Origin: an uncultured Porphyromonadaceae bacterium
GTDB lineage: Bacteria; Bacteroidota; Bacteroidia; Bacteroidales; Muribaculaceae
Assembly: GCA_948467675.1 (NCBI GenBank)
Contig: CAOKFI010000009.1
Span: forward strand, 1 to 64,000
Direction: 5' to 3'
Length of the DNA: 64,000 nucleotides
In this document: positions 1 through 64,000 of the stretch, piece by piece
Layout: the number at the start of each line of letters is the position of its first letter
Numbering within the stretch: the first letter of the stretch is position 1
Made by a program: the position numbers and the translations under genes
Notes under the pieces: model-generated
The model's database searches: none
What the model was told of the DNA's origin: nothing
The model's input: the letters and a program-made list of their open reading frames with translations, nothing else

Positions 1-1
1 A

Positions 2-1714
2 CTTCTCTACACCACTCCGGTTGACAGGCTGAAAAACGTGGAGATTATGTATTCAGCACCGGCTAAGTATCATGTCAACGGCGCTGTAATAAATGTGATT
101 CTGAAGACTCCTACGCCGTTTGATGGATTGCAGGGGCAGGTAAGAGCCGGATACAATCAGGCCCATTATGCCTCGTATGGTGGTGGCCTTGCCGCCACAT
201 ACGCAGTCAAGGACTTGACGTTTGATTTGAATTACGGGCTGTCGCGCACTAAGTCATGGAGCCGGGAGGAAACATGGTCGAATCATCTGCTTAACGGCGA
301 GCGGACAATGATTGAGGACGATATGCGGCACATCGGTCAGAACTGGCGCAATACCATATTTGCTTCTGCCGCGTGGAAAACGCTTAAACTGACTTATAAC
401 GGTCAGATAGTCTCCGATTCAAAGAGCTGGAGTCTGTCATCCGGGACACTTGGTGACTTTACAAATGCCTACAATATGCTGTCGCCTGTCGGCTATCATA
501 ATATAGCCTTGCGATATACCGCTCTGTTCGGGATGACAGTGGGAGGTGATTATACCAGCTATTCCGAGAACCGCTCACAGTCATTATTTAAGGATGCCGA
601 TTATCTGCTTGGCTCTGAAAACCGTCAGGAGATAAACCGCTGGCATGTGTATGTCGACCAGCAGCATCAGCTTGGCCAGTGGCAACTGAACTATGGCGTG
701 GAATATCAGTACTCGAAAGACCACAGTTCACAACATTATGGTGTCTTATCTGACAATCCGGATTTCGATGACATCCTTACCGAAGATGTGGCAAGTTTAT
801 ATGTTGGCACCCAACGGTCGTTCGACTGGGGGCTGTCGTTCAATGCTTCGGCAAAGGGTGAATATTATCACAACAAATATCAGCACAACTGGAATGTTAT
901 ACCTCAACTCGGGGCGACTTACTATAAGACTCCGAAAAGTATATTCCAGCTTAATCTGAGTACACAACGAATCTATCCATCATATTGGGAACTGCATGGC
1001 GGTAAAAGCCACATCAACGACTACTCAACAATTGTCGGCAACCCGCAACTTCAGCCGTATATCCAATACGACGCTCAGTTCAACTATATTCTTAGGCAGA
1101 AATATGTGGCGACACTTTATTTCCAGTATGGTGACAAAACCACAGTGCAGTTGCCTTACCAGTCTCCCGATGCGCGGAATCTTATATATCAGACCATCAA
1201 CATGAACTACAAGCGCGTGGCTGGACTTAATATTTACGCTCCTTTCGGAGTGGGATATATCTGGAACGCCACGGCTACTGCCAATGTGTTCAATCAGCGA
1301 GAGAAAGCCGACAAATTCCATGACATCAGTTTCGACAACAGCAAATGGATTTTCTACGGTGAACTTAGCAATTCCTTCAGGTTCAGTCAGAACAGCCCGA
1401 TATCAGTCACTGTGGATTTCAGCTATATCTCGCCATCATTGCAGGGCATTGCCGACCTGTCGTCTATCTGGAAAGTCGATGCCGGTGTCAAATGGCAGTT
1501 CGGCAAGAAGCGTTGCTGTGAACTTGATCTTAAAGCCGGTGACATATTCAACAAATGGGCTCCCACTATGACCATAAGCCATGCCGGCCAGGACTACCGG
1601 ATGAAAGTGCATGACATGACCCGTAATCTCAAATTGACATTCATCTGGCGTTTCAACGGATTCAAGCCAAAGAATACCGATATCGATACGTCGCGTTTCG
1701 GCACCGGTCAGTGA
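2..1714 (+). CDS. TonB-linked outer-membrane beta-barrel protein, 3' part (5' end outside window)
   Basis: The reading frame is open from base 2 with no stop upstream, so this is the C-terminal part of a larger gene that begins left of the window. The first visible residues (PVDRLKNVEIMYSAPAKY, then GAVINVILK) match the end of a TonB-receptor plug domain, where a GAVIN/GVINI-type strand closes the plug. The remaining roughly 540 residues are alternating aromatic and polar strands typical of the OMP_b-brl_3 barrel group. The protein ends in a charged tail rather than a terminal phenylalanine. Family knowledge: such proteins sit in the outer membrane, often without a known ligand. No SusD partner is visible beside it. 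The substrate cannot be named. Confidence 0.8.
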   Translation, partial: LLYTTPVDRLKNVEIMYSAPAKYHVNGAVINVILKTPTPFDGLQGQVRAGYNQAHYASYGGGLAATYAVKDLTFDLNYGLSRTKSWSREETWSNHLLNGERTMIEDDMRHIGQNWRNTIFASAAWKTLKLTYNGQIVSDSKSWSLSSGTLGDFTNAYNMLSPVGYHNIALRYTALFGMTVGGDYTSYSENRSQSLFKDADYLLGSENRQEINRWHVYVDQQHQLGQWQLNYGVEYQYSKDHSSQHYGVLSDNPDFDDILTEDVASLYVGTQRSFDWGLSFNASAKGEYYHNKYQHNWNVIPQLGATYYKTPKSIFQLNLSTQRIYPSYWELHGGKSHINDYSTIVGNPQLQPYIQYDAQFNYILRQKYVATLYFQYGDKTTVQLPYQSPDARNLIYQTINMNYKRVAGLNIYAPFGVGYIWNATATANVFNQREKADKFHDISFDNSKWIFYGELSNSFRFSQNSPISVTVDFSYISPSLQGIADLSSIWKVDAGVKWQFGKKRCCELDLKAGDIFNKWAPTMTISHAGQDYRMKVHDMTRNLKLTFIWRFNGFKPKNTDIDTSRFGTGQ

Positions 1715-1719
1715 CCCTG

Positions 1720-1793
1720 ACAGAACGAGGAGTAGCTGATATGCATGCATCAGCCACTCCTCGTTCTGTGTGTCGGGATCGTTATGTTTTTTT
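1720..1793 (+). terminator. Intrinsic terminator of the first barrel gene
   Basis: A 21-bp stem with one mismatch (1720-1740 with 1749-1769) and a self-complementary 8-base loop ATGCATGC is followed about 17 bases later by a seven-T run. It lies six bases after the stop codon and separates two convergent genes. The T run is only on the + side. Confidence 0.75.
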
Positions 1794-2715
1794 ACCATCG
1801 TGGAATTTCCAGCTCATCCTTTGACGGAAGTGCGGGGAATTTGGCATGTGGCTCTGTCTGATACCAGAATGTGGTCGATGAGATATCCGATTCCTGATTG
1901 TTGTATCGGCCGTCATGTCGCCATCCGAGATCCTGGATTGTGACTTTGAGATTTTTATCGAACCGGATAGGATCAAGTATATGCCAGCGGTATAGACCGA
2001 AAGCAGTGACGGCACGATACAGTCCGTCCGGACGGATTACTTGGTGCATTCCGGCGTATGGTGTTGTGAATTCCTGATATTGGCGGGTCTTTGGATTCTC
2101 GAAATTGTATGAGCCGCAGAAATAATCCTCGGCACCGGTGCCGCAGATGGTAGGATACTCTTTGTCTCCGTCCATGTAGAACTTAATCTCTCCTTCACCC
2201 CACCAACAGTTGTCATTGACTCTCCATGCCATATATGTGCCTACATACTGACCTTTACCTTTTACACCGTCGTTTTCGGCTGTGATTATGATGCGTCCGT
2301 CGGGCGCCTCCGTTATATGTGATATCTGGGTGTTGATGGTCTCGCCGTCAGGTGTCGTGCGGTTGAACTTTGACATACGTTCGGTATAAGGATCGTATAT
2401 GCAAGGTCCGTGCGAGGCGCTGACCCATATTTTGCCTGTGGAGTCTTCGAACAGTGTGTATATGAAACTACAGTCGGTATCTTCGTTGTCTACGTTTATG
2501 CGTCTGAACTTTGTGCCGTCGAAACGGTTGAGCCCGTCTTTGGTGGCAAACCAGATGAAACCTTGTCTGTCCTGCAGTATGTGATGGACTGTGTTCTGCG
2601 ACAGACCGTTTTTGATGTCGTAGTGCTGAAAGTAGAACTGTCTGGCCGATACGGCTGAATTCAAGGTCACGCTCAGTACTGCGGCTGTCAGCAGCCGAAA
2701 GATGCCCTGTCTCAT
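1792..2715 (-). CDS. Chimeric ORF: hybrid-sensor propeller N-terminus fused to GH172/DUF2961 C-terminus
   Basis: The 307-residue ORF joins two unrelated families. Residues 1-24 are a signal peptide and about 25-148 are the opening blades of the periplasmic propeller of a hybrid two-component sensor (GLSQNTVHHILQD, GFIWFATKDGLNRFDG, then two weaker blades). From about residue 150 the sequence becomes the C-terminal half of a DUF2961/GH172 enzyme (YVGTYMAW, WWGEGEIKFYMDG, GTGAEDYF). The acidic positions in the GEGE and GAEDY motifs, where the family's catalytic glutamates lie, are kept. Missing are the rest of the sensor (kinase, receiver, AraC domain) and the N-terminal half of the enzyme. It starts 15 bases after the GH43-type gene and may be co-transcribed. 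The simplest reading is an in-frame fusion left by a deletion near 2265-2275. Activity is doubtful because half of the sugar-hydrolase fold is absent. Confidence 0.75.
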   Translation of the reverse strand: MRQGIFRLLTAAVLSVTLNSAVSARQFYFQHYDIKNGLSQNTVHHILQDRQGFIWFATKDGLNRFDGTKFRRINVDNEDTDCSFIYTLFEDSTGKIWVSASHGPCIYDPYTERMSKFNRTTPDGETINTQISHITEAPDGRIIITAENDGVKGKGQYVGTYMAWRVNDNCWWGEGEIKFYMDGDKEYPTICGTGAEDYFCGSYNFENPKTRQYQEFTTPYAGMHQVIRPDGLYRAVTAFGLYRWHILDPIRFDKNLKVTIQDLGWRHDGRYNNQESDISSTTFWYQTEPHAKFPALPSKDELEIPRW

Positions 2716-2730
2716 GGTGGTCGGTTATGG

Positions 2731-3840
2731 TCAGTATGCTATTGTCTGCGGTTCGGTCGTGGGGCCGGTCACGGATAGTATGCCGGTGGAATCAATTTCC
2801 ATCCGGTCTATCAATACGACACGCTTTTCAGGCGCCGATGTCATGCGGCCGTGATATACTGTATACATATTGCCGTCGGGCATTGTAAGTGCCATGTTGT
2901 GGCCGGTTCCGATCACATTGCCGCCTTCGCTGCTGTTTTCTTTCAGTATAGGATTGGTCGATGATTTCTCGAACGGGCCTAACGGAGATTTCGATGTGGC
3001 ATATCCTACTGCGTAATTTCCGCCGAAGAAAGCGTTTGCGCTGTACATTATATAATATGTGTCTCCGTGGCGGAAGATGTATGAGCCTTCAGTCCATCTG
3101 CGCCCGGCTTCGCCGGCAGTCACCGAGCGGCTTTCCCATTCGGCCTGGACATCTGACAGCAGAGTCGGTGGAGCAAGCAGTCTGACCGGTTCGCCTACGA
3201 TTCCCGAGAAGTCGGGCAATAGCTCGGCTCCGTAGATCCAGCTCTCTTCGATCTCATCGTACATGCCGTCGGCTTTGGCTTTGGCGGCAATTTCGCTTTC
3301 TACAGGATGTTTGTAGCAGCAGCGAGAGAAATAGATGTAGTTTTTGCCGGTTGTGTCGTCGAACAGTACATTGGCATCGATCACAGGAAAATCGATTTCG
3401 AATACAGGCCGGTTGTACAGGTCGGTAAACGGCCCGGCCGGGGAGTCGGCCACTGCCACGCCGATTTTGAAGTTTTCGGCTTCGTCGGTCGGATTATGGC
3501 GGGAGTTTGCGCTGTAGAACATATAATAGCGTCCGTCGCGTTCGTATACCTCTGGAGCCCAGAAGCAGTCTGTGTTCCACTGTTCAGGTGTTCCACCGCG
3601 ATACACCTGTCCGAGATTCTGCCAGTCGGTTAGATTGTCGGACACGAATGCCTCGAATCCGTCGGCGAGCGATGTGCCGTACATGTAGTAACGGCCATCG
3701 GAGGCATGAAGCATGAATGGATCTCCCAGAGCCATCGGGAGCGGATTCGTGACTGTGGCCGTGCGTTGCTCTTTTACGCAGCCGCTTAATACGAGAGAAA
3801 GAAACGTGATAAATGAAATGATGGTTATTTTTGAATTCAT
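2731..3840 (-). CDS. GH43-type glycoside hydrolase lipoprotein
   Basis: The 369-residue protein begins with a lipoprotein signal (LVLSG followed by Cys21), so it is exported and lipid-anchored. The body is a five-bladed GH43-like propeller. The three expected acidic residues are visible: the base Asp40 in LGDPFM, the modulating Asp155 in VIDANVL, and the proton-donor Glu251 in WTEGSYIF. The WAPEV motif and SKSPLGPFE repeats are typical of the family. Members remove or cut arabinose- or xylose-containing chains; the exact substrate is not readable. A -7 box lies 20 bases upstream. The chimeric sensor/GH172 ORF follows it after 15 bases, which suggests a remnant carbohydrate-degradation locus. 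Confidence 0.88.
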   Translation of the reverse strand: MNSKITIISFITFLSLVLSGCVKEQRTATVTNPLPMALGDPFMLHASDGRYYMYGTSLADGFEAFVSDNLTDWQNLGQVYRGGTPEQWNTDCFWAPEVYERDGRYYMFYSANSRHNPTDEAENFKIGVAVADSPAGPFTDLYNRPVFEIDFPVIDANVLFDDTTGKNYIYFSRCCYKHPVESEIAAKAKADGMYDEIEESWIYGAELLPDFSGIVGEPVRLLAPPTLLSDVQAEWESRSVTAGEAGRRWTEGSYIFRHGDTYYIMYSANAFFGGNYAVGYATSKSPLGPFEKSSTNPILKENSSEGGNVIGTGHNMALTMPDGNMYTVYHGRMTSAPEKRVVLIDRMEIDSTGILSVTGPTTEPQTIAY

Positions 3841-3859
3841 GGCAGGTAATTTATACCTA

Positions 3860-3867
3860 CAAAATTA
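3860..3867 (-). promoter_or_regulatory. Bacteroidetes -7 box for the GH43-type gene
   Basis: TAATTTTG on the minus strand, 19 bases from the start codon at 3840. It matches the TAnnTTTG consensus. Confidence 0.6.
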
Positions 3868-3942
3868 AGAAAACCGCTCTGCCTGCAGGAGGAAATTCGT
3901 TTCAAAATCTGGGAATTCTGTATCTGTAGCCGCTTTGGGGAC

Positions 3943-4617
3943 TCAGTCGGCTAAAATGTATCCGCGCTTTTTGACCGATGTTATGGTAACGGCCGGATCG
4001 GAAAGTATGCGCCGCAGATATGAGATCTGTACGTTCAGCGCGAGAGAATTTGCATAGCTGGCATCGCCCCATACCTGTTCGAGTATCATTGTCCGCTCCA
4101 CCATCTTTCCTTTGTTTTCGGCGAGCAGTTGCAGGATTTCGGCTTGTCGTACCGACAGGCTGTGTGTTTCGCCATGGCAGGTGACAGTTGCGAGATTTGG
4201 CCGGAACAGGATGTCGCCTATCAGATATTCTGTGTCCTGGCTGATAATATGGTTCTCGAAACGCTCGTTGATTCTTGCGATAAGTTCTTCGGGATAGAAC
4301 GGTTTCGGTATATAGTCGTTGCCACGCAATGAGAATCCGAGTAGACGGTCGTCCTTTTCGGTGCGGTCGGTAAGGAAAAATATTATCACACGTTTGTCCG
4401 AGGCGCGTATTTTCCGTGCGAGCTCGAATCCATCCATCTCAGGCATGTTTATATCGAGCAATATAAGGTCAGGCTTCGATGCGGCATAGAGTTCAAGACC
4501 TACGCGTCCGTTGTTGGCGTATGTCACTTCATACCCTTCAGCTTCGATGAAGCGTTTGAGCAGCATCGAATTCTTGAGGTCGTCGTCGACGAGCAGTATC
4601 CTGATTCGGTTTGTCAT
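3943..4617 (-). CDS. OmpR-type response regulator
   Basis: A cytoplasmic DNA-binding regulator of 224 residues. The receiver domain spans residues 1-120 with the acidic pair Asp11/Asp12, phospho-acceptor Asp55 in LLDINMPEMDG, Thr83 and Lys105. A winged-helix OmpR/PhoB output domain fills residues 125-224. I chose the start at 4617 because its ATG overlaps the kinase stop in an ATGA, implying translational coupling; an in-frame start at 4641 would add eight residues. It forms an operon with the upstream kinase. The pair is divergent from a GLPGLI protein and an outer-membrane barrel, which are plausible targets. The target genes are inferred, not shown. Confidence 0.92.
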   Translation of the reverse strand: MTNRIRILLVDDDLKNSMLLKRFIEAEGYEVTYANNGRVGLELYAASKPDLILLDINMPEMDGFELARKIRASDKRVIIFFLTDRTEKDDRLLGFSLRGNDYIPKPFYPEELIARINERFENHIISQDTEYLIGDILFRPNLATVTCHGETHSLSVRQAEILQLLAENKGKMVERTMILEQVWGDASYANSLALNVQISYLRRILSDPAVTITSVKKRGYILAD

Positions 4618-6092
4618 TGCGGCAGTGTTATGGTGAAACATGATCCTTTTCCTTTCCGACTCGATACGTCTATGCTGCCTCCATGAGCTTCGACAAGCAA
4701 TCTGACGTATGACAGTCCGAGCCCCATTCCGGGCTGATCGCTGTCAATGGCCGACTGACTGCGGAAGAACCGGTCGAATACTTTCTCACAGTCGGTTGCA
4801 GACATTCCATAGCCTGTGTCGGATACAGAGATCATGCAGTTGCCGGCATTTGTCCGGCAATGTATGTCGACAGTCACATTCTTACCGGAATACTTGATGG
4901 AATTTTCAATGAGATTGTTAAGTATGTTGTATATGTGTATACGGTCGGCTGTGATTTCCATATCGGGAGGGCATGAGTTGCTGATGGACACATTCTTGCC
5001 GGCAGGAACGGATATTCTGTCCCTGATCTTGCCGATAACCTCTGAGAGCCTGAAGTGCGTTGTGTTGAGCGGAATCTGATCGACAGTATTGAACGATATG
5101 TCGCGCAGACGCGAGAAGTATGCCGACAGATTGTCGAGTGCATCGCGTGTCGATGTCATTAGTTCATGTCTGACTGAACGGTCTGCCATCATGGCGTCAT
5201 TTTCGATGCCGGATACACACATTTTCAATGTGGACAGAGGCCTTTTGAGTTCATGGATCATGGACAGCACGAAATCGTTTCGCATCTTGTCGAGACGGTT
5301 CTGTTTGAGGATGGTTGAGAATTGCCATAGCAGGCATACGATCAACAATGCGGATATGGCTGCTGCTATGACAAGAATGTCGGTCATGCCTGCTATTACA
5401 GCCGATATTTTGATCGGGCATGAGATCTCGACGATCTTCAGCTCCAGCTCGGAATACGGATGTACAACTTTGAATGTCGGTCTGACAGATGATGTGTGCC
5501 GTTCGAGCCGGTTTTGCCAGATCATGGAATCGGCTGTGGTCAGACGTATGTCGGCGTTTATGCTTGCCGCAGTAAGCAGCGTATCGATTCCGGCAACGGT
5601 GAACGGATTCTGTGCTTCGAGATCGACATTGCGCGAAGCGCTCCATATAGAGGCATCGTTCGGAGCATTCTGAGTGTCGAATGTGCGGATCGTATTGTCG
5701 ACTCCTTTCTTCTCGTCAGTCAACAGAAGATCCTGTATCTTCTGTTTGTCTTCATCGGTAAGTATATGATCTCTTGGAAGTCCGAGCAGGTCGTATGCGT
5801 TGTATACGATCGACTGTACTTTTATCCTGTGTGAAAGGGTGTCGGATTTCATATCGCTGATCATGTCGACATTGTAGCTCGTCTGCCTCGTCTGTCCCGG
5901 AATCCGATCTGTCTGTTCAGCCCGACCGGATCTGTATTCGTCGAGCAGATCGAGTATTTTGGAATATGTCTGATTTTCATGTTCTGTCAGCGAATATTCG
6001 TAGCGTGTGTACAGCCAATATGTCTGTACACCGAGAAATGCCAGTATGGCTACGATAGTAATTATGTAAAGAGTTTTTATGCGTCGTTCCAT
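4614..6092 (-). CDS. Membrane sensor histidine kinase
   Basis: A 492-residue sensor kinase. Transmembrane segments lie at about 7-27 and 236-258 and enclose a roughly 205-residue periplasmic sensor region without a recognisable named domain. The HisKA region has His280 in SMIHELKRPLS. The ATP-binding domain shows the N box (NILNNLIENSIKYSG), DTGYGM and GMGLGLSYV. The response regulator follows with a 4-base overlap. Met1 must be the start because the first membrane segment begins at residue 7. A TAACTTTG box ends four bases before the ATG, so the transcript may be leaderless. The signal sensed is unknown. Confidence 0.92.
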   Translation of the reverse strand: MERRIKTLYIITIVAILAFLGVQTYWLYTRYEYSLTEHENQTYSKILDLLDEYRSGRAEQTDRIPGQTRQTSYNVDMISDMKSDTLSHRIKVQSIVYNAYDLLGLPRDHILTDEDKQKIQDLLLTDEKKGVDNTIRTFDTQNAPNDASIWSASRNVDLEAQNPFTVAGIDTLLTAASINADIRLTTADSMIWQNRLERHTSSVRPTFKVVHPYSELELKIVEISCPIKISAVIAGMTDILVIAAAISALLIVCLLWQFSTILKQNRLDKMRNDFVLSMIHELKRPLSTLKMCVSGIENDAMMADRSVRHELMTSTRDALDNLSAYFSRLRDISFNTVDQIPLNTTHFRLSEVIGKIRDRISVPAGKNVSISNSCPPDMEITADRIHIYNILNNLIENSIKYSGKNVTVDIHCRTNAGNCMISVSDTGYGMSATDCEKVFDRFFRSQSAIDSDQPGMGLGLSYVRLLVEAHGGSIDVSSRKGKGSCFTITLPQ

Positions 6093-6096
6093 GCGG

Positions 6097-6104
6097 CAAA
6101 GTTA
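6097..6104 (-). promoter_or_regulatory. -7 box of the kinase/regulator operon
   Basis: TAACTTTG on the minus strand, only four bases before the kinase ATG. The surrounding GATAACTTTGC also occurs on the other strand at 6223-6233 ahead of the divergent GLPGLI gene. Confidence 0.6.
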
Positions 6105-6224
6105 TCAACTTCGTGTATTAATAATGTATGAGTGTACAAGGATTTTCATCGGCAGTAATAATTCAGTAATAATGCGGTAGCTTTTGAGTAATGATTATTT
6201 TCGTGGACAGAGGATATGGCCGGA

Positions 6225-6232
6225 TAACTTTG
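6225..6232 (+). promoter_or_regulatory. -7 box of the GLPGLI operon
   Basis: TAACTTTG, 34 bases ahead of the start codon at 6267. It sits in the same GATAACTTTGC context as the divergent kinase promoter. Confidence 0.6.
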
Positions 6233-6266
6233 CAGCGTAATCAGAAACAACAAAAACTCAAATGAA

Positions 6267-7148
6267 ATGAAGAAGATATTTTCGATTCTCGCCATCGTGG
6301 CCGTGACTGTATCCGTCGCCTCCGGAAAGATATTACGCCGTCAGCTCAGCATCTTTCAGGCTTCGGTGCCAGAGACCGAAACCCTCGCTTTGGGAAATAT
6401 GGAGTTTGTATATGACTACCGTTGCATTGTGGACACAACCGGTTCGCTTGAAGACAATGTGTCCAGCGACAACATGCTCCTTCAGATCGGACCCGACGGT
6501 ATTTCCAAGTTCTCAAGTTACAAGAACCTCATAGTGGATTCCATCCTCATGCGTTCCACTTCGGAACAGATTGCCGACGCTGCACTGGAAGGCAAGCTCA
6601 GTACCGGCGAGTTTATGACCATATACAAGAACTATCCCCACGGACGGATTACCCATACTGAAAAAATCTGTCAGGACTGGTTCCGCTACGAGGAGGAGAT
6701 GCCACGGTTAGACTGGGAGCAGACCGATTCGGTGGCCAATGTGCTCGGCTATGAATGCCATAGTGCCCGGTGCATGTTCCGTGGCCGCGAGTGGACTGTG
6801 TTCTATACCGAGGATATTCCGCTGATGGACGGTCCATGGAAGTTCCACGGTCTCCCGGGACTTATCATGAAGGCTTCGGATGAGAACGGACATTACACTT
6901 TCGAGTGTATCGGCATAAAGTCGCAAGCCGACCGCCCTATAACCATATATAAGGTGCCTTTCAACAAAACAGACCGCAGGGGGTATTACGATACCAGACA
7001 TCGCTACGAGATAAACCCCTATGCATATTATGAGTCTACGACGGGCAAAACCGTCACTGTACTGGATGAGAATGGCAATCCCCAGGCCGGAGCATACGAT
7101 CCGATAGAGCTGCCATACGGTTACCTTGAACTTGACTGGAATAAATGA
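6267..7148 (+). CDS. GLPGLI family secreted protein
   Basis: A 293-residue exported protein with an N-terminal signal peptide (about residues 1-19). It carries the family motif GLPGLI at residues 195-200, followed by KASDENGHYTFE, which is typical of the Bacteroidetes GLPGLI family. Family function is unknown; members often precede a TonB-related barrel gene, as here. Its stop overlaps the start of the barrel gene in ATGA. The pair is divergent from a two-component system with a near-identical promoter, so regulation by that system is likely. No catalytic motif is visible. Confidence 0.88.
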   Translation: MKKIFSILAIVAVTVSVASGKILRRQLSIFQASVPETETLALGNMEFVYDYRCIVDTTGSLEDNVSSDNMLLQIGPDGISKFSSYKNLIVDSILMRSTSEQIADAALEGKLSTGEFMTIYKNYPHGRITHTEKICQDWFRYEEEMPRLDWEQTDSVANVLGYECHSARCMFRGREWTVFYTEDIPLMDGPWKFHGLPGLIMKASDENGHYTFECIGIKSQADRPITIYKVPFNKTDRRGYYDTRHRYEINPYAYYESTTGKTVTVLDENGNPQAGAYDPIELPYGYLELDWNK

Positions 7149-9679
7149 ACAGACACAGTTTTTTCATACTTTGCGTTCTTCTCGGTCTGCTGCCTGCATC
7201 GGCGGCGGATCCGGGGGAACTGCGTGGCAAAGTAGTTGACTCCGATACTGATGAACCGGTTGTCGGATGTATAGTGAAAGCCAAGGGTGCGTTTACCTCA
7301 ACCAATAGTGATGGGCGCTTCGTAATCACGCCGAAAGCCGGCGCAGACTCTGTTTCATTCCGGTTCATTGGCTACGAATCACGTTCTCTACCTATCGCTG
7401 CCGACTTCTCAAGTGTGCGTATGCGACCTAAAGTCACGCAACTGAACGATGTGATAGTCGAAGCTCCGGATATATATGCCAAAGGGGATACGCTGGTATT
7501 CAATGTCGCTAAATATGCCAACGCGAAGGATAATGCCATTATCGATGTTATCAAAAGGTTGCCGGGCATCAAGGTGGAAGAAGACGGCACAATAAAGTAT
7601 CAGGGGAAGCCTATAAACAAGTTCTATATCGACGGCAACGACTTCATCGGAGGTCAGTACGGACTTGCCACCAACAACATCTCGCATAAGGATGTGGCGT
7701 CGGTGGAGGTGATGGAGAATCATCAGCCTGTCAAGGCTTTGGAGGGGATTGAATTTCCGGAGGAGGCAGGAATCAATCTCAAACTGAAAGAAGATGCCCG
7801 CAGCCGGTGGGTCGGTGTGGTGCAGGCCGCAGCCGGGGTGCAGCCGATTCTCTATAATGGTTCGCTCTATACGATGCGGATTGCTCCTAAGAATCAGAAT
7901 GTCGTCACAGTCAAAGCCGACAACACTGGCTGGAATCCGACAAATGAGATACAGGAGCATGATTTCGACGACATGTTTTCTGCGGATTATACCTCCAGTC
8001 TCTGGCCGGAGTATATCTCCGCCGATATTGTAAACGTTCCTCTATCGGAGAAACGCACACGTGACAATCTGTCATGGCTGGCAAACGCAATAACGGCATG
8101 GAAGAAGAATGATACTTCGATGCGCCTGAAGTTCAATTATATGGGCGACCGCCTTGACTACAATTCAGGTGTGACCACCGATTATTTCAGTCCGCAGATT
8201 CCCCGGTTCGTGCAGGACAACACTCAGCTGACACAGACACATGATCTGTCGGCGCAGTTCTATAGTCAGACCAACAAGCGTGGATACTATCTCAAAGAGA
8301 AGTTTACAGTGGCGGGAGTGGCGGACAAGTCGAACTCGGCAGTCACCGGCTCGTCTGACCTCGCCCAGCGTGTGAACCGCAAGAGTTTCTCAGCCGGCAA
8401 TGACCTGAAACTTGTGAAGCGCAATGAAAAAAGACTCTTTATTCTCATCTCGCGCAACAGATTCGAGTACCGTCCCGACCGGTTGGTCGTGGCCGGCGAC
8501 GAAGATGCGTTGCAAAGAATCGGGACTGTCGATTTCCGTAGCACCACAGAAACCAGATTCGGAAAGATGGCACGTTTCTGGAAATATTATGTCACTGCCG
8601 GATTCGACTTGGACTGGCACCGGATGAACAGTTCTCTTTCCGGACTTGGCGAATTTGACAACGACGGTATTCATGAAGCATTCCTGTCCAATCTTTATGC
8701 TACTCCGCAGATTGATTACGAACGCAACGGATGGTGCGCCTCGTTCCGCATGGCTCTTAAATGGCTGCATTATTCCGTAGCCGGTCAGCATGATTATATC
8801 AATGCTTCGCCGCGTCTCTATGTCAGGCGGCAACTGAGCTCAAAGTCGGATATGTCAGGTTCTTTAGCTTATAATCTCGGTGCGCCGCAGCCATATCTGA
8901 ACATCACGGTTCCGGTACTGTCCGACTATCGCAATCTTTTCATCGCGTATAATCCGGACAAATATCTGCAGAAAGTGGCGGCTACGCTCTCATACCGTTA
9001 TAGAAATCCGTTGAAGTCGTTGTTTTTCAATCTCTCGGCAACATATAATCATAGCCGCAGTTCGATGGTGTCAAACCAGCTGTTCATCGGTGATTTCATC
9101 GTCTCGACCTACGCAGATCGTCTGAATCACAGCGACTCATGGTATGTCAACGGCGGTTTCAGCAAAGGGCTCGGTCACAGCAAGATGGTAGTAGGCTGCG
9201 ATGTGGAGATCTCGACATTATCCGCATCATCCATGCGTGACAACGCAGTGATTCCATACCTCCAGATGGCAGCCGGAATAAAACCTTACGCCAAAGGAAG
9301 TATACTGCGATGGCTTTCGGCCAACTATGAGGCAAGCTATGGATTCTCCAGACTGAAAATCGCCGGTGAGACCAACGGCTATCATACTTTTCGGCAGAAC
9401 ATCTTCGCCACCATAATTCCCGGAGACCATGTGCAGTTCACTGTCGGAGCCGAGCATTTCCTGACACTATTTCCCGAAAGGAATACTGCCGGTCTCGTAC
9501 TGCTCGATGCCTCGGCGGTATGGAGGCTCAGCAACAAGGTGCGGCTGTCGCTTACCGGCAACAATCTCCTTGACCGCCGCAACTACCGGTATGTCAATTA
9601 CGGGACACTCTCATGTTCCGAGTATCACTTCCGGATACGTCAGCGCAGTGTTCTCGCGTCTGTCCAGTACCGGTTCTGA
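7145..9679 (+). CDS. Outer-membrane barrel with carboxypeptidase-regulatory-like N-domain
   Basis: An 844-residue outer-membrane protein. Residues 1-20 are a signal peptide. Residues 24-90 form a carboxypeptidase-regulatory-like beta domain (ELRGKVVDSDTDEPVVGC). A plug-like domain follows to about residue 220 (DVIKRLPGIKVEEDGTI, FYIDGNDF), then a long barrel ending in VQYRF with a terminal Phe, the usual barrel assembly signal. The architecture matches SusC-like TonB-dependent transporters, but there is no SusD partner. It is translationally coupled to the GLPGLI gene (4-base overlap). A joint role in handling an envelope ligand or peptide is inference. Confidence 0.87.
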   Translation: MNRHSFFILCVLLGLLPASAADPGELRGKVVDSDTDEPVVGCIVKAKGAFTSTNSDGRFVITPKAGADSVSFRFIGYESRSLPIAADFSSVRMRPKVTQLNDVIVEAPDIYAKGDTLVFNVAKYANAKDNAIIDVIKRLPGIKVEEDGTIKYQGKPINKFYIDGNDFIGGQYGLATNNISHKDVASVEVMENHQPVKALEGIEFPEEAGINLKLKEDARSRWVGVVQAAAGVQPILYNGSLYTMRIAPKNQNVVTVKADNTGWNPTNEIQEHDFDDMFSADYTSSLWPEYISADIVNVPLSEKRTRDNLSWLANAITAWKKNDTSMRLKFNYMGDRLDYNSGVTTDYFSPQIPRFVQDNTQLTQTHDLSAQFYSQTNKRGYYLKEKFTVAGVADKSNSAVTGSSDLAQRVNRKSFSAGNDLKLVKRNEKRLFILISRNRFEYRPDRLVVAGDEDALQRIGTVDFRSTTETRFGKMARFWKYYVTAGFDLDWHRMNSSLSGLGEFDNDGIHEAFLSNLYATPQIDYERNGWCASFRMALKWLHYSVAGQHDYINASPRLYVRRQLSSKSDMSGSLAYNLGAPQPYLNITVPVLSDYRNLFIAYNPDKYLQKVAATLSYRYRNPLKSLFFNLSATYNHSRSSMVSNQLFIGDFIVSTYADRLNHSDSWYVNGGFSKGLGHSKMVVGCDVEISTLSASSMRDNAVIPYLQMAAGIKPYAKGSILRWLSANYEASYGFSRLKIAGETNGYHTFRQNIFATIIPGDHVQFTVGAEHFLTLFPERNTAGLVLLDASAVWRLSNKVRLSLTGNNLLDRRNYRYVNYGTLSCSEYHFRIRQRSVLASVQYRF

Positions 9680-9702
9680 ATCAAAAAAGACGGGTTGAGT
9701 GT

Positions 9703-9710
9703 TATCTTTG
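9703..9710 (+). promoter_or_regulatory. -7 box of the ZIP transporter gene
   Basis: TATCTTTG, 11 bases before the ATG at 9722. It lies inside the longer TTG-initiated frame at 9695, which argues for the downstream start and a very short leader. Confidence 0.65.
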
Positions 9711-9721
9711 CAGAAAATATT

Positions 9722-10516
9722 ATGAAGATGATGGATATTGACGGACTTCTTACCGGACTGATATTGCCGTTTGCCGGAACGGCGGCCGGAGCTGCATGTG
9801 TGTATTTCATGAAACATGAGTTGCCGGAACGTGTGCAGAAAAGTCTTCTTGGTTTTGCGGCCGGCGTTATGGTCGCGGCATCGGTCTGGTCATTGCTGAT
9901 ACCGTCGATAGAGATGTCCGGCGGAGAGGGACTGTCCGGTGTGCTTCCAGCCGTAGCCGGTTTTTTGCTCGGCATTGGATTCTTGCTGATGCTCGACAGG
10001 GTCACTCCCCACCAGCATGTGCATGCGGCTCATGGGGAAGGTCCGAGATCCGGGCTGACACGAACGTCGAAACTCGCACTTGCCATTACAATCCATAATA
10101 TCCCTGAAGGTATGGCAGTGGGAATCGCTCTTGCTGGTGCGCTGGAGGGGAGCGCTTATCTGTCTATGGCCGGGGCTGTAGCGCTGTCGGTGGGCATAGC
10201 AGTGCAGAATATGCCCGAAGGTGCTATAGTGTCGATGCCATTAAGGAGTCTCGGCAACAGCCGCAACCGGTCATTTGCAATAGGTGCGCTTAGCGGAGCG
10301 GTCGAGCCTGTGGCTGCCGTACTGACGCTGCTGATAGCGTCGGCTATATTGCCGTTTATGCCGTATCTGCTGGCATTCGGAGCCGGTGCCATGATATATG
10401 TCGTAGTCGAAGAACTGATCCCGGAAACAGCCGAAGGGCGGCATTCAAATGTCGGCACCATCGGTTTCGCTATAGGATTCGAGCTGATGATGGTGCTCGA
10501 CGTGGTGCTGGGTTGA
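9722..10516 (+). CDS. ZIP family metal transporter
   Basis: A 264-residue inner-membrane protein with about eight membrane segments and the two ZIP metal-site helices, HNIPEGMAVG and QNMPEGAIV. A short histidine-bearing loop (HQHVHAAHGEG) precedes the first of these. Members move zinc or other divalent metals into the cytoplasm; the metal is not determined here. I prefer the ATG at 9722 over a TTG at 9695 because the promoter box lies between them. The gene ends six bases from the convergent CstA-type gene. Confidence 0.9.
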   Translation: MKMMDIDGLLTGLILPFAGTAAGAACVYFMKHELPERVQKSLLGFAAGVMVAASVWSLLIPSIEMSGGEGLSGVLPAVAGFLLGIGFLLMLDRVTPHQHVHAAHGEGPRSGLTRTSKLALAITIHNIPEGMAVGIALAGALEGSAYLSMAGAVALSVGIAVQNMPEGAIVSMPLRSLGNSRNRSFAIGALSGAVEPVAAVLTLLIASAILPFMPYLLAFGAGAMIYVVVEELIPETAEGRHSNVGTIGFAIGFELMMVLDVVLG

Positions 10517-10522
10517 GGTTGT

Positions 10523-11956
10523 TTATTCGGTAAAGGATACAGAACGCTTCGACCGCCAGTAGAAGAATATGGCCAAAGTCACCAGTCCTGCCATACATCC
10601 GGTACCAAGCGCTACTGGCATTGGAAGACCGAGGCCTTCAGGCTGTGGAGCAGAGAGGAGATAGCTTATACTGACAGCCGTCATGAACATGGCCGGAAGC
10701 AGTGTTATGAAATATGCCTTGCGGTGACGGGCGAGCCATACGGTGACAGCCCAGAGTGTGAATACGGCAAGAGTCTGGTTGCACCATGCGAAGTAACGCC
10801 ACAGTACACTGAAATCGATCATCATAAACATGATGACGGCGGCGAATATGCCGATAGATATGATGATTCGCCGCCATAATTTCTTCTGGTCGAATCCGAT
10901 AGCGTCGGCTACTATCAGGCGGGCGCTGCGGAGTGCTGTGTCGCCTGTGGAGATCGGAGCGGCTATCACACCCACGATAGCAAGAATACCGCCTGCGGTT
11001 CCGAGCCATGTCATGGATATGTCTTTGACCAGTATTCCGGGTGAGTTGCCGTCGGCCATGTATGCTGCCAGTTCTTCGTATCCGCCGGTGAAGGCGATTG
11101 TGGCAGCGGCCCATATCAGAGCCACGATACCTTCGGCCACCATTGCTCCGTAGAATACCGGACGAGCCAGTTTCTCATTTTTAAGACATCGAGCCATCAT
11201 AGGGCTTTGGGTGGCATGGAATCCTGATATTGCGCCACACGCTATGCTGACGAACATCATCGGAAATATCGGAGATCCTGATGACTGTCGGGAATACAGC
11301 CCTTCGGACAATCCGTCGGGAATGGTCACATCGCCGAACAGAAGTACGAACAGCAGGCCGCATGCCATAAACAGCAGAGACAGACCGAATACCGGATACA
11401 GATTGCCGATCAGCTTGTCGATAGGGAGCAGGGTAGCCAATACGTAATACACGAATATTATTGCCACCCAGAAACTTTTGTCGAGATACTCCGGAGTCAT
11501 GCCGGCTATGAGTTCGGCAGGAGAGACTATGAATACCGTACCGACCAGTACAAGCAGCAAGAGCGAGAACCCCCGCATCACCTGTTTGACCTTGTTGCCG
11601 AGTTCGTTGCCCACTATTTCAGGCAGGGACGCACCGCCGCTACGTATTATTATAAGTGCGCTGGTAAAATCATGTACGGCACCTGCGAATATAGTGCCGA
11701 ATACAATCCACAGAAATGCGGCGGGACCGAACATAACTCCCATTATGGCTCCGAATATCGGGCCGAGACCGGCTATGTTGAGAAACTGGATCAGGAATAC
11801 TTTCCATGTCGGCATAGGCATGAAATCTATACCGTCGGTCTTTGCGTATGCCGGCATGGTGCGTTTAGGGTCGATACCTAAAATTTTTTCTACGATAAGG
11901 CCGTATATGAAATAACCGCCTATAAGGATCGCGAGTGATATGATAAGAGTGGTCAT
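10523..11956 (-). CDS. cstA: CstA family carbon-starvation transporter
   Basis: A 477-residue multi-pass inner-membrane protein. The N-terminus (GGYFIYGLIVEKILGID) and the conserved stretch FLIQFLNIAGLGPIFGAI with GAVHDF are hallmarks of the CstA family, here in its shorter form. E. coli CstA/BtsT proteins import pyruvate or peptides during nutrient stress. The start at 11956 is preferred to 11998 because a -7 box overlaps the latter. It is monocistronic on the minus strand, tail to tail with the ZIP gene. The substrate in this organism is unproven. Confidence 0.9.
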   Translation of the reverse strand: MTTLIISLAILIGGYFIYGLIVEKILGIDPKRTMPAYAKTDGIDFMPMPTWKVFLIQFLNIAGLGPIFGAIMGVMFGPAAFLWIVFGTIFAGAVHDFTSALIIIRSGGASLPEIVGNELGNKVKQVMRGFSLLLLVLVGTVFIVSPAELIAGMTPEYLDKSFWVAIIFVYYVLATLLPIDKLIGNLYPVFGLSLLFMACGLLFVLLFGDVTIPDGLSEGLYSRQSSGSPIFPMMFVSIACGAISGFHATQSPMMARCLKNEKLARPVFYGAMVAEGIVALIWAAATIAFTGGYEELAAYMADGNSPGILVKDISMTWLGTAGGILAIVGVIAAPISTGDTALRSARLIVADAIGFDQKKLWRRIIISIGIFAAVIMFMMIDFSVLWRYFAWCNQTLAVFTLWAVTVWLARHRKAYFITLLPAMFMTAVSISYLLSAPQPEGLGLPMPVALGTGCMAGLVTLAIFFYWRSKRSVSFTE

Positions 11957-11995
11957 CCGGTTAAAAAAAGTATGGAAATATGGGCGTATAGGCTG

Positions 11996-12003
11996 CAAAG
12001 TTA
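11996..12003 (-). promoter_or_regulatory. -7 box of the CstA-type gene
   Basis: TAACTTTG on the minus strand, 39 bases from the ATG at 11956. Its position excludes the longer start at 11998. Confidence 0.6.
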
Positions 12004-12064
12004 ATTAAAAATCCAAATATCCATATCGGATTATTATTTTTTGCTCATGGCTGATAGTATGGCG

Positions 12065-12102
12065 TAAATTTGTATGAAGCCGGTTAAAAGATTAAATTTG
12101 TA
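12065..12102 (+). promoter_or_regulatory. Two tandem -7-like boxes before the GDSL remnant
   Basis: TAAATTTGTA occurs twice, at 12065-12074 and 12093-12102, 28 bases apart. Each matches TAnnTTTG. The second is 26 bases before the ATG at 12129. Confidence 0.45.
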
Positions 12103-12128
12103 GATCTTTGAACCTATCATCTGAATTT

Positions 12129-12455
12129 ATGTGTGCTGATTTTATAAAACGATTATCAATCATTGTCTGTATCGTACTTGCATGCACTTATCTTCCGGCA
12201 TCGGGATTCTCGTGGCGAAAGGGGATGACCGGTGTTTCCGATAAGATAGCGTCGCTCAATAGCCGTCTGCGCTCGCTTGCCCGTAAGCGCGGAATAGTGT
12301 TTGTCGATTATTATTCCAGCCTTTTTGATCCGACCGATTCCGACCGGAGTCTGGATGCTAAATATTCCGGTGATGGTGTGCATCCGAACGATGCCGGCTA
12401 TGAGGTGATGGAGTCTGTGATTCAGCCGGTGTTGTCTGAATTGCTCGGCCAATGA
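12129..12455 (+). pseudogene. C-terminal remnant of an SGNH/GDSL hydrolase
   Basis: The 108-residue ORF (115 from a TTG at 12108) matches only the end of SGNH/GDSL esterases: the strand VLACTYLPASGFSWRKG, the helix KIASLNSRLRSLARKRG, VDYYSSL, and the last block DGVHPNDAGYEVM with the catalytic Asp and His. Block I with the nucleophile serine and roughly the first half of the family are absent. Only about 100 bases separate it from the CstA-type promoter, so the missing part is not nearby. It probably represents a 5' deletion. The hydrophobic start could mimic a signal peptide, but it aligns better with a core strand. It is unlikely to be an active esterase. Confidence 0.7.
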
Positions 12456-12496
12456 TGCCGGACTCTCCTTTTCGATGAGATACGATTCCGTATCGT

Positions 12497-12537
12497 AAAA
12501 AAAGTAACCGGGGGCTATGCGATCGCATAGCCCCCGG
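12497..12537 (-). terminator. Perfect-palindrome terminator of the rpmB operon
   Basis: Bases 12508-12537 form a perfect 30-bp palindrome with no spacer (arms of CCGGGGGCTATGCGA). On the minus strand it is followed by TTACTTTTTTT. It lies 30 bases after the DUF4295 stop and also faces the end of the GDSL remnant. Confidence 0.9.
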
Positions 12538-12566
12538 TCTGTATCGTTGAAGTGGTGTCCTCTATA

Positions 12567-12716
12567 TTATTTGAGGGCCTCTTTAACCGCGTCGTTCGGA
12601 ACCATCTCTTCTTTGAAGACATAAGCGCCGGTCTTAGGCGATTTTACCATCTTGATAACTTTGCTGTAGGTACGGCCTTCACCCTTCTGCAGTGAGGCCA
12701 CGGTTTTCTTTGCCAT
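12567..12716 (-). CDS. DUF4295 small ribosome-associated protein
   Basis: A 49-residue basic protein starting MAKKTVASLQKGEGRTYSKV and ending in NDAVKEALK. It is recognised as DUF4295, a Bacteroidetes-specific small protein always found after rpmB and rpmG. That position suggests association with the ribosome, but the function is not known. It begins 22 bases after the L33 stop and is the last gene before the terminator. Confidence 0.88.
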   Translation of the reverse strand: MAKKTVASLQKGEGRTYSKVIKMVKSPKTGAYVFKEEMVPNDAVKEALK

Positions 12717-12738
12717 TTCCTAATTCTTTGGAGGGTGA

Positions 12739-12927
12739 TTATTTAATTTCTTTGTGAACAGTCACACGTTTGAGGATAGGGTTGTATTTCTTCAACTCCA
12801 GACGCTCGGTTGTGTTTTTGCGGTTCTTTGTGGTGATGTAACGCGATGTGCCGGGCATTCCGCTGGCCTTATGTTCGGTGCACTCGAGAATTACTTGAAC
12901 GCGATTACCTTTTGCTTTCTTTGCCAT
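12739..12927 (-). CDS. rpmG: 50S ribosomal protein L33
   Basis: A 62-residue bL33 protein of the large ribosomal subunit ([33 protein letters not shown], then VTVHKEIK). The zinc-binding cysteine pairs of the C+ form are absent, so it is the zinc-free form. It lies six bases after rpmB and is part of the rpmB-rpmG-DUF4295 operon. Confidence 0.95.
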
Positions 12928-12933
12928 CTTGAT

Positions 12934-13194
12934 TTATGCTCCTAAGACTTTAATATCCTTGTTTAAATATCCCTTCTCGGCAGCTTGCATCATGGCGGCG
13001 TTAAGACCGAGTTTGTTGATGGTGCGCAGACCTCGTGCCGATACAGTCAGGCTAATCCATACCTGCTGCTCTGCCCAGAAAAATTTCTTGTTGAAGAGGT
13101 TCACGTTGAATTTGCGTTTGGTACGACGTTTCGAGTGCGAAACGTTGTTGCCGCCCATCGCTTTCTTGCCGGTGATTTGACAAATCTTTGACAT
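12934..13194 (-). CDS. rpmB: 50S ribosomal protein L28
   Basis: An 86-residue bL28 protein of the large ribosomal subunit, recognised from [21 protein letters not shown], the KRKFNVNL stretch and the [10 protein letters not shown] motif. It is the first gene of the operon. A -7-like box lies 140 bases upstream, giving a leader of about 130 bases without another gene. Confidence 0.95.
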
Positions 13195-13334
13195 GGCTGT
13201 TTGTTTCTTCTACGGGTTTATCTTTTTGTTGTATTTCTGATTACGTGGCTTTGTGGCCGCCATCTCAACTCTCATATCACGGTAAGGCGCATCATTTCCT
13301 TCCCGCTTTTAAGGATGAGCCACAAAACAGAGTG

Positions 13335-13342
13335 CAAAGTAA
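13335..13342 (-). promoter_or_regulatory. Probable -7 box of the rpmB operon
   Basis: TTACTTTG on the minus strand, one base off TAnnTTTG and identical to the box ahead of tsaD. The 245-base gap 13195-13439 otherwise holds only the rpmB leader. Confidence 0.45.
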
Positions 13343-13439
13343 GTCATTTTTTGCCTCTCCGCCAAATATTTCTGTCTTTTTTGATCTGAAAAATCTTATA
13401 ATAGAGATTTTGCGGTTGTCTGATATATCGGAATTGTGG

Positions 13440-13808
13440 TTATGAGACCGAATTTCCGAACGGGAACAAGGCGAGTTTCATGAGTTTGAAGTGCTGCATG
13501 CCGAACGGTATGCCTATTATTGTGATACAGAATATCACTCCCCATGCCAGGTGGGTCAGGGCTATGGCGAAACCGCCAAGAAACCACCATAGCAGGTTCA
13601 TTATTCCGGCCAGACATCCCGATGGCCATCCGTCGTCGGTGATCTGTGTGCCGAACGGCCAAATCGCCAGAGACGCAAGTTTCAATGTCTGCAGACCGAA
13701 TGGGATACCGATCACAGTGATCATCATCAGCAGACTCGAGATTGCATATTCGACAGCTATCATAGCTCCGCCGAATATGATCCATATTATGTTCAGTACG
13801 ATATTCAT
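13440..13808 (-). CDS. yccF: YccF family membrane protein
   Basis: A 122-residue inner-membrane protein with two copies of the YccF domain. Both share the motif ITxIGIPFG followed by LKLASLAIWPFG or FKLMKLALFPFG. The family function is unknown. It begins one base after the cinA stop and so is probably translated from the same transcript. No catalytic residues are visible. Confidence 0.88.
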   Translation of the reverse strand: MNIVLNIIWIIFGGAMIAVEYAISSLLMMITVIGIPFGLQTLKLASLAIWPFGTQITDDGWPSGCLAGIMNLLWWFLGGFAIALTHLAWGVIFCITIIGIPFGMQHFKLMKLALFPFGNSVS

Positions 13809-13809
13809 G

Positions 13810-15057
13810 CTATAATTCCCTCAATAGATATATGAGATTGATGATTGCTGTGTCAGTGGCGCGTCTGATCACTCTGTCGCGGTTGCCGGGGAAATGGTAT
13901 GTGGCGGATCTTGTACGGCCGCATGCCGATACGGCGACGCATACCGTTCCTACAGGTTTCTCCGGGGAGCCGCCTGTCGGTCCGGCAATTCCTGAGGTGG
14001 CCATGGCACACTGTGTGCCTATGGTCCGGATGGCTCCTGACACCATTTGTTCTACAACCGGAATCGATACTGCTCCATATCTGGCGAGGTCGGTTTCCGA
14101 TACTCCGAGGACATTGGATTTTACATCGTTAGAGTATGAGACTACGCTTCCGCAGAATACATCGGATGCTCCGGCTATGGCTGTAATCGAGTGGGCGATG
14201 TTGCCTCCTGTGCAGCTCTCGGCGGTTGCTGCTGTCAGTTTCCGCATACGTAGTTCGCGTATCAGAATTTCGGCCGGTGTAAGGTCTTCGGCAGCAAGTA
14301 TGTTGGCCGGTGTGAGTTGTGCCATAAGTTCCCTGTGAAGCCTGTCGAGTTCGGCATTTATAAACTCGCCGTCGGTATGTATCCCGTCGAGGCGCAGCCG
14401 TATTATGCCCGGTTTCGGCAGGTATGCGAGATGTGCGTATGCCGGAAGAGAGTCTTCCCATTCGGCTATCTTTTCAGCAAGTGCGCTCTCCGAGTATCCT
14501 GTCACGATAAGTGTGCGGTGGGCTATTGCCGTGTCGCTATGGAATCTTTCGAGCAGCCGAGGCAGGACTTCGGCATCGAACATGTGGCGTGTTTCGAACG
14601 GTACACCCGGCATAGATACCAATACTTTGCCGTCGTGTTCAAACCACATGAGCGGAGCTGTGCCGACCTGATTCTGTATCACCTGACATGATGTGGGAAC
14701 TATGGCCTGAGCTGCCGTCAGGTCATTGAGTTTTAGACCGCGGGCCTCGACTACATGTCTGACATTGGCCAATACTTCCGGATCTTCGCGCAATTCTCCG
14801 CCGAAGTAACGGCACAGGGTGCCTTTGGTTATATCATCTTTAGTCGGTCCGAGACCGCCTGTGGTCAGCACGACGTCGCTTTTTGAGAATGCGCGGTCGA
14901 TGGAGTCAAGGATAGCTTCGGCGTCGTCGGCCACGACTTGCACGTCGTTGACCTTCCATCCGCAGGGAGCAAGCCGTCGGGCTATATCGCCGGAGTTCGT
15001 ATCGGTAACTTGTCCGATCAGGAGTTCGTCGCCGATTACTATGATAGAAACCTGCAT
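13810..15057 (-). CDS. cinA: CinA family NMN amidohydrolase-like protein
   Basis: A 415-residue, two-domain cytoplasmic protein. Residues 1-170 are a MoCF-like domain (IVIGDELLIGQVTDTN, TTGGLGPTKDD). Residues about 255-415 are the CinA C-terminal domain (TAESCTGG, GSVVSYSNDVKS, GIAGPTGGS). Family knowledge: the C-domain deamidates nicotinamide mononucleotide and the N-domain can hydrolyse ADP-ribose, both in pyridine-nucleotide recycling. Length matches full CinA. tsaD lies 31 bases upstream and yccF follows directly. Confidence 0.94.
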   Translation of the reverse strand: MQVSIIVIGDELLIGQVTDTNSGDIARRLAPCGWKVNDVQVVADDAEAILDSIDRAFSKSDVVLTTGGLGPTKDDITKGTLCRYFGGELREDPEVLANVRHVVEARGLKLNDLTAAQAIVPTSCQVIQNQVGTAPLMWFEHDGKVLVSMPGVPFETRHMFDAEVLPRLLERFHSDTAIAHRTLIVTGYSESALAEKIAEWEDSLPAYAHLAYLPKPGIIRLRLDGIHTDGEFINAELDRLHRELMAQLTPANILAAEDLTPAEILIRELRMRKLTAATAESCTGGNIAHSITAIAGASDVFCGSVVSYSNDVKSNVLGVSETDLARYGAVSIPVVEQMVSGAIRTIGTQCAMATSGIAGPTGGSPEKPVGTVCVAVSACGRTRSATYHFPGNRDRVIRRATDTAIINLIYLLREL

Positions 15058-15088
15058 GGCAGTATTTGGTTTATAAAATAAATAGGTG

Positions 15089-16105
15089 TCAGATAGTCAC
15101 GCGTGCATAAGGCACTTCGTCATATCCGCAGAATCTATGGTCCTGATACTTAAAATATCCGGCTATGGCTACCATCGCGGCATTGTCGGTAGTGAATTTG
15201 CGCTGTGGTATGAATGCTTTCAGTCCTTTCTGTGCGCAGAATCGGGCTATGGCGTCGCGTACTCCGGAATTTGCCGATACACCGCCGCCGATGGCGACTT
15301 GTGTCACTCCGGTCATGGCAACCGCTTTGCGGAGTTTGTCGAGCAGTATGTCGATAATGGTTTTCTGCAACGATGCGGCAAGATCGGCTTTGTTTTTCTC
15401 AATGAAGTCCGGATCGGTTCTGACGGCATCGCGAAGGGTGTACAGAAACGATGTCTTGAGACCGCTGAAACTATAGTCCAAACCAGGAATGTGCGGTTTG
15501 GCGAAACGGAACCGGTCAGCATCTCCTTCGGCCGCCAATCGGTCTATGTGCGGACCGCCGGGATAGGGGAGACCCATCACTTTTGCGCATTTGTCGAATG
15601 CTTCGCCGGCAGCATCGTCTATCGTCTTTCCGAGAATTTCCATCTCATTATGGCTTTTGACCAGGATTATCTGGGAGTTTCCGCCGGATACCAGCAGGCA
15701 CAGAAACGGGAATTCAGGTACTGTGTCATCCTCTTTTTCGCGGATGAAGTGGCTGAGCACATGACCGTGGAGGTGGTTCACGTCGATGATCGGGATACGC
15801 AGACCGAGCGATAGTCCTTTGGCGAAAGATGTGCCGACCAGCAGAGATCCAAGCAGTCCTGGTCCACGGGTAAAGGCTATGGCGCTGAGATCATGACGGT
15901 CTATGCCGGCACGCCTGATGGCAGCATCTACTACCGGCACTATGTTCTGCTGATGTGCACGCGATGCCAGTTCAGGCACGACTCCGCCGTATTCCTCATG
16001 GACTGACTGGCTTGCTATGACATTTGACAGAAGAATACCGTCGCGTATTACGGCGGCTGAAGTGTCATCGCATGATGATTCTATTCCGAGTATGGTCACG
16101 CTCAT
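15089..16105 (-). CDS. tsaD: tRNA threonylcarbamoyladenosine synthase subunit TsaD
   Basis: A 338-residue cytoplasmic enzyme of the ASKHA fold that transfers threonylcarbamoyl to A37 of ANN-decoding tRNAs with TsaB and TsaE. The signature ILGIESSCDDTSAA opens the protein. The metal ligands His111 and His115 lie in NHLHGH and the later aspartate is in FTTDNAAM. I start at 16105, where homologues begin; the longer frame from 16135 would run into the promoter box. It is the first gene of a likely tsaD-cinA-yccF operon. Confidence 0.96.
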   Translation of the reverse strand: MSVTILGIESSCDDTSAAVIRDGILLSNVIASQSVHEEYGGVVPELASRAHQQNIVPVVDAAIRRAGIDRHDLSAIAFTRGPGLLGSLLVGTSFAKGLSLGLRIPIIDVNHLHGHVLSHFIREKEDDTVPEFPFLCLLVSGGNSQIILVKSHNEMEILGKTIDDAAGEAFDKCAKVMGLPYPGGPHIDRLAAEGDADRFRFAKPHIPGLDYSFSGLKTSFLYTLRDAVRTDPDFIEKNKADLAASLQKTIIDILLDKLRKAVAMTGVTQVAIGGGVSANSGVRDAIARFCAQKGLKAFIPQRKFTTDNAAMVAIAGYFKYQDHRFCGYDEVPYARVTI

Positions 16106-16132
16106 GATTTTGCTGATCGAGTTTTGCAGTTG

Positions 16133-16140
16133 CAAAGTAA
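16133..16140 (-). promoter_or_regulatory. Probable -7 box of tsaD
   Basis: TTACTTTG on the minus strand, 27 bases from the ATG at 16105. The same variant box precedes rpmB. Confidence 0.5.
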
Positions 16141-16356
16141 CGAATAATTCCGTTGACTGCAGCGGTCAGGCCTGAAAAAATGCTGTGTTGCACGCGGTTA
16201 GTCGGGGTCTGGCAATAGTGAAAGATTGTGAAAGGAAGATGAACTTCTTATCCCCCCTATGCAATTGGCTGACAGATAGATGTTTGTTCTGTAGAGACGA
16301 AACGAGAGCTGACTTAATAAGTCTTAATCTTATTGCCGGAATATGATTATTGTGTA

Positions 16357-16364
16357 TATCTTTG
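16357..16364 (+). promoter_or_regulatory. -7 box of the lipoprotein/PagL-like pair
   Basis: TATCTTTG, 29 bases before the ATG at 16394 and inside the longer frame from 16343, which argues against that longer start. The gap between tsaD and this gene (about 290 bases) holds only these two divergent promoters. Confidence 0.6.
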
Positions 16365-16393
16365 TGAGGAATACAAGTACGAGATATTGCATT

Positions 16394-17329
16394 ATGTTTA
16401 AATATTCTGATTTCCGGCTGCTTTTTGTCGGTATATTTCTCCTGATAGTGCTGTCGGGATGCAACAGCGATATTTTTGTGGACAGGATCGATGCTGTAGG
16501 GCAGTCGATCGCCATTGAGGGTGACGGAGGGCATTATACGGTTAAGATACAGACCAAAGGACTGGAGTGGATCGACTTGGTCACCAGCGGTTATAACGAT
16601 CAGGTGACATATTATACTCATGACGGGGAAATCGCTCCGTCGGATGCGCCGTTCGAGGATATCGCTCTCATAAACTATACCAACGACTGGATGATATTCG
16701 ATATCGTCATCACCGACGATCTGCTCACATTCACGAGTACCGAGCAGGCCTACGACAAGCCGTGGGATGTTCTCGTATATCTCAACTACGGGCATACGTC
16801 GGTGGATTACAACATCACCGTGCTTCCCGGACGACAGGCCGAGGTCACGTCGGTTAGTTATGCGATGGAGAATATGACGGTTCAGAACAATGCCGATGTC
16901 GCTGTGTGGCGGACGCACTACTACAACAACTCGCCGTCGGAGCTAAAAGTCATGGCCATGCCATATTCGGGGGCGCAGGTATCGGCTTTGCTCGAAGATC
17001 CGGGAATATATTATGCGTTTCCGCCCACGGTTTCAATACCGCTCCCCGAATTTTGTGACGGAGAGTGGCTGATCGGTGATGAACTGCATACTCTTACCCT
17101 CGGCTCGACTCTCCGGTATGCGCCGGAACAACTGGCCGACGTCTCTGTGCCGGTCTCTGTCCCGCCGTATTCCAAGGTAGAGGTGGCATGCCAGGTGTCA
17201 TATTCGAGTGTGAAGGTACCGGTGTTTATCCACTTGCTCAATCCGGTGTCCGGGCGTACAAGGCTTTGTTTATTTATGTGTGGCGTTTTGGCGCCTGTAA
17301 GCTATGAACTCAAGATTGAAAATGAATAA
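16394..17329 (+). CDS. Unrecognised lipoprotein coupled to a PagL-like gene
   Basis: A 311-residue protein with a clear lipobox (LIVLSG then Cys23), hence a probable outer-membrane or periplasmic lipoprotein. The rest appears as all-beta repeats; residues about 30-130 resemble a BACON/immunoglobulin-like strand pattern, but I do not recognise a family. There are no catalytic motifs. Its last eight bases overlap the start of the next gene (an ATG lying across the TAA), so the two are translationally coupled. A chaperone or partner role for the lipid A deacylase-like barrel is inference. The start at 16394 is set by the promoter box at 16357. Confidence 0.75.
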   Translation: MFKYSDFRLLFVGIFLLIVLSGCNSDIFVDRIDAVGQSIAIEGDGGHYTVKIQTKGLEWIDLVTSGYNDQVTYYTHDGEIAPSDAPFEDIALINYTNDWMIFDIVITDDLLTFTSTEQAYDKPWDVLVYLNYGHTSVDYNITVLPGRQAEVTSVSYAMENMTVQNNADVAVWRTHYYNNSPSELKVMAMPYSGAQVSALLEDPGIYYAFPPTVSIPLPEFCDGEWLIGDELHTLTLGSTLRYAPEQLADVSVPVSVPPYSKVEVACQVSYSSVKVPVFIHLLNPVSGRTRLCLFMCGVLAPVSYELKIENE

Positions 17330-18530
17330 CAGGATTTTGCGGCGTCTGCTGCTTTGCTGTGCTGCCTGTTGCGTGTGGGCCGCCAACGCGTCGGACTCGA
17401 TTCCCGCCTGGTGGCAGCGGTCGGTCGAGTGGAACATCGGCGCCGAACTTTCGGGAGCCTGTGTGCCGGGTACCAACAATTTCCTCCGTGGAGTCAACGA
17501 CGAATCGCGTCCCATAGACAGCTCTGTGGCCGGAGCATTGCGTTTTGGCTTCGGTTTCAACCCCGATTCGCGCGAGGGAAGGCTGTACCGCGATCTGTAT
17601 CAAGGTATAGCGGTCGATTTGCGGTCATTTTTTGCCGGATCGATGCTCGGTACTCCGGCCTCGGTCTATATCTATCAGGGAGCGCCGATCAAGCGCTTTT
17701 CCGATCGTTTGTGGCTCGGTTATGAATGGCGTTTTGGCGCGGCATTCGGATGGAAGCATTATCATGATGAGATAGTTGATTTCAGCTCCCCCGAGCATCG
17801 CAACGATGCCGTTAGCACTCCGGTGACAGCCCACATGGGACTGTCGCTGAAGTTGAACTACCGTCTGTCGGAGCGGTGGCGCATGTCGGTAGGTATCGAC
17901 GGGGAACACTTTTCCAACGGCAACACTTCGTGGCCAAACGCCGGTGTCAACACGCTTGGAGGCTCTGTCGGAGTGACCTATATACTGAATCCGAAAGAGG
18001 CGGCGCCGGCACCGTCGGCTGAGCTTGAGGCTGAAGCAGACAGACCGCGATGGCTCTGCGACTTCATGTTCTACGGAGCCTGGCGCAAGCGTCAGGTGCG
18101 TATCGAAGACCAGGGCGAGCTGTGTCCCGGTCGTTTCGGTGTGGTCGGACTCCAGATCGCGCCGATGCGCAAGTTCAACCGCTGGGTAGCGGCCGGTATA
18201 GCGCTCGACATGCAGTTTGACGAAAGTGCCGGACTCGCTCCTTATTGGGTAGAGTACACATCCGGCAATGATCTTAAATTCTATCGTCCGCCGTTTGGCA
18301 AGCAGCTTAGCGCCGGAGTGTCGGCCCATGCCGAACTTACAATGCCGATATTTTCGGTCAATGCCGGTGTGGGTTACGACTTTGTCTGTCCACAGGGCAA
18401 CCAGCGGTTTTATCAGTCGTTGAGTCTTAAAACATTTGTGAGTCGCCGTCTGTTTCTGAATGTCGGCTATCGTCTGGGGAATTTCAAATATCCGCAGAAT
18501 CTTATGCTCGGTATAGGTGTGCGTCTGTGA
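17322..18530 (+). CDS. PagL-like acyloxyacyl hydrolase (lipid A deacylase family)
   Basis: A 402-residue outer-membrane barrel with an N-terminal signal peptide. It carries the PagL-type motif EHFSNGNTSWPNAGVN; His196 and Ser198 would be the catalytic pair, and the third acidic residue is not obvious. PagL enzymes remove the 3-O acyl chain of lipid A. At about 400 residues this is twice the length of classic PagL: the N-terminal half holds the motif and a C-terminal half adds a second set of strands, with a low-complexity EAAPAPSAELEAEA linker near residue 226. A start at 17304 is also possible. Enzymatic activity is predicted, not proven. Confidence 0.75.
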   Translation: MNNRILRRLLLCCAACCVWAANASDSIPAWWQRSVEWNIGAELSGACVPGTNNFLRGVNDESRPIDSSVAGALRFGFGFNPDSREGRLYRDLYQGIAVDLRSFFAGSMLGTPASVYIYQGAPIKRFSDRLWLGYEWRFGAAFGWKHYHDEIVDFSSPEHRNDAVSTPVTAHMGLSLKLNYRLSERWRMSVGIDGEHFSNGNTSWPNAGVNTLGGSVGVTYILNPKEAAPAPSAELEAEADRPRWLCDFMFYGAWRKRQVRIEDQGELCPGRFGVVGLQIAPMRKFNRWVAAGIALDMQFDESAGLAPYWVEYTSGNDLKFYRPPFGKQLSAGVSAHAELTMPIFSVNAGVGYDFVCPQGNQRFYQSLSLKTFVSRRLFLNVGYRLGNFKYPQNLMLGIGVRL

Positions 18531-18560
18531 CCGATGATTGTCCAGTTGAGGGAAAATCAA

Positions 18561-18568
18561 TATCTTTG
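18561..18568 (+). promoter_or_regulatory. -7 box of the first glycosyltransferase gene
   Basis: TATCTTTG, 22 bases before the ATG at 18591, with a TTG 20 bases upstream at 18538-18540 as a -33 element. Confidence 0.65.
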
Positions 18569-18590
18569 CTATTGACATGAATCTGCAGCT

Positions 18591-19556
18591 ATGAGCAATA
18601 TGCCGCTAATATCCATTATAATACCTGCATATAATGCTGAAAAGTATCTCGGAGAGTGTCTGTGCAGCATAGCAGGGCAGACGTATGCCAATATTGAGGT
18701 GGTGCTTGTCGATGACGGGAGTACGGATTCTACTGCATCGGTAGGACGTGAATGGGAGCAGAAGGATCGGCGTATACGTTATATCCGGACTGAAAACGCC
18801 GGAGTGTCGGCTGCCCGCAATACCGGAATAGACATGGCACGCGGTGAATGGATAGGCTTTGTCGACGCCGACGACTTTATCGATCCCGGATTCATACAGA
18901 TTCTGATAGGTAATGCCCAGCGTTATGGAGCCGACATATCATCGGCGAGATTCGATGTATATCATAAGAACGCTTATCGGAAACGTGTGAAGCAGAGCCG
19001 AAACAGAGTGATGTGTATGTCGGCTACTGATGCTATTGCCGATGTGCTGTATCAGAAACATCTGGATAATTCGCCTTGCAATAAGATATATAGATCGAGA
19101 CTCTGGCGTGATGTGCGTTTTACGACCGGTTCGCGGTATGAGGATCTGGATGTGTTCTATCGTGTGTTTGAAAGGGCTGATAGGGTAGTGTTTACGCCAG
19201 TGGCACTGTATCATTATCGCCAGCATTCCGACAGCTATATGCATAAGTTCGATGCAAGCCACTCGGTGGTGCTGGATGTTACAGCCAGAATTTCGGCTTA
19301 TATGTCGGATCGTTGTCCTCAGTTGCTTCCGGCAGCCCATGACAGGGAGTTGAGCGCTAATTTCAATATACTCGTTCTTATGTATGGCAATGGAATGGAG
19401 GATGAGGCTGTAAGCGACCGCTGTTGGAACCGCATAGTGCAATTGCGTCACGGATCACTGACGGACAGGAATGTAAGGCTGAAAAATAAAATCGGCATCA
19501 TAGCTTCGTATCTGGGTGGGCGAAGGCTGCTGAAACTGTTGTCGTATGTGTATTGA
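18591..19556 (+). CDS. Family 2 glycosyltransferase
   Basis: A 321-residue cytoplasmic glycosyltransferase of GT2 type. The GT-A fold is visible: ISIIIPAYNAEKYLGECL, VVLVDDGSTDST, GVSAARNTGID, and the metal-binding DXD in FVDADDF. It has no membrane segment, so it probably acts at the inner face of the membrane on surface polysaccharide or glycoprotein glycans. It is monocistronic, with its own promoter, and faces a second GT2 gene seven bases away. Donor and acceptor are unknown. Confidence 0.92.
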   Translation: MSNMPLISIIIPAYNAEKYLGECLCSIAGQTYANIEVVLVDDGSTDSTASVGREWEQKDRRIRYIRTENAGVSAARNTGIDMARGEWIGFVDADDFIDPGFIQILIGNAQRYGADISSARFDVYHKNAYRKRVKQSRNRVMCMSATDAIADVLYQKHLDNSPCNKIYRSRLWRDVRFTTGSRYEDLDVFYRVFERADRVVFTPVALYHYRQHSDSYMHKFDASHSVVLDVTARISAYMSDRCPQLLPAAHDRELSANFNILVLMYGNGMEDEAVSDRCWNRIVQLRHGSLTDRNVRLKNKIGIIASYLGGRRLLKLLSYVY

Positions 19557-19563
19557 CCGGCGG

Positions 19564-20517
19564 TTACCTGATAAAGATGCGGGCCAGCTGCTGAGCCATC
19601 CATTCCGGAAGCCAGATTAGTGCGCTGTACAGCCAGCGGCGATGCAGGCTTATGGCATTTAGTCTCATGATGCGGCTGTTGAGTTCGGGAAAAGTGGCTT
19701 TCCATTGCTTTATATCTTTGTCTTTTCCACGCAGGAAACATGATTTTGCCACGAATTTCAGATTGTTGAGAAATGGCTGATATCTGTTGTCGGGATACTG
19801 CTTAACAAACCATTGTTCCAGTAAGAGAGTCGTGGTCAGATGATCTCTGCTCTCATATTCGCTTGTATATGCTGTCGATCTATTGCAGTGGTAAAGCGGA
19901 GTATGTATGAAAGTGACCGTAGGACTTAACGACAATAATTTCGATACCACACAGATGTCTTTCCAGCTGTTTACCCCTTTTGTGGCGGCAATTCTGTTGT
20001 CTGTGAGCAGTCTTCGGCGAATGAGTTTGTTGTGCAGGGTGAATGATCCGTAATCTATCCGCATCAGATTCAGTTCGGGAGCTCCTTTGCCTATGCGTAT
20101 TCTTTTGTTGCGTCCGGGATAACCGGCGAAATGTTCGGACCATGCAATGTCGGCATCGGTACTATATGCCCTTTCCGACATATGTTTTAACGCGTTGGCT
20201 TCAAAGAAATCTCCCGGACTTGCTGTGATTACGTAGTCGCCGGAGGCATGGGCCAGGGCTGTATCGTAGGCAGCGGCAGTGCCGCGGCTAAAGGTGTAGA
20301 ACAGTATGCTTGTATTGTCTATCCGTTCCGGATAGTGTACGAGCATGTCGTTGATTATGTCGAAACTTCTGTCAAGGCTTCCGTCATTGACGAATATTAT
20401 CTCGAGTTCCGTCAGAGTCTGTTCGAATATCGAACGTGCGGTGGTGCCTATGGTGAGTTCTGCGTTGTGAAACGCTACGATGACCGTTACCTTAATATGG
20501 CCGTAATCGTCCGGCAT
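19564..20517 (-). CDS. Family 2 glycosyltransferase with altered DXD
   Basis: A 317-residue GT2-type protein with the opening strand VTVIVAFHNAELTI and IIFVNDGSLDRS. Where DXD is expected the sequence reads ITASPGDFFEANAL, so only one acidic residue of the usual metal motif remains. It could use metal differently, or be weak or inactive. It starts three bases after the small barrel gene upstream and so is probably in an operon with it. The downstream end abuts the convergent GT2 gene. The acceptor is unknown. Confidence 0.85.
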   Translation of the reverse strand: MPDDYGHIKVTVIVAFHNAELTIGTTARSIFEQTLTELEIIFVNDGSLDRSFDIINDMLVHYPERIDNTSILFYTFSRGTAAAYDTALAHASGDYVITASPGDFFEANALKHMSERAYSTDADIAWSEHFAGYPGRNKRIRIGKGAPELNLMRIDYGSFTLHNKLIRRRLLTDNRIAATKGVNSWKDICVVSKLLSLSPTVTFIHTPLYHCNRSTAYTSEYESRDHLTTTLLLEQWFVKQYPDNRYQPFLNNLKFVAKSCFLRGKDKDIKQWKATFPELNSRIMRLNAISLHRRWLYSALIWLPEWMAQQLARIFIR

Positions 20518-20520
20518 ATT

Positions 20521-21030
20521 TTAAAACACGTATGCTATACCGATATTTATGACTCCGGTATTGAAGTCTTTCAGCCATCCGAATTTTCCTTCGGCGGCGA
20601 TTTTGAATGTTGAGGTGGCATACCATTCCACGCCGCCGCCCAAATTGAGGCCGAATCTATTTATGCGTGAACTTGTGTCGTCGGAGACTGCGATATCGGC
20701 ATGATGCATGCTCCACTGAGTGTAGTTGGCGCCAATGAGCGGATATATGTTCATCGGAAGAGCACCGAGTTTCCAGGGGAAGTGCATGTTGCAGTTTAGC
20801 GAGAAGGCATCTGTATTGTTATGGCGGAACACATAGTCGGCGTTGGGGGCAATGCGTACATGATCAGAAAACTGATAGCTGAATGAGATTCCGGCCAACG
20901 GACTGTCGTTGCGTGTATTGTAGCCGGTACGCAGACCTAAGGTCTTCTGTCCTCGCTGAGCTGAGGCTTCTGGTGCGCATATGATAATGCAGGCGATAAT
21001 GGTCCAAAAGATATAAAGAGACTTTTTCAT
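20521..21030 (-). CDS. Small outer-membrane beta-barrel protein
   Basis: A 169-residue exported protein: signal peptide to about residue 25 (ending in ASAQ), then about eight amphipathic strands ending in GIAYVF with a terminal Phe. This fits the small porin/OmpA-barrel class. Start 21030 is chosen over 21051 because the -7 box covers the latter. It is followed after three bases by a glycosyltransferase gene. No ligand can be proposed. Confidence 0.78.
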   Translation of the reverse strand: MKKSLYIFWTIIACIIICAPEASAQRGQKTLGLRTGYNTRNDSPLAGISFSYQFSDHVRIAPNADYVFRHNNTDAFSLNCNMHFPWKLGALPMNIYPLIGANYTQWSMHHADIAVSDDTSSRINRFGLNLGGGVEWYATSTFKIAAEGKFGWLKDFNTGVINIGIAYVF

Positions 21031-21048
21031 TGCAAATCTATTCTGATG

Positions 21049-21056
21049 CAAACTTA
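21049..21056 (-). promoter_or_regulatory. -7 box of the small barrel/GT2 operon
   Basis: TAAGTTTG on the minus strand, 18 bases from the ATG at 21030. Confidence 0.55.
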
Positions 21057-21107
21057 CTAAATTGTACGTGACTGTTAAAACGGTTTACTTAAAAAACGTA
21101 ATTTATG

Positions 21108-22307
21108 CTAATCCGGTTCGCGGAATGGTCTGACTGCAATCAATATTTTTCCGGATAGAGTTGTGGTTCCTATGATTCTGCGTTGGGAATCTTCTTTCAA
21201 TTTCAGTTTGCGTTTAAGTTCTTCGGCTGTCATTACGAAATTGCGGACCGCCACGCTGCCTGATGTCAGATGCTTTTTTATCTGTTTCACATCTTTCGAG
21301 CTGAAAGGGACAAGGCTCTCGATGGTATATGGAGTCCCGGGGAAATCGGGAATTATTCTGTCAGAGATGTATAGATGAGTGTTTGGATGCAGTTTATAGC
21401 ACCCGTAATTGGCTGACAAGAACCTGTATGCGCCGCTTTTCATGGCGGCCGGATACGGTTCGTAGAGAATCTGACCCGGGAGCGGATCATTTGTCGCCAC
21501 TGTACATGACCGTTCCTGCTGCTGGGTGAATGTGAAGCTATGGGTTGTGCCGTCGGCAAGTATTGTCAGTGGTGTTATTTGCGTCTGGCTATCCGATGCT
21601 GGCGTTCTGAAGTCGCATATTATCACCAGTTCCTTGCATTCGTGTCTGGTTCCTGTCACGTACAGGCGGGTCGCTTCTGGTATGGTGCGCAAGGTCTGCT
21701 CTATGTCGATCATCGGCGATGCCTTGACGATTAGCCTGCCGCATCGTTTGCGTAGCAGTGGCATCAGCGATACTACATCGGGGGCGCAGTCCGATAGTGC
21801 GAACAGTCGTTTCCCTCCGTCGCCACGTCTTGCGGGATCGATGAATACAGTATCGAAACATCGGTTTGAATCATGCAGATAGCTTACGCTGTCGGTGCAT
21901 ATGGTTTCAATCCGAAGTCCGAGCGCTTTGGCATTATGGGCTAACGCTTCTGCAACATCAGGATCTATGTCAATGGCAGTGACTTGCGCTTTGCGTCGTG
22001 CGATATGAAATGCGTCTATTCCGAGTCCTGCCGTCATGTCGAGTATCCGTTCATCGACCGATACCAGCGATGCGTGAAATTCAGCGAGACCGTCGGATGT
22101 GCATTGTTCGGCTGACAGAGCTGTCGGAAACTGAAAACTGCTGCATTGCAGTGTGTGCGGAAGTTTTTTAGCCGCATGGCGTCGTGTCTCGATCTGGAGT
22201 ATACAGAATCTGGCAACAGGATCGTCGCTGTAGCGGAATCGCAGTCGCGACGTGTCGTCTTTTGAATGTGCTTCGATCCATCGGATCATATCGTCGGTCA
22301 GTTCCAT
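21108..22307 (-). CDS. Class I SAM-dependent methyltransferase with THUMP-like end
   Basis: A 399-residue cytoplasmic protein. The SAM-binding loop is LDMTAGLGIDAFHIA, followed by AIDIDP and the FIDPARRGDGGKR motif in place of the usual NPP(Y/F). The C-terminal third resembles the THUMP-like domain that accompanies these Bacteroidetes methyltransferases (KLKLKEDSQRRIIG near the end). The likely substrate is nucleic acid, but it is not determined. The ATG at 22307 is preferred to a GTG at 22331, which lies in the prs terminator. Confidence 0.85.
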   Translation of the reverse strand: MELTDDMIRWIEAHSKDDTSRLRFRYSDDPVARFCILQIETRRHAAKKLPHTLQCSSFQFPTALSAEQCTSDGLAEFHASLVSVDERILDMTAGLGIDAFHIARRKAQVTAIDIDPDVAEALAHNAKALGLRIETICTDSVSYLHDSNRCFDTVFIDPARRGDGGKRLFALSDCAPDVVSLMPLLRKRCGRLIVKASPMIDIEQTLRTIPEATRLYVTGTRHECKELVIICDFRTPASDSQTQITPLTILADGTTHSFTFTQQQERSCTVATNDPLPGQILYEPYPAAMKSGAYRFLSANYGCYKLHPNTHLYISDRIIPDFPGTPYTIESLVPFSSKDVKQIKKHLTSGSVAVRNFVMTAEELKRKLKLKEDSQRRIIGTTTLSGKILIAVRPFREPD

Positions 22308-22324
22308 ATACAGGCGGCTGATAT

Positions 22325-22361
22325 AAAACACACGGCCGCACCTTAACGGTGTAGCCGTGTG
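22325..22361 (-). terminator. Intrinsic terminator of prs
   Basis: CACACGGC (22329-22336) pairs with GCCGTGTG (22354-22361), with an inner CACC/GGTG stem and a TTAA loop. On the minus strand it is followed by TTTTATAT. It begins 21 bases after the prs stop. Confidence 0.8.
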
Positions 22362-22382
22362 GATATGTTTTGTCTGATGCTT

Positions 22383-23327
22383 TTATTTGATGAGATATTG
22401 CGAGGATATAGATTTATTCTCGTGTACCCGGCGGATAGTATCGGCAAACAGGTGGGCTACTGTGATTATTGTAGCTTTCTTGCAGTCTTTGTTGAAAGGT
22501 ATGCTGTTGGTGAAAATCATTTCAGTCATACCGCAGTTGTCGATGCGTTCCGATGCAGGATCGCTCATGATGGCGTGGCTGCACAATGCGCGTACGGTTT
22601 TAGCTCCGTTTTCAAGCATGAGGTCGGCGGCCTTGGTTATGGTGCCTGCGGTGTCGACCATGTCGTCTACAAGGATCACGTTCTTTCCTTCAACATCGCC
22701 TATGACTGTCATTTTCTCTACGACATTGGCTTTGGCGCGCTGCTTGTGGCAGAGTACCAAAGGTACGTTGAGGTATTTCGCATAGTTGTTGGCGCGTTTG
22801 GCACCGCCTACGTCAGGAGTGGCGATGACCATGTCTTCCAGATTGAGGGACTGTATGTAAGGAATGAATACTGACGACGCATACAGGTGGTCTACAGGTA
22901 CATTGAAGAATCCTTGTATCTGGTCCGCGTGAAGATCCATTGTGATCACACGGCTTACGCCGGCGGCGCTGAGCAGGTCGGCTACGAGTTTTGCAGCTAT
23001 GGATACGCGCGGTTTATCCTTACGGTCCTGACGAGCCCAGCCGAAGTATGGCATAACGGCAACGATGGAGTGAGCCGATGCGCGTTTGGCGGCATCAATC
23101 ATCAGAAGCAGTTCCATGAGGTTGTCGGAGTTGGGGAATGTGGACTGTACGAGATATACCTCGCATCCGCGTATCGACTCCTCGAAAGATACTTCGAATT
23201 CGCCATCGGCAAACCGCTGGATATTCATCTTACCAAGGCTTACACCGAGATCTTTGCATATTTCTTCGGCCATGTACCGGGATTTGGTACCGGCAAAAAT
23301 TTTGAACGGGGGCAGACTGTCGCTCAT
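22383..23327 (-). CDS. prs: Ribose-phosphate pyrophosphokinase
   Basis: A 314-residue class I PRPP synthase that makes phosphoribosyl pyrophosphate from ribose 5-phosphate and ATP for nucleotide, His and Trp synthesis. Visible motifs are RFADGEFEVSFEES, the ATP-contact stretch FGWARQDRKDKPR, MDLHADQIQGFF, and the PRPP loop ILVDDMVDTAGT. Length is standard. It has its own promoter, whose -7 box overlaps the stop of the upstream GH13 gene, and its own terminator. Confidence 0.97.
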   Translation of the reverse strand: MSDSLPPFKIFAGTKSRYMAEEICKDLGVSLGKMNIQRFADGEFEVSFEESIRGCEVYLVQSTFPNSDNLMELLLMIDAAKRASAHSIVAVMPYFGWARQDRKDKPRVSIAAKLVADLLSAAGVSRVITMDLHADQIQGFFNVPVDHLYASSVFIPYIQSLNLEDMVIATPDVGGAKRANNYAKYLNVPLVLCHKQRAKANVVEKMTVIGDVEGKNVILVDDMVDTAGTITKAADLMLENGAKTVRALCSHAIMSDPASERIDNCGMTEMIFTNSIPFNKDCKKATIITVAHLFADTIRRVHENKSISSQYLIK

Positions 23328-23364
23328 ATATCTATCAATGATTGGTTGGGGTTGAAACTCGGTG

Positions 23365-23372
23365 CAAAATTA
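23365..23372 (-). promoter_or_regulatory. -7 box of prs, overlapping the GH13 stop codon
   Basis: TAATTTTG on the minus strand, 37 bases from the prs ATG. Its TAA is also the stop codon of the upstream GH13 gene. Confidence 0.6.
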
Positions 23373-25115
23373 CTGCTTTTTAGTTTTTGTGCCATTGGTT
23401 GACGAAGATTTTTTATCATCTGTCAACACATTTTTGTGTTTGATTTTCCATACCACGGCGTCGTACGGTCCTACGAATGTCTCGAAAGGTTTGTCGGCCG
23501 ACAATGTTTTTCGCATTCTGTCCTTGGTTATCAGGTCGATGGCCACGCAGTCTCCTTCCGGAATATTGAGTACTTCGAAAGCATGCTGGGGTATGTTTAT
23601 GTGCAGATCGCATGAGGAGGATGCGAAATTCACGGCTATGACCAGTGTCTCGCCTGCATAGCTGCGCATGAACACATATTGTTTATGCGGATTGAGTGAC
23701 GGATTTTCGTAATTCACATACATGAGGTCGAAGAATCGTCCGCAGGATATGGCTTTCTCGTCCTTGCATATATTAAGTATGTCGCGGTAGCGGTGTCTTA
23801 GCCAGATTTCCCGTCCGGAGAGGTTGTCTTCGTTGCATTTACCGCCGTTCATCCACCTGCGTATGGTAGGTATGCTCCAGTAATCGAATATGGTTGTACG
23901 TCCGTCATATCCGCTGTATCCCTCTGCGTCGTTGCCGAGCTCACCGAGTTCCTGGCCGGCATATATCATCATCGGGCCTGTGCTGATCATGGAACTTACT
24001 ATGAGAGAGGGGGTGACGAGAGCCGGATCGCCGGCATAGTATTTGGATCCGAATCGCTGTTCATCGTGATTCTCGAGGAAATTGAGCATGTTCCCCCCGA
24101 TACCCTCTACCGTCTGCCAGCATGATGTGATCTGTGCGGCTGAGAAATTGTTGCACTGTATTCCACGCAGGGTATCGTACAGGTTGACTTTGTCGTAAAG
24201 GTAGTCAAAACCTCCGAGATGTATGAAGTTGCGGTACAGACCTACATCGTATATCTCGGCGATGAATATTACGTTTGGATAGCGTTCCTTCACATTAGGT
24301 ATGGCCCATTGCCAGAATTCAAGAGGTACCATGTGGACCATATCGCAACGGAATCCGTCAACTCCTTTGGCTGCCCAGTACCGCAATATATGCAGCATTT
24401 TGAACCATGTGTCGGGTATCGGCGAGAAGTGGTGGCTTCCGTTGCCGTAATCTACGCCGTAGTTCAGTTTTACGGTATCGTACCAGTCGAACTGTCCGGG
24501 AAATGCCGTAAAGCAGTCGTTGCCTGACGCTTTGGCCGGGAACTCCACGTATGCGTTATTGCCGCTGCCCATGTCAACGTTTGGCGCAAATAGCTGCCGC
24601 GGTATGTAATAGAAGTTGTTGGCTGGAGAAAAAAACATGTCATGGTCGTCGTCGGCGCCCAGATCTCTGATTCCTGACGGCTTTGCATCGGAACTGTATT
24701 CGCGAGCCACATGGTTCGGCACGAAGTCGATGATAGCTTTCAGTCCTGTGTCATGAGTGCGTGCTATCAGCTGTTCGAACTCCTCCATACGCCGGTCTAC
24801 GTCGACCGCAATGTCCGGATCTATGTCGTAATAGTCCTTGATGGCATACGGAGAGCCGGCATGTCCTTTTACGACGTGCGGGTTGTCGCGGCGTATACCG
24901 TAGCGGGTATAGTCGGCGTCATGGGCGTGTTCGATGACTCCGGTGTACCATACGTGCGTAATGCCTAAGTCCTTTATGCTTTCCAGCACATGCTGGGTTA
25001 TATCGTTCATTTTGCCGGCGCAGTTCTGTCTGAGTGTTCCGTTCGGAATGCAGTTGCCGTTCATATTTGCGAATAGGCGCGGCAGCAGTTGGTATATGAT
25101 CGGTTTTTCGTTCAT
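23370..25115 (-). CDS. Cytoplasmic GH13 alpha-amylase family enzyme
   Basis: A 581-residue glycoside hydrolase with no signal peptide, hence cytoplasmic. The (beta/alpha)8 barrel has the GH13 regions: FVPNHVARE (region I), GFRCDMVH with nucleophile Asp258, FIAEIYD with acid Glu287, and FLENHDEQR with Asp351. An all-beta C-terminal domain follows. Members act on alpha-glucans such as glycogen or maltodextrin; the exact specificity is uncertain. It lies 46 bases after the patatin gene on the same strand and directly precedes prs. Confidence 0.93.
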   Translation of the reverse strand: MNEKPIIYQLLPRLFANMNGNCIPNGTLRQNCAGKMNDITQHVLESIKDLGITHVWYTGVIEHAHDADYTRYGIRRDNPHVVKGHAGSPYAIKDYYDIDPDIAVDVDRRMEEFEQLIARTHDTGLKAIIDFVPNHVAREYSSDAKPSGIRDLGADDDHDMFFSPANNFYYIPRQLFAPNVDMGSGNNAYVEFPAKASGNDCFTAFPGQFDWYDTVKLNYGVDYGNGSHHFSPIPDTWFKMLHILRYWAAKGVDGFRCDMVHMVPLEFWQWAIPNVKERYPNVIFIAEIYDVGLYRNFIHLGGFDYLYDKVNLYDTLRGIQCNNFSAAQITSCWQTVEGIGGNMLNFLENHDEQRFGSKYYAGDPALVTPSLIVSSMISTGPMMIYAGQELGELGNDAEGYSGYDGRTTIFDYWSIPTIRRWMNGGKCNEDNLSGREIWLRHRYRDILNICKDEKAISCGRFFDLMYVNYENPSLNPHKQYVFMRSYAGETLVIAVNFASSSCDLHINIPQHAFEVLNIPEGDCVAIDLITKDRMRKTLSADKPFETFVGPYDAVVWKIKHKNVLTDDKKSSSTNGTKTKKQ

Positions 25116-25161
25116 TGGCGGTCTGATGAGAGGTTTATGTAGTTTTTATAGCAGGCGGGAT

Positions 25162-25947
25162 CTATTTTATCCAGCCTTTTTGTCTGAGCGCTTCGATCGT
25201 ACAATCGAAGCCGCTTTGATATACCCGTTTGATCTCTTTGAGGTTGAATACCCTATATGATGCTATGTCGCGGGTTTCTATAGCCAGATCGCACAGTTCC
25301 ATGTCTGGTATGGCGTTGGTCTTGGCCATGAGATTGTATGTGCGGTGTGCAATATCAATAAGGGTGTTTTTGTGTACTGTGTTGACTAGCGGACTGCAGT
25401 TTATACCGATAAGACGGCGGCATTTGTTGCGTATGGCCCATGCCGGCAGGTTGTGGAGCACACCGCCGTCCACATAATTGGTGCCATGTATTTTCACCGG
25501 CTTGAACACTATCGGAATGCTGCATGACGCGATTATGCGTTCGCCGATAGGGCCTTCGGTAAAGGCCACTCTGCATCCATGGTCGATATCGGTGGCGCAT
25601 ACTACCGTAGGGATGTTCAAGTCTTCCAGATTGTGGACTTTTACGGCCTTCAGTATGAATTTCTTGAACTTGTCGAGTTTGAAGAATCCGTCTTTCGGTA
25701 CGCTGAGTTCGGCGAAATCGCTGAATTTGGCATTGGAGAACAGATCGAGCATGTCGTCGGTCGAAACCCCGGCAGCATAAAGCACGCTTACTATCGAGCC
25801 GGCGCTCACACCTGCTATAATGTCAGGCCGCAGTCCGCACGATTCAATTGCTTTCAAGGCTCCTACATGGGCAAAGCCCCGGGCGCCGCCGCCGCTGAGG
25901 GCAACACCTAACTTATATGGCTTTGTAAATGATCTGAGCACTGTCAC
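25162..25947 (-). CDS. Patatin-like phospholipase (RssA-type)
   Basis: A patatin-family serine acyl hydrolase of about 261 residues. It has the oxyanion loop GGGARGFAHVGAL, the nucleophile elbow GVSAGS, and the catalytic DGG in YVDGGVLHN. It has no signal peptide; such RssA/YchK-like proteins are cytoplasmic or membrane-associated. The frame stays open up to 26046, but the promoter box at 25966 places the start downstream, most likely a GTG at 25947 (or 25941). The gene is divergent from valS. Confidence 0.88.
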   Translation of the reverse strand: MTVLRSFTKPYKLGVALSGGGARGFAHVGALKAIESCGLRPDIIAGVSAGSIVSVLYAAGVSTDDMLDLFSNAKFSDFAELSVPKDGFFKLDKFKKFILKAVKVHNLEDLNIPTVVCATDIDHGCRVAFTEGPIGERIIASCSIPIVFKPVKIHGTNYVDGGVLHNLPAWAIRNKCRRLIGINCSPLVNTVHKNTLIDIAHRTYNLMAKTNAIPDMELCDLAIETRDIASYRVFNLKEIKRVYQSGFDCTIEALRQKGWIK

Positions 25948-25965
25948 ACATTCTTTTATACAGTG

Positions 25966-25973
25966 CAAAATTA
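25966..25973 (-). promoter_or_regulatory. -7 box of the patatin gene
   Basis: TAATTTTG on the minus strand, 18 bases from the GTG at 25947. It faces the valS promoter 43 bases away. Confidence 0.55.
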
Positions 25974-26015
25974 GCGTATTTTTCGGTGAAAATATGCTTT
26001 TTGGAGGATAATTAG

Positions 26016-26023
26016 TATTTTTG
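26016..26023 (+). promoter_or_regulatory. -7 box of valS
   Basis: TATTTTTG, 26 bases before the ATG at 26050. Confidence 0.6.
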
Positions 26024-26049
26024 CATCCGCATTTCTTAATTGTCACATC

Positions 26050-28674
26050 ATGAACGAGCTTTCAACAAAATACGATCCCAAGGAAGTTGAGGACAAATGG
26101 TATGAATACTGGATGGAGCACCGTCTGTTCCATTCCGAACCTGACGGTCGCGAACCGTTCTGTATTGTAATCCCGCCGCCAAATGTGACAGGTGTGCTTC
26201 ACATGGGGCACATGCTCAATAATACGATTCAGGATATTCTGACCCGTCGTGCCAGAATGATGGGCAAGAATGCTCTCTGGGTGCCTGGTACCGATCATGC
26301 CGCAATATCTACGGAAGCCAAGGTGGTAGCGAAACTTGCTGCCGAAGGTATCAGTAAGACAGATCTTACCCGCGAGGAGTTTCTGAAACATGCCTGGGAC
26401 TGGACCGACAAGTACGGAGGCATAATCCTGAAACAGTTGCGCAAACTGGGCGCTTCTTGCGACTGGGAACGCACGGCGTTTACTATGGACGAACTCCGTT
26501 CGAAAAGCGTGATACGCGTGTTCTGCGATCTATATAATAAAGGTCTCATATACCGTGGCGTGCGTATGGTCAACTGGGATCCTAAAGCACTGACCGCTCT
26601 TTCCGACGAGGAAGTCATATATAAGGAGGAACAGAGCCATCTTTACCATCTGCGATATAAAGTGGAAGGTGAGGACGGCAAATATATAGTCGTGGCCACG
26701 ACCCGTCCGGAGACGATACTCGGCGATACTGCCGTATGTGTCAATCCGAATGACGAGCGCTATACCTGGCTCAAAGGCAAGAATGTGATCGTGCCGTTGG
26801 TGGGACGTGCCGTGCCTATCATAATGGACGAATATGTGGAGATGGATTTCGGTACCGGCTGTCTGAAAGTGACACCTGCACATGATGTCAATGACTATAT
26901 GCTCGGCGATAAATACGGATTGCCTTCGATCGACATATTCAATGACAACGGGACGATATCCGAACAGGGCGGCATGTATGTCGGCATGGATCGTTTCGAT
27001 GTGCGTAAGCAGATCATGGCAGATCTTGAAGCAGCCGGACTTGTTGAAAAAGTCGAGGACTATGTCAACAAGGTGGGTCATTCAGAGCGCACCGATGCCG
27101 TGATAGAGCCTAAACTGTCGATGCAGTGGTTTGTAAAGATGGAGACTCTGGCCAAGCCTGCGCTGGAGGCTGTTGAGACGGACTATATAAAATATGTGCC
27201 GGCGAAGTTCAAGAACCTGTATCGCCACTGGATGACCAATATCAAGGACTGGTGTATATCGCGCCAGTTGTGGTGGGGACACCAGATTCCGGCATACTTC
27301 CTGCCCGGCGGTGGCTTCGTGGTTGCGGAAACGAAAGAAGAAGCGCTTGTAAAAGCGATTGAGAAGAGCGGAGACGCTTCGTTGACTCTCAGCGATCTCA
27401 AGCAGGATCCGGATTGCCTCGACACATGGTTCTCATCATGGCTGTGGCCGATTTCGCTGTTCAATGGCATTCTCGATCCGGATAACGAGGAGTTCAGATA
27501 CTATTATCCGACTACCGATCTCGTTACGGCGCCCGACATTATATTCTTCTGGGTTTCGCGCATGATAATAGCCGGATATGAATTCTGCGGGGACAAGCCT
27601 TTCAGCAATGTGTATTTTACCGGTATAGTACGTGACAAACTCGGGCGCAAGATGTCGAAATCGCTCGGCAACTCTCCTGATCCGTTGGAGCTGATAGCCA
27701 AATACGGTGCCGACGGCGTACGTATGGGTATTATGCTCGCTGCTCCCGCCGGTCATGATATAATGTATGATGACTCACTGTGCGAACAGGGCCGTAATTT
27801 CTGCAATAAGATATGGAATGCATTCCGTCTTGTCAAAGGACTGAATGTGGCCGATATCGAACAGCCACAGGCTGCCCATGAGGCTGTAAGGTGGTTCCGT
27901 GCGAAACTGGCCGCTTCAGTGGCCGAGATCGATGATCTTTTTGGCAAGTTCCGCATATCGGAGGCATTGATGGTCGTGTACCGTCTGTTCTGGGATGAGT
28001 TCTCGTCCTGGTATCTCGAGATGGTGAAACCGGCCTATGGTTCGCCGATGGATACAGCTACTTATGAGGCGACTTTGAAATTTTTCGATGATCTGTTGCG
28101 CCTGTTGCATCCGTTTATGCCGTTTATCACCGAGGAACTTTGGCAGCATCTTCAGGAGCGTGCCGACGGAGAGTCGGTCATGTATGCCCCGATGCCCGGT
28201 ATGGATGGCGCCGATGCGGATGTGCTTGCTTCTATGGAAAATGCCAAGGAGGTTGTGATCGGAGTGCGTAGCGTACGTGCGTCGAAAAATATAGCTCCCA
28301 AACAACCGCTTGAGTTGCGTGTGGTAGGCTCAGCTCCGGTAGCTGAAGCCGGAATAGTCGGTAAGCTGGCCAATCTTTCGGCGATCACTCATGTTGAAGC
28401 CAAAGATCCGGCTGCAGCTTCGTTTATGGTCGGTGCTGTCGAATTCAATGTTCCGTTGGAAGACAGTATCGATGTTGAAGCCGAAATAGCTAAAATGCAG
28501 AAAGATCTCGAGTATTATCAAGGCTTCTTGAACTCGGTGCTGAAAAAACTCGGAAACGAGCGTTTCGTCTCGAATGCTCCCGCGGCTGTAGTTGATGCCG
28601 AACGTCGCAAGCAGGCCGATGCCGAAGCTAAGATCGCAGCGCTTAAAGCCTCTATGGCTGCTCTCGTGCGCTGA
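26050..28674 (+). CDS. valS: Valyl-tRNA synthetase
   Basis: An 874-residue class I aminoacyl-tRNA synthetase. Visible are [14 protein letters not shown] with the HIGH-type motif at residues 51-54, the KMSKS loop at 534-538, the editing domain ([16 protein letters not shown]), a helical anticodon domain, and the C-terminal coiled-coil arm ([20 protein letters not shown]) that contacts the tRNA elbow. Length is normal. It is monocistronic with its own promoter and is followed by a strong hairpin. Confidence 0.98.
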
Positions 28675-28697
28675 TAATAAACAATATAGACTTACCG

Positions 28698-28737
28698 TCG
28701 GAGGCCGTGTCGCAATTCTGTGCGACACGGCCTCCGA
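28698..28737 (+). terminator. Strong hairpin after valS
   Basis: A perfect 17-bp stem (28698-28714 with 28721-28737) with a 6-base ATTCTG loop lies between valS and the convergent solute-binding gene. No T run follows on either strand, so it may stop or stabilise transcripts by another route. Confidence 0.55.
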
Positions 28738-28810
28738 TGGTAATAACAGCGTCCGGATTCAGGTCCGGCCAACGTATACAACATTCGATTTATCAGCCGA
28801 GAGAATAGCG

Positions 28811-29629
28811 TCAGTCGAAATAACGTTTGACGAGTTCGCGGTATAGGGGTGTCTCTTTCAGTTGTGTGAGCCAGGAGTTCAGGCTGTCGCATAGCGCCTG
28901 TTCATTTTTTTGCAATACCCATGGCTGAAACTGTGTGAACGATACACCGGTGGAATAGTCGACTTGCGGATAGTCGTCAGACATGCTCCGGGCTATCTGT
29001 TCATTGATCACAGCCAATTGAATCTCTCCGAGGGCTGTCATGATGAACAGTTGCTCTGCGGTGTTAGGTACTTCTCTGATATAGATTGTGTCGCCTATCT
29101 CACGGATCAGGTTCTGTAGTCGTTCTACGTTGGGCGAATTTCGGGTCACATATACAGTATCTCCTCTCAGTCCGAGTGTCGACTCTACCATTTTACGGTG
29201 TCCGGTGGTATCGCGCAACTGTATCAGTACCTGGCGGTCGGAATAGACCGGCTCAGTCACCAGAAAACTGTCGCGGAGAGCTGAAGTCATAGGGAGATTG
29301 GCTGCTACGATGTCAAAACGTCCTGCTCTCAGGCCGGCCAGGCCTTCTGCGGCTGTGGTCACCGGTGTGTACCGGAAATGTATATCATGTGTGCGTGATA
29401 TTATATGGAGTAAATCGTAGTCAACTCCTCCGAGCGTGTCTCCCTTCATGTAGAATGATACAGGAGAATATTGCAGTGCGACATTGACTGTATCGCCAGG
29501 CGCGGTTCCGCACATGTATCTGTGGCGGCAGGCAGAACATTTTTTCAAGGCAATCATGGCACCTACGGCCAAGATGAGCAGCAGAAGCAGTATCGCTATA
29601 TGGCTGTTTCGTTTCTTGAGCGGTTGCAT
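28811..29629 (-). CDS. Membrane-anchored periplasmic solute-binding protein (family 3 type)
   Basis: A 272-residue protein with one N-terminal membrane segment (residues 12-29). The remainder resembles a family 3 periplasmic binding protein: VNVALQYSPVSFYMKGDTLGGVDYDLL, FDIVAANLPMT, and a second lobe ending in ELVKRYFD. This resembles the regulatory half of MltF, but no lytic transglycosylase domain is present. No ABC permease or ATPase lies beside it, so it may sense rather than transport. The ligand is unknown. It is 59 bases after the putative porin gene on the same strand. Confidence 0.8.
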   Translation of the reverse strand: MQPLKKRNSHIAILLLLLILAVGAMIALKKCSACRHRYMCGTAPGDTVNVALQYSPVSFYMKGDTLGGVDYDLLHIISRTHDIHFRYTPVTTAAEGLAGLRAGRFDIVAANLPMTSALRDSFLVTEPVYSDRQVLIQLRDTTGHRKMVESTLGLRGDTVYVTRNSPNVERLQNLIREIGDTIYIREVPNTAEQLFIMTALGEIQLAVINEQIARSMSDDYPQVDYSTGVSFTQFQPWVLQKNEQALCDSLNSWLTQLKETPLYRELVKRYFD

Positions 29630-29688
29630 AGTTATTGACAGTTATATCTGAATATAACGTTTCTGATGCGAAAATGGTCGTCGGGGAA

Positions 29689-31659
29689 TTAATTTGCAAA
29701 GTCTACGGATATTCCCATCTGGAAGCGTCGCGGATTCAGAGGATAGTGTGCTGCCGAGAAATAGTTGCTGCCGCCGAACATGCCCTGATTGAAGTGCGAG
29801 AACAGCACATAGAACCGTGCCCGGCTTAGTTTCATGTTGATATATGCATTCATGAACGGATAGTTGCCTACCTTGACTTCGCGTTGGTTGTAGAAAGACA
29901 TAAGAGCCGGCTGATATCCGAGAGCATTATAGCTTGTATAGTAGTCGCAGTCGATACCGAACTGCACATGCAGGACTTTCGCGACTTTGAACAGCAGGTA
30001 CAGGTTCGAATATACGGTCAACTGCGGCAACGGTATTACGTCCTGATTCGATGAGGTCTGGTATGTCACGCGGTTGTTCCAGTTAAGAGCCTTGAATCTG
30101 AAATCCTGGTTAAGTGATGCCGAAAAGACCTGTACGCTTCCTCCGTGTTGTGTCGGCATTGACCGGTCGTTGAAATAGAGATGATTCTGAATGTTTTCGA
30201 CGCCGACATCGATACGTGTTTTGGTATGCGGTATGTTCAGAATGCCGCCTATACGGAGACTGCGTGTCTTGCCGAAGTCGTTGTCCCACATGAAGTGGTT
30301 TGAGATATAATGTTTCATCAGATACGGAGCCGCTTCGTTGCGGAATGCGCCGTAGCCGGTTATGCTCACGGTATCGCCAAACAGACGGAATCGTGTGGAT
30401 ACATCGCCTTCGACTTTAAGATCGGCGGCTGCCGACCCTATCAGGCCGAATTGTCCGGTGACGTTGTACCGTAGCAGTGAACCCTGACGCTTTGTGAGTT
30501 GCGCCCCTACCCACAGCAGGTTTTCGGTGCCGTTTTCTGGATAAGTGCCGTCTGGAAACGGGGTGAATATCTCCGGATCGCTGTGGTCGAGGGTGTCTGG
30601 TGTCTGTGTGTACCGCCGTATCTGGTGGGTCACAAAAGCGCCGAGTCCGGCTTTCGCGTATTTGTGGAAGCCCTCAAGAAGTGAGATGCCGAATGTATTT
30701 GTCAGAGACCAGTATGATGTGACGTCGAGGGTGGTGGGTCTGAGGTATGTGTTCTGCCAGAATTCTTCGGCTTCCGAGCGGTTGTCGTTTCGGAAGTTGT
30801 GCTCTCCGTTGTCGAATTTCAAGGTCCAGATGAAGCTCGATACCGGAATGTATGTGCGTCTGACGATTGAGTCTTCGTCTTCCTCTGATGATTCTTCCTG
30901 CCAATAGCCTATCTTGTAGCGGTTGTTGATGTAAAGCTGGGTGCCTTTCAGGCGGGAGTGGGCGTTTGTGAGACGTGTCGGTATGCTTTTCGTGTCGACT
31001 GATGTTGATCCGCCCTGAAGTTCAGCCGGATCTGTGATATACAGGTCGTCGGTAATCCCTCCGTTCTCCTTGTTCAGGAAATTCCAGTGATTGAAATAGG
31101 CCTGAAGTTCATAGCGCTCTCCTATGTACGATCCTGAGAATCCCCATATAAGACCTTTGGCCGCCTGGTTGTTGTATGACCCTTTTGAGTATATGTAGTC
31201 TATATTCGCCCCGATCTGCGCTCTTGCGTTGATATTTCCTGAGAATACGGCTTTCAGCCGGTCCTGTGCGGCTTCACGCCCGCCACCGGTGTTGTATGAC
31301 AGAAGGGTCATCGGTATGCGGGTGTTGTAGAATTTCATATTGCGCTGGCTCGGCAACCAGGCTTCCATGGCATCACGGAAAAAGAAATCGCTTATCGGAG
31401 CCCGTTCGAAAAAGAGCATGTTGATGCCTTCTGTCCCGAAATTGCCGGTAGTGGCGTATGCGGGAGATACAACCTCTGACGGGACTGCCTGACGGGAGTA
31501 GTCGATCAGAGATGTATCTATAGTGGCTTCCTCATGTAGTCCGAGCGGAGGTGTGGCTCGCCATGCAAACGACGGTTCTACAACCGTTTCCTTGCCTGTA
31601 GCGACAATGGAGCCTATAATCAGTGCTGACAGTATGATGAGTATGGTTGTCTTTCTCAT
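29689..31659 (-). CDS. Putative porin (Bacteroidetes Porin_10-like)
   Basis: A 656-residue outer-membrane protein with a signal peptide (about 1-22) followed by many amphipathic strands. The N-terminal stretch with NMLFFERAPISDFFF and MEAWLPSQRNMKFYNTRIPMTLLSYN is characteristic of the family annotated as putative porin in Bacteroidetes. It ends in GISVDFAN. Pore properties and substrate are unknown. It has its own -7 box and may be read together with the downstream solute-binding gene. Confidence 0.85.
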   Translation of the reverse strand: MRKTTILIILSALIIGSIVATGKETVVEPSFAWRATPPLGLHEEATIDTSLIDYSRQAVPSEVVSPAYATTGNFGTEGINMLFFERAPISDFFFRDAMEAWLPSQRNMKFYNTRIPMTLLSYNTGGGREAAQDRLKAVFSGNINARAQIGANIDYIYSKGSYNNQAAKGLIWGFSGSYIGERYELQAYFNHWNFLNKENGGITDDLYITDPAELQGGSTSVDTKSIPTRLTNAHSRLKGTQLYINNRYKIGYWQEESSEEDEDSIVRRTYIPVSSFIWTLKFDNGEHNFRNDNRSEAEEFWQNTYLRPTTLDVTSYWSLTNTFGISLLEGFHKYAKAGLGAFVTHQIRRYTQTPDTLDHSDPEIFTPFPDGTYPENGTENLLWVGAQLTKRQGSLLRYNVTGQFGLIGSAAADLKVEGDVSTRFRLFGDTVSITGYGAFRNEAAPYLMKHYISNHFMWDNDFGKTRSLRIGGILNIPHTKTRIDVGVENIQNHLYFNDRSMPTQHGGSVQVFSASLNQDFRFKALNWNNRVTYQTSSNQDVIPLPQLTVYSNLYLLFKVAKVLHVQFGIDCDYYTSYNALGYQPALMSFYNQREVKVGNYPFMNAYINMKLSRARFYVLFSHFNQGMFGGSNYFSAAHYPLNPRRFQMGISVDFAN

Positions 31660-31690
31660 TAAGATATGCAGACTATATCTGTTTAGTCTG

Positions 31691-31698
31691 CAAAATTA
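31691..31698 (-). promoter_or_regulatory. -7 box of the putative porin gene
   Basis: TAATTTTG on the minus strand, 31 bases from the ATG at 31659. Confidence 0.55.
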
Positions 31699-31722
31699 GA
31701 GTAAATCTGTGATTTGTAAGAA

Positions 31723-32742
31723 TTATTGTCCCAAAACTTTACGCACACCGGCCAATGACTGTCCGCGATACAGTTGGGCTCCGGTGGAATCGGCCACGAT
31801 GAAATAGGGGGTGCGTGTCACGGCAAGCTGTTTGAGAGGGAGTGCCGCTATGGCACCGGGCATCCATGCCGATATATATCCGTCGGATTCGGTTGTGATT
31901 TCCGGTTGAGAATGCCATGCGGCGCTGTCTGCCGCTATCGAGATGTCTGCTATACGCAGTTTCTTGCCGGTCATGTTTTCCATTATCCGTGATATCTGCC
32001 TGCGCATGGAGTCAGGACGTTCGTCGGCGTTTCGTGTGAATATCAGCAGCGAATAGTCCGACTCTCCTGCAGTATATGTAGTCATGCTGTCGGCTGCTGT
32101 GTACAGACGTAGCGGTATCAGACTGGAATTTTCTGCAACCGAATCGCGCGCGGCAATTCCGGCCATTATATTTTCGGTAAGGAACTCAGGGCGAGCCTTT
32201 GTGTCGATCAGTTGCAGCAGGGAATCTGCGGCTGTTTCTTGGCCGGTGGCGTCGAATTCGGTAAGAAGCAGTATCGTGGATGTCAGATCTTTCGTGTTGT
32301 TCCTGATATATGCGGCTATGGCACTGTTGACTGCGGCATGGTCTTTGCGGGTAAGGGCATCGCTGTTGTCACGCATGAATCCGGCCATACGTTTGGACAC
32401 ATCGTTGCCTTTCAGAGTCAGTTTGTACGGTTCGGTCCTGTCGATGCTGACTTCGACCGTTTCACCGTTTTTGACGGCCAGGCGCATCAATGGCACGCGG
32501 TCGCTTGTGAAAATCTCGACCAGAGTTTCGGCCGGAGAGTTTCCTGTGAAGTTGAATTTGCCGTCGACAGCTGTAGATGTCAGGGATTTGATGCCTGTAG
32601 TGGTGTAATAGATTATTCTTAGATTCTGTGTGCCGAGGCCATCGACTGTGCCTGTCACGCGAAACTGGCTGTCATCGCCGCATCCGGACATGGTCAGTCC
32701 GATCAATGCTATGAGTAAAAAACTGAATCTTATCGGATTCAT
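31723..32742 (-). CDS. DUF4369 lipoprotein with degenerate thioredoxin-like region
   Basis: A 339-residue lipoprotein (LTMSG then Cys21). Residues about 27-115 form the DUF4369 beta domain (FRVTGTVDGLGTQNLRIIYY, DGKFNFTG). Helices follow, and residues about 225-335 have the strand order of a thioredoxin fold ending in TRTPYFIVADSTGAQLYRGQSL, where the cis-proline position (TP) is kept. The usual CxxC active site of TlpA-like partners is missing, so it is unlikely to be a redox enzyme. Families of this layout act in the periplasm. The function is unknown. Confidence 0.75.
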   Translation of the reverse strand: MNPIRFSFLLIALIGLTMSGCGDDSQFRVTGTVDGLGTQNLRIIYYTTTGIKSLTSTAVDGKFNFTGNSPAETLVEIFTSDRVPLMRLAVKNGETVEVSIDRTEPYKLTLKGNDVSKRMAGFMRDNSDALTRKDHAAVNSAIAAYIRNNTKDLTSTILLLTEFDATGQETAADSLLQLIDTKARPEFLTENIMAGIAARDSVAENSSLIPLRLYTAADSMTTYTAGESDYSLLIFTRNADERPDSMRRQISRIMENMTGKKLRIADISIAADSAAWHSQPEITTESDGYISAWMPGAIAALPLKQLAVTRTPYFIVADSTGAQLYRGQSLAGVRKVLGQ

Positions 32743-32777
32743 CGGAGCAATAGTCGTTATGTTGGTTTAATATCATA

Positions 32778-32785
32778 CAAATGTA
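32778..32785 (-). promoter_or_regulatory. -7 box of the DUF4369 lipoprotein gene
   Basis: TACATTTG on the minus strand, 35 bases from the ATG at 32742. Confidence 0.5.
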
Positions 32786-32802
32786 GTGATTCGGTTTAAA
32801 AT

Positions 32803-33762
32803 ATGCGCTTTATTGACCTGATAAATCGTATAAGACTTGTGTTGCGCTTTGTAGGACTTTCGTTTAAAACCGTTAACTTTGTACCCGTCAAGTCCATTTT
32901 CAAAACAGCAATAACTCTGATACGCCTAATCCGTCATATAATATTTCTGGTTGCGGTGGCATCCGCGATGCCACGTGTATGTGCCCAGATTGTCAACACG
33001 CCAAAGGATCCGATCGATGCCGATAGTGTCCGTCAGGCATTTGATCTCGGGCCGTATTTCGGTCTATATCGTGATAACTATTTTATATTCGGTACGGCCG
33101 TGGGGCCGAAACCGACGAAGGAGAATTCCAATGTCAAGTTTCAGATTTCCATATCGCAACGACTGACTAAGAACACTCTTCCGCTCGGGACTTATCTGTA
33201 TCTGTTCTATACCCAGAAAGTATTCTGGAACGTGCTGGAGAATTCGATGCCGATGACTGATCTGAATTTCAATCCGGGTATAGGTCTCGCCAAACCTCTT
33301 TTCGTGAAAAACCGGTTTATAGGCAAAGCGATGCTTGTGCTGGAGCATGAAAGCAATGGACGTGACGGTGATGCTTCCCGCTCGTGGAACAAGGTTACTT
33401 TCGGGGGCAATATCATTATTGATCCGCAGCTTATGGTTCACGGCAAGGTATGGATACCGATAATTGACGGCATGAACAATAAGGATATCCTGAATTATTG
33501 CGGTATATATCAGGTTGGAACATCGTTCACATCACGCAACCGGCGGTTCGGAGCCTCTGTTATTCTTACCAAACGAAAGGGCTGGAAACTCAATTACAAT
33601 ACGATAGTCGAGCTCAACTACAGGATGTTTGCCAAAGAGAACCAGTATTTCTTCGTGCAGTATTATAACGGTTATGGCGAGGGGCTGCTGGACTACAAGC
33701 AGTTTCACAGTCAGCTGCGTGTCGGCATTGTGATAAAGCCGCCGCTGTTCAGCGACTATTGA
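32803..33762 (+). CDS. pldA: Outer-membrane phospholipase A
   Basis: A 319-residue ORF whose mature part is an OMPLA-type barrel. The catalytic signature EHESNGRDGDASRSWNKV holds His182, Ser184 and Asn196, with the same spacing as E. coli His142, Ser144 and Asn156. The enzyme hydrolyses phospholipids that reach the outer leaflet. The start is uncertain: a strong -7 box lies inside the ORF at 32874, yet no ATG, GTG or TTG lies in frame between it and the signal-peptide core (residues 43-61). The ATG at 32803 would give an unusually long 61-residue leader. The 3' end overlaps the convergent ygiQ gene by seven bases. Confidence 0.88.
   Translation: MRFIDLINRIRLVLRFVGLSFKTVNFVPVKSIFKTAITLIRLIRHIIFLVAVASAMPRVCAQIVNTPKDPIDADSVRQAFDLGPYFGLYRDNYFIFGTAVGPKPTKENSNVKFQISISQRLTKNTLPLGTYLYLFYTQKVFWNVLENSMPMTDLNFNPGIGLAKPLFVKNRFIGKAMLVLEHESNGRDGDASRSWNKVTFGGNIIIDPQLMVHGKVWIPIIDGMNNKDILNYCGIYQVGTSFTSRNRRFGASVILTKRKGWKLNYNTIVELNYRMFAKENQYFFVQYYNGYGEGLLDYKQFHSQLRVGIVIKPPLFSDY
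32874..32881 (+). promoter_or_regulatory. -7 box inside the pldA reading frame
   Basis: TAACTTTG with an upstream TTTG at 32848-32851, 22 bases away. Both lie downstream of the only in-frame ATG. Confidence 0.5.
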
Positions 33763-35648
33763 CGTTTTCTGAATTTGCGGGATCCCGAGTCGCCAGATGT
33801 TTTCTGTTGCGGATGATTCCTGCTATACGCCGGGAACAGCCGGCTTATCAGATCATGTCGATGCAGTCTGCGCAGCGAGGCGATTATTTCGTTCCTGTAG
33901 GCAGGATCATACCAGAAGAAATATTTACGTTGAGCCGTTTTGTCTTCAGGACGTACGGCTGTGAACACCTTTTCGCCGGTATACGGGTGATATCCGGTGT
34001 AATATATTTCCGTGGCAAGAGTCATCGGTGTGGGTGTGAAGTCCTGTACCTGTTCCAGATGCATCGACAGGTCTCGGGTGACAGCGGCAAGTTCCGCCAT
34101 ATCCTCCTCACGGCACCCCGGATGGCTCGATATGAAATAAGGGATGAGTTGCTGTTTCAATCCCTTGCGGCGATTTACATCGTCGAATATCTTCCTGAAG
34201 TCGTAGAACAGGCCGAACGATGGTTTGCGCATCATGTCGAGTACATGCGGAGCTGTATGTTCAGGGGCTACTTTCAGACGTCCTGAAACATGATTGGCAA
34301 TAAGCTCTTCGTTATAGCAGCGGTTGGCGTTGTCTATGTCCTTGTCGCCGTTCCGGTGCATTGACAGGTCGTAGCGGACTCCGCTCCCGACAAACGATTT
34401 TTTTACTTCCGGCAATGCGTCTACGGCATGATATATGTCGAGAAGCGGCCGGTGGTCGTTGTCGAGGTTGCGGCACGGTTTCGGATGCAGGCATGAAGGC
34501 CGCAAGCATCTGCGGCATATTGATGTGTCCCGGCCGTGCATGGCATACATGTTGGCCGACGGGCCTCCAAGGTCGCTGATGTATCCTTTGAAATCGTCCA
34601 TTGCAGTCACCTGTCGAACTTCCCGGAGTATTGACTCCTTGCTGCGTGACGCAATGAATTTGCCCTGATGGGCGGATATGGTGCAGAATGCGCATCCTCC
34701 GAAACATCCGCGGTGCATGTTGACAGAATGGCGTATCATTTCATAGGCCGGAATACGTTTGCCTCTGTAACGCGGGTGGGGCAGACGTGTATACGGAAGA
34801 TCAAAAGACGCGTCGATCTCGGCTGTAGTCATCGGCGGAAACATGGGATTTACTTTTACGGCGCTATGTCCATGCTGCTGCCAGAGTATGCTGTCCGGTT
34901 CCATACGGTTGCTTTGTTGCTCGATCTCTCTGAAATTGGCCGACTGCAGCCGTTTGTCGCGCAGACATTGTTCATATGACGCCAGTACTATATTACGGAC
35001 ATCGGGTTTCGGAATGTCCGTTGCTCGGCATCTTACCACGGTTTGTGGGATATCGGTCAGCTCGCTGACCTTGGCGCCGTTCATCAGTCTGGCGGCGATC
35101 TCGCGTATCGGTTTCTCGCCCATGCCGTATGCGATGATATCTACAGGCGCATCCATGATTATCGAAGGCCTTAACCTGTCCTGCCAATAATCGTAGTGGG
35201 AAAGGCGTCGAAGCGATGCCTCTATTCCTCCTGCGATAACTGGAACCTGTGGATAGAGTCTGCGTAATATTTCCGAGTAGACTATGGTCGGGTAATCGGG
35301 CCGCATTCCATGACGTCCATCGGGAGTGTATGCGTCATCACTACGCCTCCGGCGTGCCGCGGTGTAGTGATTTACCATAGAGTCCATGGCACCTGGAGAT
35401 ATACCGAAAAATAACCGTGGAGCTCCGAATTTGCGGAAGTCGCGCAGATCGTCCCTCCAGTTCGGCTGTGGCACTATCGCGACATTAAGTCCCATCGACT
35501 GCAGCAAGCGTCCTATCACGGCAGCACCGAATGAAGGATGATCCACATACGCGTCGCCGGAAAACAGCACCACATCTATGTGATCCCATCCCAAGGCTTG
35601 CATCTCCTTGACCGATGTGGGCAACCAGCGTGTGATATCAACTGCCAT
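33756..35648 (-). CDS. ygiQ: YgiQ family radical SAM protein
   Basis: A 630-residue iron-sulfur protein. The radical SAM cysteines are Cys315, Cys319 and Cys322 in HRGCFGGCAFC. The N-terminal domain (about 1-200) shows the YgiQ pattern (GDAYVDHPSF, GGIEASLRRLSHYDYW) and resembles a cobalamin-type fold; a proline- and basic-rich C-tail follows. The reaction of the family is not established. Its start overlaps the end of uvrB by 11 bases, so the two are co-transcribed. Confidence 0.93.
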   Translation of the reverse strand: MAVDITRWLPTSVKEMQALGWDHIDVVLFSGDAYVDHPSFGAAVIGRLLQSMGLNVAIVPQPNWRDDLRDFRKFGAPRLFFGISPGAMDSMVNHYTAARRRRSDDAYTPDGRHGMRPDYPTIVYSEILRRLYPQVPVIAGGIEASLRRLSHYDYWQDRLRPSIIMDAPVDIIAYGMGEKPIREIAARLMNGAKVSELTDIPQTVVRCRATDIPKPDVRNIVLASYEQCLRDKRLQSANFREIEQQSNRMEPDSILWQQHGHSAVKVNPMFPPMTTAEIDASFDLPYTRLPHPRYRGKRIPAYEMIRHSVNMHRGCFGGCAFCTISAHQGKFIASRSKESILREVRQVTAMDDFKGYISDLGGPSANMYAMHGRDTSICRRCLRPSCLHPKPCRNLDNDHRPLLDIYHAVDALPEVKKSFVGSGVRYDLSMHRNGDKDIDNANRCYNEELIANHVSGRLKVAPEHTAPHVLDMMRKPSFGLFYDFRKIFDDVNRRKGLKQQLIPYFISSHPGCREEDMAELAAVTRDLSMHLEQVQDFTPTPMTLATEIYYTGYHPYTGEKVFTAVRPEDKTAQRKYFFWYDPAYRNEIIASLRRLHRHDLISRLFPAYSRNHPQQKTSGDSGSRKFRKRQ

Positions 35649-37737
35649 GACTTTTGGTTTCTAACTGTTGTTCCATTTTAACTATCTCGTCACGCAGTCT
35701 TGCAGCCTCTATAAACTCCATGCGTTTTGCCGCTTCGACCATTTCCGACCTCAGGCGTGTGATGGCCCGCTGCATTTCTTCCGGAGTCATGTATGCTATC
35801 ACCGGATCTGCAGCCAGATTGACTTCGTGTGTATATTCGTGTTCGTAAGGGAGCGGTCCGACGGCATTCTTGCGGCCGGATCCGGTATTGCGTTCGTTCT
35901 TTCTTATGCGGCCGGCCGGTGTGAGCTCTTCGATTGTTTCGCGGTCTATGCCTACAATGCGGTTACGGGCTTTGACAATTGCCTGAGGGGTGATGCCGTG
36001 TTCCTCGTTGTATGCCAGCTGAAGTGAACGGCGGCGGTTTGTCTCGTCGATGGTCTGCTGCATACTGTCTGTAATCTTGTCGGCATACATGATCACGCGT
36101 CCGTTAAGATTGCGTGCCGCGCGGCCTACTGTCTGGGTCAGTGACCGATGGCTGCGTAAAAATCCTTCTTTGTCGGCATCGAGTATCGCTACGAGTGAGA
36201 CCTCAGGGAGGTCGAGGCCTTCGCGGAGAAGATTTACACCGATAAGAGTGTCGTAGACACCGGCACGCAGGTCGTCGAGTATCTGTATACGGTCGAGTGT
36301 GTCTACGTCGCTGTGGAGATAAGCGGTACGTATACCGAGTTTAAGCATATAGTCATTGAGCTCCTCGGCCATACGTTTCGTAAGGGTTGTCACCAGCACG
36401 CGCTCGTCGCGGTCTACGCGATCCTGGATTTCATCGATAAGGTCATCGATCTGGTTGAGCGACGGGCGTACTTCTATCACGGGATCCAGCAGGCCTGTAG
36501 GCCGTATGATCTGTTCGACGACCACACCTTCGCTGCGTTCGAGCTCATAGTCGGCCGGTGTGGCGCTCACATATATGGTCTGTGGCACGAGACTCTCGAA
36601 TTCCTCGAATTTCAGCGGTCTGTTGTCGAGGGCGGCCGGCAGTCGGAATCCATAGTCGACAAGATTCATCTTCCGCGATACATCGCCACCGTACATGGCG
36701 CGTATCTGCGGTACTGTGACATGGCTCTCGTCGATTATCGTCAGAAAATCGCGGGGGAAATAGTCGAGCAGACAGAACGGTCTCATGCCCGGTTCCCGGC
36801 CGTCGAAGTAGCGGCTGTAATTTTCTATGCCCGAGCAGTGCCCGAGTTCCCGGATCATCTCCATATCGTAGGTCACGCGTTCGCGTATCCGCTGGGCTTC
36901 GATCAGTTTGTCCTCGCGCGTGAAATCGTTTATCCTCTCTTCCAGGTCAAGACCGATCTGAGCTACAGCCGATGCTACGCGCTCTTTCGATGTGACGAAT
37001 ATGTTTGCGGGATATATCTTGAAACTGTCGTGCTGTCCGAGCGATATTCCGTCGACCGGGTGTACGGTCGATACGGATTCAATCTCATCGCCCCAGAAAA
37101 TCACTCTCAATACTATTTCCTCGTAGGCCAAACGTATGTCTACCGTATCGCCTTTGACGCGGAAATTGCCACGCCCGAGATCAATCTCGTTGCGTGAATA
37201 CAAAGCGTCGACCAATTGTCGCAGGAAAACGTTGCGCGCTATCTTCTGTCCGACTTTCACTTCAATTACATTGCTATGAAAATCTTCCGGATTCCCGATG
37301 CCGTACAGGCATGATACCGACGATACGACGATCACGTCCTTACGCCCGGATAACAGTGCCGATGTAGTGGCCAGACGCAGACGGTCGATCTCGTCATTGA
37401 TCATCAGATCTTTCTCGATGTATTTGTCGACGGTAGGTATATATGCCTCTGGCTGGTAATAGTCATAGTAACTGACGAAATACTGTACGGAATTGTCAGG
37501 GAAAAACTGCTTGAACTCACTGTACAGCTGTGCAGCAAGGGTTTTGTTATGGCTTAGTATGAGGGTGGGGCGCTGGACACGTTCGATGACATTGGCCATT
37601 GTGAATGTCTTGCCTGATCCGGTGACACCGAGAAGTGTCTGAGCCGGTATGCCTGATTCTACCCCTTCGGTGAGCTGGTCTATCGCCTGCGGCTGGTCTC
37701 CGGTTGGCTTGTATTGCGAGGAAAGTTTGAATTTCAT
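35638..37737 (-). CDS. uvrB: Excinuclease ABC subunit UvrB
   Basis: A 699-residue DNA-repair helicase of nucleotide excision repair that receives damaged DNA from UvrA and loads UvrC. Walker A is GVTGSGKT at residues 37-44. The DNA-gripping beta-hairpin region (VSYYDYYQPEAYIPTVDKYIEKD), the DESH box, helicase motifs QTVGRAARN and the C-terminal UVR motif (RRLRSEM-like, with AKRMEFIEAARLRDEI) are all present. Length is normal. A TATCTTTG box 25 bases upstream serves as promoter. Confidence 0.97.
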   Translation of the reverse strand: MKFKLSSQYKPTGDQPQAIDQLTEGVESGIPAQTLLGVTGSGKTFTMANVIERVQRPTLILSHNKTLAAQLYSEFKQFFPDNSVQYFVSYYDYYQPEAYIPTVDKYIEKDLMINDEIDRLRLATTSALLSGRKDVIVVSSVSCLYGIGNPEDFHSNVIEVKVGQKIARNVFLRQLVDALYSRNEIDLGRGNFRVKGDTVDIRLAYEEIVLRVIFWGDEIESVSTVHPVDGISLGQHDSFKIYPANIFVTSKERVASAVAQIGLDLEERINDFTREDKLIEAQRIRERVTYDMEMIRELGHCSGIENYSRYFDGREPGMRPFCLLDYFPRDFLTIIDESHVTVPQIRAMYGGDVSRKMNLVDYGFRLPAALDNRPLKFEEFESLVPQTIYVSATPADYELERSEGVVVEQIIRPTGLLDPVIEVRPSLNQIDDLIDEIQDRVDRDERVLVTTLTKRMAEELNDYMLKLGIRTAYLHSDVDTLDRIQILDDLRAGVYDTLIGVNLLREGLDLPEVSLVAILDADKEGFLRSHRSLTQTVGRAARNLNGRVIMYADKITDSMQQTIDETNRRRSLQLAYNEEHGITPQAIVKARNRIVGIDRETIEELTPAGRIRKNERNTGSGRKNAVGPLPYEHEYTHEVNLAADPVIAYMTPEEMQRAITRLRSEMVEAAKRMEFIEAARLRDEIVKMEQQLETKSHGS

Positions 37738-37761
37738 ACCTTATCCGTCTTATTAGACTTG

Positions 37762-37769
37762 CAAAGATA
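37762..37769 (-). promoter_or_regulatory. -7 box of uvrB-ygiQ
   Basis: TATCTTTG on the minus strand, 24 bases from the uvrB ATG at 37737. Confidence 0.6.
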
Positions 37770-37781
37770 TAAAAAATAGCT

Positions 37782-39089
37782 TTAGAACGAGAACATGGCC
37801 AATGCTCCGACCCGGTTGGCATGACGATGGATACCGTTTTCATTTGTACGCTTCGCCCAGTCGAACTCGGCGCCCAGCAGTATGCGCGGCGTAAGGTTCC
37901 AGAAACAGTTCAGGGCTGCCACTGTGCCGTGTTTGTAGGCATCGGGATCGGATGTGCCGTTTCGAGGCATTAGATGAGTCTGGCTGCACTGGGCGCATAC
38001 AAACAGGTCAGGCGTGAAATTCCACTGTAGTCCCACACACCAGCCTAAAGATGCCGGTGCGTAAAGTTTGCCAGGCCGTTCAGCATCGGGTATCAGATCG
38101 TAGTTCCCAATGCTGAGATCGCCTCCGAGCGAACTGTATCCGTGACCGTAGTTCGCGGTCAGATAATATGTGAGTTTAGGCAATGGATGAGCCACGGAGC
38201 CGAGCATCACTCCCCATCCCGTGCGATAATGGTTGCGTTCGGCTATGAGATCGCGGTATGACAGGGAGCGTACCATACCGGCAAGTCTGATGTGCGATGT
38301 CGGTCCCCATTGATACTGTATGAAAGCAGCTCCGTCTGGAATCCATTCGTCGACGGCTTTATTCTGTCCTGAAGATGTGTCGATGGCCGTGGATGGTGTT
38401 TCGGCCGAGATGGCAAATGTCCAGCGCTCTTTTACTGTGGGCATATAACGCACGAGTACGTTGGCCGGTGATATCTTGTTGGCCGGTCCTTGAGCATCGA
38501 CAGTGGGCGGAAGCGCGGCAGGGTCAGAGAACGTGGAGTTTGCAAGACCGATGGTGAAGTCATTTACAATCGCGTATGCCTTTTTGAGTCTGAAATCACG
38601 TCTTTCATATCCGGAGAAGTCGGCCTCGATGTACAGCTGATAGTGACCTATCGACTTATTTCGGCCTATTACGCGGAAAAACAGGCATGTACCTGCCGGA
38701 GTGGTGCCGAAGTGCCGCATTGCTGCGGGATCCGGATTCATAGGGATGAGTATTGGCGCAAATCCTGGTCCTGGCATGGCTCCATGCCAATCGAAATAGC
38801 CACGCATTCGTACGGCGCCACCGATTCCCATGGCTAATGATGCGTCTTTGCTCATGAACATGAAGTATGGTGCCTCGGGATCTGAGAAATTCCGGAACTG
38901 ATCGTAATAGAACATGTCGATCATCTGACGTATGGAATCATTGTGGGACTGCGATTGCGGTCTGGTTTCGTTATCGAATGTTATTATTCGATGGGATGCT
39001 TTGACTGAATCGCGATGAGTGTCAACCGAACTTTGGGCAGAGGCGAAGACAACTGCCGACAATACTGCTAAAAATAAAATATATCTCAT
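37782..39089 (-). CDS. DcaP-like outer-membrane porin
   Basis: A 435-residue exported protein with a signal peptide ending near ASAQ (residue 19). A short coil-like region (residues 30-80) precedes a barrel with strands such as GIGGAVRMRGYFDW, YQLYIEADFSGYERRDFRLKKAYA and a terminal ALAMFSF. This layout resembles DcaP-type trimeric porins of Proteobacteria and Bacteroidetes. The substrate is not determinable. It lies between the Usp gene and uvrB on the same strand. Confidence 0.75.
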   Translation of the reverse strand: MRYILFLAVLSAVVFASAQSSVDTHRDSVKASHRIITFDNETRPQSQSHNDSIRQMIDMFYYDQFRNFSDPEAPYFMFMSKDASLAMGIGGAVRMRGYFDWHGAMPGPGFAPILIPMNPDPAAMRHFGTTPAGTCLFFRVIGRNKSIGHYQLYIEADFSGYERRDFRLKKAYAIVNDFTIGLANSTFSDPAALPPTVDAQGPANKISPANVLVRYMPTVKERWTFAISAETPSTAIDTSSGQNKAVDEWIPDGAAFIQYQWGPTSHIRLAGMVRSLSYRDLIAERNHYRTGWGVMLGSVAHPLPKLTYYLTANYGHGYSSLGGDLSIGNYDLIPDAERPGKLYAPASLGWCVGLQWNFTPDLFVCAQCSQTHLMPRNGTSDPDAYKHGTVAALNCFWNLTPRILLGAEFDWAKRTNENGIHRHANRVGALAMFSF

Positions 39090-39187
39090 AACAGCAGTTA
39101 AACACTTATCCCCCTCGTGTTGGTTTATGGATCCGCAAAAAAAAGTGGGCGGATGCCAAGTGTTACGTATGTATTACGAGGATGGCG

Positions 39188-40312
39188 TTAGACCGGGATA
39201 ACGATCATCGGTATGTCAGAGTGGAACAGAAGTCGGTGGGCTATTCCTGGATTGAACAGGCGTGCGAATATGTTTTTCTTTTTATTGGCTACCGTTATCA
39301 GATCGATGTGTCTCAACTGTTCAATGTGGCTGAAATCATTTATTACAGTATCGAGATTGAGCATCTCGGTTGAGAATGTATATGCCGGATAGTGCTCGCG
39401 GCAGTAGTTGAGCAGATGTGTGCGTACTATGCTTTTGTCTGTTAACGTGCGTTTCTTTTCGGGCAGGCATGCAATGGTCACATGTATTTTTTCAGAGGTC
39501 TCAGGTATCAGTCTGTACAGCGCGTCAAGAGCGAGAATGTCTTCCTGATCGAGGTTGCTGAACAATACTATGTGTCTTACATCCGATAGTGTGGCGATTG
39601 GCGTGGAATCCGGTATTGTCACAGCCTGTATACGGCAAGTGTCAAGAACCTCAGCAGTAACGCTGCCTACAAGTTCTTTCTCTTTTGTGTCTGCTCCTCG
39701 CGTAGCCATGACAACAAGCCATGGATTATGTTCCCGGATATATTGGGTTATGGATTCTTCGGGTATGCCTTCTACTATTTCTGTGCGGAATTTCACCGGA
39801 GGCAATTCGCCGTGTTTTATCTTATTGCGTATTTCGCCCGTGAATTCGTCCATTTTCTTGATGGCATCGTTTTCAATGGCTTTTACAGCATCGGTTTCAG
39901 CGATCTCGTATGTCAGTGTGTCGCTCAGCTGTAGATTGCCTCCGAAATACGGATTTACAAAAGAGTGCAGGAATACAATTCCTGTGTGATGCCGGGAGGC
40001 GATGTCAAACGCCATGGATGCCGCCTTGATGGACCGTTCTGAAAAATCAACCGGCACCAGCACGGAGAGGCCTGATGAAGCATCTCCGTCGCCGGGCCGG
40101 ATAAATATCTCACAGTTTTCGATAATGCGTAATGCCAAAGGCAGATCCGTTTCGTGAATACGGACACGGACTCCCGATGAGACTACGGGTTGAACCAGAT
40201 TGACATTCTGAAGCACTACCGCAACACCTTCACTCTCAAGGAGCGATCTGAGCACTATGGCTTTCTCGTAGGTGTGGATTGCGACCGTGATCAGTCTGTC
40301 ATGCTGTGTCAT
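39188..40312 (-). CDS. Tandem universal stress protein with DUF2007 N-domain
   Basis: A 374-residue cytoplasmic protein. Residues about 8-68 form a DUF2007-like signal-transducing domain (HTYEKAIVLRSLLESEGVAVVLQNVN). Residues about 80-235 are a UspA domain (VLVPVDFSERSIKAASMAFDIA, VVMATRGADTKEKELVGSVTAEVL). Residues 245-374 are a second, more divergent Usp domain ending in SDIPMIVIPV. The ATP-binding G-rich motif is present only partly in the first copy. It likely senses stress or metabolites. It is monocistronic or read with the porin downstream (98-base gap with no gene). Confidence 0.87.
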   Translation of the reverse strand: MTQHDRLITVAIHTYEKAIVLRSLLESEGVAVVLQNVNLVQPVVSSGVRVRIHETDLPLALRIIENCEIFIRPGDGDASSGLSVLVPVDFSERSIKAASMAFDIASRHHTGIVFLHSFVNPYFGGNLQLSDTLTYEIAETDAVKAIENDAIKKMDEFTGEIRNKIKHGELPPVKFRTEIVEGIPEESITQYIREHNPWLVVMATRGADTKEKELVGSVTAEVLDTCRIQAVTIPDSTPIATLSDVRHIVLFSNLDQEDILALDALYRLIPETSEKIHVTIACLPEKKRTLTDKSIVRTHLLNYCREHYPAYTFSTEMLNLDTVINDFSHIEQLRHIDLITVANKKKNIFARLFNPGIAHRLLFHSDIPMIVIPV

Positions 40313-40371
40313 ACGGATTCTGAGAATCAGCCTTACGGCTTTATTCTCTTGTTAAAATGGTTGTAAACGCG

Positions 40372-40635
40372 TTATTCTTTGGCTTTTTCCTGTTCTTCGA
40401 GGATCTCTATAGCCATGTCATATATAGTAGTGTCGTCAAGTACTACGATACCGCCGTCGGGACCCGGTTCAATGTGTACGCCAACATTTTTTCCAAACGA
40501 GTAGTTGCTGCCTCCAAAATAGTTGCGTACGGTCTGAGCGGTAATGTTGAGTTTGTCGGCAATACGATGGATCGATCCATCGGGTAAGCTGTCCTTGATG
40601 CGGCGAAGCTCGTTGAACGAAATCGTTTTTGTCAT
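40372..40635 (-). CDS. Small conserved helix-turn-helix protein
   Basis: An 87-residue acidic-tailed protein. Residues 5-40 look like a helix-turn-helix (ISFNELRRIKDSLPDGSIHRIADKL then NITAQTVRNYF). The C-terminal part has the stretch VHIEPGPDGGIVVLDDTTIYDMA, which I recall as typical of a conserved Bacteroidales DNA-binding family of unknown role. It lies 174 bases after batE with no clear promoter between. A regulatory function is inferred from the helix-turn-helix alone. Confidence 0.75.
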   Translation of the reverse strand: MTKTISFNELRRIKDSLPDGSIHRIADKLNITAQTVRNYFGGSNYSFGKNVGVHIEPGPDGGIVVLDDTTIYDMAIEILEEQEKAKE

Positions 40636-40809
40636 GATACTATTCGTTTATAGTTAATAATTCGATTAAAATCAGCGTACCATAAAAGGTATTATTGAAT
40701 GTCGAGTTAAATATAGGCGGTTATTTTGACATTTGCAAATTTTGAGAGCCAAAATGCTATGTGTTTTACAACATGTCATGGCCTGGAAACTCTTTAAAAC
40801 CGCTGGTTG

Positions 40810-41598
40810 TTAAATCTTTTCGATTGCATCCGACGATATCCACGCGCGGTGTGAGTTGTCTACACTGACATCGTACCATTTGCGTCCGGTCGTGTCGGCC
40901 GGTACTGCTACTGAATCGAGAATCTCGACTTTCGTACCCTCGTGCAACAGGAATGCTTCTTCACTTCGGTCTTTAGGCTGACGTGGCGATGTGCTTAGTA
41001 TTGTAGAAGGCTCGATCACTATCGCGGTGGTATGAGACTGGGCTTTGCCTGCACCGCGGAAGGCGAGAATGTTGGCTATTATCGTTACTGCGAGTAATAT
41101 TAATCCGCCGAAGAAGCCTGTTTTGCGTATGGCCACGTTCGATGCGAACACATATAGCGCAATGGCTCCGAGCATAAGTATAAAAGAACTCAAGGCTATC
41201 AATCCCCATGTGTCGGGATGTGCCGATGCCACTATATTGTCGACTGTATTGGATAGGAATGTCCCGCTGTCGCCGATCTGGTCTGTGATTCTTGCATTTA
41301 CGAAAGCAAGATTTTCTCTGGCATCCTGATTTGTCGGATCCAGGCGTAGAGAGCGCTCGTAATTCACAATGGCTTTGCCGAGATTACCCATACGGTAATA
41401 TGCGTTACCGAGATTGTAGTACAGCGTGGCCGAGCTGCCTATAGAGTCGATGGCTTCGGTATACAGACGAGCGGCGGTAGCGAAATCGTCGGCTGTATAG
41501 GCTGAATCAGCCTGTTCGATTATGTCTGTAGCTCGACAGTCTGCTGACGGTACGATGAATCCGAGTATTGCGAGGATATATATGATATGACGTTTCAT
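40810..41598 (-). CDS. batE: BatE: TPR and SH3-type aerotolerance protein
   Basis: A 262-residue membrane protein, last gene of the Bat operon. A signal peptide is followed by TPR repeats (residues about 25-100: LYYNLGNAYYRMGNLGKAIVNYERSLRLDPTN is one clear unit). Two membrane segments lie at about 130-180, then an SH3-like domain at about 195-260 ending in RAWISSDAIEKI. It overlaps batD by four bases (ATGA). It probably contributes periplasmic interaction surfaces to the Bat complex. Confidence 0.88.
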   Translation of the reverse strand: MKRHIIYILAILGFIVPSADCRATDIIEQADSAYTADDFATAARLYTEAIDSIGSSATLYYNLGNAYYRMGNLGKAIVNYERSLRLDPTNQDARENLAFVNARITDQIGDSGTFLSNTVDNIVASAHPDTWGLIALSSFILMLGAIALYVFASNVAIRKTGFFGGLILLAVTIIANILAFRGAGKAQSHTTAIVIEPSTILSTSPRQPKDRSEEAFLLHEGTKVEILDSVAVPADTTGRKWYDVSVDNSHRAWISSDAIEKI

Positions 41599-43436
41599 GA
41601 GCGTTGAGAGCGTTTGATTCCTTCCATACGGTTGATTACCGATGAGGCTTGGTTGAACACAGATTCTGCTTGGTCTGAAGATTGCTGCGGAGTGTAGCGT
41701 GCCATCTCACATTCGTCGAGCACTCCTATGAGATCGTCGGAGAGCTGTTGCGGCGCACCGTAGTCAGATAGCATGGCCGATATATTGTCGCGGGACAATT
41801 GCGATGCCGGAATAGACAGTTTGTCGCCGAAGTATCCCCATAATGCCTTTAGCAGCTCTTCATAGAATTTTTCATATTGGCATGACTTCAGGAATGTCTG
41901 AGCCGATTTCAGCCTTTTGCGGGCTACTTTGTTAGCTCTGGCAAGTTTGCGTCCTGTCACATCGGCGGCTTCACGTGCCGATTTTGCATAAATGTATATG
42001 ATCAGAATGAGAATTGCCGACAGAACGATATATATGGGCCAGTACCAACCGGTGTTGACTATGAATTTATGTTCGGGCTGTGGATTCTTATTGCCGAGCT
42101 TTATATGATGTATGTCGGTATTCTTGGCGAGAATTTCCTGTTTAGAGTTGCTGCTGCCCGACGATGCCACTACAGCTCCTTGTTCGACATTCAGGTCATA
42201 AGAAGGGGTAGTGAGTGTGACATAGTCTTTGGCTGACGGATCGAAGTATACGAATTTATCGGCGCCGATCTTGAATTTGCCTACGCTTTGCGGTACGAAT
42301 GTATATTCGATAGTCATGGTACCGGTCATATTGCTGCCTGTTACGCGGGCATTATTCTCGCTACGCGGAGTATATAACTCAAATTCAGACGGGAAATCGA
42401 TTTCCGGCTCGTGAATATATTTTATATTTCCAGTGCCGGTGATTGTATATATAAGGGTCGCGGCCTCGTTTGTCTTGAACGAGTTGCCTACCAGGCGGCT
42501 GTCGATCGAGAATTTGCCTACAGCTCCGGAGAATCCTTCCGGCTGAGGCTGCGGAAGCGGATTGATCACGATGGAGGCAGAATTGCTGTTCACTGCAATG
42601 TCTTTGTCTTCAATGACTGTGCGCGGGAAAGGCCAGTCATTGATAAGAACCTGACGCTGTACGGTGACATCGTATTGGCCGGAATTAATTGTGAGTTTGC
42701 CGCTTTTCTGCGGGTATAGCAGACATCGTTTGAGAACTGCGGTATAGTAGTTCTCTCCGTTATAATGCTCACGTTCGCCGAGATAGCTCTGTACGTTGAG
42801 ATCCTCGATCAGGAATCCGTCGAAACTCGGCTGGGTCTTGACGAGGAAAGAGCTGATATTGTATTTAGTGTATAGTTTGATGGTACATTCGATAGCTTCC
42901 TGCTCGTATGCCTGGCTACGGGAAAGAATGATACGTACGAGCACATCGTTTGGACTCACATTGAAATCAGAGGCATTTGATTGTGTCTGATTGCGTTGTG
43001 TCGCACTGCCACCTTGTGGAGAATGTGACTGCTGAGAAGAGCGGTCTGGAGGAAGAATGGAGAATGAAACCCGACGCGACGTATATTTCTTGCCGCCTGA
43101 CGATATCGTCACAGCCGGGATGGTGACGTTTCCGGCTTTGTCGGCACGATATGTGAACGTGTAGTCTGTAGATGTCGATGAACTTGCCCGCCCGTTGATC
43201 ACCTGATAGCTTTGCATGGTCGATGTAGCCGGGCCGAAAAGCATTGTGCATCCGTCAAGTTGCGGAGCCTGCGGCGCTGTGGCATCCTCGCCGTTTTTCA
43301 GCGAGAAGGTGAGGCTGAACCGTGTACCTTCGACAACATTGCGCGGTGTCTGTACGTCGAACGACGTAGACTGCGCTACTGCCGTGGCTATAGTGGCCAT
43401 CAATATCGTGAATATCAATAATGTTCGTTTCATCAT
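41595..43436 (-). CDS. batD: BatD aerotolerance protein
   Basis: A 613-residue membrane protein with a signal peptide (ending in AVAQ) and a large beta-rich periplasmic part typical of BatD (PF13584): NVVEGTRFSLTFSLKNG, then several immunoglobulin-like units. A single membrane segment lies at about residue 470-490 (WPIYIVLSAILILIIYIYA) followed by a cytoplasmic helical domain. Family knowledge: Bat proteins form a membrane complex important for oxygen tolerance in B. fragilis. An in-frame ATG at 43451 is also possible. It is coupled to batE and 65 bases after batC. Confidence 0.9.
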   Translation of the reverse strand: MMKRTLLIFTILMATIATAVAQSTSFDVQTPRNVVEGTRFSLTFSLKNGEDATAPQAPQLDGCTMLFGPATSTMQSYQVINGRASSSTSTDYTFTYRADKAGNVTIPAVTISSGGKKYTSRRVSFSILPPDRSSQQSHSPQGGSATQRNQTQSNASDFNVSPNDVLVRIILSRSQAYEQEAIECTIKLYTKYNISSFLVKTQPSFDGFLIEDLNVQSYLGEREHYNGENYYTAVLKRCLLYPQKSGKLTINSGQYDVTVQRQVLINDWPFPRTVIEDKDIAVNSNSASIVINPLPQPQPEGFSGAVGKFSIDSRLVGNSFKTNEAATLIYTITGTGNIKYIHEPEIDFPSEFELYTPRSENNARVTGSNMTGTMTIEYTFVPQSVGKFKIGADKFVYFDPSAKDYVTLTTPSYDLNVEQGAVVASSGSSNSKQEILAKNTDIHHIKLGNKNPQPEHKFIVNTGWYWPIYIVLSAILILIIYIYAKSAREAADVTGRKLARANKVARKRLKSAQTFLKSCQYEKFYEELLKALWGYFGDKLSIPASQLSRDNISAMLSDYGAPQQLSDDLIGVLDECEMARYTPQQSSDQAESVFNQASSVINRMEGIKRSQRS

Positions 43437-43501
43437 CTCTCGGTTAATCATTCACTCGGATATCTCTCATTATAAAAAACGTCAGTCAGGGATCTTTTCC
43501 G

Positions 43502-44341
43502 TCACCACTGGTTGCCTGTGGGGCGTCCTGCGGCTTTGGCTTCCTCTTTTTTCTTTTCTGCATCGACTTTAGCCCGTGTCGCTGCTTCCGCTTTTTCCAC
43601 AGTTTCCAGAATCTTCTGCATGTTTGAGTTGCTTATCTGCTGGCGCTGAGGCTGCTGATCCTGCTTTTGCTCCTGTTGCTGTTGATTCTGATTCTGCTGG
43701 TTCTGCTGCTGATCATCCTGTTGTTGATCCTGCTGCTGATCCTGGTTCTGGTCTTGATTCTGATCTTGCTGGTCCTGTTGCTGATCATCCTGTTGTTGAT
43801 CTTGCTGCTGATCCTGATTCTGATCCTGTTGATCCTGTTCCTGCTTCTTTAGTTGAGCCAGACGCAGATTTTCACGGGCTTTATCGTTGTCTGGGTTTCG
43901 GCGTAAGGCATTCTTATAGTATTCTATGGCCGGTTGCCACTGCTGTTGATTGAATGCCATATTCCCTAAGTTATAGGCAGCCCATTCGGCCACCTGGATA
44001 TCTCTTGCTCCTTCGTTGAGCTGTGAGAATATGCTCTGTGCCTGAGCCATCGGGTTCTTGCCGTTGTTCGGATCTGCCGCTCCTGCCTGCTTGACCAGGG
44101 CGGAAGCATAATTGTAGGCGGCAATTTCGGATACGGGATTCTCCTCCAGAGCTTTGCCATAAGCGACTTCCGCCTGGGCGAAATTGCCTTCTTTGTAGAG
44201 CTTGTTGCCTTCTTTTATGTAATTCCGTTCGCGCTTGGTCGATGTATCGGAATCGGCAGCCGATGCTATTACCGCCGGCGATATGAGCAGCAGCAATGCG
44301 GATATATATTTCTGAAATGTACGTTTCATAGTCGTATTCAT
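43502..44341 (-). CDS. batC: BatC: TPR protein with Gln/Asp-rich tract
   Basis: A 279-residue exported protein with a signal peptide (about 1-29). TPR-like helices cover residues 40-160 (GNKLYKEGNFAQAEVAYGKALEENP, then YYKNALRRNPDNDKARENLRLAQ). Residues 167-235 are almost only Gln, Asp and Asn, containing a 24-residue unit present twice. A charged helical tail closes the protein. It overlaps batB by four bases. TPR domains suggest protein-protein contact in the periplasm. The low-complexity tract is likely flexible, with variable length between strains. Confidence 0.9.
   Translation of the reverse strand: MNTTMKRTFQKYISALLLLISPAVIASAADSDTSTKRERNYIKEGNKLYKEGNFAQAEVAYGKALEENPVSEIAAYNYASALVKQAGAADPNNGKNPMAQAQSIFSQLNEGARDIQVAEWAAYNLGNMAFNQQQWQPAIEYYKNALRRNPDNDKARENLRLAQLKKQEQDQQDQNQDQQQDQQQDDQQQDQQDQNQDQNQDQQQDQQQDDQQQNQQNQNQQQQEQKQDQQPQRQQISNSNMQKILETVEKAEAATRAKVDAEKKKEEAKAAGRPTGNQW
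43637..43843 (-). repeat. 72-base tandem repeat coding the BatC Gln/Asp tract
   Basis: A 72-base unit at 43754-43825 is repeated at 43682-43753 with about nine of ten bases identical, both in frame, inside a CAG/GAT/CAA-rich coding tract. The opposite strand gives a misleading poly-leucine ORF. Confidence 0.85.
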
Positions 44342-45420
44342 TTTTCGGTCGGCTTTCCCTTTTCGGAACTGTCTGCTTTAGTGAAGAAATTGAATCTACG
44401 CAGCCATCCGATCTTACGTTCGAGAATGAAGAAATCGGCAATCAGAAGTAGCAGGGCAATCCAGGCGAATACCGGGAACTGCTCGGCACTCGAACTGTAC
44501 ACGACTCGTTCCAGATCGCTTTTTGCCAAGGTGTCGAGCTGGTCTGCGATGTCATTTACTGCAGATGAAGCGGCGCCGTTCACATAAATACCGTTTCCGG
44601 CGTTGGCGATTTCCTGAGCCATCTGTTCATTCAGATATGTCGTTACAACGTGACCTTCATTATCTTTAAGGAAGGTATTTTTCTGTGAGTTGAGTGGTAT
44701 GGGAGCTCCTTTGCCACTGCCGAGTCCGATTACGTCGACCTGTATGCCTTGTTTCTCGGCTGCCTTTGCCATTTCGACCGCATCACCGACCTGGTTCTCA
44801 CCATCCGTGATCACAACGATAGCCTTCTGTATGTCTTCGTCGGGCGAGAAGGAGTGCATGGCCATGTTTATGGCTGATCCTATTGCCGTGCCTTGTGTCG
44901 GCACCATCTCGGTAGATATACTGTTGAGATAGACTTTCGCCGAAACGAAGTCGCTTGTTATAGGAAGCTGTGTATAGGCTTCTCCGGCAAAGACGATCAG
45001 TCCGACTTTGTCGTTGTCGAGTTTGTCGATAAGTTTCTCCAACACGTGTTTGGCTCTCTGCAGGCGGCTTATTCCGTTTGGATCGTCTGTGGCCGATGCG
45101 AGCATTGAGTTTGAGACGTCGAGAGCAACCATGACCTCTATGCCACGCACATTTGACACCTCTTCCTTGGCTCCTGCGCGCGGACGGGCCAGCACGACAA
45201 CAAGAGCGGCTGCTATGAGCATCTGGATGGCGATTTTTACCGAAGGCACGTATTTTGACGCATCGGGCATGAGATGGTCAAGCACGGACTGATGTCCGAA
45301 CCTGTTTAGTTTACGGCGCCGAGCCATTCTTGCCAGTATGAAAAGCCCGACGAACACCGGGATCGCCAGCAACAGATATAATAGATATGGATATGCAAAA
45401 CTAACCATGGTCTGATTCAT
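44338..45420 (-). CDS. batB: BatB: von Willebrand A domain membrane protein
   Basis: A 360-residue inner-membrane protein. Membrane segments lie near residues 8-28, 55-80 and 310-340, with a von Willebrand A domain between. The MIDAS metal site reads ALDVSNSMLA with Thr and Asp ligands further on (VVITDGENQ). The start at 45420 forms TAATG with the batA stop; an ATG 12 bases later is also possible. It is coupled on both sides, and with BatA it probably forms the core of the complex. Confidence 0.92.
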   Translation of the reverse strand: MNQTMVSFAYPYLLYLLLAIPVFVGLFILARMARRRKLNRFGHQSVLDHLMPDASKYVPSVKIAIQMLIAAALVVVLARPRAGAKEEVSNVRGIEVMVALDVSNSMLASATDDPNGISRLQRAKHVLEKLIDKLDNDKVGLIVFAGEAYTQLPITSDFVSAKVYLNSISTEMVPTQGTAIGSAINMAMHSFSPDEDIQKAIVVITDGENQVGDAVEMAKAAEKQGIQVDVIGLGSGKGAPIPLNSQKNTFLKDNEGHVVTTYLNEQMAQEIANAGNGIYVNGAASSAVNDIADQLDTLAKSDLERVVYSSSAEQFPVFAWIALLLLIADFFILERKIGWLRRFNFFTKADSSEKGKPTEK

Positions 45421-46409
45421 TAAGGGATGGAACGTAATAGAGTCTGACGCAGCAATATCTCCAGACCGAAGAATCCGAATGCGAGCCAGGCCCACAATAT
45501 ATAGTTGTCTTCGGTATGGGAGAAGTGACGAACGTCCATCTCGGTCTTTTCCAGTTTATCGATCTCGTCGAAGATTTCAGCGAGTACATTGTTGCCTGTG
45601 GCGCGGAAATAGCGCCCTCCGGTTGTATCGGCGATGTTCTGCAAGGTGGTTTCATCGATTATTACCGGCATTTTCACATATTCCACACGTCCGAACGCAT
45701 TGATCGACGGATAATCTGCTTCGCCGTTTTTGCCGATGCCGATTGTATATACCTTTATGCCTAACTCGTGGGCTATATCTGCCGCCGTCTGTGGAGCCAC
45801 TATGCCGGTGTTGTTGGAGCCGTCGGTAAGTAATATTATGCTTTTTGATTTGGCTTTGCCTTCCTTGATGCGGTTTATGGCCGATACGAGTCCGTCGCCG
45901 ATAGCGGTGCCGTCTTCGAGCATTCCCATCTTGATGTCGTTGATATAGTTGGCGAGCAACGCCCGGTCGGTAGTCATAGGTACCGCAGTGAAACTTTCGC
46001 CGGCAAATATAACCAGACCGATGTTGTCGCTCTCACGTCCGGATACGAAGTGTGATGCAACCGCTTTTGCCGCTTCGAGTCTGTCCGGTTTGAAGTCGCG
46101 GGCAAGCATACTGGAGGATATATCGAGCGCCAGTACGATGTCGGTGCCTTCTGTGGTGGATGTGCGCCAGCTGTCGCGGGTCTGAGGCCTGGCAAGTATT
46201 ATGATTACACAAGCTATCGCAGCCATTCGGAGAGCGAATAGCAGATGTCGCAGGTATTGTTTATAGCTACGTGGCAGGCTGGCATAAGGTCTTACGGTCG
46301 ATACTGCGAGCCACGGAGCCGAGTTGCGTTGCCGTAGTATATACCAGATGACAAGCGGTATGATTACCGCCAGAAACCACAGGTAGTTTGGATGGGCAAA
46401 TTGGATCAT
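45420..46409 (-). CDS. batA: BatA: von Willebrand A domain membrane protein
   Basis: A 329-residue inner-membrane protein similar to BatB. The N-terminal hydrophobic part (FAHPNYLWFLAVIIPLVIWYI) and a second membrane segment precede a von Willebrand A domain with an intact MIDAS (ALDISSSMLA, then ILLTDGSNNTG). A final membrane segment lies near residue 305. It overlaps the upstream unrecognised gene by four bases and batB by one. Confidence 0.92.
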   Translation of the reverse strand: MIQFAHPNYLWFLAVIIPLVIWYILRQRNSAPWLAVSTVRPYASLPRSYKQYLRHLLFALRMAAIACVIIILARPQTRDSWRTSTTEGTDIVLALDISSSMLARDFKPDRLEAAKAVASHFVSGRESDNIGLVIFAGESFTAVPMTTDRALLANYINDIKMGMLEDGTAIGDGLVSAINRIKEGKAKSKSIILLTDGSNNTGIVAPQTAADIAHELGIKVYTIGIGKNGEADYPSINAFGRVEYVKMPVIIDETTLQNIADTTGGRYFRATGNNVLAEIFDEIDKLEKTEMDVRHFSHTEDNYILWAWLAFGFFGLEILLRQTLLRSIP

Positions 46410-47413
46410 TTCTTTTCAGTGGCTGATGGTTCGACGTTTTTGTCATCATTGTCCTTGACTTCGCTTCCGGATGATTCTGCAACCGGTTTTGTAGCTTCGA
46501 CAAACTGCATGGCCGAATTGAATGATTTGGCGTTGTCGGACGGCAATGGGCGTACTTTCGCGAATTTTACAAAGTCGGCTACTTCAAGGATCTGTGATAC
46601 ATATCTGTTGTTCGGACGTGTGTCCTCGTTTGCGTTTATGGCTGCACGTATCTGAGTGGACGTCATCTCCATTGCATTTATCCCGAACCGTTGGTCGAGA
46701 TATACACGGAGTATATCTGTCAGACGGGTGTAGAATTCTTTCTCCCGGCCATGTTCACAGAGCTGCATATCGCGCAGGGCATTCAGTTGCTGCATGGCCA
46801 ACTCGTATGGGGGTACCGGTTTCGGTTTGGGCAGAATTGCAGCTTTTATATCTTTCTTGCGGAATATGAAATACAGAACAGTAGCAGCGATTAATGCAAT
46901 TACGGGAAGGATCCATCCCCAGTTATCGGTTATCCAGTCGGGAAGGAAGTCCCAGAAATGAGACCATATCGACAGGGTGTCGCCGTATGTATGGATTGTG
47001 GCCATAGTGTCGACTGGTACAGGGATCACTTTCAGCGCAAGTTCTTCGGTACGGAATGTGTCGGATCCAGCTACGTAGGCAAGAGGCGGCAATACATACA
47101 ATCCGGAGTCGAATGACTGGATTATCAATGTACGGTCGATCTGGATGCGGTTGTTCCCAAGATCGGTGGTGTCTGCATAGAGTTTGCGGGATAGTTCCAC
47201 TTCCGGAGCCAGAGTTCTGGCGCTGTCGATAAGCCATTTGCCATGTACGGATGCATCCTGCACTACCGAGGTGTGTATGGCAGTCTGCTTGCCCATGAGT
47301 ATGTAGGCCGAGTCGAGCGATGCGGTAACCTGTACCGGAACGGCATCAGCGCTGACTGCGCCTGCCGAGATGGCACATCCCGCAATGATTTTATTTAGTA
47401 AGTTCAGCTTCAT
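46406..47413 (-). CDS. Unrecognised Bat-operon membrane protein
   Basis: A 335-residue protein with a signal peptide (1-23), a beta-rich periplasmic part (residues 25-165), one membrane segment (about 169-189), and a cytoplasmic helical domain (220-335) with a basic loop FRKKDIKAA. I do not recognise a family with certainty; the layout recalls DUF4381-type proteins seen in MoxR-Bat operons. It lies between DUF58 and batA, with a four-base overlap to batA. It is probably a structural part of the complex. Confidence 0.75.
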   Translation of the reverse strand: MKLNLLNKIIAGCAISAGAVSADAVPVQVTASLDSAYILMGKQTAIHTSVVQDASVHGKWLIDSARTLAPEVELSRKLYADTTDLGNNRIQIDRTLIIQSFDSGLYVLPPLAYVAGSDTFRTEELALKVIPVPVDTMATIHTYGDTLSIWSHFWDFLPDWITDNWGWILPVIALIAATVLYFIFRKKDIKAAILPKPKPVPPYELAMQQLNALRDMQLCEHGREKEFYTRLTDILRVYLDQRFGINAMEMTSTQIRAAINANEDTRPNNRYVSQILEVADFVKFAKVRPLPSDNAKSFNSAMQFVEATKPVAESSGSEVKDNDDKNVEPSATEKK

Positions 47414-47417
47414 CTGC

Positions 47418-48293
47418 TTATTTTACTCCACGTTTCTTAAACAATCCCATCAGTGCTTTGACATAGTCTTCGTCGGTCGCTACGGATGCTATCTCGACCC
47501 TGGAACGGTTCATTATCTCGTTCATCTGCTGCTGGCGCTGATACCACCATTTGCCGAACGCCTGGCGGACTTTTGCCGAACTGGTATCTACCCATTGCTC
47601 GATTCCGGTTTCAAGATCGCGCAGACGCATCAGACCGACGTCCGGCAGCTGCGAGTCACGACGGTCATATACCTGTATGGCTGTAACGTCATGTTTGTTG
47701 GCTGCTATAGACAGTGGTTTGCTGTAATCATGAGCATCGATGTAGTCAGAGATGACAAACGTAGTACACCGTTTCTTGAGCGCGTCGGTCATATATTGAA
47801 GCGCCATGCCTATATCTGTACCGCGGCTTTCAGGTGTGTAGTCGAGCAGTTCGCGGATGATCAGAAGAATATGCTTGCGCCCTTTCTTCGGAGGTATGAA
47901 CTTCTCTATTTTGTCGGTGAAGAATATGACGCCGATCTTGTCGTTGTTCTGTGAGGCCGAGAATGCGAGTGTGGCCGCTATCTCTGCGATCATCTCGCGT
48001 TTTTCGACCCCTACAGCACCGAACTCACGGCTGCCCGAGATGTCGACAAGCAACATGACAGTCAACTCACGCTCTTCCTCATAGACTTTTACGTACGGAT
48101 GATTCTGGCGTGCTGTTACGTTCCAGTCGATATCGCGTATGTCGTCGCCATACTGGTACTCCCGCACTTCACTGAACATCATACCGCGTCCTTTGAACGC
48201 AGAGTGATATTCGCCGGCAAAGATGTTTTGCGACAGACCACGGGTCTTGATCTCGATCTTGCGGACTTTTTTCAGAAGCTCTTTAGCATCCAT
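47418..48293 (-). CDS. DUF58 domain protein of the MoxR-Bat operon
   Basis: A 291-residue cytoplasmic protein of the DUF58 family, recognised by the motif VREYQYGDDIRDIDWNVTAR followed by a von Willebrand-like fold (LLVDISGSREFG). Members accompany MoxR ATPases and membrane Bat proteins and are thought to act as adaptors. It starts 15 bases after moxR and ends five bases before the next gene. Confidence 0.92.
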   Translation of the reverse strand: MDAKELLKKVRKIEIKTRGLSQNIFAGEYHSAFKGRGMMFSEVREYQYGDDIRDIDWNVTARQNHPYVKVYEEERELTVMLLVDISGSREFGAVGVEKREMIAEIAATLAFSASQNNDKIGVIFFTDKIEKFIPPKKGRKHILLIIRELLDYTPESRGTDIGMALQYMTDALKKRCTTFVISDYIDAHDYSKPLSIAANKHDVTAIQVYDRRDSQLPDVGLMRLRDLETGIEQWVDTSSAKVRQAFGKWWYQRQQQMNEIMNRSRVEIASVATDEDYVKALMGLFKKRGVK

Positions 48294-48308
48294 GGTAGCT
48301 TCAGACGA

Positions 48309-49304
48309 TTAGGGAACCTGTACGCGATCAAGTATATTGGATATGATCTCGTCGGGGGTTATGTTGTTGGCTTCTGCTTCGTATGTGAGACCGATACGGT
48401 GACGCAGAACGTCGTGGCATACGGCACGTACATCCTCTGGTACTACGAATCCGCGCTGGCGAAGGAATGCGTACGAACGGGCGGCGCGTGCCAGACTGAT
48501 TGACGCACGGGGCGATGCTCCGAACGATATGATGCTTGTCAGGTCATTGAGATTGTAGTCAGCCGGGAAGCGGGTCGCAAATACGATATCCACGATATAG
48601 CGTTCGATTTTCTCGTCGATATAGATCTGTTCCACAACCTGCTGGGCGCTGATTATCTCTTCGGGTTTCAGAAGCGGTTTCACATCCGGTTTCTCGCGGG
48701 CTATGTTCTGGCGTATGATGAGTTTCTCCTCGTCGCGAGTGGGATAGCCAATAATCACTTTCAGAAGGAAACGGTCTACCTGGGCTTCGGGGAGCGGATA
48801 TGTTCCTTCCTGTTCGATAGGGTTCTGCGTTGCCATTACAAGGAATGGCTCGTCGAGTTTGAATGAATCTTTTCCGATTGTGACCTGGCGCTCCTGCATG
48901 GCCTCAAGCAGTGCACTCTGCACCTTTGCCGGAGCACGGTTGATCTCGTCGGCCAGTACGAAGTTGGCGAATATGGGGCCGCGCTTCACCTGGAACTGCT
49001 CTGATTTGGCACTATATACCATGGTTCCGATCACATCGGCAGGGAGCAGGTCGGGAGTGAACTGGATTCGGCTGTATTTGGCATCTATAAGTTGCGAAAG
49101 AGTCTTGATGGCCAGTGTCTTGGCGAGGCCGGGCACGCCTTCGAGCAGTACATGGCCATTGCTGAGGAGAGCAATCAACAGAGAATCGATCAAGTGTTTC
49201 TGGCCTACGATGGTCTGATCCATCCCCTTGGTGATTAGATTTACGAAATCGCTCTTGCTCGAAACTAAGTCGTTGAGTTCACGAATGTTTACGGAGTCAC
49301 TCAT
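48309..49304 (-). CDS. MoxR family AAA ATPase
   Basis: A 331-residue AAA+ ATPase with Walker A GVPGLAKT, Walker B VLADEINRAPAKVQSALLEAMQE, sensor 1 MATQNPIEQEGTYPLPEAQVDRF and a C-terminal lid. MoxR proteins act as chaperones that mature von Willebrand A proteins such as BatA and BatB. It is the first gene of the eight-gene operon, and a TAATTTTG box lies 73 bases upstream. Confidence 0.95.
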   Translation of the reverse strand: MSDSVNIRELNDLVSSKSDFVNLITKGMDQTIVGQKHLIDSLLIALLSNGHVLLEGVPGLAKTLAIKTLSQLIDAKYSRIQFTPDLLPADVIGTMVYSAKSEQFQVKRGPIFANFVLADEINRAPAKVQSALLEAMQERQVTIGKDSFKLDEPFLVMATQNPIEQEGTYPLPEAQVDRFLLKVIIGYPTRDEEKLIIRQNIAREKPDVKPLLKPEEIISAQQVVEQIYIDEKIERYIVDIVFATRFPADYNLNDLTSIISFGASPRASISLARAARSYAFLRQRGFVVPEDVRAVCHDVLRHRIGLTYEAEANNITPDEIISNILDRVQVP

Positions 49305-49377
49305 AATAGTTGGTTGTGGTTATCTTTTTGTAAATATTATTGGCAATAATGTCATACCGCCTGTTACAGCGTAGTCG

Positions 49378-49385
49378 CAAAATTA
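49378..49385 (-). promoter_or_regulatory. -7 box of the MoxR-Bat operon
   Basis: TAATTTTG on the minus strand, 73 bases from the ATG at 49304. It gives a leader of roughly 65 bases. Confidence 0.5.
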
Positions 49386-49434
49386 AATAATACAACAAGT
49401 AAAGTGTGAAAAACGATTGTTAATTTTATTTATC

Positions 49435-49466
49435 ATAAGTTTATCAGCGTAAACGGTTAAACTTAT
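49435..49466 (-). terminator. Weak AT-rich hairpin at the end of the HU-LysM operon
   Basis: ATAAGTTTA and TAAACTTAT (9 bp) enclose a 14-base loop and include the stop codon of the HU-LysM gene. It is followed on the minus strand by an AT-rich stretch without a clean T run. Confidence 0.35.
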
Positions 49467-50539
49467 TTTTGATAAGGAGCGTAAATTTCACTTGATTTTA
49501 ATTTCGCTTTCCGTATGCTTTCGGAACTGTGTCTGTCGATGCCATATTTCTCAGCAGGCGGTATAACTACAACGGTTCCGGGCTTGATTCGGTTCGGATC
49601 GCCGAGTTTTTCGGCGTTTTCTTCGTATATGTAAACCCAGAAATCCATCAGGCCGTAGTGCTGGCGAGCCATAGTAGTCAGATATCGGTTTCGGCGTATA
49701 GTATCGGTGACAGCTATTGCTGTCTGTTGCCGGATCGCTTCGTCATCGTTCGTTGTTATAGCCTTCGGTTCAGTGATTTCAACGGAGTCGGATATCAGTA
49801 TTGTATCTGCAAGGGTGTCGGGTATTACATGTGTTTCAGAATACGGATCCACATATTCCTGGATTTCGATATCGATGCCGCCGTTTTCAGTATTGATCGT
49901 TACGCTTGGAGCCATAAGGTATCCGGTTAGAAAGCATCCTGCGCCCCAGAATATGAATAGCAATATGATCACCAGCAACTTCCAGCTTTGTGACTGATGA
50001 GGTTGTAAAGTTGCAGTGTCGGTAATGGGCTCTGTCGATGCCTCATCACCATCGGTCTGCGATGATGTCGGTTCCTGTTCCGGCTCTGTGATGTCGGCTG
50101 AGTCTGTATTGGCAGGCATGTCGGCCGGTTCTTCGGTTGTATTGGAGTCTTGTATTTCCGGCTGTATAGGGGTAGCTTCACAATGGGACTCGGGTGCCGA
50201 TTCGGCTGATATATCAGTAGCGTTATTGTCGGATGCTGTTTCGTCGATTGCCAGTTCGATCATGTCGGGAGTGATCGACGGATCGAGTTCGATGGCTTCG
50301 AAAGCTGCAAATGGCAGATTTATGCCATCGGCAAACTCGCGATCAGGCTCTAACACCGGTTCTCCATCGATTACTGCAAACCGGCCGAGTCCTTTGATCA
50401 CAACGTCGTCATTGTCGGCAAGGCGTTCGCTTATCAGTACGAACAGGTCTTTAATGAACGATTCGCTTTCGGTTCGGGATATTCCAGTGGCCGAGGCTAT
50501 TGCCTCGGTAAGTTCCGGCAGTGTTATAGTTCGGTTCAT
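49463..50539 (-). CDS. HU-like domain, transmembrane segment and LysM domain in one protein
   Basis: A 358-residue protein with an unusual layout. Residues 1-98 are an HU-like DNA-binding fold (ITLPELTEAIASATGIS, VIKGLGRFAVIDGE) whose DNA arm is short and acidic rather than RNP-tipped. Residues 100-183 are an acidic, Ser/Thr/Pro/Glu-rich linker. One membrane helix lies at 186-208 (WKLLVIILLFIFWGAGCFL). The part beyond it holds a LysM-like domain at about 285-328 (LTTMARQHYGLMDFWVYIYEENAEKL, IKPGTVVVIPP). LysM binds peptidoglycan, so the protein could link the nucleoid to the wall. I start at 50539, whose ATG overlaps the stop of the upstream HU gene (ATGA). Confidence 0.82.
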   Translation of the reverse strand: MNRTITLPELTEAIASATGISRTESESFIKDLFVLISERLADNDDVVIKGLGRFAVIDGEPVLEPDREFADGINLPFAAFEAIELDPSITPDMIELAIDETASDNNATDISAESAPESHCEATPIQPEIQDSNTTEEPADMPANTDSADITEPEQEPTSSQTDGDEASTEPITDTATLQPHQSQSWKLLVIILLFIFWGAGCFLTGYLMAPSVTINTENGGIDIEIQEYVDPYSETHVIPDTLADTILISDSVEITEPKAITTNDDEAIRQQTAIAVTDTIRRNRYLTTMARQHYGLMDFWVYIYEENAEKLGDPNRIKPGTVVVIPPAEKYGIDRHSSESIRKAKLKSSEIYAPYQK

Positions 50540-50817
50540 TTCTGGTCGGTAGTTTTTTTGCGCAGGAGTGAACTTGGTCTGAATGTTACCGTAATTTCCG
50601 GCGGCAACAGCATTTTCATTCCAGTAACGAGATCTGTGCTTATGCGTTCTTCGTGTTTTGTCGGTTCGAAGTTGCCGAATCCCGGTATCGCCACGGTATC
50701 GAGTTCGGCGCATCGTTCACGTATGGCTGTGGTAATGGCGGTCAGTAGCGATGCGATATCTTTCGCGTCACGTCCTTGCCGTTGTGCGAGTCGGGCAGTA
50801 AGTTGCTTATGGGTCAT
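50536..50817 (-). CDS. HU family DNA-binding protein
   Basis: A 93-residue HU-type nucleoid protein (HKQLTARLAQRQGRDAKDIASLL, VAIPGFGNFEPTKHEER, then LLPPEITVTFRPSSLLRKK). The GFGNFE turn is typical; the beta-arm is basic at the end. It overlaps alkD upstream and the HU-TM-LysM gene downstream by four bases each, so all three are translationally coupled. It may pair with the HU-like domain of its membrane partner, which is inference. Confidence 0.88.
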   Translation of the reverse strand: MTHKQLTARLAQRQGRDAKDIASLLTAITTAIRERCAELDTVAIPGFGNFEPTKHEERISTDLVTGMKMLLPPEITVTFRPSSLLRKKTTDQK

Positions 50818-51542
50818 TTGTCGGGATACGTTTTCAGGTTCATGTAATGTTTCCGTTGATCCGGAGATAGTCGCTCTATGGCATATCGCAGGGCGGTTCG
50901 TGGCATGGATGCTGCATGGGAGTCGAGAAATCTTAGCAATGTATCAGTATCGCGTTTGCCGATCTCGCGGAGCATCCATCCTGTAGCTTTGTGGATGAGT
51001 GGATGATGGTGAGTCAGGTAACGTTCGGACAGGCGTAACGTGTCGTCGAAACGTCCGTGACGTATCAGCGTCATTGTCGATACTATGGCGATACGCTGTC
51101 GCCACAGATTTTCGTCGAGACTAAGTCTGTCAAGGACTCCGCTGTCGGGATATATGACCAGATGGGCTCCCAGTATGTATGGAGCCGACAGGTCTACCAG
51201 ATCCCAGTTGTTGGCCCATGTCGAGTGATCGAGATAGAACTGCACGATATGCTGTTTATGTCCATCGTTTTTTGCTTTGCCGTATAATGCAACCAGGGCG
51301 AGTAGTCCGGACAGGCGGAACTCATGTATCTCGTGGCGGCACATTGCGCCGATTTCGTCGATCGATGCTTCCGGAGCATATTTGCGGGCGATCCTGCGGT
51401 TGTCAGGAACTGTAAGACCTATAAACCGGTCTCCATGACCGTATTCTCCGGGTTTTGTCTTGAAAAAGGAAGACAGTATCTCTATCTTTTCTGGACGCGC
51501 CGCCTGGATCAACTCCTCTTGCCAGCGTTCGATCAGTGACAT
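50814..51542 (-). CDS. AlkD-type DNA alkylation repair protein
   Basis: A 242-residue helical-repeat protein of the AlkC/AlkD family (HEAT-like), with GDRFIGLTVPDNRRIARKY at the start and the conserved WANNWDLVDLSAPYILG core. The family's glycosylases remove alkylated bases; the active-site Trp/Asp set lies in that core. It ends in a four-base overlap with the HU gene. It lies 26 bases after engB. Confidence 0.9.
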   Translation of the reverse strand: MSLIERWQEELIQAARPEKIEILSSFFKTKPGEYGHGDRFIGLTVPDNRRIARKYAPEASIDEIGAMCRHEIHEFRLSGLLALVALYGKAKNDGHKQHIVQFYLDHSTWANNWDLVDLSAPYILGAHLVIYPDSGVLDRLSLDENLWRQRIAIVSTMTLIRHGRFDDTLRLSERYLTHHHPLIHKATGWMLREIGKRDTDTLLRFLDSHAASMPRTALRYAIERLSPDQRKHYMNLKTYPDK

Positions 51543-51568
51543 TTCGCAGGTGTATTATATATATTGTG

Positions 51569-52171
51569 TTATTCAAGCGGTAGCTTGTTCATGTCTTCAA
51601 TGTAGTCGAGCAATTCCTGCCGTCCGCGCCCGTCTTCGCTGGAGGTCATAAATACCGGAGGCAACTCTTCCCAGCGTTCCAGAAGTCTGGCGCAATAGTC
51701 CGATACTTTTTTTGCTCCGGCAACTTTTCCTGATTTGTCGAGCTTGGTAAACACGATACTGAAAGGAATCTCATTCTCGCCTAACCATTCCATGAACTCA
51801 AGGTCGATCTTTTGAGGCTCTAAACGCGAATCGATCAGTACAAACAGATTGGTCATCTGCGGTCGGTTAAGGATATACGATTCGATAATGCGCTGCAGTT
51901 CGTCGCGCGATGATTTGCTGCGGCGTGCATATCCGTATCCGGGAAGGTCGACTATATACCAGCTGTTGTTGATCAGAAAATGATTTATGAGCATGGTTTT
52001 GCCAGGCGTGGCCGAAGTCATGGCGAGTTTTCTGTTGCCGGTAAGCATATTTATGAGAGATGATTTGCCTACATTGCTACGTCCGATGAAAGCATATTCG
52101 TGATGATGCCCTTCCGGGCATTTCCTCACATCGGTATTGCTGATTACGAACTTGGCCGTGTTGATTTCCAT
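51569..52171 (-). CDS. engB: Ribosome-biogenesis GTPase EngB (YihA/YsxC)
   Basis: A 200-residue GTPase needed for assembly of the large ribosomal subunit. It has G1 GRSNVGKSS, the TPGKT switch, DLPGYGYA (G3) and TKLD (G4). The start at 52171 is where family members begin; the longer frame to 52267 runs through the promoter region. It heads the engB-alkD-HU-HU/LysM group. Confidence 0.96.
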
Positions 52172-52277
52172 AAGTCGGATACTGTTAAAATTGGAGTGTA
52201 AAGTTAACGATATATCTATAATAAAACAAACCGGGAGCATCACCGTGTTGCCATGATTGTGCGTCATGGCATTTTGT

Positions 52278-52285
52278 TATCTTTG
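52278..52285 (+). promoter_or_regulatory. -7 box of trmN6
   Basis: TATCTTTG, 26 bases before the ATG at 52312, with a TTG 18 bases upstream at 52257-52259. engB diverges from here. Confidence 0.6.
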
Positions 52286-52311
52286 CATCATTAAACCATT
52301 GGCGATACATT

Positions 52312-53031
52312 ATGGGACGGAATCCGAACAGAGAACAGACATTTCGCTTCAAGCAATTTGAAGTCCGCAATGCCGCAAGCGCGATGAAGGTAGGCACTGA
52401 TGGTGTGTTGCTCGGGTCCTGGATGACTGTGGATGAAGGAGCCTCAGTGCTTGATATCGGTGCCGGATGCGGCCTGATTTCTCTGATGGCGGCTCAACGG
52501 GGTGCTGTCAGGGTATATGGAGTGGAGATAGATGAGGCGGCTGCCGATGAGGCGGCTTTCAATGTCGCGGCTTCTCCGTGGGCCGACCGGGTGGTCATAG
52601 TTCATAATGATTTTTTTGTGGAATCTGACAGAATGAGGGCTGACGGCCGGCGTTTCGATCTCGTGGTGAGCAATCCGCCTTTTTTTTCAGGAGGAGTCTG
52701 TTCGCCCGATTTATCCAGGTCGATGGCGCGTCATGGGGTGAGCCTGGATTTCCCTCAGCTGATAGCGTCGGCGGCCGATCTGCTTGAATCCGACGGACAT
52801 CTTGCGCTTGTATCGCCAGTAGACCGTAAAGATGATATCGAACTTGCAGTCGCATTGTCGCGTCTTCATATCTGCCGGTTATGTTCGGTTGCCACAAAAC
52901 CTGGAGCAGCCCCGATCCGCCTGCTGTGGGATATCGTCAGGACGCCATCGGCGGTCATCGCTGATTCGCTTGCGATAGGCAGCCCGGAATACCGGATGCT
53001 GACATCTCCGTTCTATCTGGATCGCCGGTAA
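52312..53031 (+). CDS. trmN6: tRNA1(Val) (adenine-37-N6)-methyltransferase
   Basis: A 239-residue SAM methyltransferase (YfiC/TrmN6 type). The start (FRFKQFEVRNAASAMKVGTDGVLLGSW) and the SAM loop LDIGAGCGLISLMAA are typical. The catalytic motif is NPPFF, which suits methylation of an adenine N6. In E. coli this enzyme modifies A37 of tRNA1(Val). It has its own promoter and is divergent from engB. Confidence 0.92.
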   Translation: MGRNPNREQTFRFKQFEVRNAASAMKVGTDGVLLGSWMTVDEGASVLDIGAGCGLISLMAAQRGAVRVYGVEIDEAAADEAAFNVAASPWADRVVIVHNDFFVESDRMRADGRRFDLVVSNPPFFSGGVCSPDLSRSMARHGVSLDFPQLIASAADLLESDGHLALVSPVDRKDDIELAVALSRLHICRLCSVATKPGAAPIRLLWDIVRTPSAVIADSLAIGSPEYRMLTSPFYLDRR

Positions 53032-53044
53032 TCATATAAAATCG

Positions 53045-53052
53045 TATATTTG
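53045..53052 (+). promoter_or_regulatory. -7 box of the CPBP protease gene
   Basis: TATATTTG, 19 bases before the ATG at 53072. Confidence 0.55.
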
Positions 53053-53071
53053 TGCATAAATTGTCATAATC

Positions 53072-53977
53072 ATGATTCCATCTGCTTTTACTCCGGATAC
53101 CCGTTTTACGATGCCGTTCAGCCGACGTATGGTTTTGTTCGTTTGTTTCTTTCTGCTGTGTTTTGTGATCGGATCTGTGCTGACTGCGGCCATTATGGCT
53201 GTTGGAAAGGGTAGTGTGCCATCGTTGCGTATCGCTACGGTCGTGCAGGATATTCTGATATTTGTAGTTCCGGCTATTGCCACTGCGGTCATGATAACGC
53301 GTCGTCCGGACTGGTTTCTTAATGTCGGGAAAGTTCCCGGTGCGGCTATGTCGCTTCTTGTAGTGTGTGTGATGATAGTGTCGGTGCCGGCGATGAATGT
53401 GGTAGTGGAGTGGAATCAGAATCTTCATTTGCCTGAAGGTCTTGGCGCATTGGAGAAGGCGATGCGCGATGCGGAAATTTCAGCCCAGACTGCCATAGGG
53501 CAGCTTATCGGTGGATCTTCTGTGATGTCGTGTGTTCTCGGGGTGCTGATTGTCGGCTTGCTGGCAGGATTCAGCGAGGAACTGTTTTTCCGTGGTACTT
53601 TGCAGCGGCTTCTTGTTACTAAGCCGGTTAATGCCCATGTGGCGATCTGGGTGACAGCTATTATATTCAGTGCTGTCCACTTTCAGTTTTTCGGTTTTGT
53701 CCCGCGGATGCTTCTTGGCGCGCTGTTCGGTTATATCGCATGGTGGACGGGCAATCTATGGTTGCCGGTCATTGCGCATGCAGTAAACAATTCTATGGTG
53801 GTGATAGTGACGTGGATGATGGCCAACGGAATACTGTCGTCAGACCCAAATACGATAGGCACTACTGATTCGGTATCTGATCTTATATTTGCCGGAGTGT
53901 CGTTGACGCTGACAGTCGTAGGGATCTGTCTGATCCGACATATATCGCAAAAGAATGCCTTGAAGTACGTCGATTAG
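53072..53977 (+). CDS. CPBP family intramembrane protease
   Basis: A 301-residue multi-pass inner-membrane protein of the CPBP (CAAX protease and bacteriocin-processing) family. Motif 1 is SEELFFRG with the paired glutamates and arginine. Motif 2 supplies [22 protein letters not shown] with a histidine, and motif 3 HAVNNSMVV. Family members are glutamic intramembrane proteases; substrates here are unknown. The gene overlaps lptB tail to tail by four bases. Confidence 0.92.
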
Positions 53978-54840
53978 TCGAACTGTTTGCGCCGGAACGT
54001 GAAGCCGCGTCCGAGGTATTTCTCACGTACGATCGGGTTTTCGGCAAGTTCCTCGCTCGTACCCTGAAACAGAATTTTTCCATCGAACAGCAAGTAGGCT
54101 CGATCGGTTATGCTTAGCGTTTCAGGCGCATTGTGGTCTGTTATCAGGATTCCGATGTTTTTTTCTTTCAGTTTGTAGACTATATACTGGATATCTTCCA
54201 CTGCTATTGGATCAACGCCGGCAAAAGGCTCATCGAGCATGATGAACTTTGGGTCTATGGCCAGACATCGGGCGATTTCAGTACGTCGGCGTTCTCCGCC
54301 GGAGAGCTGGTCTCCGAGATTCTTGCGTACTTTCTGCAGTCTGAATTCCGAAATCAGGCTTTCGAGTTTGTCGCGTTGGTATTCTTTTGTGGTGTTGGTG
54401 AGTTCGAGAACAGAGCGTATATTGTTTTCGACGCTCAGTTTGCGGAATACCGACGGTTCCTGTGCCAGATAGCCTATGCCGTTCTGTGCCCGTTTGTAGA
54501 CCGGATATTTGGTTATGTTAAGATCATTGAGAAATATTTCGCCCTCGTTGGGTGTGATAAGACCTACTGTCATGTAAAATGTTGTGGTCTTGCCGGCTCC
54601 ATTGGGCCCGAGCAGGCCTACGATCTCGCCTTGGGTCACGTTGATCGACACATGATTTACTACAGTACGCTGACGGTATTTCTTGACCAGATTCTCGGTG
54701 CGCAGTATCATCTTGTCGTTGGAATACTGTGGCGCCTCAGGAGTGATGGCTGTAATGTCGCCGGGATCTTCCGAGACCTCAAGTATCGGAGCGTCGGTCT
54801 TTTCGAAATTGTCTTTGTCGAGTTTGAACGAGATTCCCAT
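53974..54840 (-). CDS. lptB: LptB lipopolysaccharide-export ATPase with N-terminal extension
   Basis: A 288-residue ABC ATPase that powers the LptFG permease for lipopolysaccharide transport. Walker A is GPNGAGKTT, signature [13 protein letters not shown], Walker [13 protein letters not shown]. The usual LptB begins at about Met44 here ([12 protein letters not shown]), so the first 43 acidic residues are an extension. I keep the longer start because it is one base from the udk stop, which suggests coupling; the short start is possible. Confidence 0.92.
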
Positions 54841-54841
54841 A

Positions 54842-55468
54842 TCAGCAAAGATTAGTTTTTTTGTGTAGACGACCTTCGATATAGTCTGTCAGAAGGCCGA
54901 TGGCCACAGTGTTGTTGCCGCCTTGTGGAACGATCAGGTCGGCGAACCGTTTCGACGGCTCTATATATTGGCAGTGCATGGGTTTCAATACGTCCTGATA
55001 GCGGTCGATAACCATTTGCGGTGTGCGCCCGCGTTCTATGCAGTCTCGTGATATTACCCGGATCAGACGGTCGTCAGGATCTGCATCGACAAAGACTTTC
55101 ACATCCATCATGTCGCGCAAGGTCGGGTCGGTCAGCACGAGGATACCTTCCACGATCACAACATCGCGCGGATGTACAGTAACTGTTTCTTCCTGACGTG
55201 TACAGGTCAGATATGAATATGTCGGCATTTCTATCGTTGCACCTTGTTTGAGCCTGGACAAATGCTCTACCAGCAGACTCCATTCAATTGCTGCCGGTTC
55301 GTCGAAATTTATCTTGCATCGTTCCTCTACCGGAACATGGCCCGAATCCTTGTAATAAGAATCCTGAGGCAGTACGGCAACCTCACCTTGAGGAAGTGAG
55401 GCTATTATCTTGTTGACGACGGTGGTCTTTCCGCTGCCGGTGCCACCTGCAATACCGATTATGAGCAT
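54842..55468 (-). CDS. udk: Uridine kinase
   Basis: A 208-residue P-loop kinase that phosphorylates uridine and cytidine in the salvage pathway. Walker A is GGTGSGKT at the N-terminus; the nucleoside-contact motif [16 protein letters not shown] and [13 protein letters not shown] match the family. It is the first gene of an operon with lptB (one-base gap). The promoter box lies 31 bases upstream. Confidence 0.96.
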
Positions 55469-55499
55469 ATTGTGGTCATGTCATGGTTAAACGATAGTG

Positions 55500-55507
55500 C
55501 AAACTTA
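55500..55507 (-). promoter_or_regulatory. -7 box of udk-lptB
   Basis: TAAGTTTG on the minus strand, 31 bases from the udk ATG at 55468. Confidence 0.55.
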
Positions 55508-55529
55508 CACAAAATCGGTGTAAATACGT

Positions 55530-55537
55530 TACCTTTG
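55530..55537 (+). promoter_or_regulatory. -7 box of the GNAT gene
   Basis: TACCTTTG, 29 bases before the ATG at 55567. Confidence 0.5.
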
Positions 55538-55566
55538 GCATTGGAATTATCAAAATTGCAAGACCT

Positions 55567-56049
55567 ATGATCAGAGCTGTACGATTGTCGGATTCAGAAC
55601 ATATAGCCGGATTATACAACCGTTATGTGACTGAAACTACGGTATCGTTCGAGACGGAGCCTCTGACGGTAGAAGCTATGCGCGACCGTATAAAAGCTGT
55701 TTCAGAGACGTTCCCATATTTTGTCTGGGAGGACGAGGGACGTGCTGTGGCGTATTGTTACGCTCATCAGTGGAAGGAGAGAGCCGCTTATTGTCATACG
55801 TGGGAAACTACAATCTATATATCGCAGGAATATCATGGATGTGGCATCGGACGTATGCTTATGGCGTGTCTGATAGATGAATGCAGGAAGCGTGGTGCAT
55901 ATTCTCTTATTGCATGTGTTACAGCAGAAAATATGGCGAGTATCGGATTTCATGAAGCTATAGGATTCAGACGCGTATCGTTTTTCTCTGGTGTCGGGAT
56001 GAAATTCGGACGTCGTTTGGATGTCGTGGATCTTCAACTGGATTTATGA
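55567..56049 (+). CDS. GNAT N-acetyltransferase (phosphinothricin-acetyltransferase-like)
   Basis: A 160-residue acetyl-CoA-dependent N-acetyltransferase. The start (IRAVRLSDSEHIAGLYNRYVTETTVSFETEPLT) and the acetyl-CoA loop HGCGIGRMLM resemble phosphinothricin/methionine-sulfoximine acetyltransferases. The true substrate is unknown. Its stop codon lies inside the left arm of a perfect inverted repeat. Confidence 0.88.
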   Translation: MIRAVRLSDSEHIAGLYNRYVTETTVSFETEPLTVEAMRDRIKAVSETFPYFVWEDEGRAVAYCYAHQWKERAAYCHTWETTIYISQEYHGCGIGRMLMACLIDECRKRGAYSLIACVTAENMASIGFHEAIGFRRVSFFSGVGMKFGRRLDVVDLQLDL

Positions 56050-56107
56050 TACCTGACAAGGGGCAACGCAATCATTGCGTTGCCCCTTGTCAGGTATCAT
56101 GTTTTTT
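56046..56107 (+). terminator. Very long perfect hairpin terminator of the GNAT gene
   Basis: A 27-bp perfect inverted repeat (56046-56072 and 56074-56100) with a single-base spacer, followed by a GTTTTTT run on the + strand. It includes the GNAT stop codon and faces the end of susD. Confidence 0.85.
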
Positions 56108-56123
56108 ATCTAATATATAATAT

Positions 56124-57899
56124 TTAGAATGCGGGGTATCCAGGATTCTGGACGTATATGCCACCCGAGAAGTTGTATTGGGCTACAGGTACCGGGAAAT
56201 ATTCTTCGCCGGTTTCGAACGATGCGTTCTGATAGTATATACGGTTGTCTTTCTCTGCCTGGAAATAATTGTTCATTGTCTCTTTTGCGATACCCCAGCG
56301 GACGAGATCGAAGAACCGTTCGCCTTCCATGGCTTTTTCCAGACGCATTTCAGTGCGTAGTGCTTTGCGGGCATAATCCTGAGTCCAGCCGGCAGAGGGA
56401 TAGAGGCCGATTTTGTAGTTGGCGGCATCTTTTGACGGATCGTCGAAGTCCTTGACATAGGCACTGTTCATGGCGCGTTCGCGCACGCGGTTGATCAGTG
56501 TGCGAGCTTCCTCAAGGCCGTTGCCGCCAAGCTCGATGAGAGCCTCGGCCTTGTAGAGCAACAGATCCGCATAGCGTATTATCTGCCAGTTCAGGCCGGA
56601 TGCTCCCCATGGCCATCCTTGCATGGCGTCTTTTGACTCCGGTGAAAGCCAGAACCGTTTGGTATTGTTGTAGCCGTAGGCGTCGCGGTTGCGTACCCAT
56701 AGGCCGCACGGGCGTTCGGTATACGTCTTGTAACGTATGGTCGGCCGGCCGGTTACGAAGTCGAGACGGGGATCTACATTGCCGGATATGTTGTCAAGAT
56801 AGTATTTTTCGTGATCGTCCGGGTCGAATTTTACCACACCGTAGTCGGGACGCGTCTGATAGTCAAACACAGGGAGACCGTTGGCGTCGGTCTGATATGC
56901 ATTGATCAGATCCTGCGAGGGGAGAAAGAATCCGTCACCCTGCCAGGGGCAGCCGGGGCCTGTCATCGAATTAAGCAGCATGCTCCAGTTGATACGGCCT
57001 GCACCGTTGGATTCGTCGTCCTTGGAGAACTGCACGGCAAATACTGATTCGGAGCCATTCTCATACTCGAGCATGTCGAGTTTCTGGAAGTCGTCCAGCA
57101 GATCATATCCGTTTACCTGGTCAATGAGTTCTACTACCTCCTTGAGGAGCGTTTTGTTGATATTGACCACGGCGTTTGTCAGAGGATCTTGCTCGTAGGC
57201 CTGATACAGTTTTACTTTGGCTGCGTAGGCAAGAGCTACGCGCTTGTTGATGCGTCCAATCTCTGGCTGCGTCTCAGGTAGAGAGCTGGCTGCGTCGAGC
57301 AGGTCGGCGGCAATGCGTCCTAAGTGCTGTTCGCGTGTGAACTCATCGTTTCGCACGGTGGTATAGGCGGTTTCCGGAAGATCTATATCCATGTACGGTA
57401 TGCGGTTGAACAAGCGTACTAATTCGAAGTACCAGTGGGCGCGTATCACTTTCATCTCGGCTATGCGTGATGCTTTGGTCGGAAAAGTCGCGTCATCGCA
57501 TCTGTTGAGAGCGCGTATGGCAGTGTTGCAGCGCGATATGCCGCAGTACACGTTGAACCATTTTCCGTCAAGGAAGCCGTTGTTAGGCTGTATCTTGGCT
57601 GTCTCCATGTCATGTATCTCCCATGCGTCGGTTTCGCCTCCGCCTCCTTTGTATGCATTATCGGCACGGACTTCACCGTAGCTCCAGTTCGTCACCGGAA
57701 ACCAGTGCGGATCGTTGGAGTCGGCATAACGGCATCCGAAAGTGGCATAGGCGCCTTCTATGAGCAGATCGACCGATTTCGGATCATTTATACTCGCTTC
57801 TGAAAGCGGCCCCTGCGGGGCATTGGTAAGGAAGTCGTCGCTGCATGAGCATAATGTTGCGCAGACTGCAACTGTAGACAGTATATTTTTGAGTGTCAT
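56124..57899 (-). CDS. SusD/RagB family outer-membrane lipoprotein
   Basis: A 591-residue lipoprotein (lipobox LCS then Cys19) of the SusD type. The signature opening (SDDFLTNAPQGPLSEASINDP), the helical TPR-like core with RAHWYFELVRLFNRIPY, and the C-terminal ERFFDLVRWGIA box are all present. SusD proteins cap the SusC barrel at the cell surface and bind glycans. It starts 24 bases after susC, so it should be co-transcribed. The glycan is not determinable. Confidence 0.95.
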   Translation of the reverse strand: MTLKNILSTVAVCATLCSCSDDFLTNAPQGPLSEASINDPKSVDLLIEGAYATFGCRYADSNDPHWFPVTNWSYGEVRADNAYKGGGGETDAWEIHDMETAKIQPNNGFLDGKWFNVYCGISRCNTAIRALNRCDDATFPTKASRIAEMKVIRAHWYFELVRLFNRIPYMDIDLPETAYTTVRNDEFTREQHLGRIAADLLDAASSLPETQPEIGRINKRVALAYAAKVKLYQAYEQDPLTNAVVNINKTLLKEVVELIDQVNGYDLLDDFQKLDMLEYENGSESVFAVQFSKDDESNGAGRINWSMLLNSMTGPGCPWQGDGFFLPSQDLINAYQTDANGLPVFDYQTRPDYGVVKFDPDDHEKYYLDNISGNVDPRLDFVTGRPTIRYKTYTERPCGLWVRNRDAYGYNNTKRFWLSPESKDAMQGWPWGASGLNWQIIRYADLLLYKAEALIELGGNGLEEARTLINRVRERAMNSAYVKDFDDPSKDAANYKIGLYPSAGWTQDYARKALRTEMRLEKAMEGERFFDLVRWGIAKETMNNYFQAEKDNRIYYQNASFETGEEYFPVPVAQYNFSGGIYVQNPGYPAF

Positions 57900-57923
57900 G
57901 TTTGTCGTATTTATTAAGGTTGT

Positions 57924-59138
57924 TTAGAAACTGAACTGTATGCCGAATGTGTATTGGCGGGGCAGGGCATATGGGTAGCCGAGGCCTTCCGGATCTGCGC
58001 CGCTGTATTTTGTTATGGTAAACAGATTCTGTGCCTGGAAATATATGCGAGCGTTGTTGAGTGAGAGTTTATTCTGTATATGTTTCGGCAGTGAGTATCC
58101 TACGGATAGTGTTTTCAGGCGCAGGAATGAACCGTCTTCGATGTAGTATTCCGAACCTTCGCCTTCGCTGTTGGGATTGTCGATGGATGGAGCCGGGATT
58201 TCAGAGTCGTAATAACCGTTTTGCAGATAACCCTGATATGCGTTTGCCGCATCAAGAAGTTTTGTTCCGTGATTGCCGGTCCATAGCGGGAAGAAATCGG
58301 TGTAGTACTTGGCGTTGTTCCATGCATCGCGTACGATGCTGTTGAAGAACAGGCTGAGATCGAAATTTTTCCAGTTTGCGGCAAGATTGAGTCCGAACTG
58401 GGCTTTTGGCAGGTCTGTTCCGAGCCATGTGCGGTCCCTGTCACTGATCTCGCCGTCGCCATTGGTGTCGACGTAACGCAGACGTCCTACTGCCGGATTG
58501 CCGAAACTGATCTTGTATTTTGCTTTATAGGCGTCGACTTCGTCCTGTGTATGGAACACTCCGTCAGTCTTGTATCCCATCCATGATCCCAACGGCTGGC
58601 CTACGACACTTTTGTCTATACCGTTGCCTCCGCCCCATGTGTAATAGATATCATCCATAAGATCGGTAACCTTGTTTTTCATTGCGGTCACATTGAGTCC
58701 TATCTCGTAGCTGAAATCCTTGTTGACAGACTGGCGCCAGCTTGCCGTGATCTCTACGCCGTGATTGAGCATTTCTCCGCCATTGTACCAGCAGTATCCG
58801 CCTTCGCCGATAGTGGCGATGTAAGGTTTCTCCACCAGCATATTGTCGGTTTTTTTGTGGAAGTAATCGAACGAGAATGTCAGTCGGTTGTTGAGTACAG
58901 AGGCATCGAATCCGACATTGGTCTGATATGTTTTTTCCCATGTAAGATCCGGATTGGTGCTGCGAGAGCGGTATGCTCCGGGAGCCAGAGAGTTGCCTCC
59001 GGCTATCGCATAGCCGGCTTTGTCGAGATCGAGGGCGTATTTTGCGTAGAATGCATCGTTGGCTATGATGTCGTTGCCGTTCACACCGTAGGCGGCACGG
59101 ATTTTCAGATCAGAGAGCCAGCTGCGTGTGGCTTCCAT
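57924..59138 (-). CDS. SusC C-terminal fragment after the in-frame stop
   Basis: The 404-residue part from the first Met (59138) holds the second half of the barrel, ending with the terminal Phe. It lacks a signal peptide, so it would not be exported alone. Confidence 0.7.
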
Positions 59139-59216
59139 GAAATTTTCCTGAGAGATACGCCATCCGGCCGAGACGGAGGGAAACCAGTCGTAGTTATTGT
59201 CGGGCGACAGACGCGA

Positions 59217-60983
59217 TTATGCATCACGGCGCAGGGTAAACGATGCGAGGTATTTGTTGTCCCATGCATAGTTGATTTTGCCGAATACAGAGAACATCGA
59301 GTAATTGGATGCGCCGGAGCCGGTTTCCTTGTTGGAAGTCACATTGCCGAGATACAGGAAGTTTTCGTCTTCGATTTCAATCCCTTTGCCTTTGCCGTAC
59401 ATGTCTTCGAAATGGTTGCGTTTGGCTTCGATACCGAGCAATGCCATAATCGAGTTTTTGCCAAGATCGATATTGTACTGCGCCGTGTTGGTCCATACCC
59501 AGTCGGTAGTCTTGCTGGAATACTGGTAAAGTTCATTTGTCTTGTCACGGAGATTGGCCGGAACGAATGTCTTGTCGGCTCCGTTGTGGTAGTTTATACC
59601 GAAATTTGTCTTTACTATCAGGTTCCGGATCGGTTCGACAGAGAGATATACATTGCCGAACACACGCCAGTATTCGTGCTTGTTGGCTGATTCTTCCTGA
59701 ATCTGGCGCATGATATTGGGAGTGTCGTTGAGGCCGAAAGCCACCTGGTCGTTGAAGTTGCCTTCGGAGTCATAGACCGTGCGTGCGGGATGCATCTTGA
59801 TGGCGTTTTCCTCTGCGCCGCCGGGCATATTGTGTTGTCTCCACCAGTTTACGGCTACGTTGCCTCCGGCACGCAAGCGGTTGTTGATAAAACCATAGTC
59901 GGAACTGAAACGGGCATTGGCTTTCTGGAAGTCGGTACCTTTTACGATACCGTCGTGATCGAGCCAGCTTACGGATAATGAGGATGAGCCGTTCTCATCG
60001 CCTTTTGACAGTCCGATGCTGTATGTCTGCATCAGTGCCGTACGGTGTATCTCATCTTCCCAGTCTGTATTCTGCGGATTTACTACAACACCGTTAAGGT
60101 TGGTGTAGGGCTGAAGTTTGGGAGATAGTCCGTTTCCATACAGTTCGCTTGATGCGGGAGTTGTGCCGTAGGTGTATTTGTGGGCCGCCCAGTACACCTC
60201 GCCCCACTGGTCGGCATTGAGCATGTCGAGGCCGCTGTTGTATGTCTGCAATGTCAGTGTGGCATCGAAGGTGACACGGCATTCGCCTTTTTTAGCACGC
60301 TTTGTTGTGATTATGATCACACCGTTGGCAGCCTGAGCTCCATATATGGAAGCCGATGCGGCGTCCTTTAGAACCTGTATGGACTCGACATCGTTGCTGT
60401 TGAGAATAGTACCGGGGTTCTCACGGGTCATGATACCGTCTATTACATAGAGAGGGCCGTTGGCATCGCTGCGGAACGATGATGCGCCGCGTATCGATGT
60501 TCCGGTACTGAGACCGCCGGGCGTACCGTCTGTAGTGATGTTCATACCGGCTACGCGTCCTTGAAGCGATTGAATGACATTGCCTGTAGGTGTGTCGGCC
60601 ACATCTTTCATCTTCACTACCGAGACAGATCCGGTTAAGTCCGATTTCTTTTCGGCCGAGTAGCCTACCACTACAACTTCGTCGAGAATTTCGGAATTCT
60701 CTTTAAGCATGATGGTCATTTCTGGCTCTGCTTTCACAGTAACGGACTTGAAGCCTACGTATGATACCGTGAGCGATGATCCGGATGGAACTGTTATGAC
60801 AAAATTGCCGTCAATATCGGTGGCGACACCGTTTGCGCCTTTTCCGGAGGAAATCACGCTTGCTCCTATGAGGGGTTCGGAATCGGTGTCGGACAATACT
60901 GAGCCGTGAACCGTAATTTCCTGAGCGTGTACCGCTATCGTCATGACAAGCATGAGAAGGGTAATAAGGATTGGTTTTTTCAT
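59217..60983 (-). CDS. SusC N-terminal fragment up to the in-frame stop
   Basis: The 588-residue product would contain the signal peptide, carboxypeptidase-like domain, plug and only the first half of the barrel. Such a product is unlikely to fold in the outer membrane. Confidence 0.8.
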   Translation of the reverse strand: MKKPILITLLMLVMTIAVHAQEITVHGSVLSDTDSEPLIGASVISSGKGANGVATDIDGNFVITVPSGSSLTVSYVGFKSVTVKAEPEMTIMLKENSEILDEVVVVGYSAEKKSDLTGSVSVVKMKDVADTPTGNVIQSLQGRVAGMNITTDGTPGGLSTGTSIRGASSFRSDANGPLYVIDGIMTRENPGTILNSNDVESIQVLKDAASASIYGAQAANGVIIITTKRAKKGECRVTFDATLTLQTYNSGLDMLNADQWGEVYWAAHKYTYGTTPASSELYGNGLSPKLQPYTNLNGVVVNPQNTDWEDEIHRTALMQTYSIGLSKGDENGSSSLSVSWLDHDGIVKGTDFQKANARFSSDYGFINNRLRAGGNVAVNWWRQHNMPGGAEENAIKMHPARTVYDSEGNFNDQVAFGLNDTPNIMRQIQEESANKHEYWRVFGNVYLSVEPIRNLIVKTNFGINYHNGADKTFVPANLRDKTNELYQYSSKTTDWVWTNTAQYNIDLGKNSIMALLGIEAKRNHFEDMYGKGKGIEIEDENFLYLGNVTSNKETGSGASNYSMFSVFGKINYAWDNKYLASFTLRRDA

Positions 60984-61018
60984 GATTTATTACGATTTGG
61001 TTTGTTTGAATTATGCCG

Positions 61019-61026
61019 CAAATATA
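61019..61026 (-). promoter_or_regulatory. -7 box of susCD
   Basis: TATATTTG on the minus strand, 35 bases from the susC ATG at 60983. The 175-base gap to the sensor gene is the likely binding region for that sensor. Confidence 0.55.
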
Positions 61027-61158
61027 GGCCGGCACGTGATGACCTGATTATAAATCATGTTGCATCGGCTATCAAAAAACATGCGATGGCATGATATTGA
61101 TACGATATGCCGGATTTTTAATAGCGGCGATATTCGGTTGTGTATCTGATCTATCGGA

Positions 61159-63900
61159 TTATCGGGCAGCTATGCGCTCGCGCAGGTCGGAAGGAGTCTC
61201 TCCGAATGCCTCGCGGTAGCATCGTGTGAAATACGCAGGAGACGAAAAGCCGACTTCATAGGCAATCTCGCTTACTGACCGCTCGGTAGTGGTGAGCATG
61301 TCGCGGGCTGCTTTCAGCCGCAGGTGCCGGAGCAGTTCTACCGGAGAATAGTTGGTCAGTGCTTTGATCTTGCGGTAGAACTGTGACCGGCCGAGACCCA
61401 TGCGCGATGCAAGCATGTCTACGTTGAGGTCGGAATTGCCTAATTCCGGTTTCAATATGTCGATGAATCTGTTGTAGAAGTCACTGTCGATATCGCGGTT
61501 TCCTGGCAATGCGTTTCCTGACGGTACAGCCTGAGGCTGAATGGGTGCTGCATACGGTGCTGCCCCGTGCCACAGCTCGTGGATGCGTTTGCGGTTTGCA
61601 ATGAGGCTCCGGCATTTTGCTTCGAGAACCGCAATATTGAACGGTTTGGCGATATAGCCGTCAGCACCGCTGTCGTAACCTCCGACACGCTGTTCGTCCA
61701 TAGAGCATGCCGTGAGCATAAGTACCGGAATGTGCGATGTGGAGATCTCGTCTTTTATGCGGCGGCAACATTCAAAACCGTCCATGACAGGCATCATGAC
61801 GTCGCATATCACGATGTCCGGTACGTATCTGGCGGCATATCTTACACCGACGGCACCGTCGGAAGCCGTGATGATGTTGTATTCATGGCTAAGTAATTCG
61901 CTTATCATTCTGCGTATGTCGGCATTGTCATCAATGATCAGTAAAAGAGGTTTTCCGGGATCTGCCGACTTTTGCTCCGGTTCTGGAATGTCGTTGAGTT
62001 CCGCTTCTATGTCGCTGCGTGATAAGACAGGAGAGATCTCGGCACTGTCGGATTGCTCGATATGCCGGACCGGCAATGTGACGGTGAATACAGATCCTTT
62101 CCCCGGTTCGCTTTCTACTGTTATAGTTCCGTTGTGAAGTTCAACAAAAGCCTTTACCAGAGACAATCCTATGCCAGATCCGTTTGGATGTATCTTGTCG
62201 ACCTGATAGAAGCGTTCGAATATGTTGGCGATATCATCATTGGCGATGCCGCATCCTGAATCGGCAACGGCAAATGTGACAGAGTCGCAGTCCTGGCGGA
62301 ATGAGAATGTGATATTTCCGTTGTCGGGTGTGTATTTGAACGCATTTGACATCAGATTGAAAAATATACGTTCTATTTTCCCGGTATCGACTGCTGCAGT
62401 CATGCTGTCGAGGTCAATGTCGATGGTCAGTTTTATGTCGCGCCGCATGGCTACGTTGTAGAATGATTCCGCCCATTCTTTCATCAGATCCGGAAGATTG
62501 ACTTCCGACAGGTGAAGGTCGAGTTTTCCGTTCTCGAATTTGCGGAAATCGAGTATCTGGTTTATGAGACGGTGCAGTATGCGTATGTTCTTGTCTGCGA
62601 TCTGTAACAGAGAGTGCTGTTGTTGCGTCAGATTCGGCGAGCCGGCGATCTGTTCTATCGGGCCGGCGATAAGTGTCAGAGGTGTACGCAGGTCATGCGA
62701 TACGTTTGTGAAGAATGAGAGTTTGGACTGTGTGGCTTCCTGAAGCTGTCTGTTGAGCGATTGCTGAAGATCCCGTTGCTCCTGAAGCAAACGGTTTTGG
62801 CCGAGCAGTTCGGCCTGATGTCTTTTGTGTTGTCTGAATGATCGCAGAATCATGAACAGGAAACCGAATAGCAGGATAAGTATTACTATCGCGGCATAGA
62901 ACAGAGTGGTTTGCGCGGAGTGTTGTGACCAGTACTCATCTACTTGAGATTTAAGAATCTCCATTTTGTGTGTCTCTTCTTTCAGCGATTCATTCTGAAG
63001 CAACAGGATATCGGCGTTTGATATATCTACCGGCGATGCGACAGGAAGAGTGACGAGGGTGTCGAACGGCTCGCCTTTGAGTATCGCCAGGGCTGTGCGT
63101 ATAAGCCTGTGCCCTTCTGTCGGGTACAGGAATGTGGCATCAATAACTCCGTCGGCAACAGCCTTTATCCCTATCTCAGGAGCGGCATCTATCCCTATTA
63201 TATAAGGATCTAAGCCTTTGGCTTTGGCTATGTCGGCGGCCGCTATGGCCATACGGTCGTTGTGCGCGTATATAAGGTCGATGTCAGGATATATGCTCAG
63301 TAATGAATCGGCCGCAGCCGCCGCGTCATCATAGTTCCAGTTGCCGTATCCGGTGGCTATAAGGTGTGTGCCTGAGCTGTCAGCCAATGCGTTGACAAAC
63401 CCGTTATGACGCCCTATTGCCGGTGTCGAGCCTGGTAATCCGTATATTTCTATTACGGATCCGCCCTTTATAAGGTGGTCTGCGTAGTGGGCGGCCGATG
63501 CTCCGAGGTTGGCGTTGTCTACGCCTTGGTATGCAGTGTAGCTGTTGCCGTTTATGTTGCGGTCGAATATTACCACAGGTATGCCTTTGCTGTAGGCATC
63601 GTGTATGACAGGAGTTATGGCATCGGCTTCATTTGGCGCTGCTATTATTATGTCGAAATGGTTGTCGGTAAAATATTTTATGTCGGCGATCTGCTTGTCA
63701 TTGCTGTCCTCGGCGGATCGGATTTCGACAACGGCTTCTGGATGGAACATTATTTCCCGGAGGATCTCGTCGTTCATTTTTGAACGCCAGTCGTCATGAC
63801 TGCATTGTGACACTCCGATTCGGTATATCTTATTGTCGGAACAGCCACACAACATCGTGGCCAATGCAAGAAAAAGTATAGCTTTGCGCAGAAATGTCAT
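61159..63900 (-). CDS. Hybrid two-component sensor with periplasmic sugar-binding domain
   Basis: A 913-residue one-protein signalling system. A hydrophobic leader with a lipobox-like LCGC (residues 17-20) is followed by a Peripla_BP_4/RbsB-type sensor (about 25-305; YRIGVSQCSHDDWR, VIFDRNINGNSYTAYQG). A membrane segment lies at 333-353. HisKA has His402 in SHDLRTPL, the ATPase domain DSGCGIAN and GSGIGLSLV, the receiver has Asp700 in ICDVMMPVMDG, and the AraC helix-turn-helix closes the protein (EVGFSSPAYFTRCYREAFGETP). The layout matches BT1754, the fructose sensor of B. theta. It sits next to susCD and likely controls them. Ligand identity is inferred only. Confidence 0.94.
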   Translation of the reverse strand: MTFLRKAILFLALATMLCGCSDNKIYRIGVSQCSHDDWRSKMNDEILREIMFHPEAVVEIRSAEDSNDKQIADIKYFTDNHFDIIIAAPNEADAITPVIHDAYSKGIPVVIFDRNINGNSYTAYQGVDNANLGASAAHYADHLIKGGSVIEIYGLPGSTPAIGRHNGFVNALADSSGTHLIATGYGNWNYDDAAAAADSLLSIYPDIDLIYAHNDRMAIAAADIAKAKGLDPYIIGIDAAPEIGIKAVADGVIDATFLYPTEGHRLIRTALAILKGEPFDTLVTLPVASPVDISNADILLLQNESLKEETHKMEILKSQVDEYWSQHSAQTTLFYAAIVILILLFGFLFMILRSFRQHKRHQAELLGQNRLLQEQRDLQQSLNRQLQEATQSKLSFFTNVSHDLRTPLTLIAGPIEQIAGSPNLTQQQHSLLQIADKNIRILHRLINQILDFRKFENGKLDLHLSEVNLPDLMKEWAESFYNVAMRRDIKLTIDIDLDSMTAAVDTGKIERIFFNLMSNAFKYTPDNGNITFSFRQDCDSVTFAVADSGCGIANDDIANIFERFYQVDKIHPNGSGIGLSLVKAFVELHNGTITVESEPGKGSVFTVTLPVRHIEQSDSAEISPVLSRSDIEAELNDIPEPEQKSADPGKPLLLIIDDNADIRRMISELLSHEYNIITASDGAVGVRYAARYVPDIVICDVMMPVMDGFECCRRIKDEISTSHIPVLMLTACSMDEQRVGGYDSGADGYIAKPFNIAVLEAKCRSLIANRKRIHELWHGAAPYAAPIQPQAVPSGNALPGNRDIDSDFYNRFIDILKPELGNSDLNVDMLASRMGLGRSQFYRKIKALTNYSPVELLRHLRLKAARDMLTTTERSVSEIAYEVGFSSPAYFTRCYREAFGETPSDLRERIAAR

Positions 63901-63933
63901 AGAGATGTAAGGTTTTATAGCTTCATGGTGACA

Positions 63934-63941
63934 CAAAATTA
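63934..63941 (-). promoter_or_regulatory. -7 box of the hybrid sensor gene
   Basis: TAATTTTG on the minus strand, 33 bases from the ATG at 63900. It excludes the longer start at 63936. Confidence 0.55.
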
Positions 63942-64000
63942 ATGAGTTTAATATGAAAAACGTTGTATTTGATTATAAAAAATGGGCAATGCAACATAAA

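Follow-up and report, generated by a model that had tools for sequence, protein, structure and literature searches.

An in-frame chimera of a hybrid sensor gene and a GH172 gene that is very probably a deletion scar in a decaying PUL

The DNA analysed here is a stretch of 64,000 nucleotides (the window). On its minus strand, positions 1792–2715 hold a frame of 307 codons, open throughout, in which the N-terminus of a hybrid two-component sensor (HTCS) is joined to the C-terminus of a GH172/DUF2961 enzyme. Immediately upstream lies an intact GH43-family gene of 369 aa (2731–3840, minus strand; PF04616, E = 1.4e-53), which appears to be the retained start of a lost polysaccharide-utilisation locus (PUL). 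Its product is 84% identical to the GH43 protein of the related genome G117, the one encoded ahead of an intact HTCS there.

On the other side, a terminator-like inverted repeat with 21-nt arms that are 95% complementary (1720–1769) separates the chimera from a convergent gene for an outer-membrane beta-barrel protein (2–1714, plus strand), which is cut by the contig start. The repeat is likely a bidirectional terminator. The outer-membrane gene occurs in 81 of 397 genomes of the family (E ≤ 1e-60), and this patchy distribution, combined with best matches of 82–90% between genera, suggests horizontal transfer. Elsewhere on the contig, an in-frame stop interrupts a SusC-like gene (57924–60983, minus strand) and leaves frames of 588 and 404 aa. 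This gene, whose neighbours are a hybrid sensor and an intact SusD-like gene, may be a second decayed PUL transporter or the stop may be a sequencing error.

The HTCS-derived part (residues 1–148; 2272–2715, minus strand) comprises a signal peptide, the first two propeller blades and half of the third, as judged from the Reg_prop match, identities to HTCS proteins and modelled blade strands. Pfam places Reg_prop (PF07494) at residues 37–59 (E = 3.5e-12), with only the first two to three blades present, and residues 23–137 match the PDB sequences of the HTCS sensor domains 4a2l (E = 4.5e-32) and 3v9f (E = 1.2e-29). HTCS N-termini of relatives are 61% (G218), 58% (G117) and 50% (G173) identical to residues 1–148. 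The product therefore resembles the HTCS of Bacteroides PULs in its signal peptide and first blades (58–61% identity to the nearest N-termini). However, it stops after about 2.5 of the seven blades of one propeller, and it lacks the second propeller and the Y_Y_Y domain, as well as the membrane helix, HisKA/HATPase, receiver and AraC domains that are present in an intact HTCS (L123).

The GH172/DUF2961-derived part (residues 152–307; 1792–2262, minus strand) is likewise assigned to its own parent. The DUF2961 match in Pfam extends over residues 147–286 (E = 3.4e-47) and includes only profile positions 116–235 of 235, and residues 149–304 align with residues 198–353 of the exo-alpha-D-arabinofuranosidase 8ic8 among PDB sequences (E = 3.5e-56). 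Full-length GH172 proteins (391–393 aa) from other genera and families, for example those of G042, G027, G047 and Bacteroides, are 94–96% identical to the last 159 residues (149–307), and the DNA identity to G042 is 81.5%. These residues correspond to 235–393 of an intact homologue of 393 residues, or the last 40% of the enzyme. Both acidic motifs are kept, WWGEGE with E174 and GAEDYF with E196 and D197. In a Tannerellaceae MAG (L052, 7344–8531), the GH172 gene is itself split, with frames of 155 and 230 aa.

Because each half matches a different family in Pfam and among solved structures, the chimera is real in sequence rather than a chance resemblance. A preliminary description had proposed such an in-frame chimera, with an uninterrupted frame and both acidic motifs, and the open frame and the two sets of matches bear this out. 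Its assignment of residues 25–148 to the sensor holds, although the HTCS-derived span begins at residue 1 and includes the signal peptide; what it called the C-terminal half of the enzyme is indeed the C-terminal DUF2961 part, but not quite half of the protein. Its junction at about 2265–2275 is close to the one placed here.

We place the junction at codons 149–151, GACGGTGTA (Asp-Gly-Val; 2263–2271, minus strand), which in alignments with HTCS and GH172 relatives fit both parents. The DNA at the junction, AACGACGGTGTAAAAGGT, is compatible with the HTCS sequence AACGACGGTGTATAT (L129) and with the GH172 sequence GACGGAGTAAAAGGC (L124). Codon 148 (AAC, Asn) is HTCS-like, with NDGV or TDGV in HTCS relatives versus Ile, Leu or Val in GH172 relatives. 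Codon 152 (AAA, Lys) is GH172-like (DGVKGKG), and HTCS relatives have Tyr or Phe. The join thus appears to fall inside a shared stretch of roughly 6–9 bp, a candidate microhomology whose length is an estimate because the exact parental sequences are lost. No insertion sequence or long repeat was found at the join.

Both parents are intact in relatives. In genomes of the same family the locus order is GH43, HTCS (about 1,340 aa), SusC, SusD, SusE and an FG-GAP protein. An HTCS adjoining a GH43 gene and followed by SusC and SusD is found in five of these genomes (G117, G173, G042, G265 and G218), each with a SusC of 1,012 aa. Where the region after SusD can be read, it contains a gene in the SusE position and genes for an FG-GAP protein (about 645 aa), a BNR-repeat protein (about 671 aa) and a GH2-like protein. 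The HTCS frame is 1,324–1,353 aa in four of the five. In G218 (L127, contig C52, 13295–17422) the HTCS that belongs to this type of PUL has been divided into two frames (971 and 402 aa), which means that another relative too has a broken sensor; the GH43 gene neighbouring this HTCS is a different one. The distance from the GH43 stop to the start of the chimera is 15 bp, which puts that start at the position where the HTCS begins in relatives, and the GH43-HTCS stretch of G117 has 72% DNA identity to the window across 1,395 bp. The genus of this genome consists of one genome only, and no further copy of the locus was found in the genus of G117.

The GH172 gene is distributed differently. It is absent from the PULs of all five relatives, and in G042 it lies on a different contig from GH43-HTCS-SusCD, near biotin genes; in G047 and G067 it has another gene neighbourhood. 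However, Parabacteroides bouchesdurhonensis (L055) has GH172 adjoining a GH43 gene of the same type, and in L061, a Bacteroidales MAG, GH172 directly follows SusC-SusD-SusE-FG-GAP, one gene ahead of that GH43. These two arrangements make it plausible that GH172 was linked to the PUL in the ancestor. The search for an undeleted version, which the preliminary description had recommended along with alignment of each half to intact homologues, was successful for GH43-HTCS-SusCD, but no genome was found that holds that locus and this GH172 in one piece.

The pieces missing from the chimera were sought in its own assembly, which comprises 2.58 Mb in 60 contigs and is 99.92% complete and 0.03% contaminated. 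It contains no other DUF2961 sequence and no match to GH172 residues 1–233. The best match to the cognate SusC is 38% identical, as compared to 78–92% between relatives, and the best match to the rest of the HTCS is 32% identical, the level of a paralogue, as compared to 55–64% between orthologues. Thus, the genome keeps only GH43 and the two stubs, one of HTCS and one of GH172. The minimum loss is about 3.6 kb from HTCS and 0.7 kb from GH172; had the ancestor carried the usual genes between the two, it would amount to 10 kb or more.

With both parents intact in relatives that preserve the gene order, the missing segments absent from the genome itself and a short shared codon triplet at the join, the frame is very probably a recent deletion scar, a chimeric pseudogene in a decaying PUL. 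This was one of the two readings offered in the preliminary description. The ancestral PUL would have read GH43, HTCS, SusC, SusD and then SusE, FG-GAP and others on the minus strand, with GH172 further downstream in the same orientation. A deletion with its two ends in the Asp-Gly-Val codon triplet shared by the HTCS and GH172 genes would have removed about 1,200 HTCS residues, the genes for the transporter and GH172 residues 1–234, and the microhomology was presumably used in the join. The frame would have been kept by chance, an outcome expected in one third of such deletions. The result is similar to chimeric pseudogenes formed by deletion between short direct repeats, in which truncated parents are joined at a few shared bases and the middle is absent from the genome. 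It differs from them in being in frame and in having an intact signal peptide.

A simple deletion requires that GH172 was linked to the locus before the event. The same two stubs could instead have been brought together from distant loci, by translocation or inversion with loss. We regard this as unlikely, though it draws on the separation of GH172 from the PUL in Muribaculaceae-type relatives (G042, G047 and G067), and on the flank of the convergent outer-membrane gene, which contains no GH172 in nine of nine relatives checked; synteny of this gene did not place the left flank. Opposed to it are the linkages in L055 and L061, where GH172 lies by the same GH43 or in a SusC/D cluster, and the greater simplicity of a single deletion. 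A distant join would alter the mechanism but not the identification of the frame as a scar.

That the two halves were brought together only during assembly, from separate metagenome contigs, is improbable. In its favour are the division of the genome into 60 contigs and the distance of 2.3 kb between the junction and a contig end. However, the parents share no more than about 9 bp, which is less than any usual assembly k-mer, and the GC content around the join is smooth (0.47–0.50). Moreover, if the join were an artefact, the remainder of the HTCS together with SusC/D and the 5' part of GH172 should be present elsewhere as the true continuations; their absence from a 99.9%-complete assembly favours real loss.

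The retained part of the enzyme can be compared with characterized GH172 proteins, a family with alpha-D-arabinofuranosidase or alpha-D-fructofuranosidase activity. In alphaFFase1 (7v1v), jelly roll 1 consists of residues 3–200 and jelly roll 2 of residues 201–396, and the active site between protomers is formed by E270, E291, D292 and W267 with Tyr187 of the neighbour (PMC8605356). The catalytic Glu and the adjacent Asp have been shown to matter in DgGH172c, one of the DgGH172 exo-alpha-D-arabinofuranosidases (PMC10115798). The chimera shares with these enzymes and with 8ic8 its last 159 residues, in which the catalytic pair E174 and E196 and their neighbour D197 align with E270, E291 and D292 of alphaFFase1, and the W267 equivalent is also kept. 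In contrast to them it is without the first 234 residues. Its GH172 part starts at a position corresponding to about residue 246 of alphaFFase1, so that the counterparts of residues 1–245 are gone, among them the whole of jelly roll 1, the inter-subunit Tyr187 (Y199 of L124) and the beginning of jelly roll 2. In an AlphaFold2 model, most ten-residue blocks of the blades (residues 41–150) have pLDDT values of 85–94 and the GH172 part falls below 50, although an intact GH172 control with a shallow alignment reached only 50.6. From the domains that remain, we infer that the sensor cannot signal, having no membrane helix, kinase or receiver, and that the enzyme is unable to build its active site between subunits, leaving the product inactive. 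If translated, it would be exported by means of the HTCS signal peptide and would probably be degraded.

The sequence of the GH172 part has barely changed. It has a single private residue (K275E) and zero changes at sites that are invariant in relatives, and its nonsynonymous distance to G042 is 0.023, compared to 0.025–0.038 between intact enzymes. Even for the nearest GH172, synonymous divergence has reached saturation, and private residues were counted in place of dN/dS for most relatives. In simulated neutral substitution, the probability of a stop codon reaches 95% when about 0.08 changes per site have accumulated. This lack of decay makes the event look recent. Continued selection on the GH172 part would equally produce it, and a recent event is the simpler of the two explanations.

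The preliminary description had also considered a new secreted protein whose propeller replaces the missing half of the enzyme; the truncated propeller could alternatively serve as a binding module. The intact frame with no stop codon, the signal peptide, the retained E174, E196 and D197 and the lack of an excess of private residues are in keeping with a functional protein, but such a protein is very improbable: about 2.5 of seven blades are unable to close a propeller, the enzyme has lost Tyr187 and jelly roll 1 together with the first part of jelly roll 2, and no relative searched has the architecture. It is likewise very improbable that expression from the GH43 operon yields an exported fusion that folds and is sugar-binding or weakly active, with the HTCS blades stabilising the truncated GH172 domain.

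No second chimera was found among 397 genomes of the family, among 393 genomes of the order or, in a scan of 84,980 GTDB species that may leave out this genome's own record, among the best 80 of 464 matches. In addition, a literature search found no fusion of this kind. As far as could be seen in these genomes, the fusion appears to be private to this lineage.

The deletion scar is a product of ordinary genome decay and reveals no new system. Its host is a gut bacterium from which the greater part of a gene cluster for sugar use is gone, and the scar illustrates clearly that erosion of a PUL can yield an open, in-frame, secreted-looking chimera. Annotation pipelines would label such a frame as a DUF2961/GH172 enzyme or as a two-component regulator, and frames of this kind in MAGs should not be counted as enzymes or sensors.

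Follow-up and report, generated by a model that had tools for sequence, protein, structure and literature searches.

The closest described relatives of the locus analysed here are bacterial proteins in which two tandem HU domains (HU-CCDC81_bac_1 and HU-CCDC81_bac_2) are followed by a transmembrane (TM) segment and a SPOR domain. A role in chromosome partition was reportedly proposed for these CCDC81-type (SPOR) proteins by Burroughs and co-workers in Cell Cycle in 2017. Eukaryotic CCDC81 has roles that do not involve DNA. The folds of LysM and SPOR are unrelated, and peptidoglycan binding is common to both. The LysM protein Kbp of Escherichia coli is small and soluble and also carries a BON domain. 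To our knowledge, the attachment of the chromosome to the envelope in Bacteroidota has been little studied. A literature search found nothing on HU-LysM proteins or on the bacterial CCDC81 clade.

The window, which is the whole 64,000-nucleotide stretch of DNA that was analysed, encodes a soluble HU and an HU-TM-LysM fusion in adjacent genes (Table 1). These two proteins probably constitute one envelope-anchored HU heterodimer. At the level of the wider family, its most likely job is to keep the nucleoid, or a segment of DNA, attached to the envelope, and its DNA arms have mostly been lost in the window's family.

Table 1. Features of the HU-LysM locus and its neighbours in the window
Feature	Coordinates	Strand	Remarks
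MoxR, DUF58 and Bat-like genes	46406..49304	-	Adjoin the pair in at least 81/139 loci, in many families
HU-TM-LysM fusion protein, 358 aa	49463..50539	-	Start 50539, stop included; orthologues in 134/136 family genomes
Periplasmic LysM domain (predicted), residues 277-330	49550..49711	-	NCBIfam PRK11198; AF2 model resembles Kbp 7pvc, Z 7.4
Single transmembrane helix (predicted), residues 185-208, N-terminus inside	49916..49987	-	AF2 helix; charge asymmetry in 127 relatives
Acidic linker (predicted cytoplasmic), residues 99-184, net charge -22	49988..50245	-	Negative net charge in 99% of the relatives measured
HU fold of the fusion, residues 1-80, with a short hairpin in place of the beta-arm	50300..50539	-	PF00216 1e-6; AF2 model resembles HU-beta 4p3v, Z 10.8
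ATGA overlap, soluble HU/fusion	50536..50539	-	Read in the sequence
Soluble HU (putative partner of the fusion), 93 aa, a complete HU without the arm-tip proline	50536..50817	-	PF00216 4.3e-17; immediate upstream neighbour of the fusion in 131/139 loci
ATGA overlap, AlkD gene/soluble HU	50814..50817	-	
AlkD-family gene, local neighbour	50814..51542	-	PF08713 2.9e-54
engB	51569..52171	-	

On the minus strand, the genes follow each other in the order engB, alkD, soluble HU and fusion, and 158 bp past the fusion lie moxR, then the DUF58 gene and then the Bat-like gene. The original prediction had treated alkD, the soluble HU gene and the fusion gene as one unit joined by ATGA overlaps. Both overlaps, the open reading frames and their strand are present in the sequence. 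The gene order in relatives upheld the unit for its last two genes and reduced it to those two. Among the 139 loci examined in detail, the gene immediately before the fusion, on the same strand, encoded a soluble HU in 131; the two genes overlapped in 93 of these, with a spacing of -4 in 46. In family f135, which belongs to the same phylum but lies outside the order, all 12 loci examined carried the split pair of soluble HU and HU-TM-LysM. The fusion was found in nearly all genomes of the window's family (Table 1) and in about 47 of the 247 genomes sampled across the order, in 19 families (a count taken from a table). A peptide-pattern search of named genomes gave no confirmed match.

The AlkD neighbour has a DNA_alkylation domain (PF08713) and matched the solved AlkD structure 3jx7 weakly (6e-7). 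Its overlap with the soluble HU gene in the window genome would be in keeping with a three-gene DNA repair unit at the envelope, but an AlkD gene was adjacent to the pair in none of the 138 other loci, and engB and the HU gene are immediate neighbours in genus g20, without AlkD between them. A repair unit of this kind is scarcely credible, and AlkD as a conserved partner of the HU pair is ruled out by gene order. The MoxR-Bat neighbourhood is old, since moxR stands beside the pair in so many loci. An Rfam search of the window and a search with a defence-system library gave no match, and a sigma-70 promoter scan performed no better on the window than on shuffles.

The fusion was modelled with AlphaFold2 from 32 sequences. 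An HU-like domain had been predicted at residues 1 to 98, and the model placed an HU fold at residues 5 to 78 (pLDDT of about 95), with E. coli HU-beta (4p3v) as the best structural match (1.0 Å over 70 residues). The Pfam HU/IHF family PF00216 matched residues 8 to 58 with 29.3 bits, against a curated cut-off of 22.4, indicating that the N-terminus is HU/IHF-like in both fold and sequence. The linker between HU and TM was acidic, as anticipated, and was mostly modelled with low confidence. One helix was modelled as the TM segment, close to the residues 186 to 208 given earlier. For the LysM-like domain, predicted at residues 285 to 328, the model showed a beta-alpha-alpha-beta fold (pLDDT of about 97) that matched E. 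coli Kbp, and PRK11198, an NCBIfam LysM protein model, matched residues 264 to 329 (E = 1.3e-5), so both fold and sequence identify the C-terminus as LysM. No match of Pfam PF01476 (LysM) was reported on the window protein.

The topology was assessed on 127 relatives that each had an HU domain, a TM segment and a LysM domain. Exactly one hydrophobic segment, the predicted TM helix, was present in 122 of them. On the HU side of this segment, the flank contained 393 K+R and 263 D+E residues; on the LysM side, the numbers were 189 and 289. Because this asymmetry obeys the positive-inside rule, the HU domain would be cytoplasmic and the LysM domain periplasmic, in agreement with the original prediction. 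The distance from TM to LysM had a median of 66 residues and a 5th percentile of 40.

The proposal that the HU domain of the fusion dimerizes with the soluble HU gained support from the conserved pairing and from natural fusions of the two. A soluble HU was not called in eight loci. Seven of these (L088, L090, L100, L102, L105, L106 and L107) encode instead a tandem protein, HU1-HU2-TM-LysM, in which HU1 was matched best by the soluble-HU profile and HU2 by the fusion-HU profile; the eighth is L119. Families f20 and f57 each contain both split and fused forms, and joining or splitting has therefore occurred more than once. When soluble HUs were mixed into the tandem alignment they fell on HU2, and the tandem model was therefore built without them. 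The naturally tandem protein of L100 was modelled, and residues 1 to 168 of the model resembled single-chain IHF (2iie) over both HU domains (Z 10.7, 2.8 Å over 120 residues). A profile containing the tandem proteins likewise had 2iie as its top match among all solved structures, in two matched stretches. Because tandem HUs stand in for the missing soluble HU in seven loci and one of them was modelled like single-chain IHF, the soluble HU and the HU of the fusion very probably form a heterodimer; the structural part of this argument comes from the model of a relative, not from the window pair itself.

The model of the tandem protein (L100:3980-5182, model m5c02b8a8aebe) also matched 9io5_T, a putative chain of the Mycoplasma mobile gliding machinery (Z 11.2), and the putative ciliary doublet-microtubule chains 8snb_1K and 8v3l_A. 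These matches hint that paired HU folds may have non-DNA roles.

The same split organization is found in families f125 and f137, with SPOR in the position of LysM (PF05036, 5.7e-11 and 2.7e-10). The HU domains of these fusions matched HU-CCDC81_bac_2 (6.3e-8 and 1.6e-9, the second above the cut-off), and the soluble HU of f137 matched HU-CCDC81_bac_1 weakly (3.7e-5, just below the cut-off). The split soluble HU beside HU-TM-SPOR in these families (L205 to L207) is only 66 to 68 aa long. These three loci form a bridge from the LysM pair to the CCDC81-SPOR proteins. Tandem HU-HU-TM-SPOR proteins also exist, and split or fused HUs thus occur with LysM or SPOR in all four combinations. The window's own genome encodes one such tandem protein (CCDC81_bac_1/2, TM, SPOR) of 331 aa (L181:3152-4147, G000:C1), which matched PF18174 (1e-21), PF18175 (3e-13) and SPOR (1e-3) and whose HU2 is armless. 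The proteins of the window remained below the CCDC81_bac cut-offs, with 17.7 of 26 bits for the soluble HU (PF18174) and 13.5 of 35 bits for the fusion (PF18175). It is possible, although short of probable, that some Bacteroidota have two parallel, separately encoded links per cell, one with LysM and one with SPOR, in which an HU heterodimer bound to peptidoglycan attaches the chromosome to the wall, and that the LysM link is losing DNA binding and being repurposed in the window's family.

Membership of the LysM family and the exchange with SPOR suggest that the LysM domain of the fusion binds peptidoglycan. Since SPOR takes the place of LysM on the same chassis, and these unrelated folds share peptidoglycan binding, reaching the wall is apparently what matters, and wall binding appears to be the selected property of the chassis. 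Against this, genus g9 and genome G023 keep HU-TM without LysM. The LysM-less loci are L064, L068 and L149 to L155, and no separate LysM gene of the fusion type was found when the genomes concerned (g9 and G023) were searched.

The DNA arms differ widely among relatives. In distant members the fusion carries a complete HU arm (GRNPQTG in L108, GVNPRTG in L194). An arm that lacks the proline (e.g., NVNTG) is retained across most of the order, and in most of the window's family the arm is deleted. In the window, the arm region of the fusion spans 41 aligned residues, compared with 61 in arm-bearing relatives, and is about 20 residues shorter, confirming the suspected loss of the basic arm. The soluble HU had been regarded as ordinary. 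Its arm, however, reads HEERISTDLVTGMK, and the tip, TDLVTG, has no proline. The long basic beta-arm with tip proline of DNA-bending HU and IHF is thus absent from both proteins, the fusion being armless and the soluble HU lacking the proline. In the 58 loci where the fusion arm is kept, the proline at the tip of the soluble HU arm is always present, and the mean charge of that arm is +3.7. In the 73 loci where the fusion arm is lost, the window included, the proline is lost in 66 and the mean arm charge is -0.4. Added together, the charges of the two HU domains have a median of +7 with the arm kept versus -3 with the arm lost, and the two HU domains of the window are together net acidic. On a MoxR+DUF58 tree, the fusion arm changed twice, and the tip proline changed in the same direction both times. 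With only these two well-supported independent events, too few for a statistical test, co-evolution of arm loss and tip-proline loss was not significant; the further events on a tree of the pair itself all lack support. The notion that the soluble HU supplies the DNA binding is weakened by these results, as the arm in this clade has lost both the kinking proline and its net positive charge, and the charges of the two HU domains sum to a negative value. Ordinary HU function is covered elsewhere in the genome, which encodes two further HU proteins, one of them having a canonical arm.

In the proposed arrangement, the soluble HU (HU1) would pair in the cytoplasm with the HU domain of the fusion (HU2). 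The acidic linker and the single TM helix would hold HU2 at the inner membrane, and the C-terminal LysM would bind peptidoglycan in the periplasm. At the family level, arm-bearing forms would fasten the nucleoid or some segment of DNA to the envelope. The pair of the window's family may have only weak affinity for DNA, or a different ligand altogether. A tether between chromosome and wall most simply accounts for the family taken together, DNA binding by the pair and tethering of the chromosome both being inferences. Such tethering is plausible for the family and doubtful in the window organism, whose HU pair no longer has the features that HU and IHF use to bend DNA. The nucleoid-wall link put forward originally is a good reading of the wider, arm-bearing form, but it may have eroded in the window genome.

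A docking platform at the envelope would also fit the window's clade, in which the arms are lost and the pair is acidic overall. HU folds that no longer bind DNA would then bring a different protein to the membrane and wall, a role comparable to one proposed for eukaryotic CCDC81. The armless HU2 of the CCDC81-SPOR protein in the same genome and the ciliary doublet-microtubule matches of the tandem model point the same way, but relatives outside the window's family keep basic, proline-tipped HU1 arms and often a full HU2 arm, and no binding partner was identified. We regard docking as possible but rather unlikely. It is quite improbable that the pair is an envelope-to-nucleoid sensor, in which LysM would sense the condition of the wall and the fusion would bind or let go of the soluble HU, altering transcription, perhaps of the MoxR-DUF58-Bat genes. 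The recurrence of moxR beside the pair in many families is consistent with a sensor, as is the translational overlap, which suggests coordinated production. However, the link to MoxR/Bat is one of neighbourhood, the fusion has no cytoplasmic output domain, and no operator was found.

The conserved HU pair, with one protein soluble and the other predicted to run across the membrane to the wall, is a concrete two-gene target for work on a direct chromosome-peptidoglycan link. The pair is accompanied by natural fusions and an exchangeable wall domain, and the natural series of arm-bearing and armless forms could separate DNA binding from other roles.

Like HU and IHF (PF00216), the window pair has the HU fold and presumably forms a heterodimer, as in HU alpha-beta and IHF alpha-beta, and its tandem relative resembles engineered single-chain IHF. 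It differs from them in the membrane anchor and LysM of the fusion, in the lost arm and in the proline-less, near-neutral arm of the soluble partner. The LysM domain resembles that of E. coli Kbp/YgaU in fold and sequence, whereas in the window it forms the end of a membrane HU protein. The tandem-HU (HU-CCDC81_bac_1/bac_2)-TM-SPOR proteins share with the window pair two HUs, the second armless, then a TM segment and then a peptidoglycan-binding domain. In the window, by contrast, the two HUs are encoded by separate genes and not joined in one chain, as they are in seven relatives, and the single TM segment is followed by LysM instead of SPOR. The closest known kind is therefore the tandem-HU (CCDC81_bac)-TM-SPOR protein, and the window pair is its split-gene LysM counterpart.
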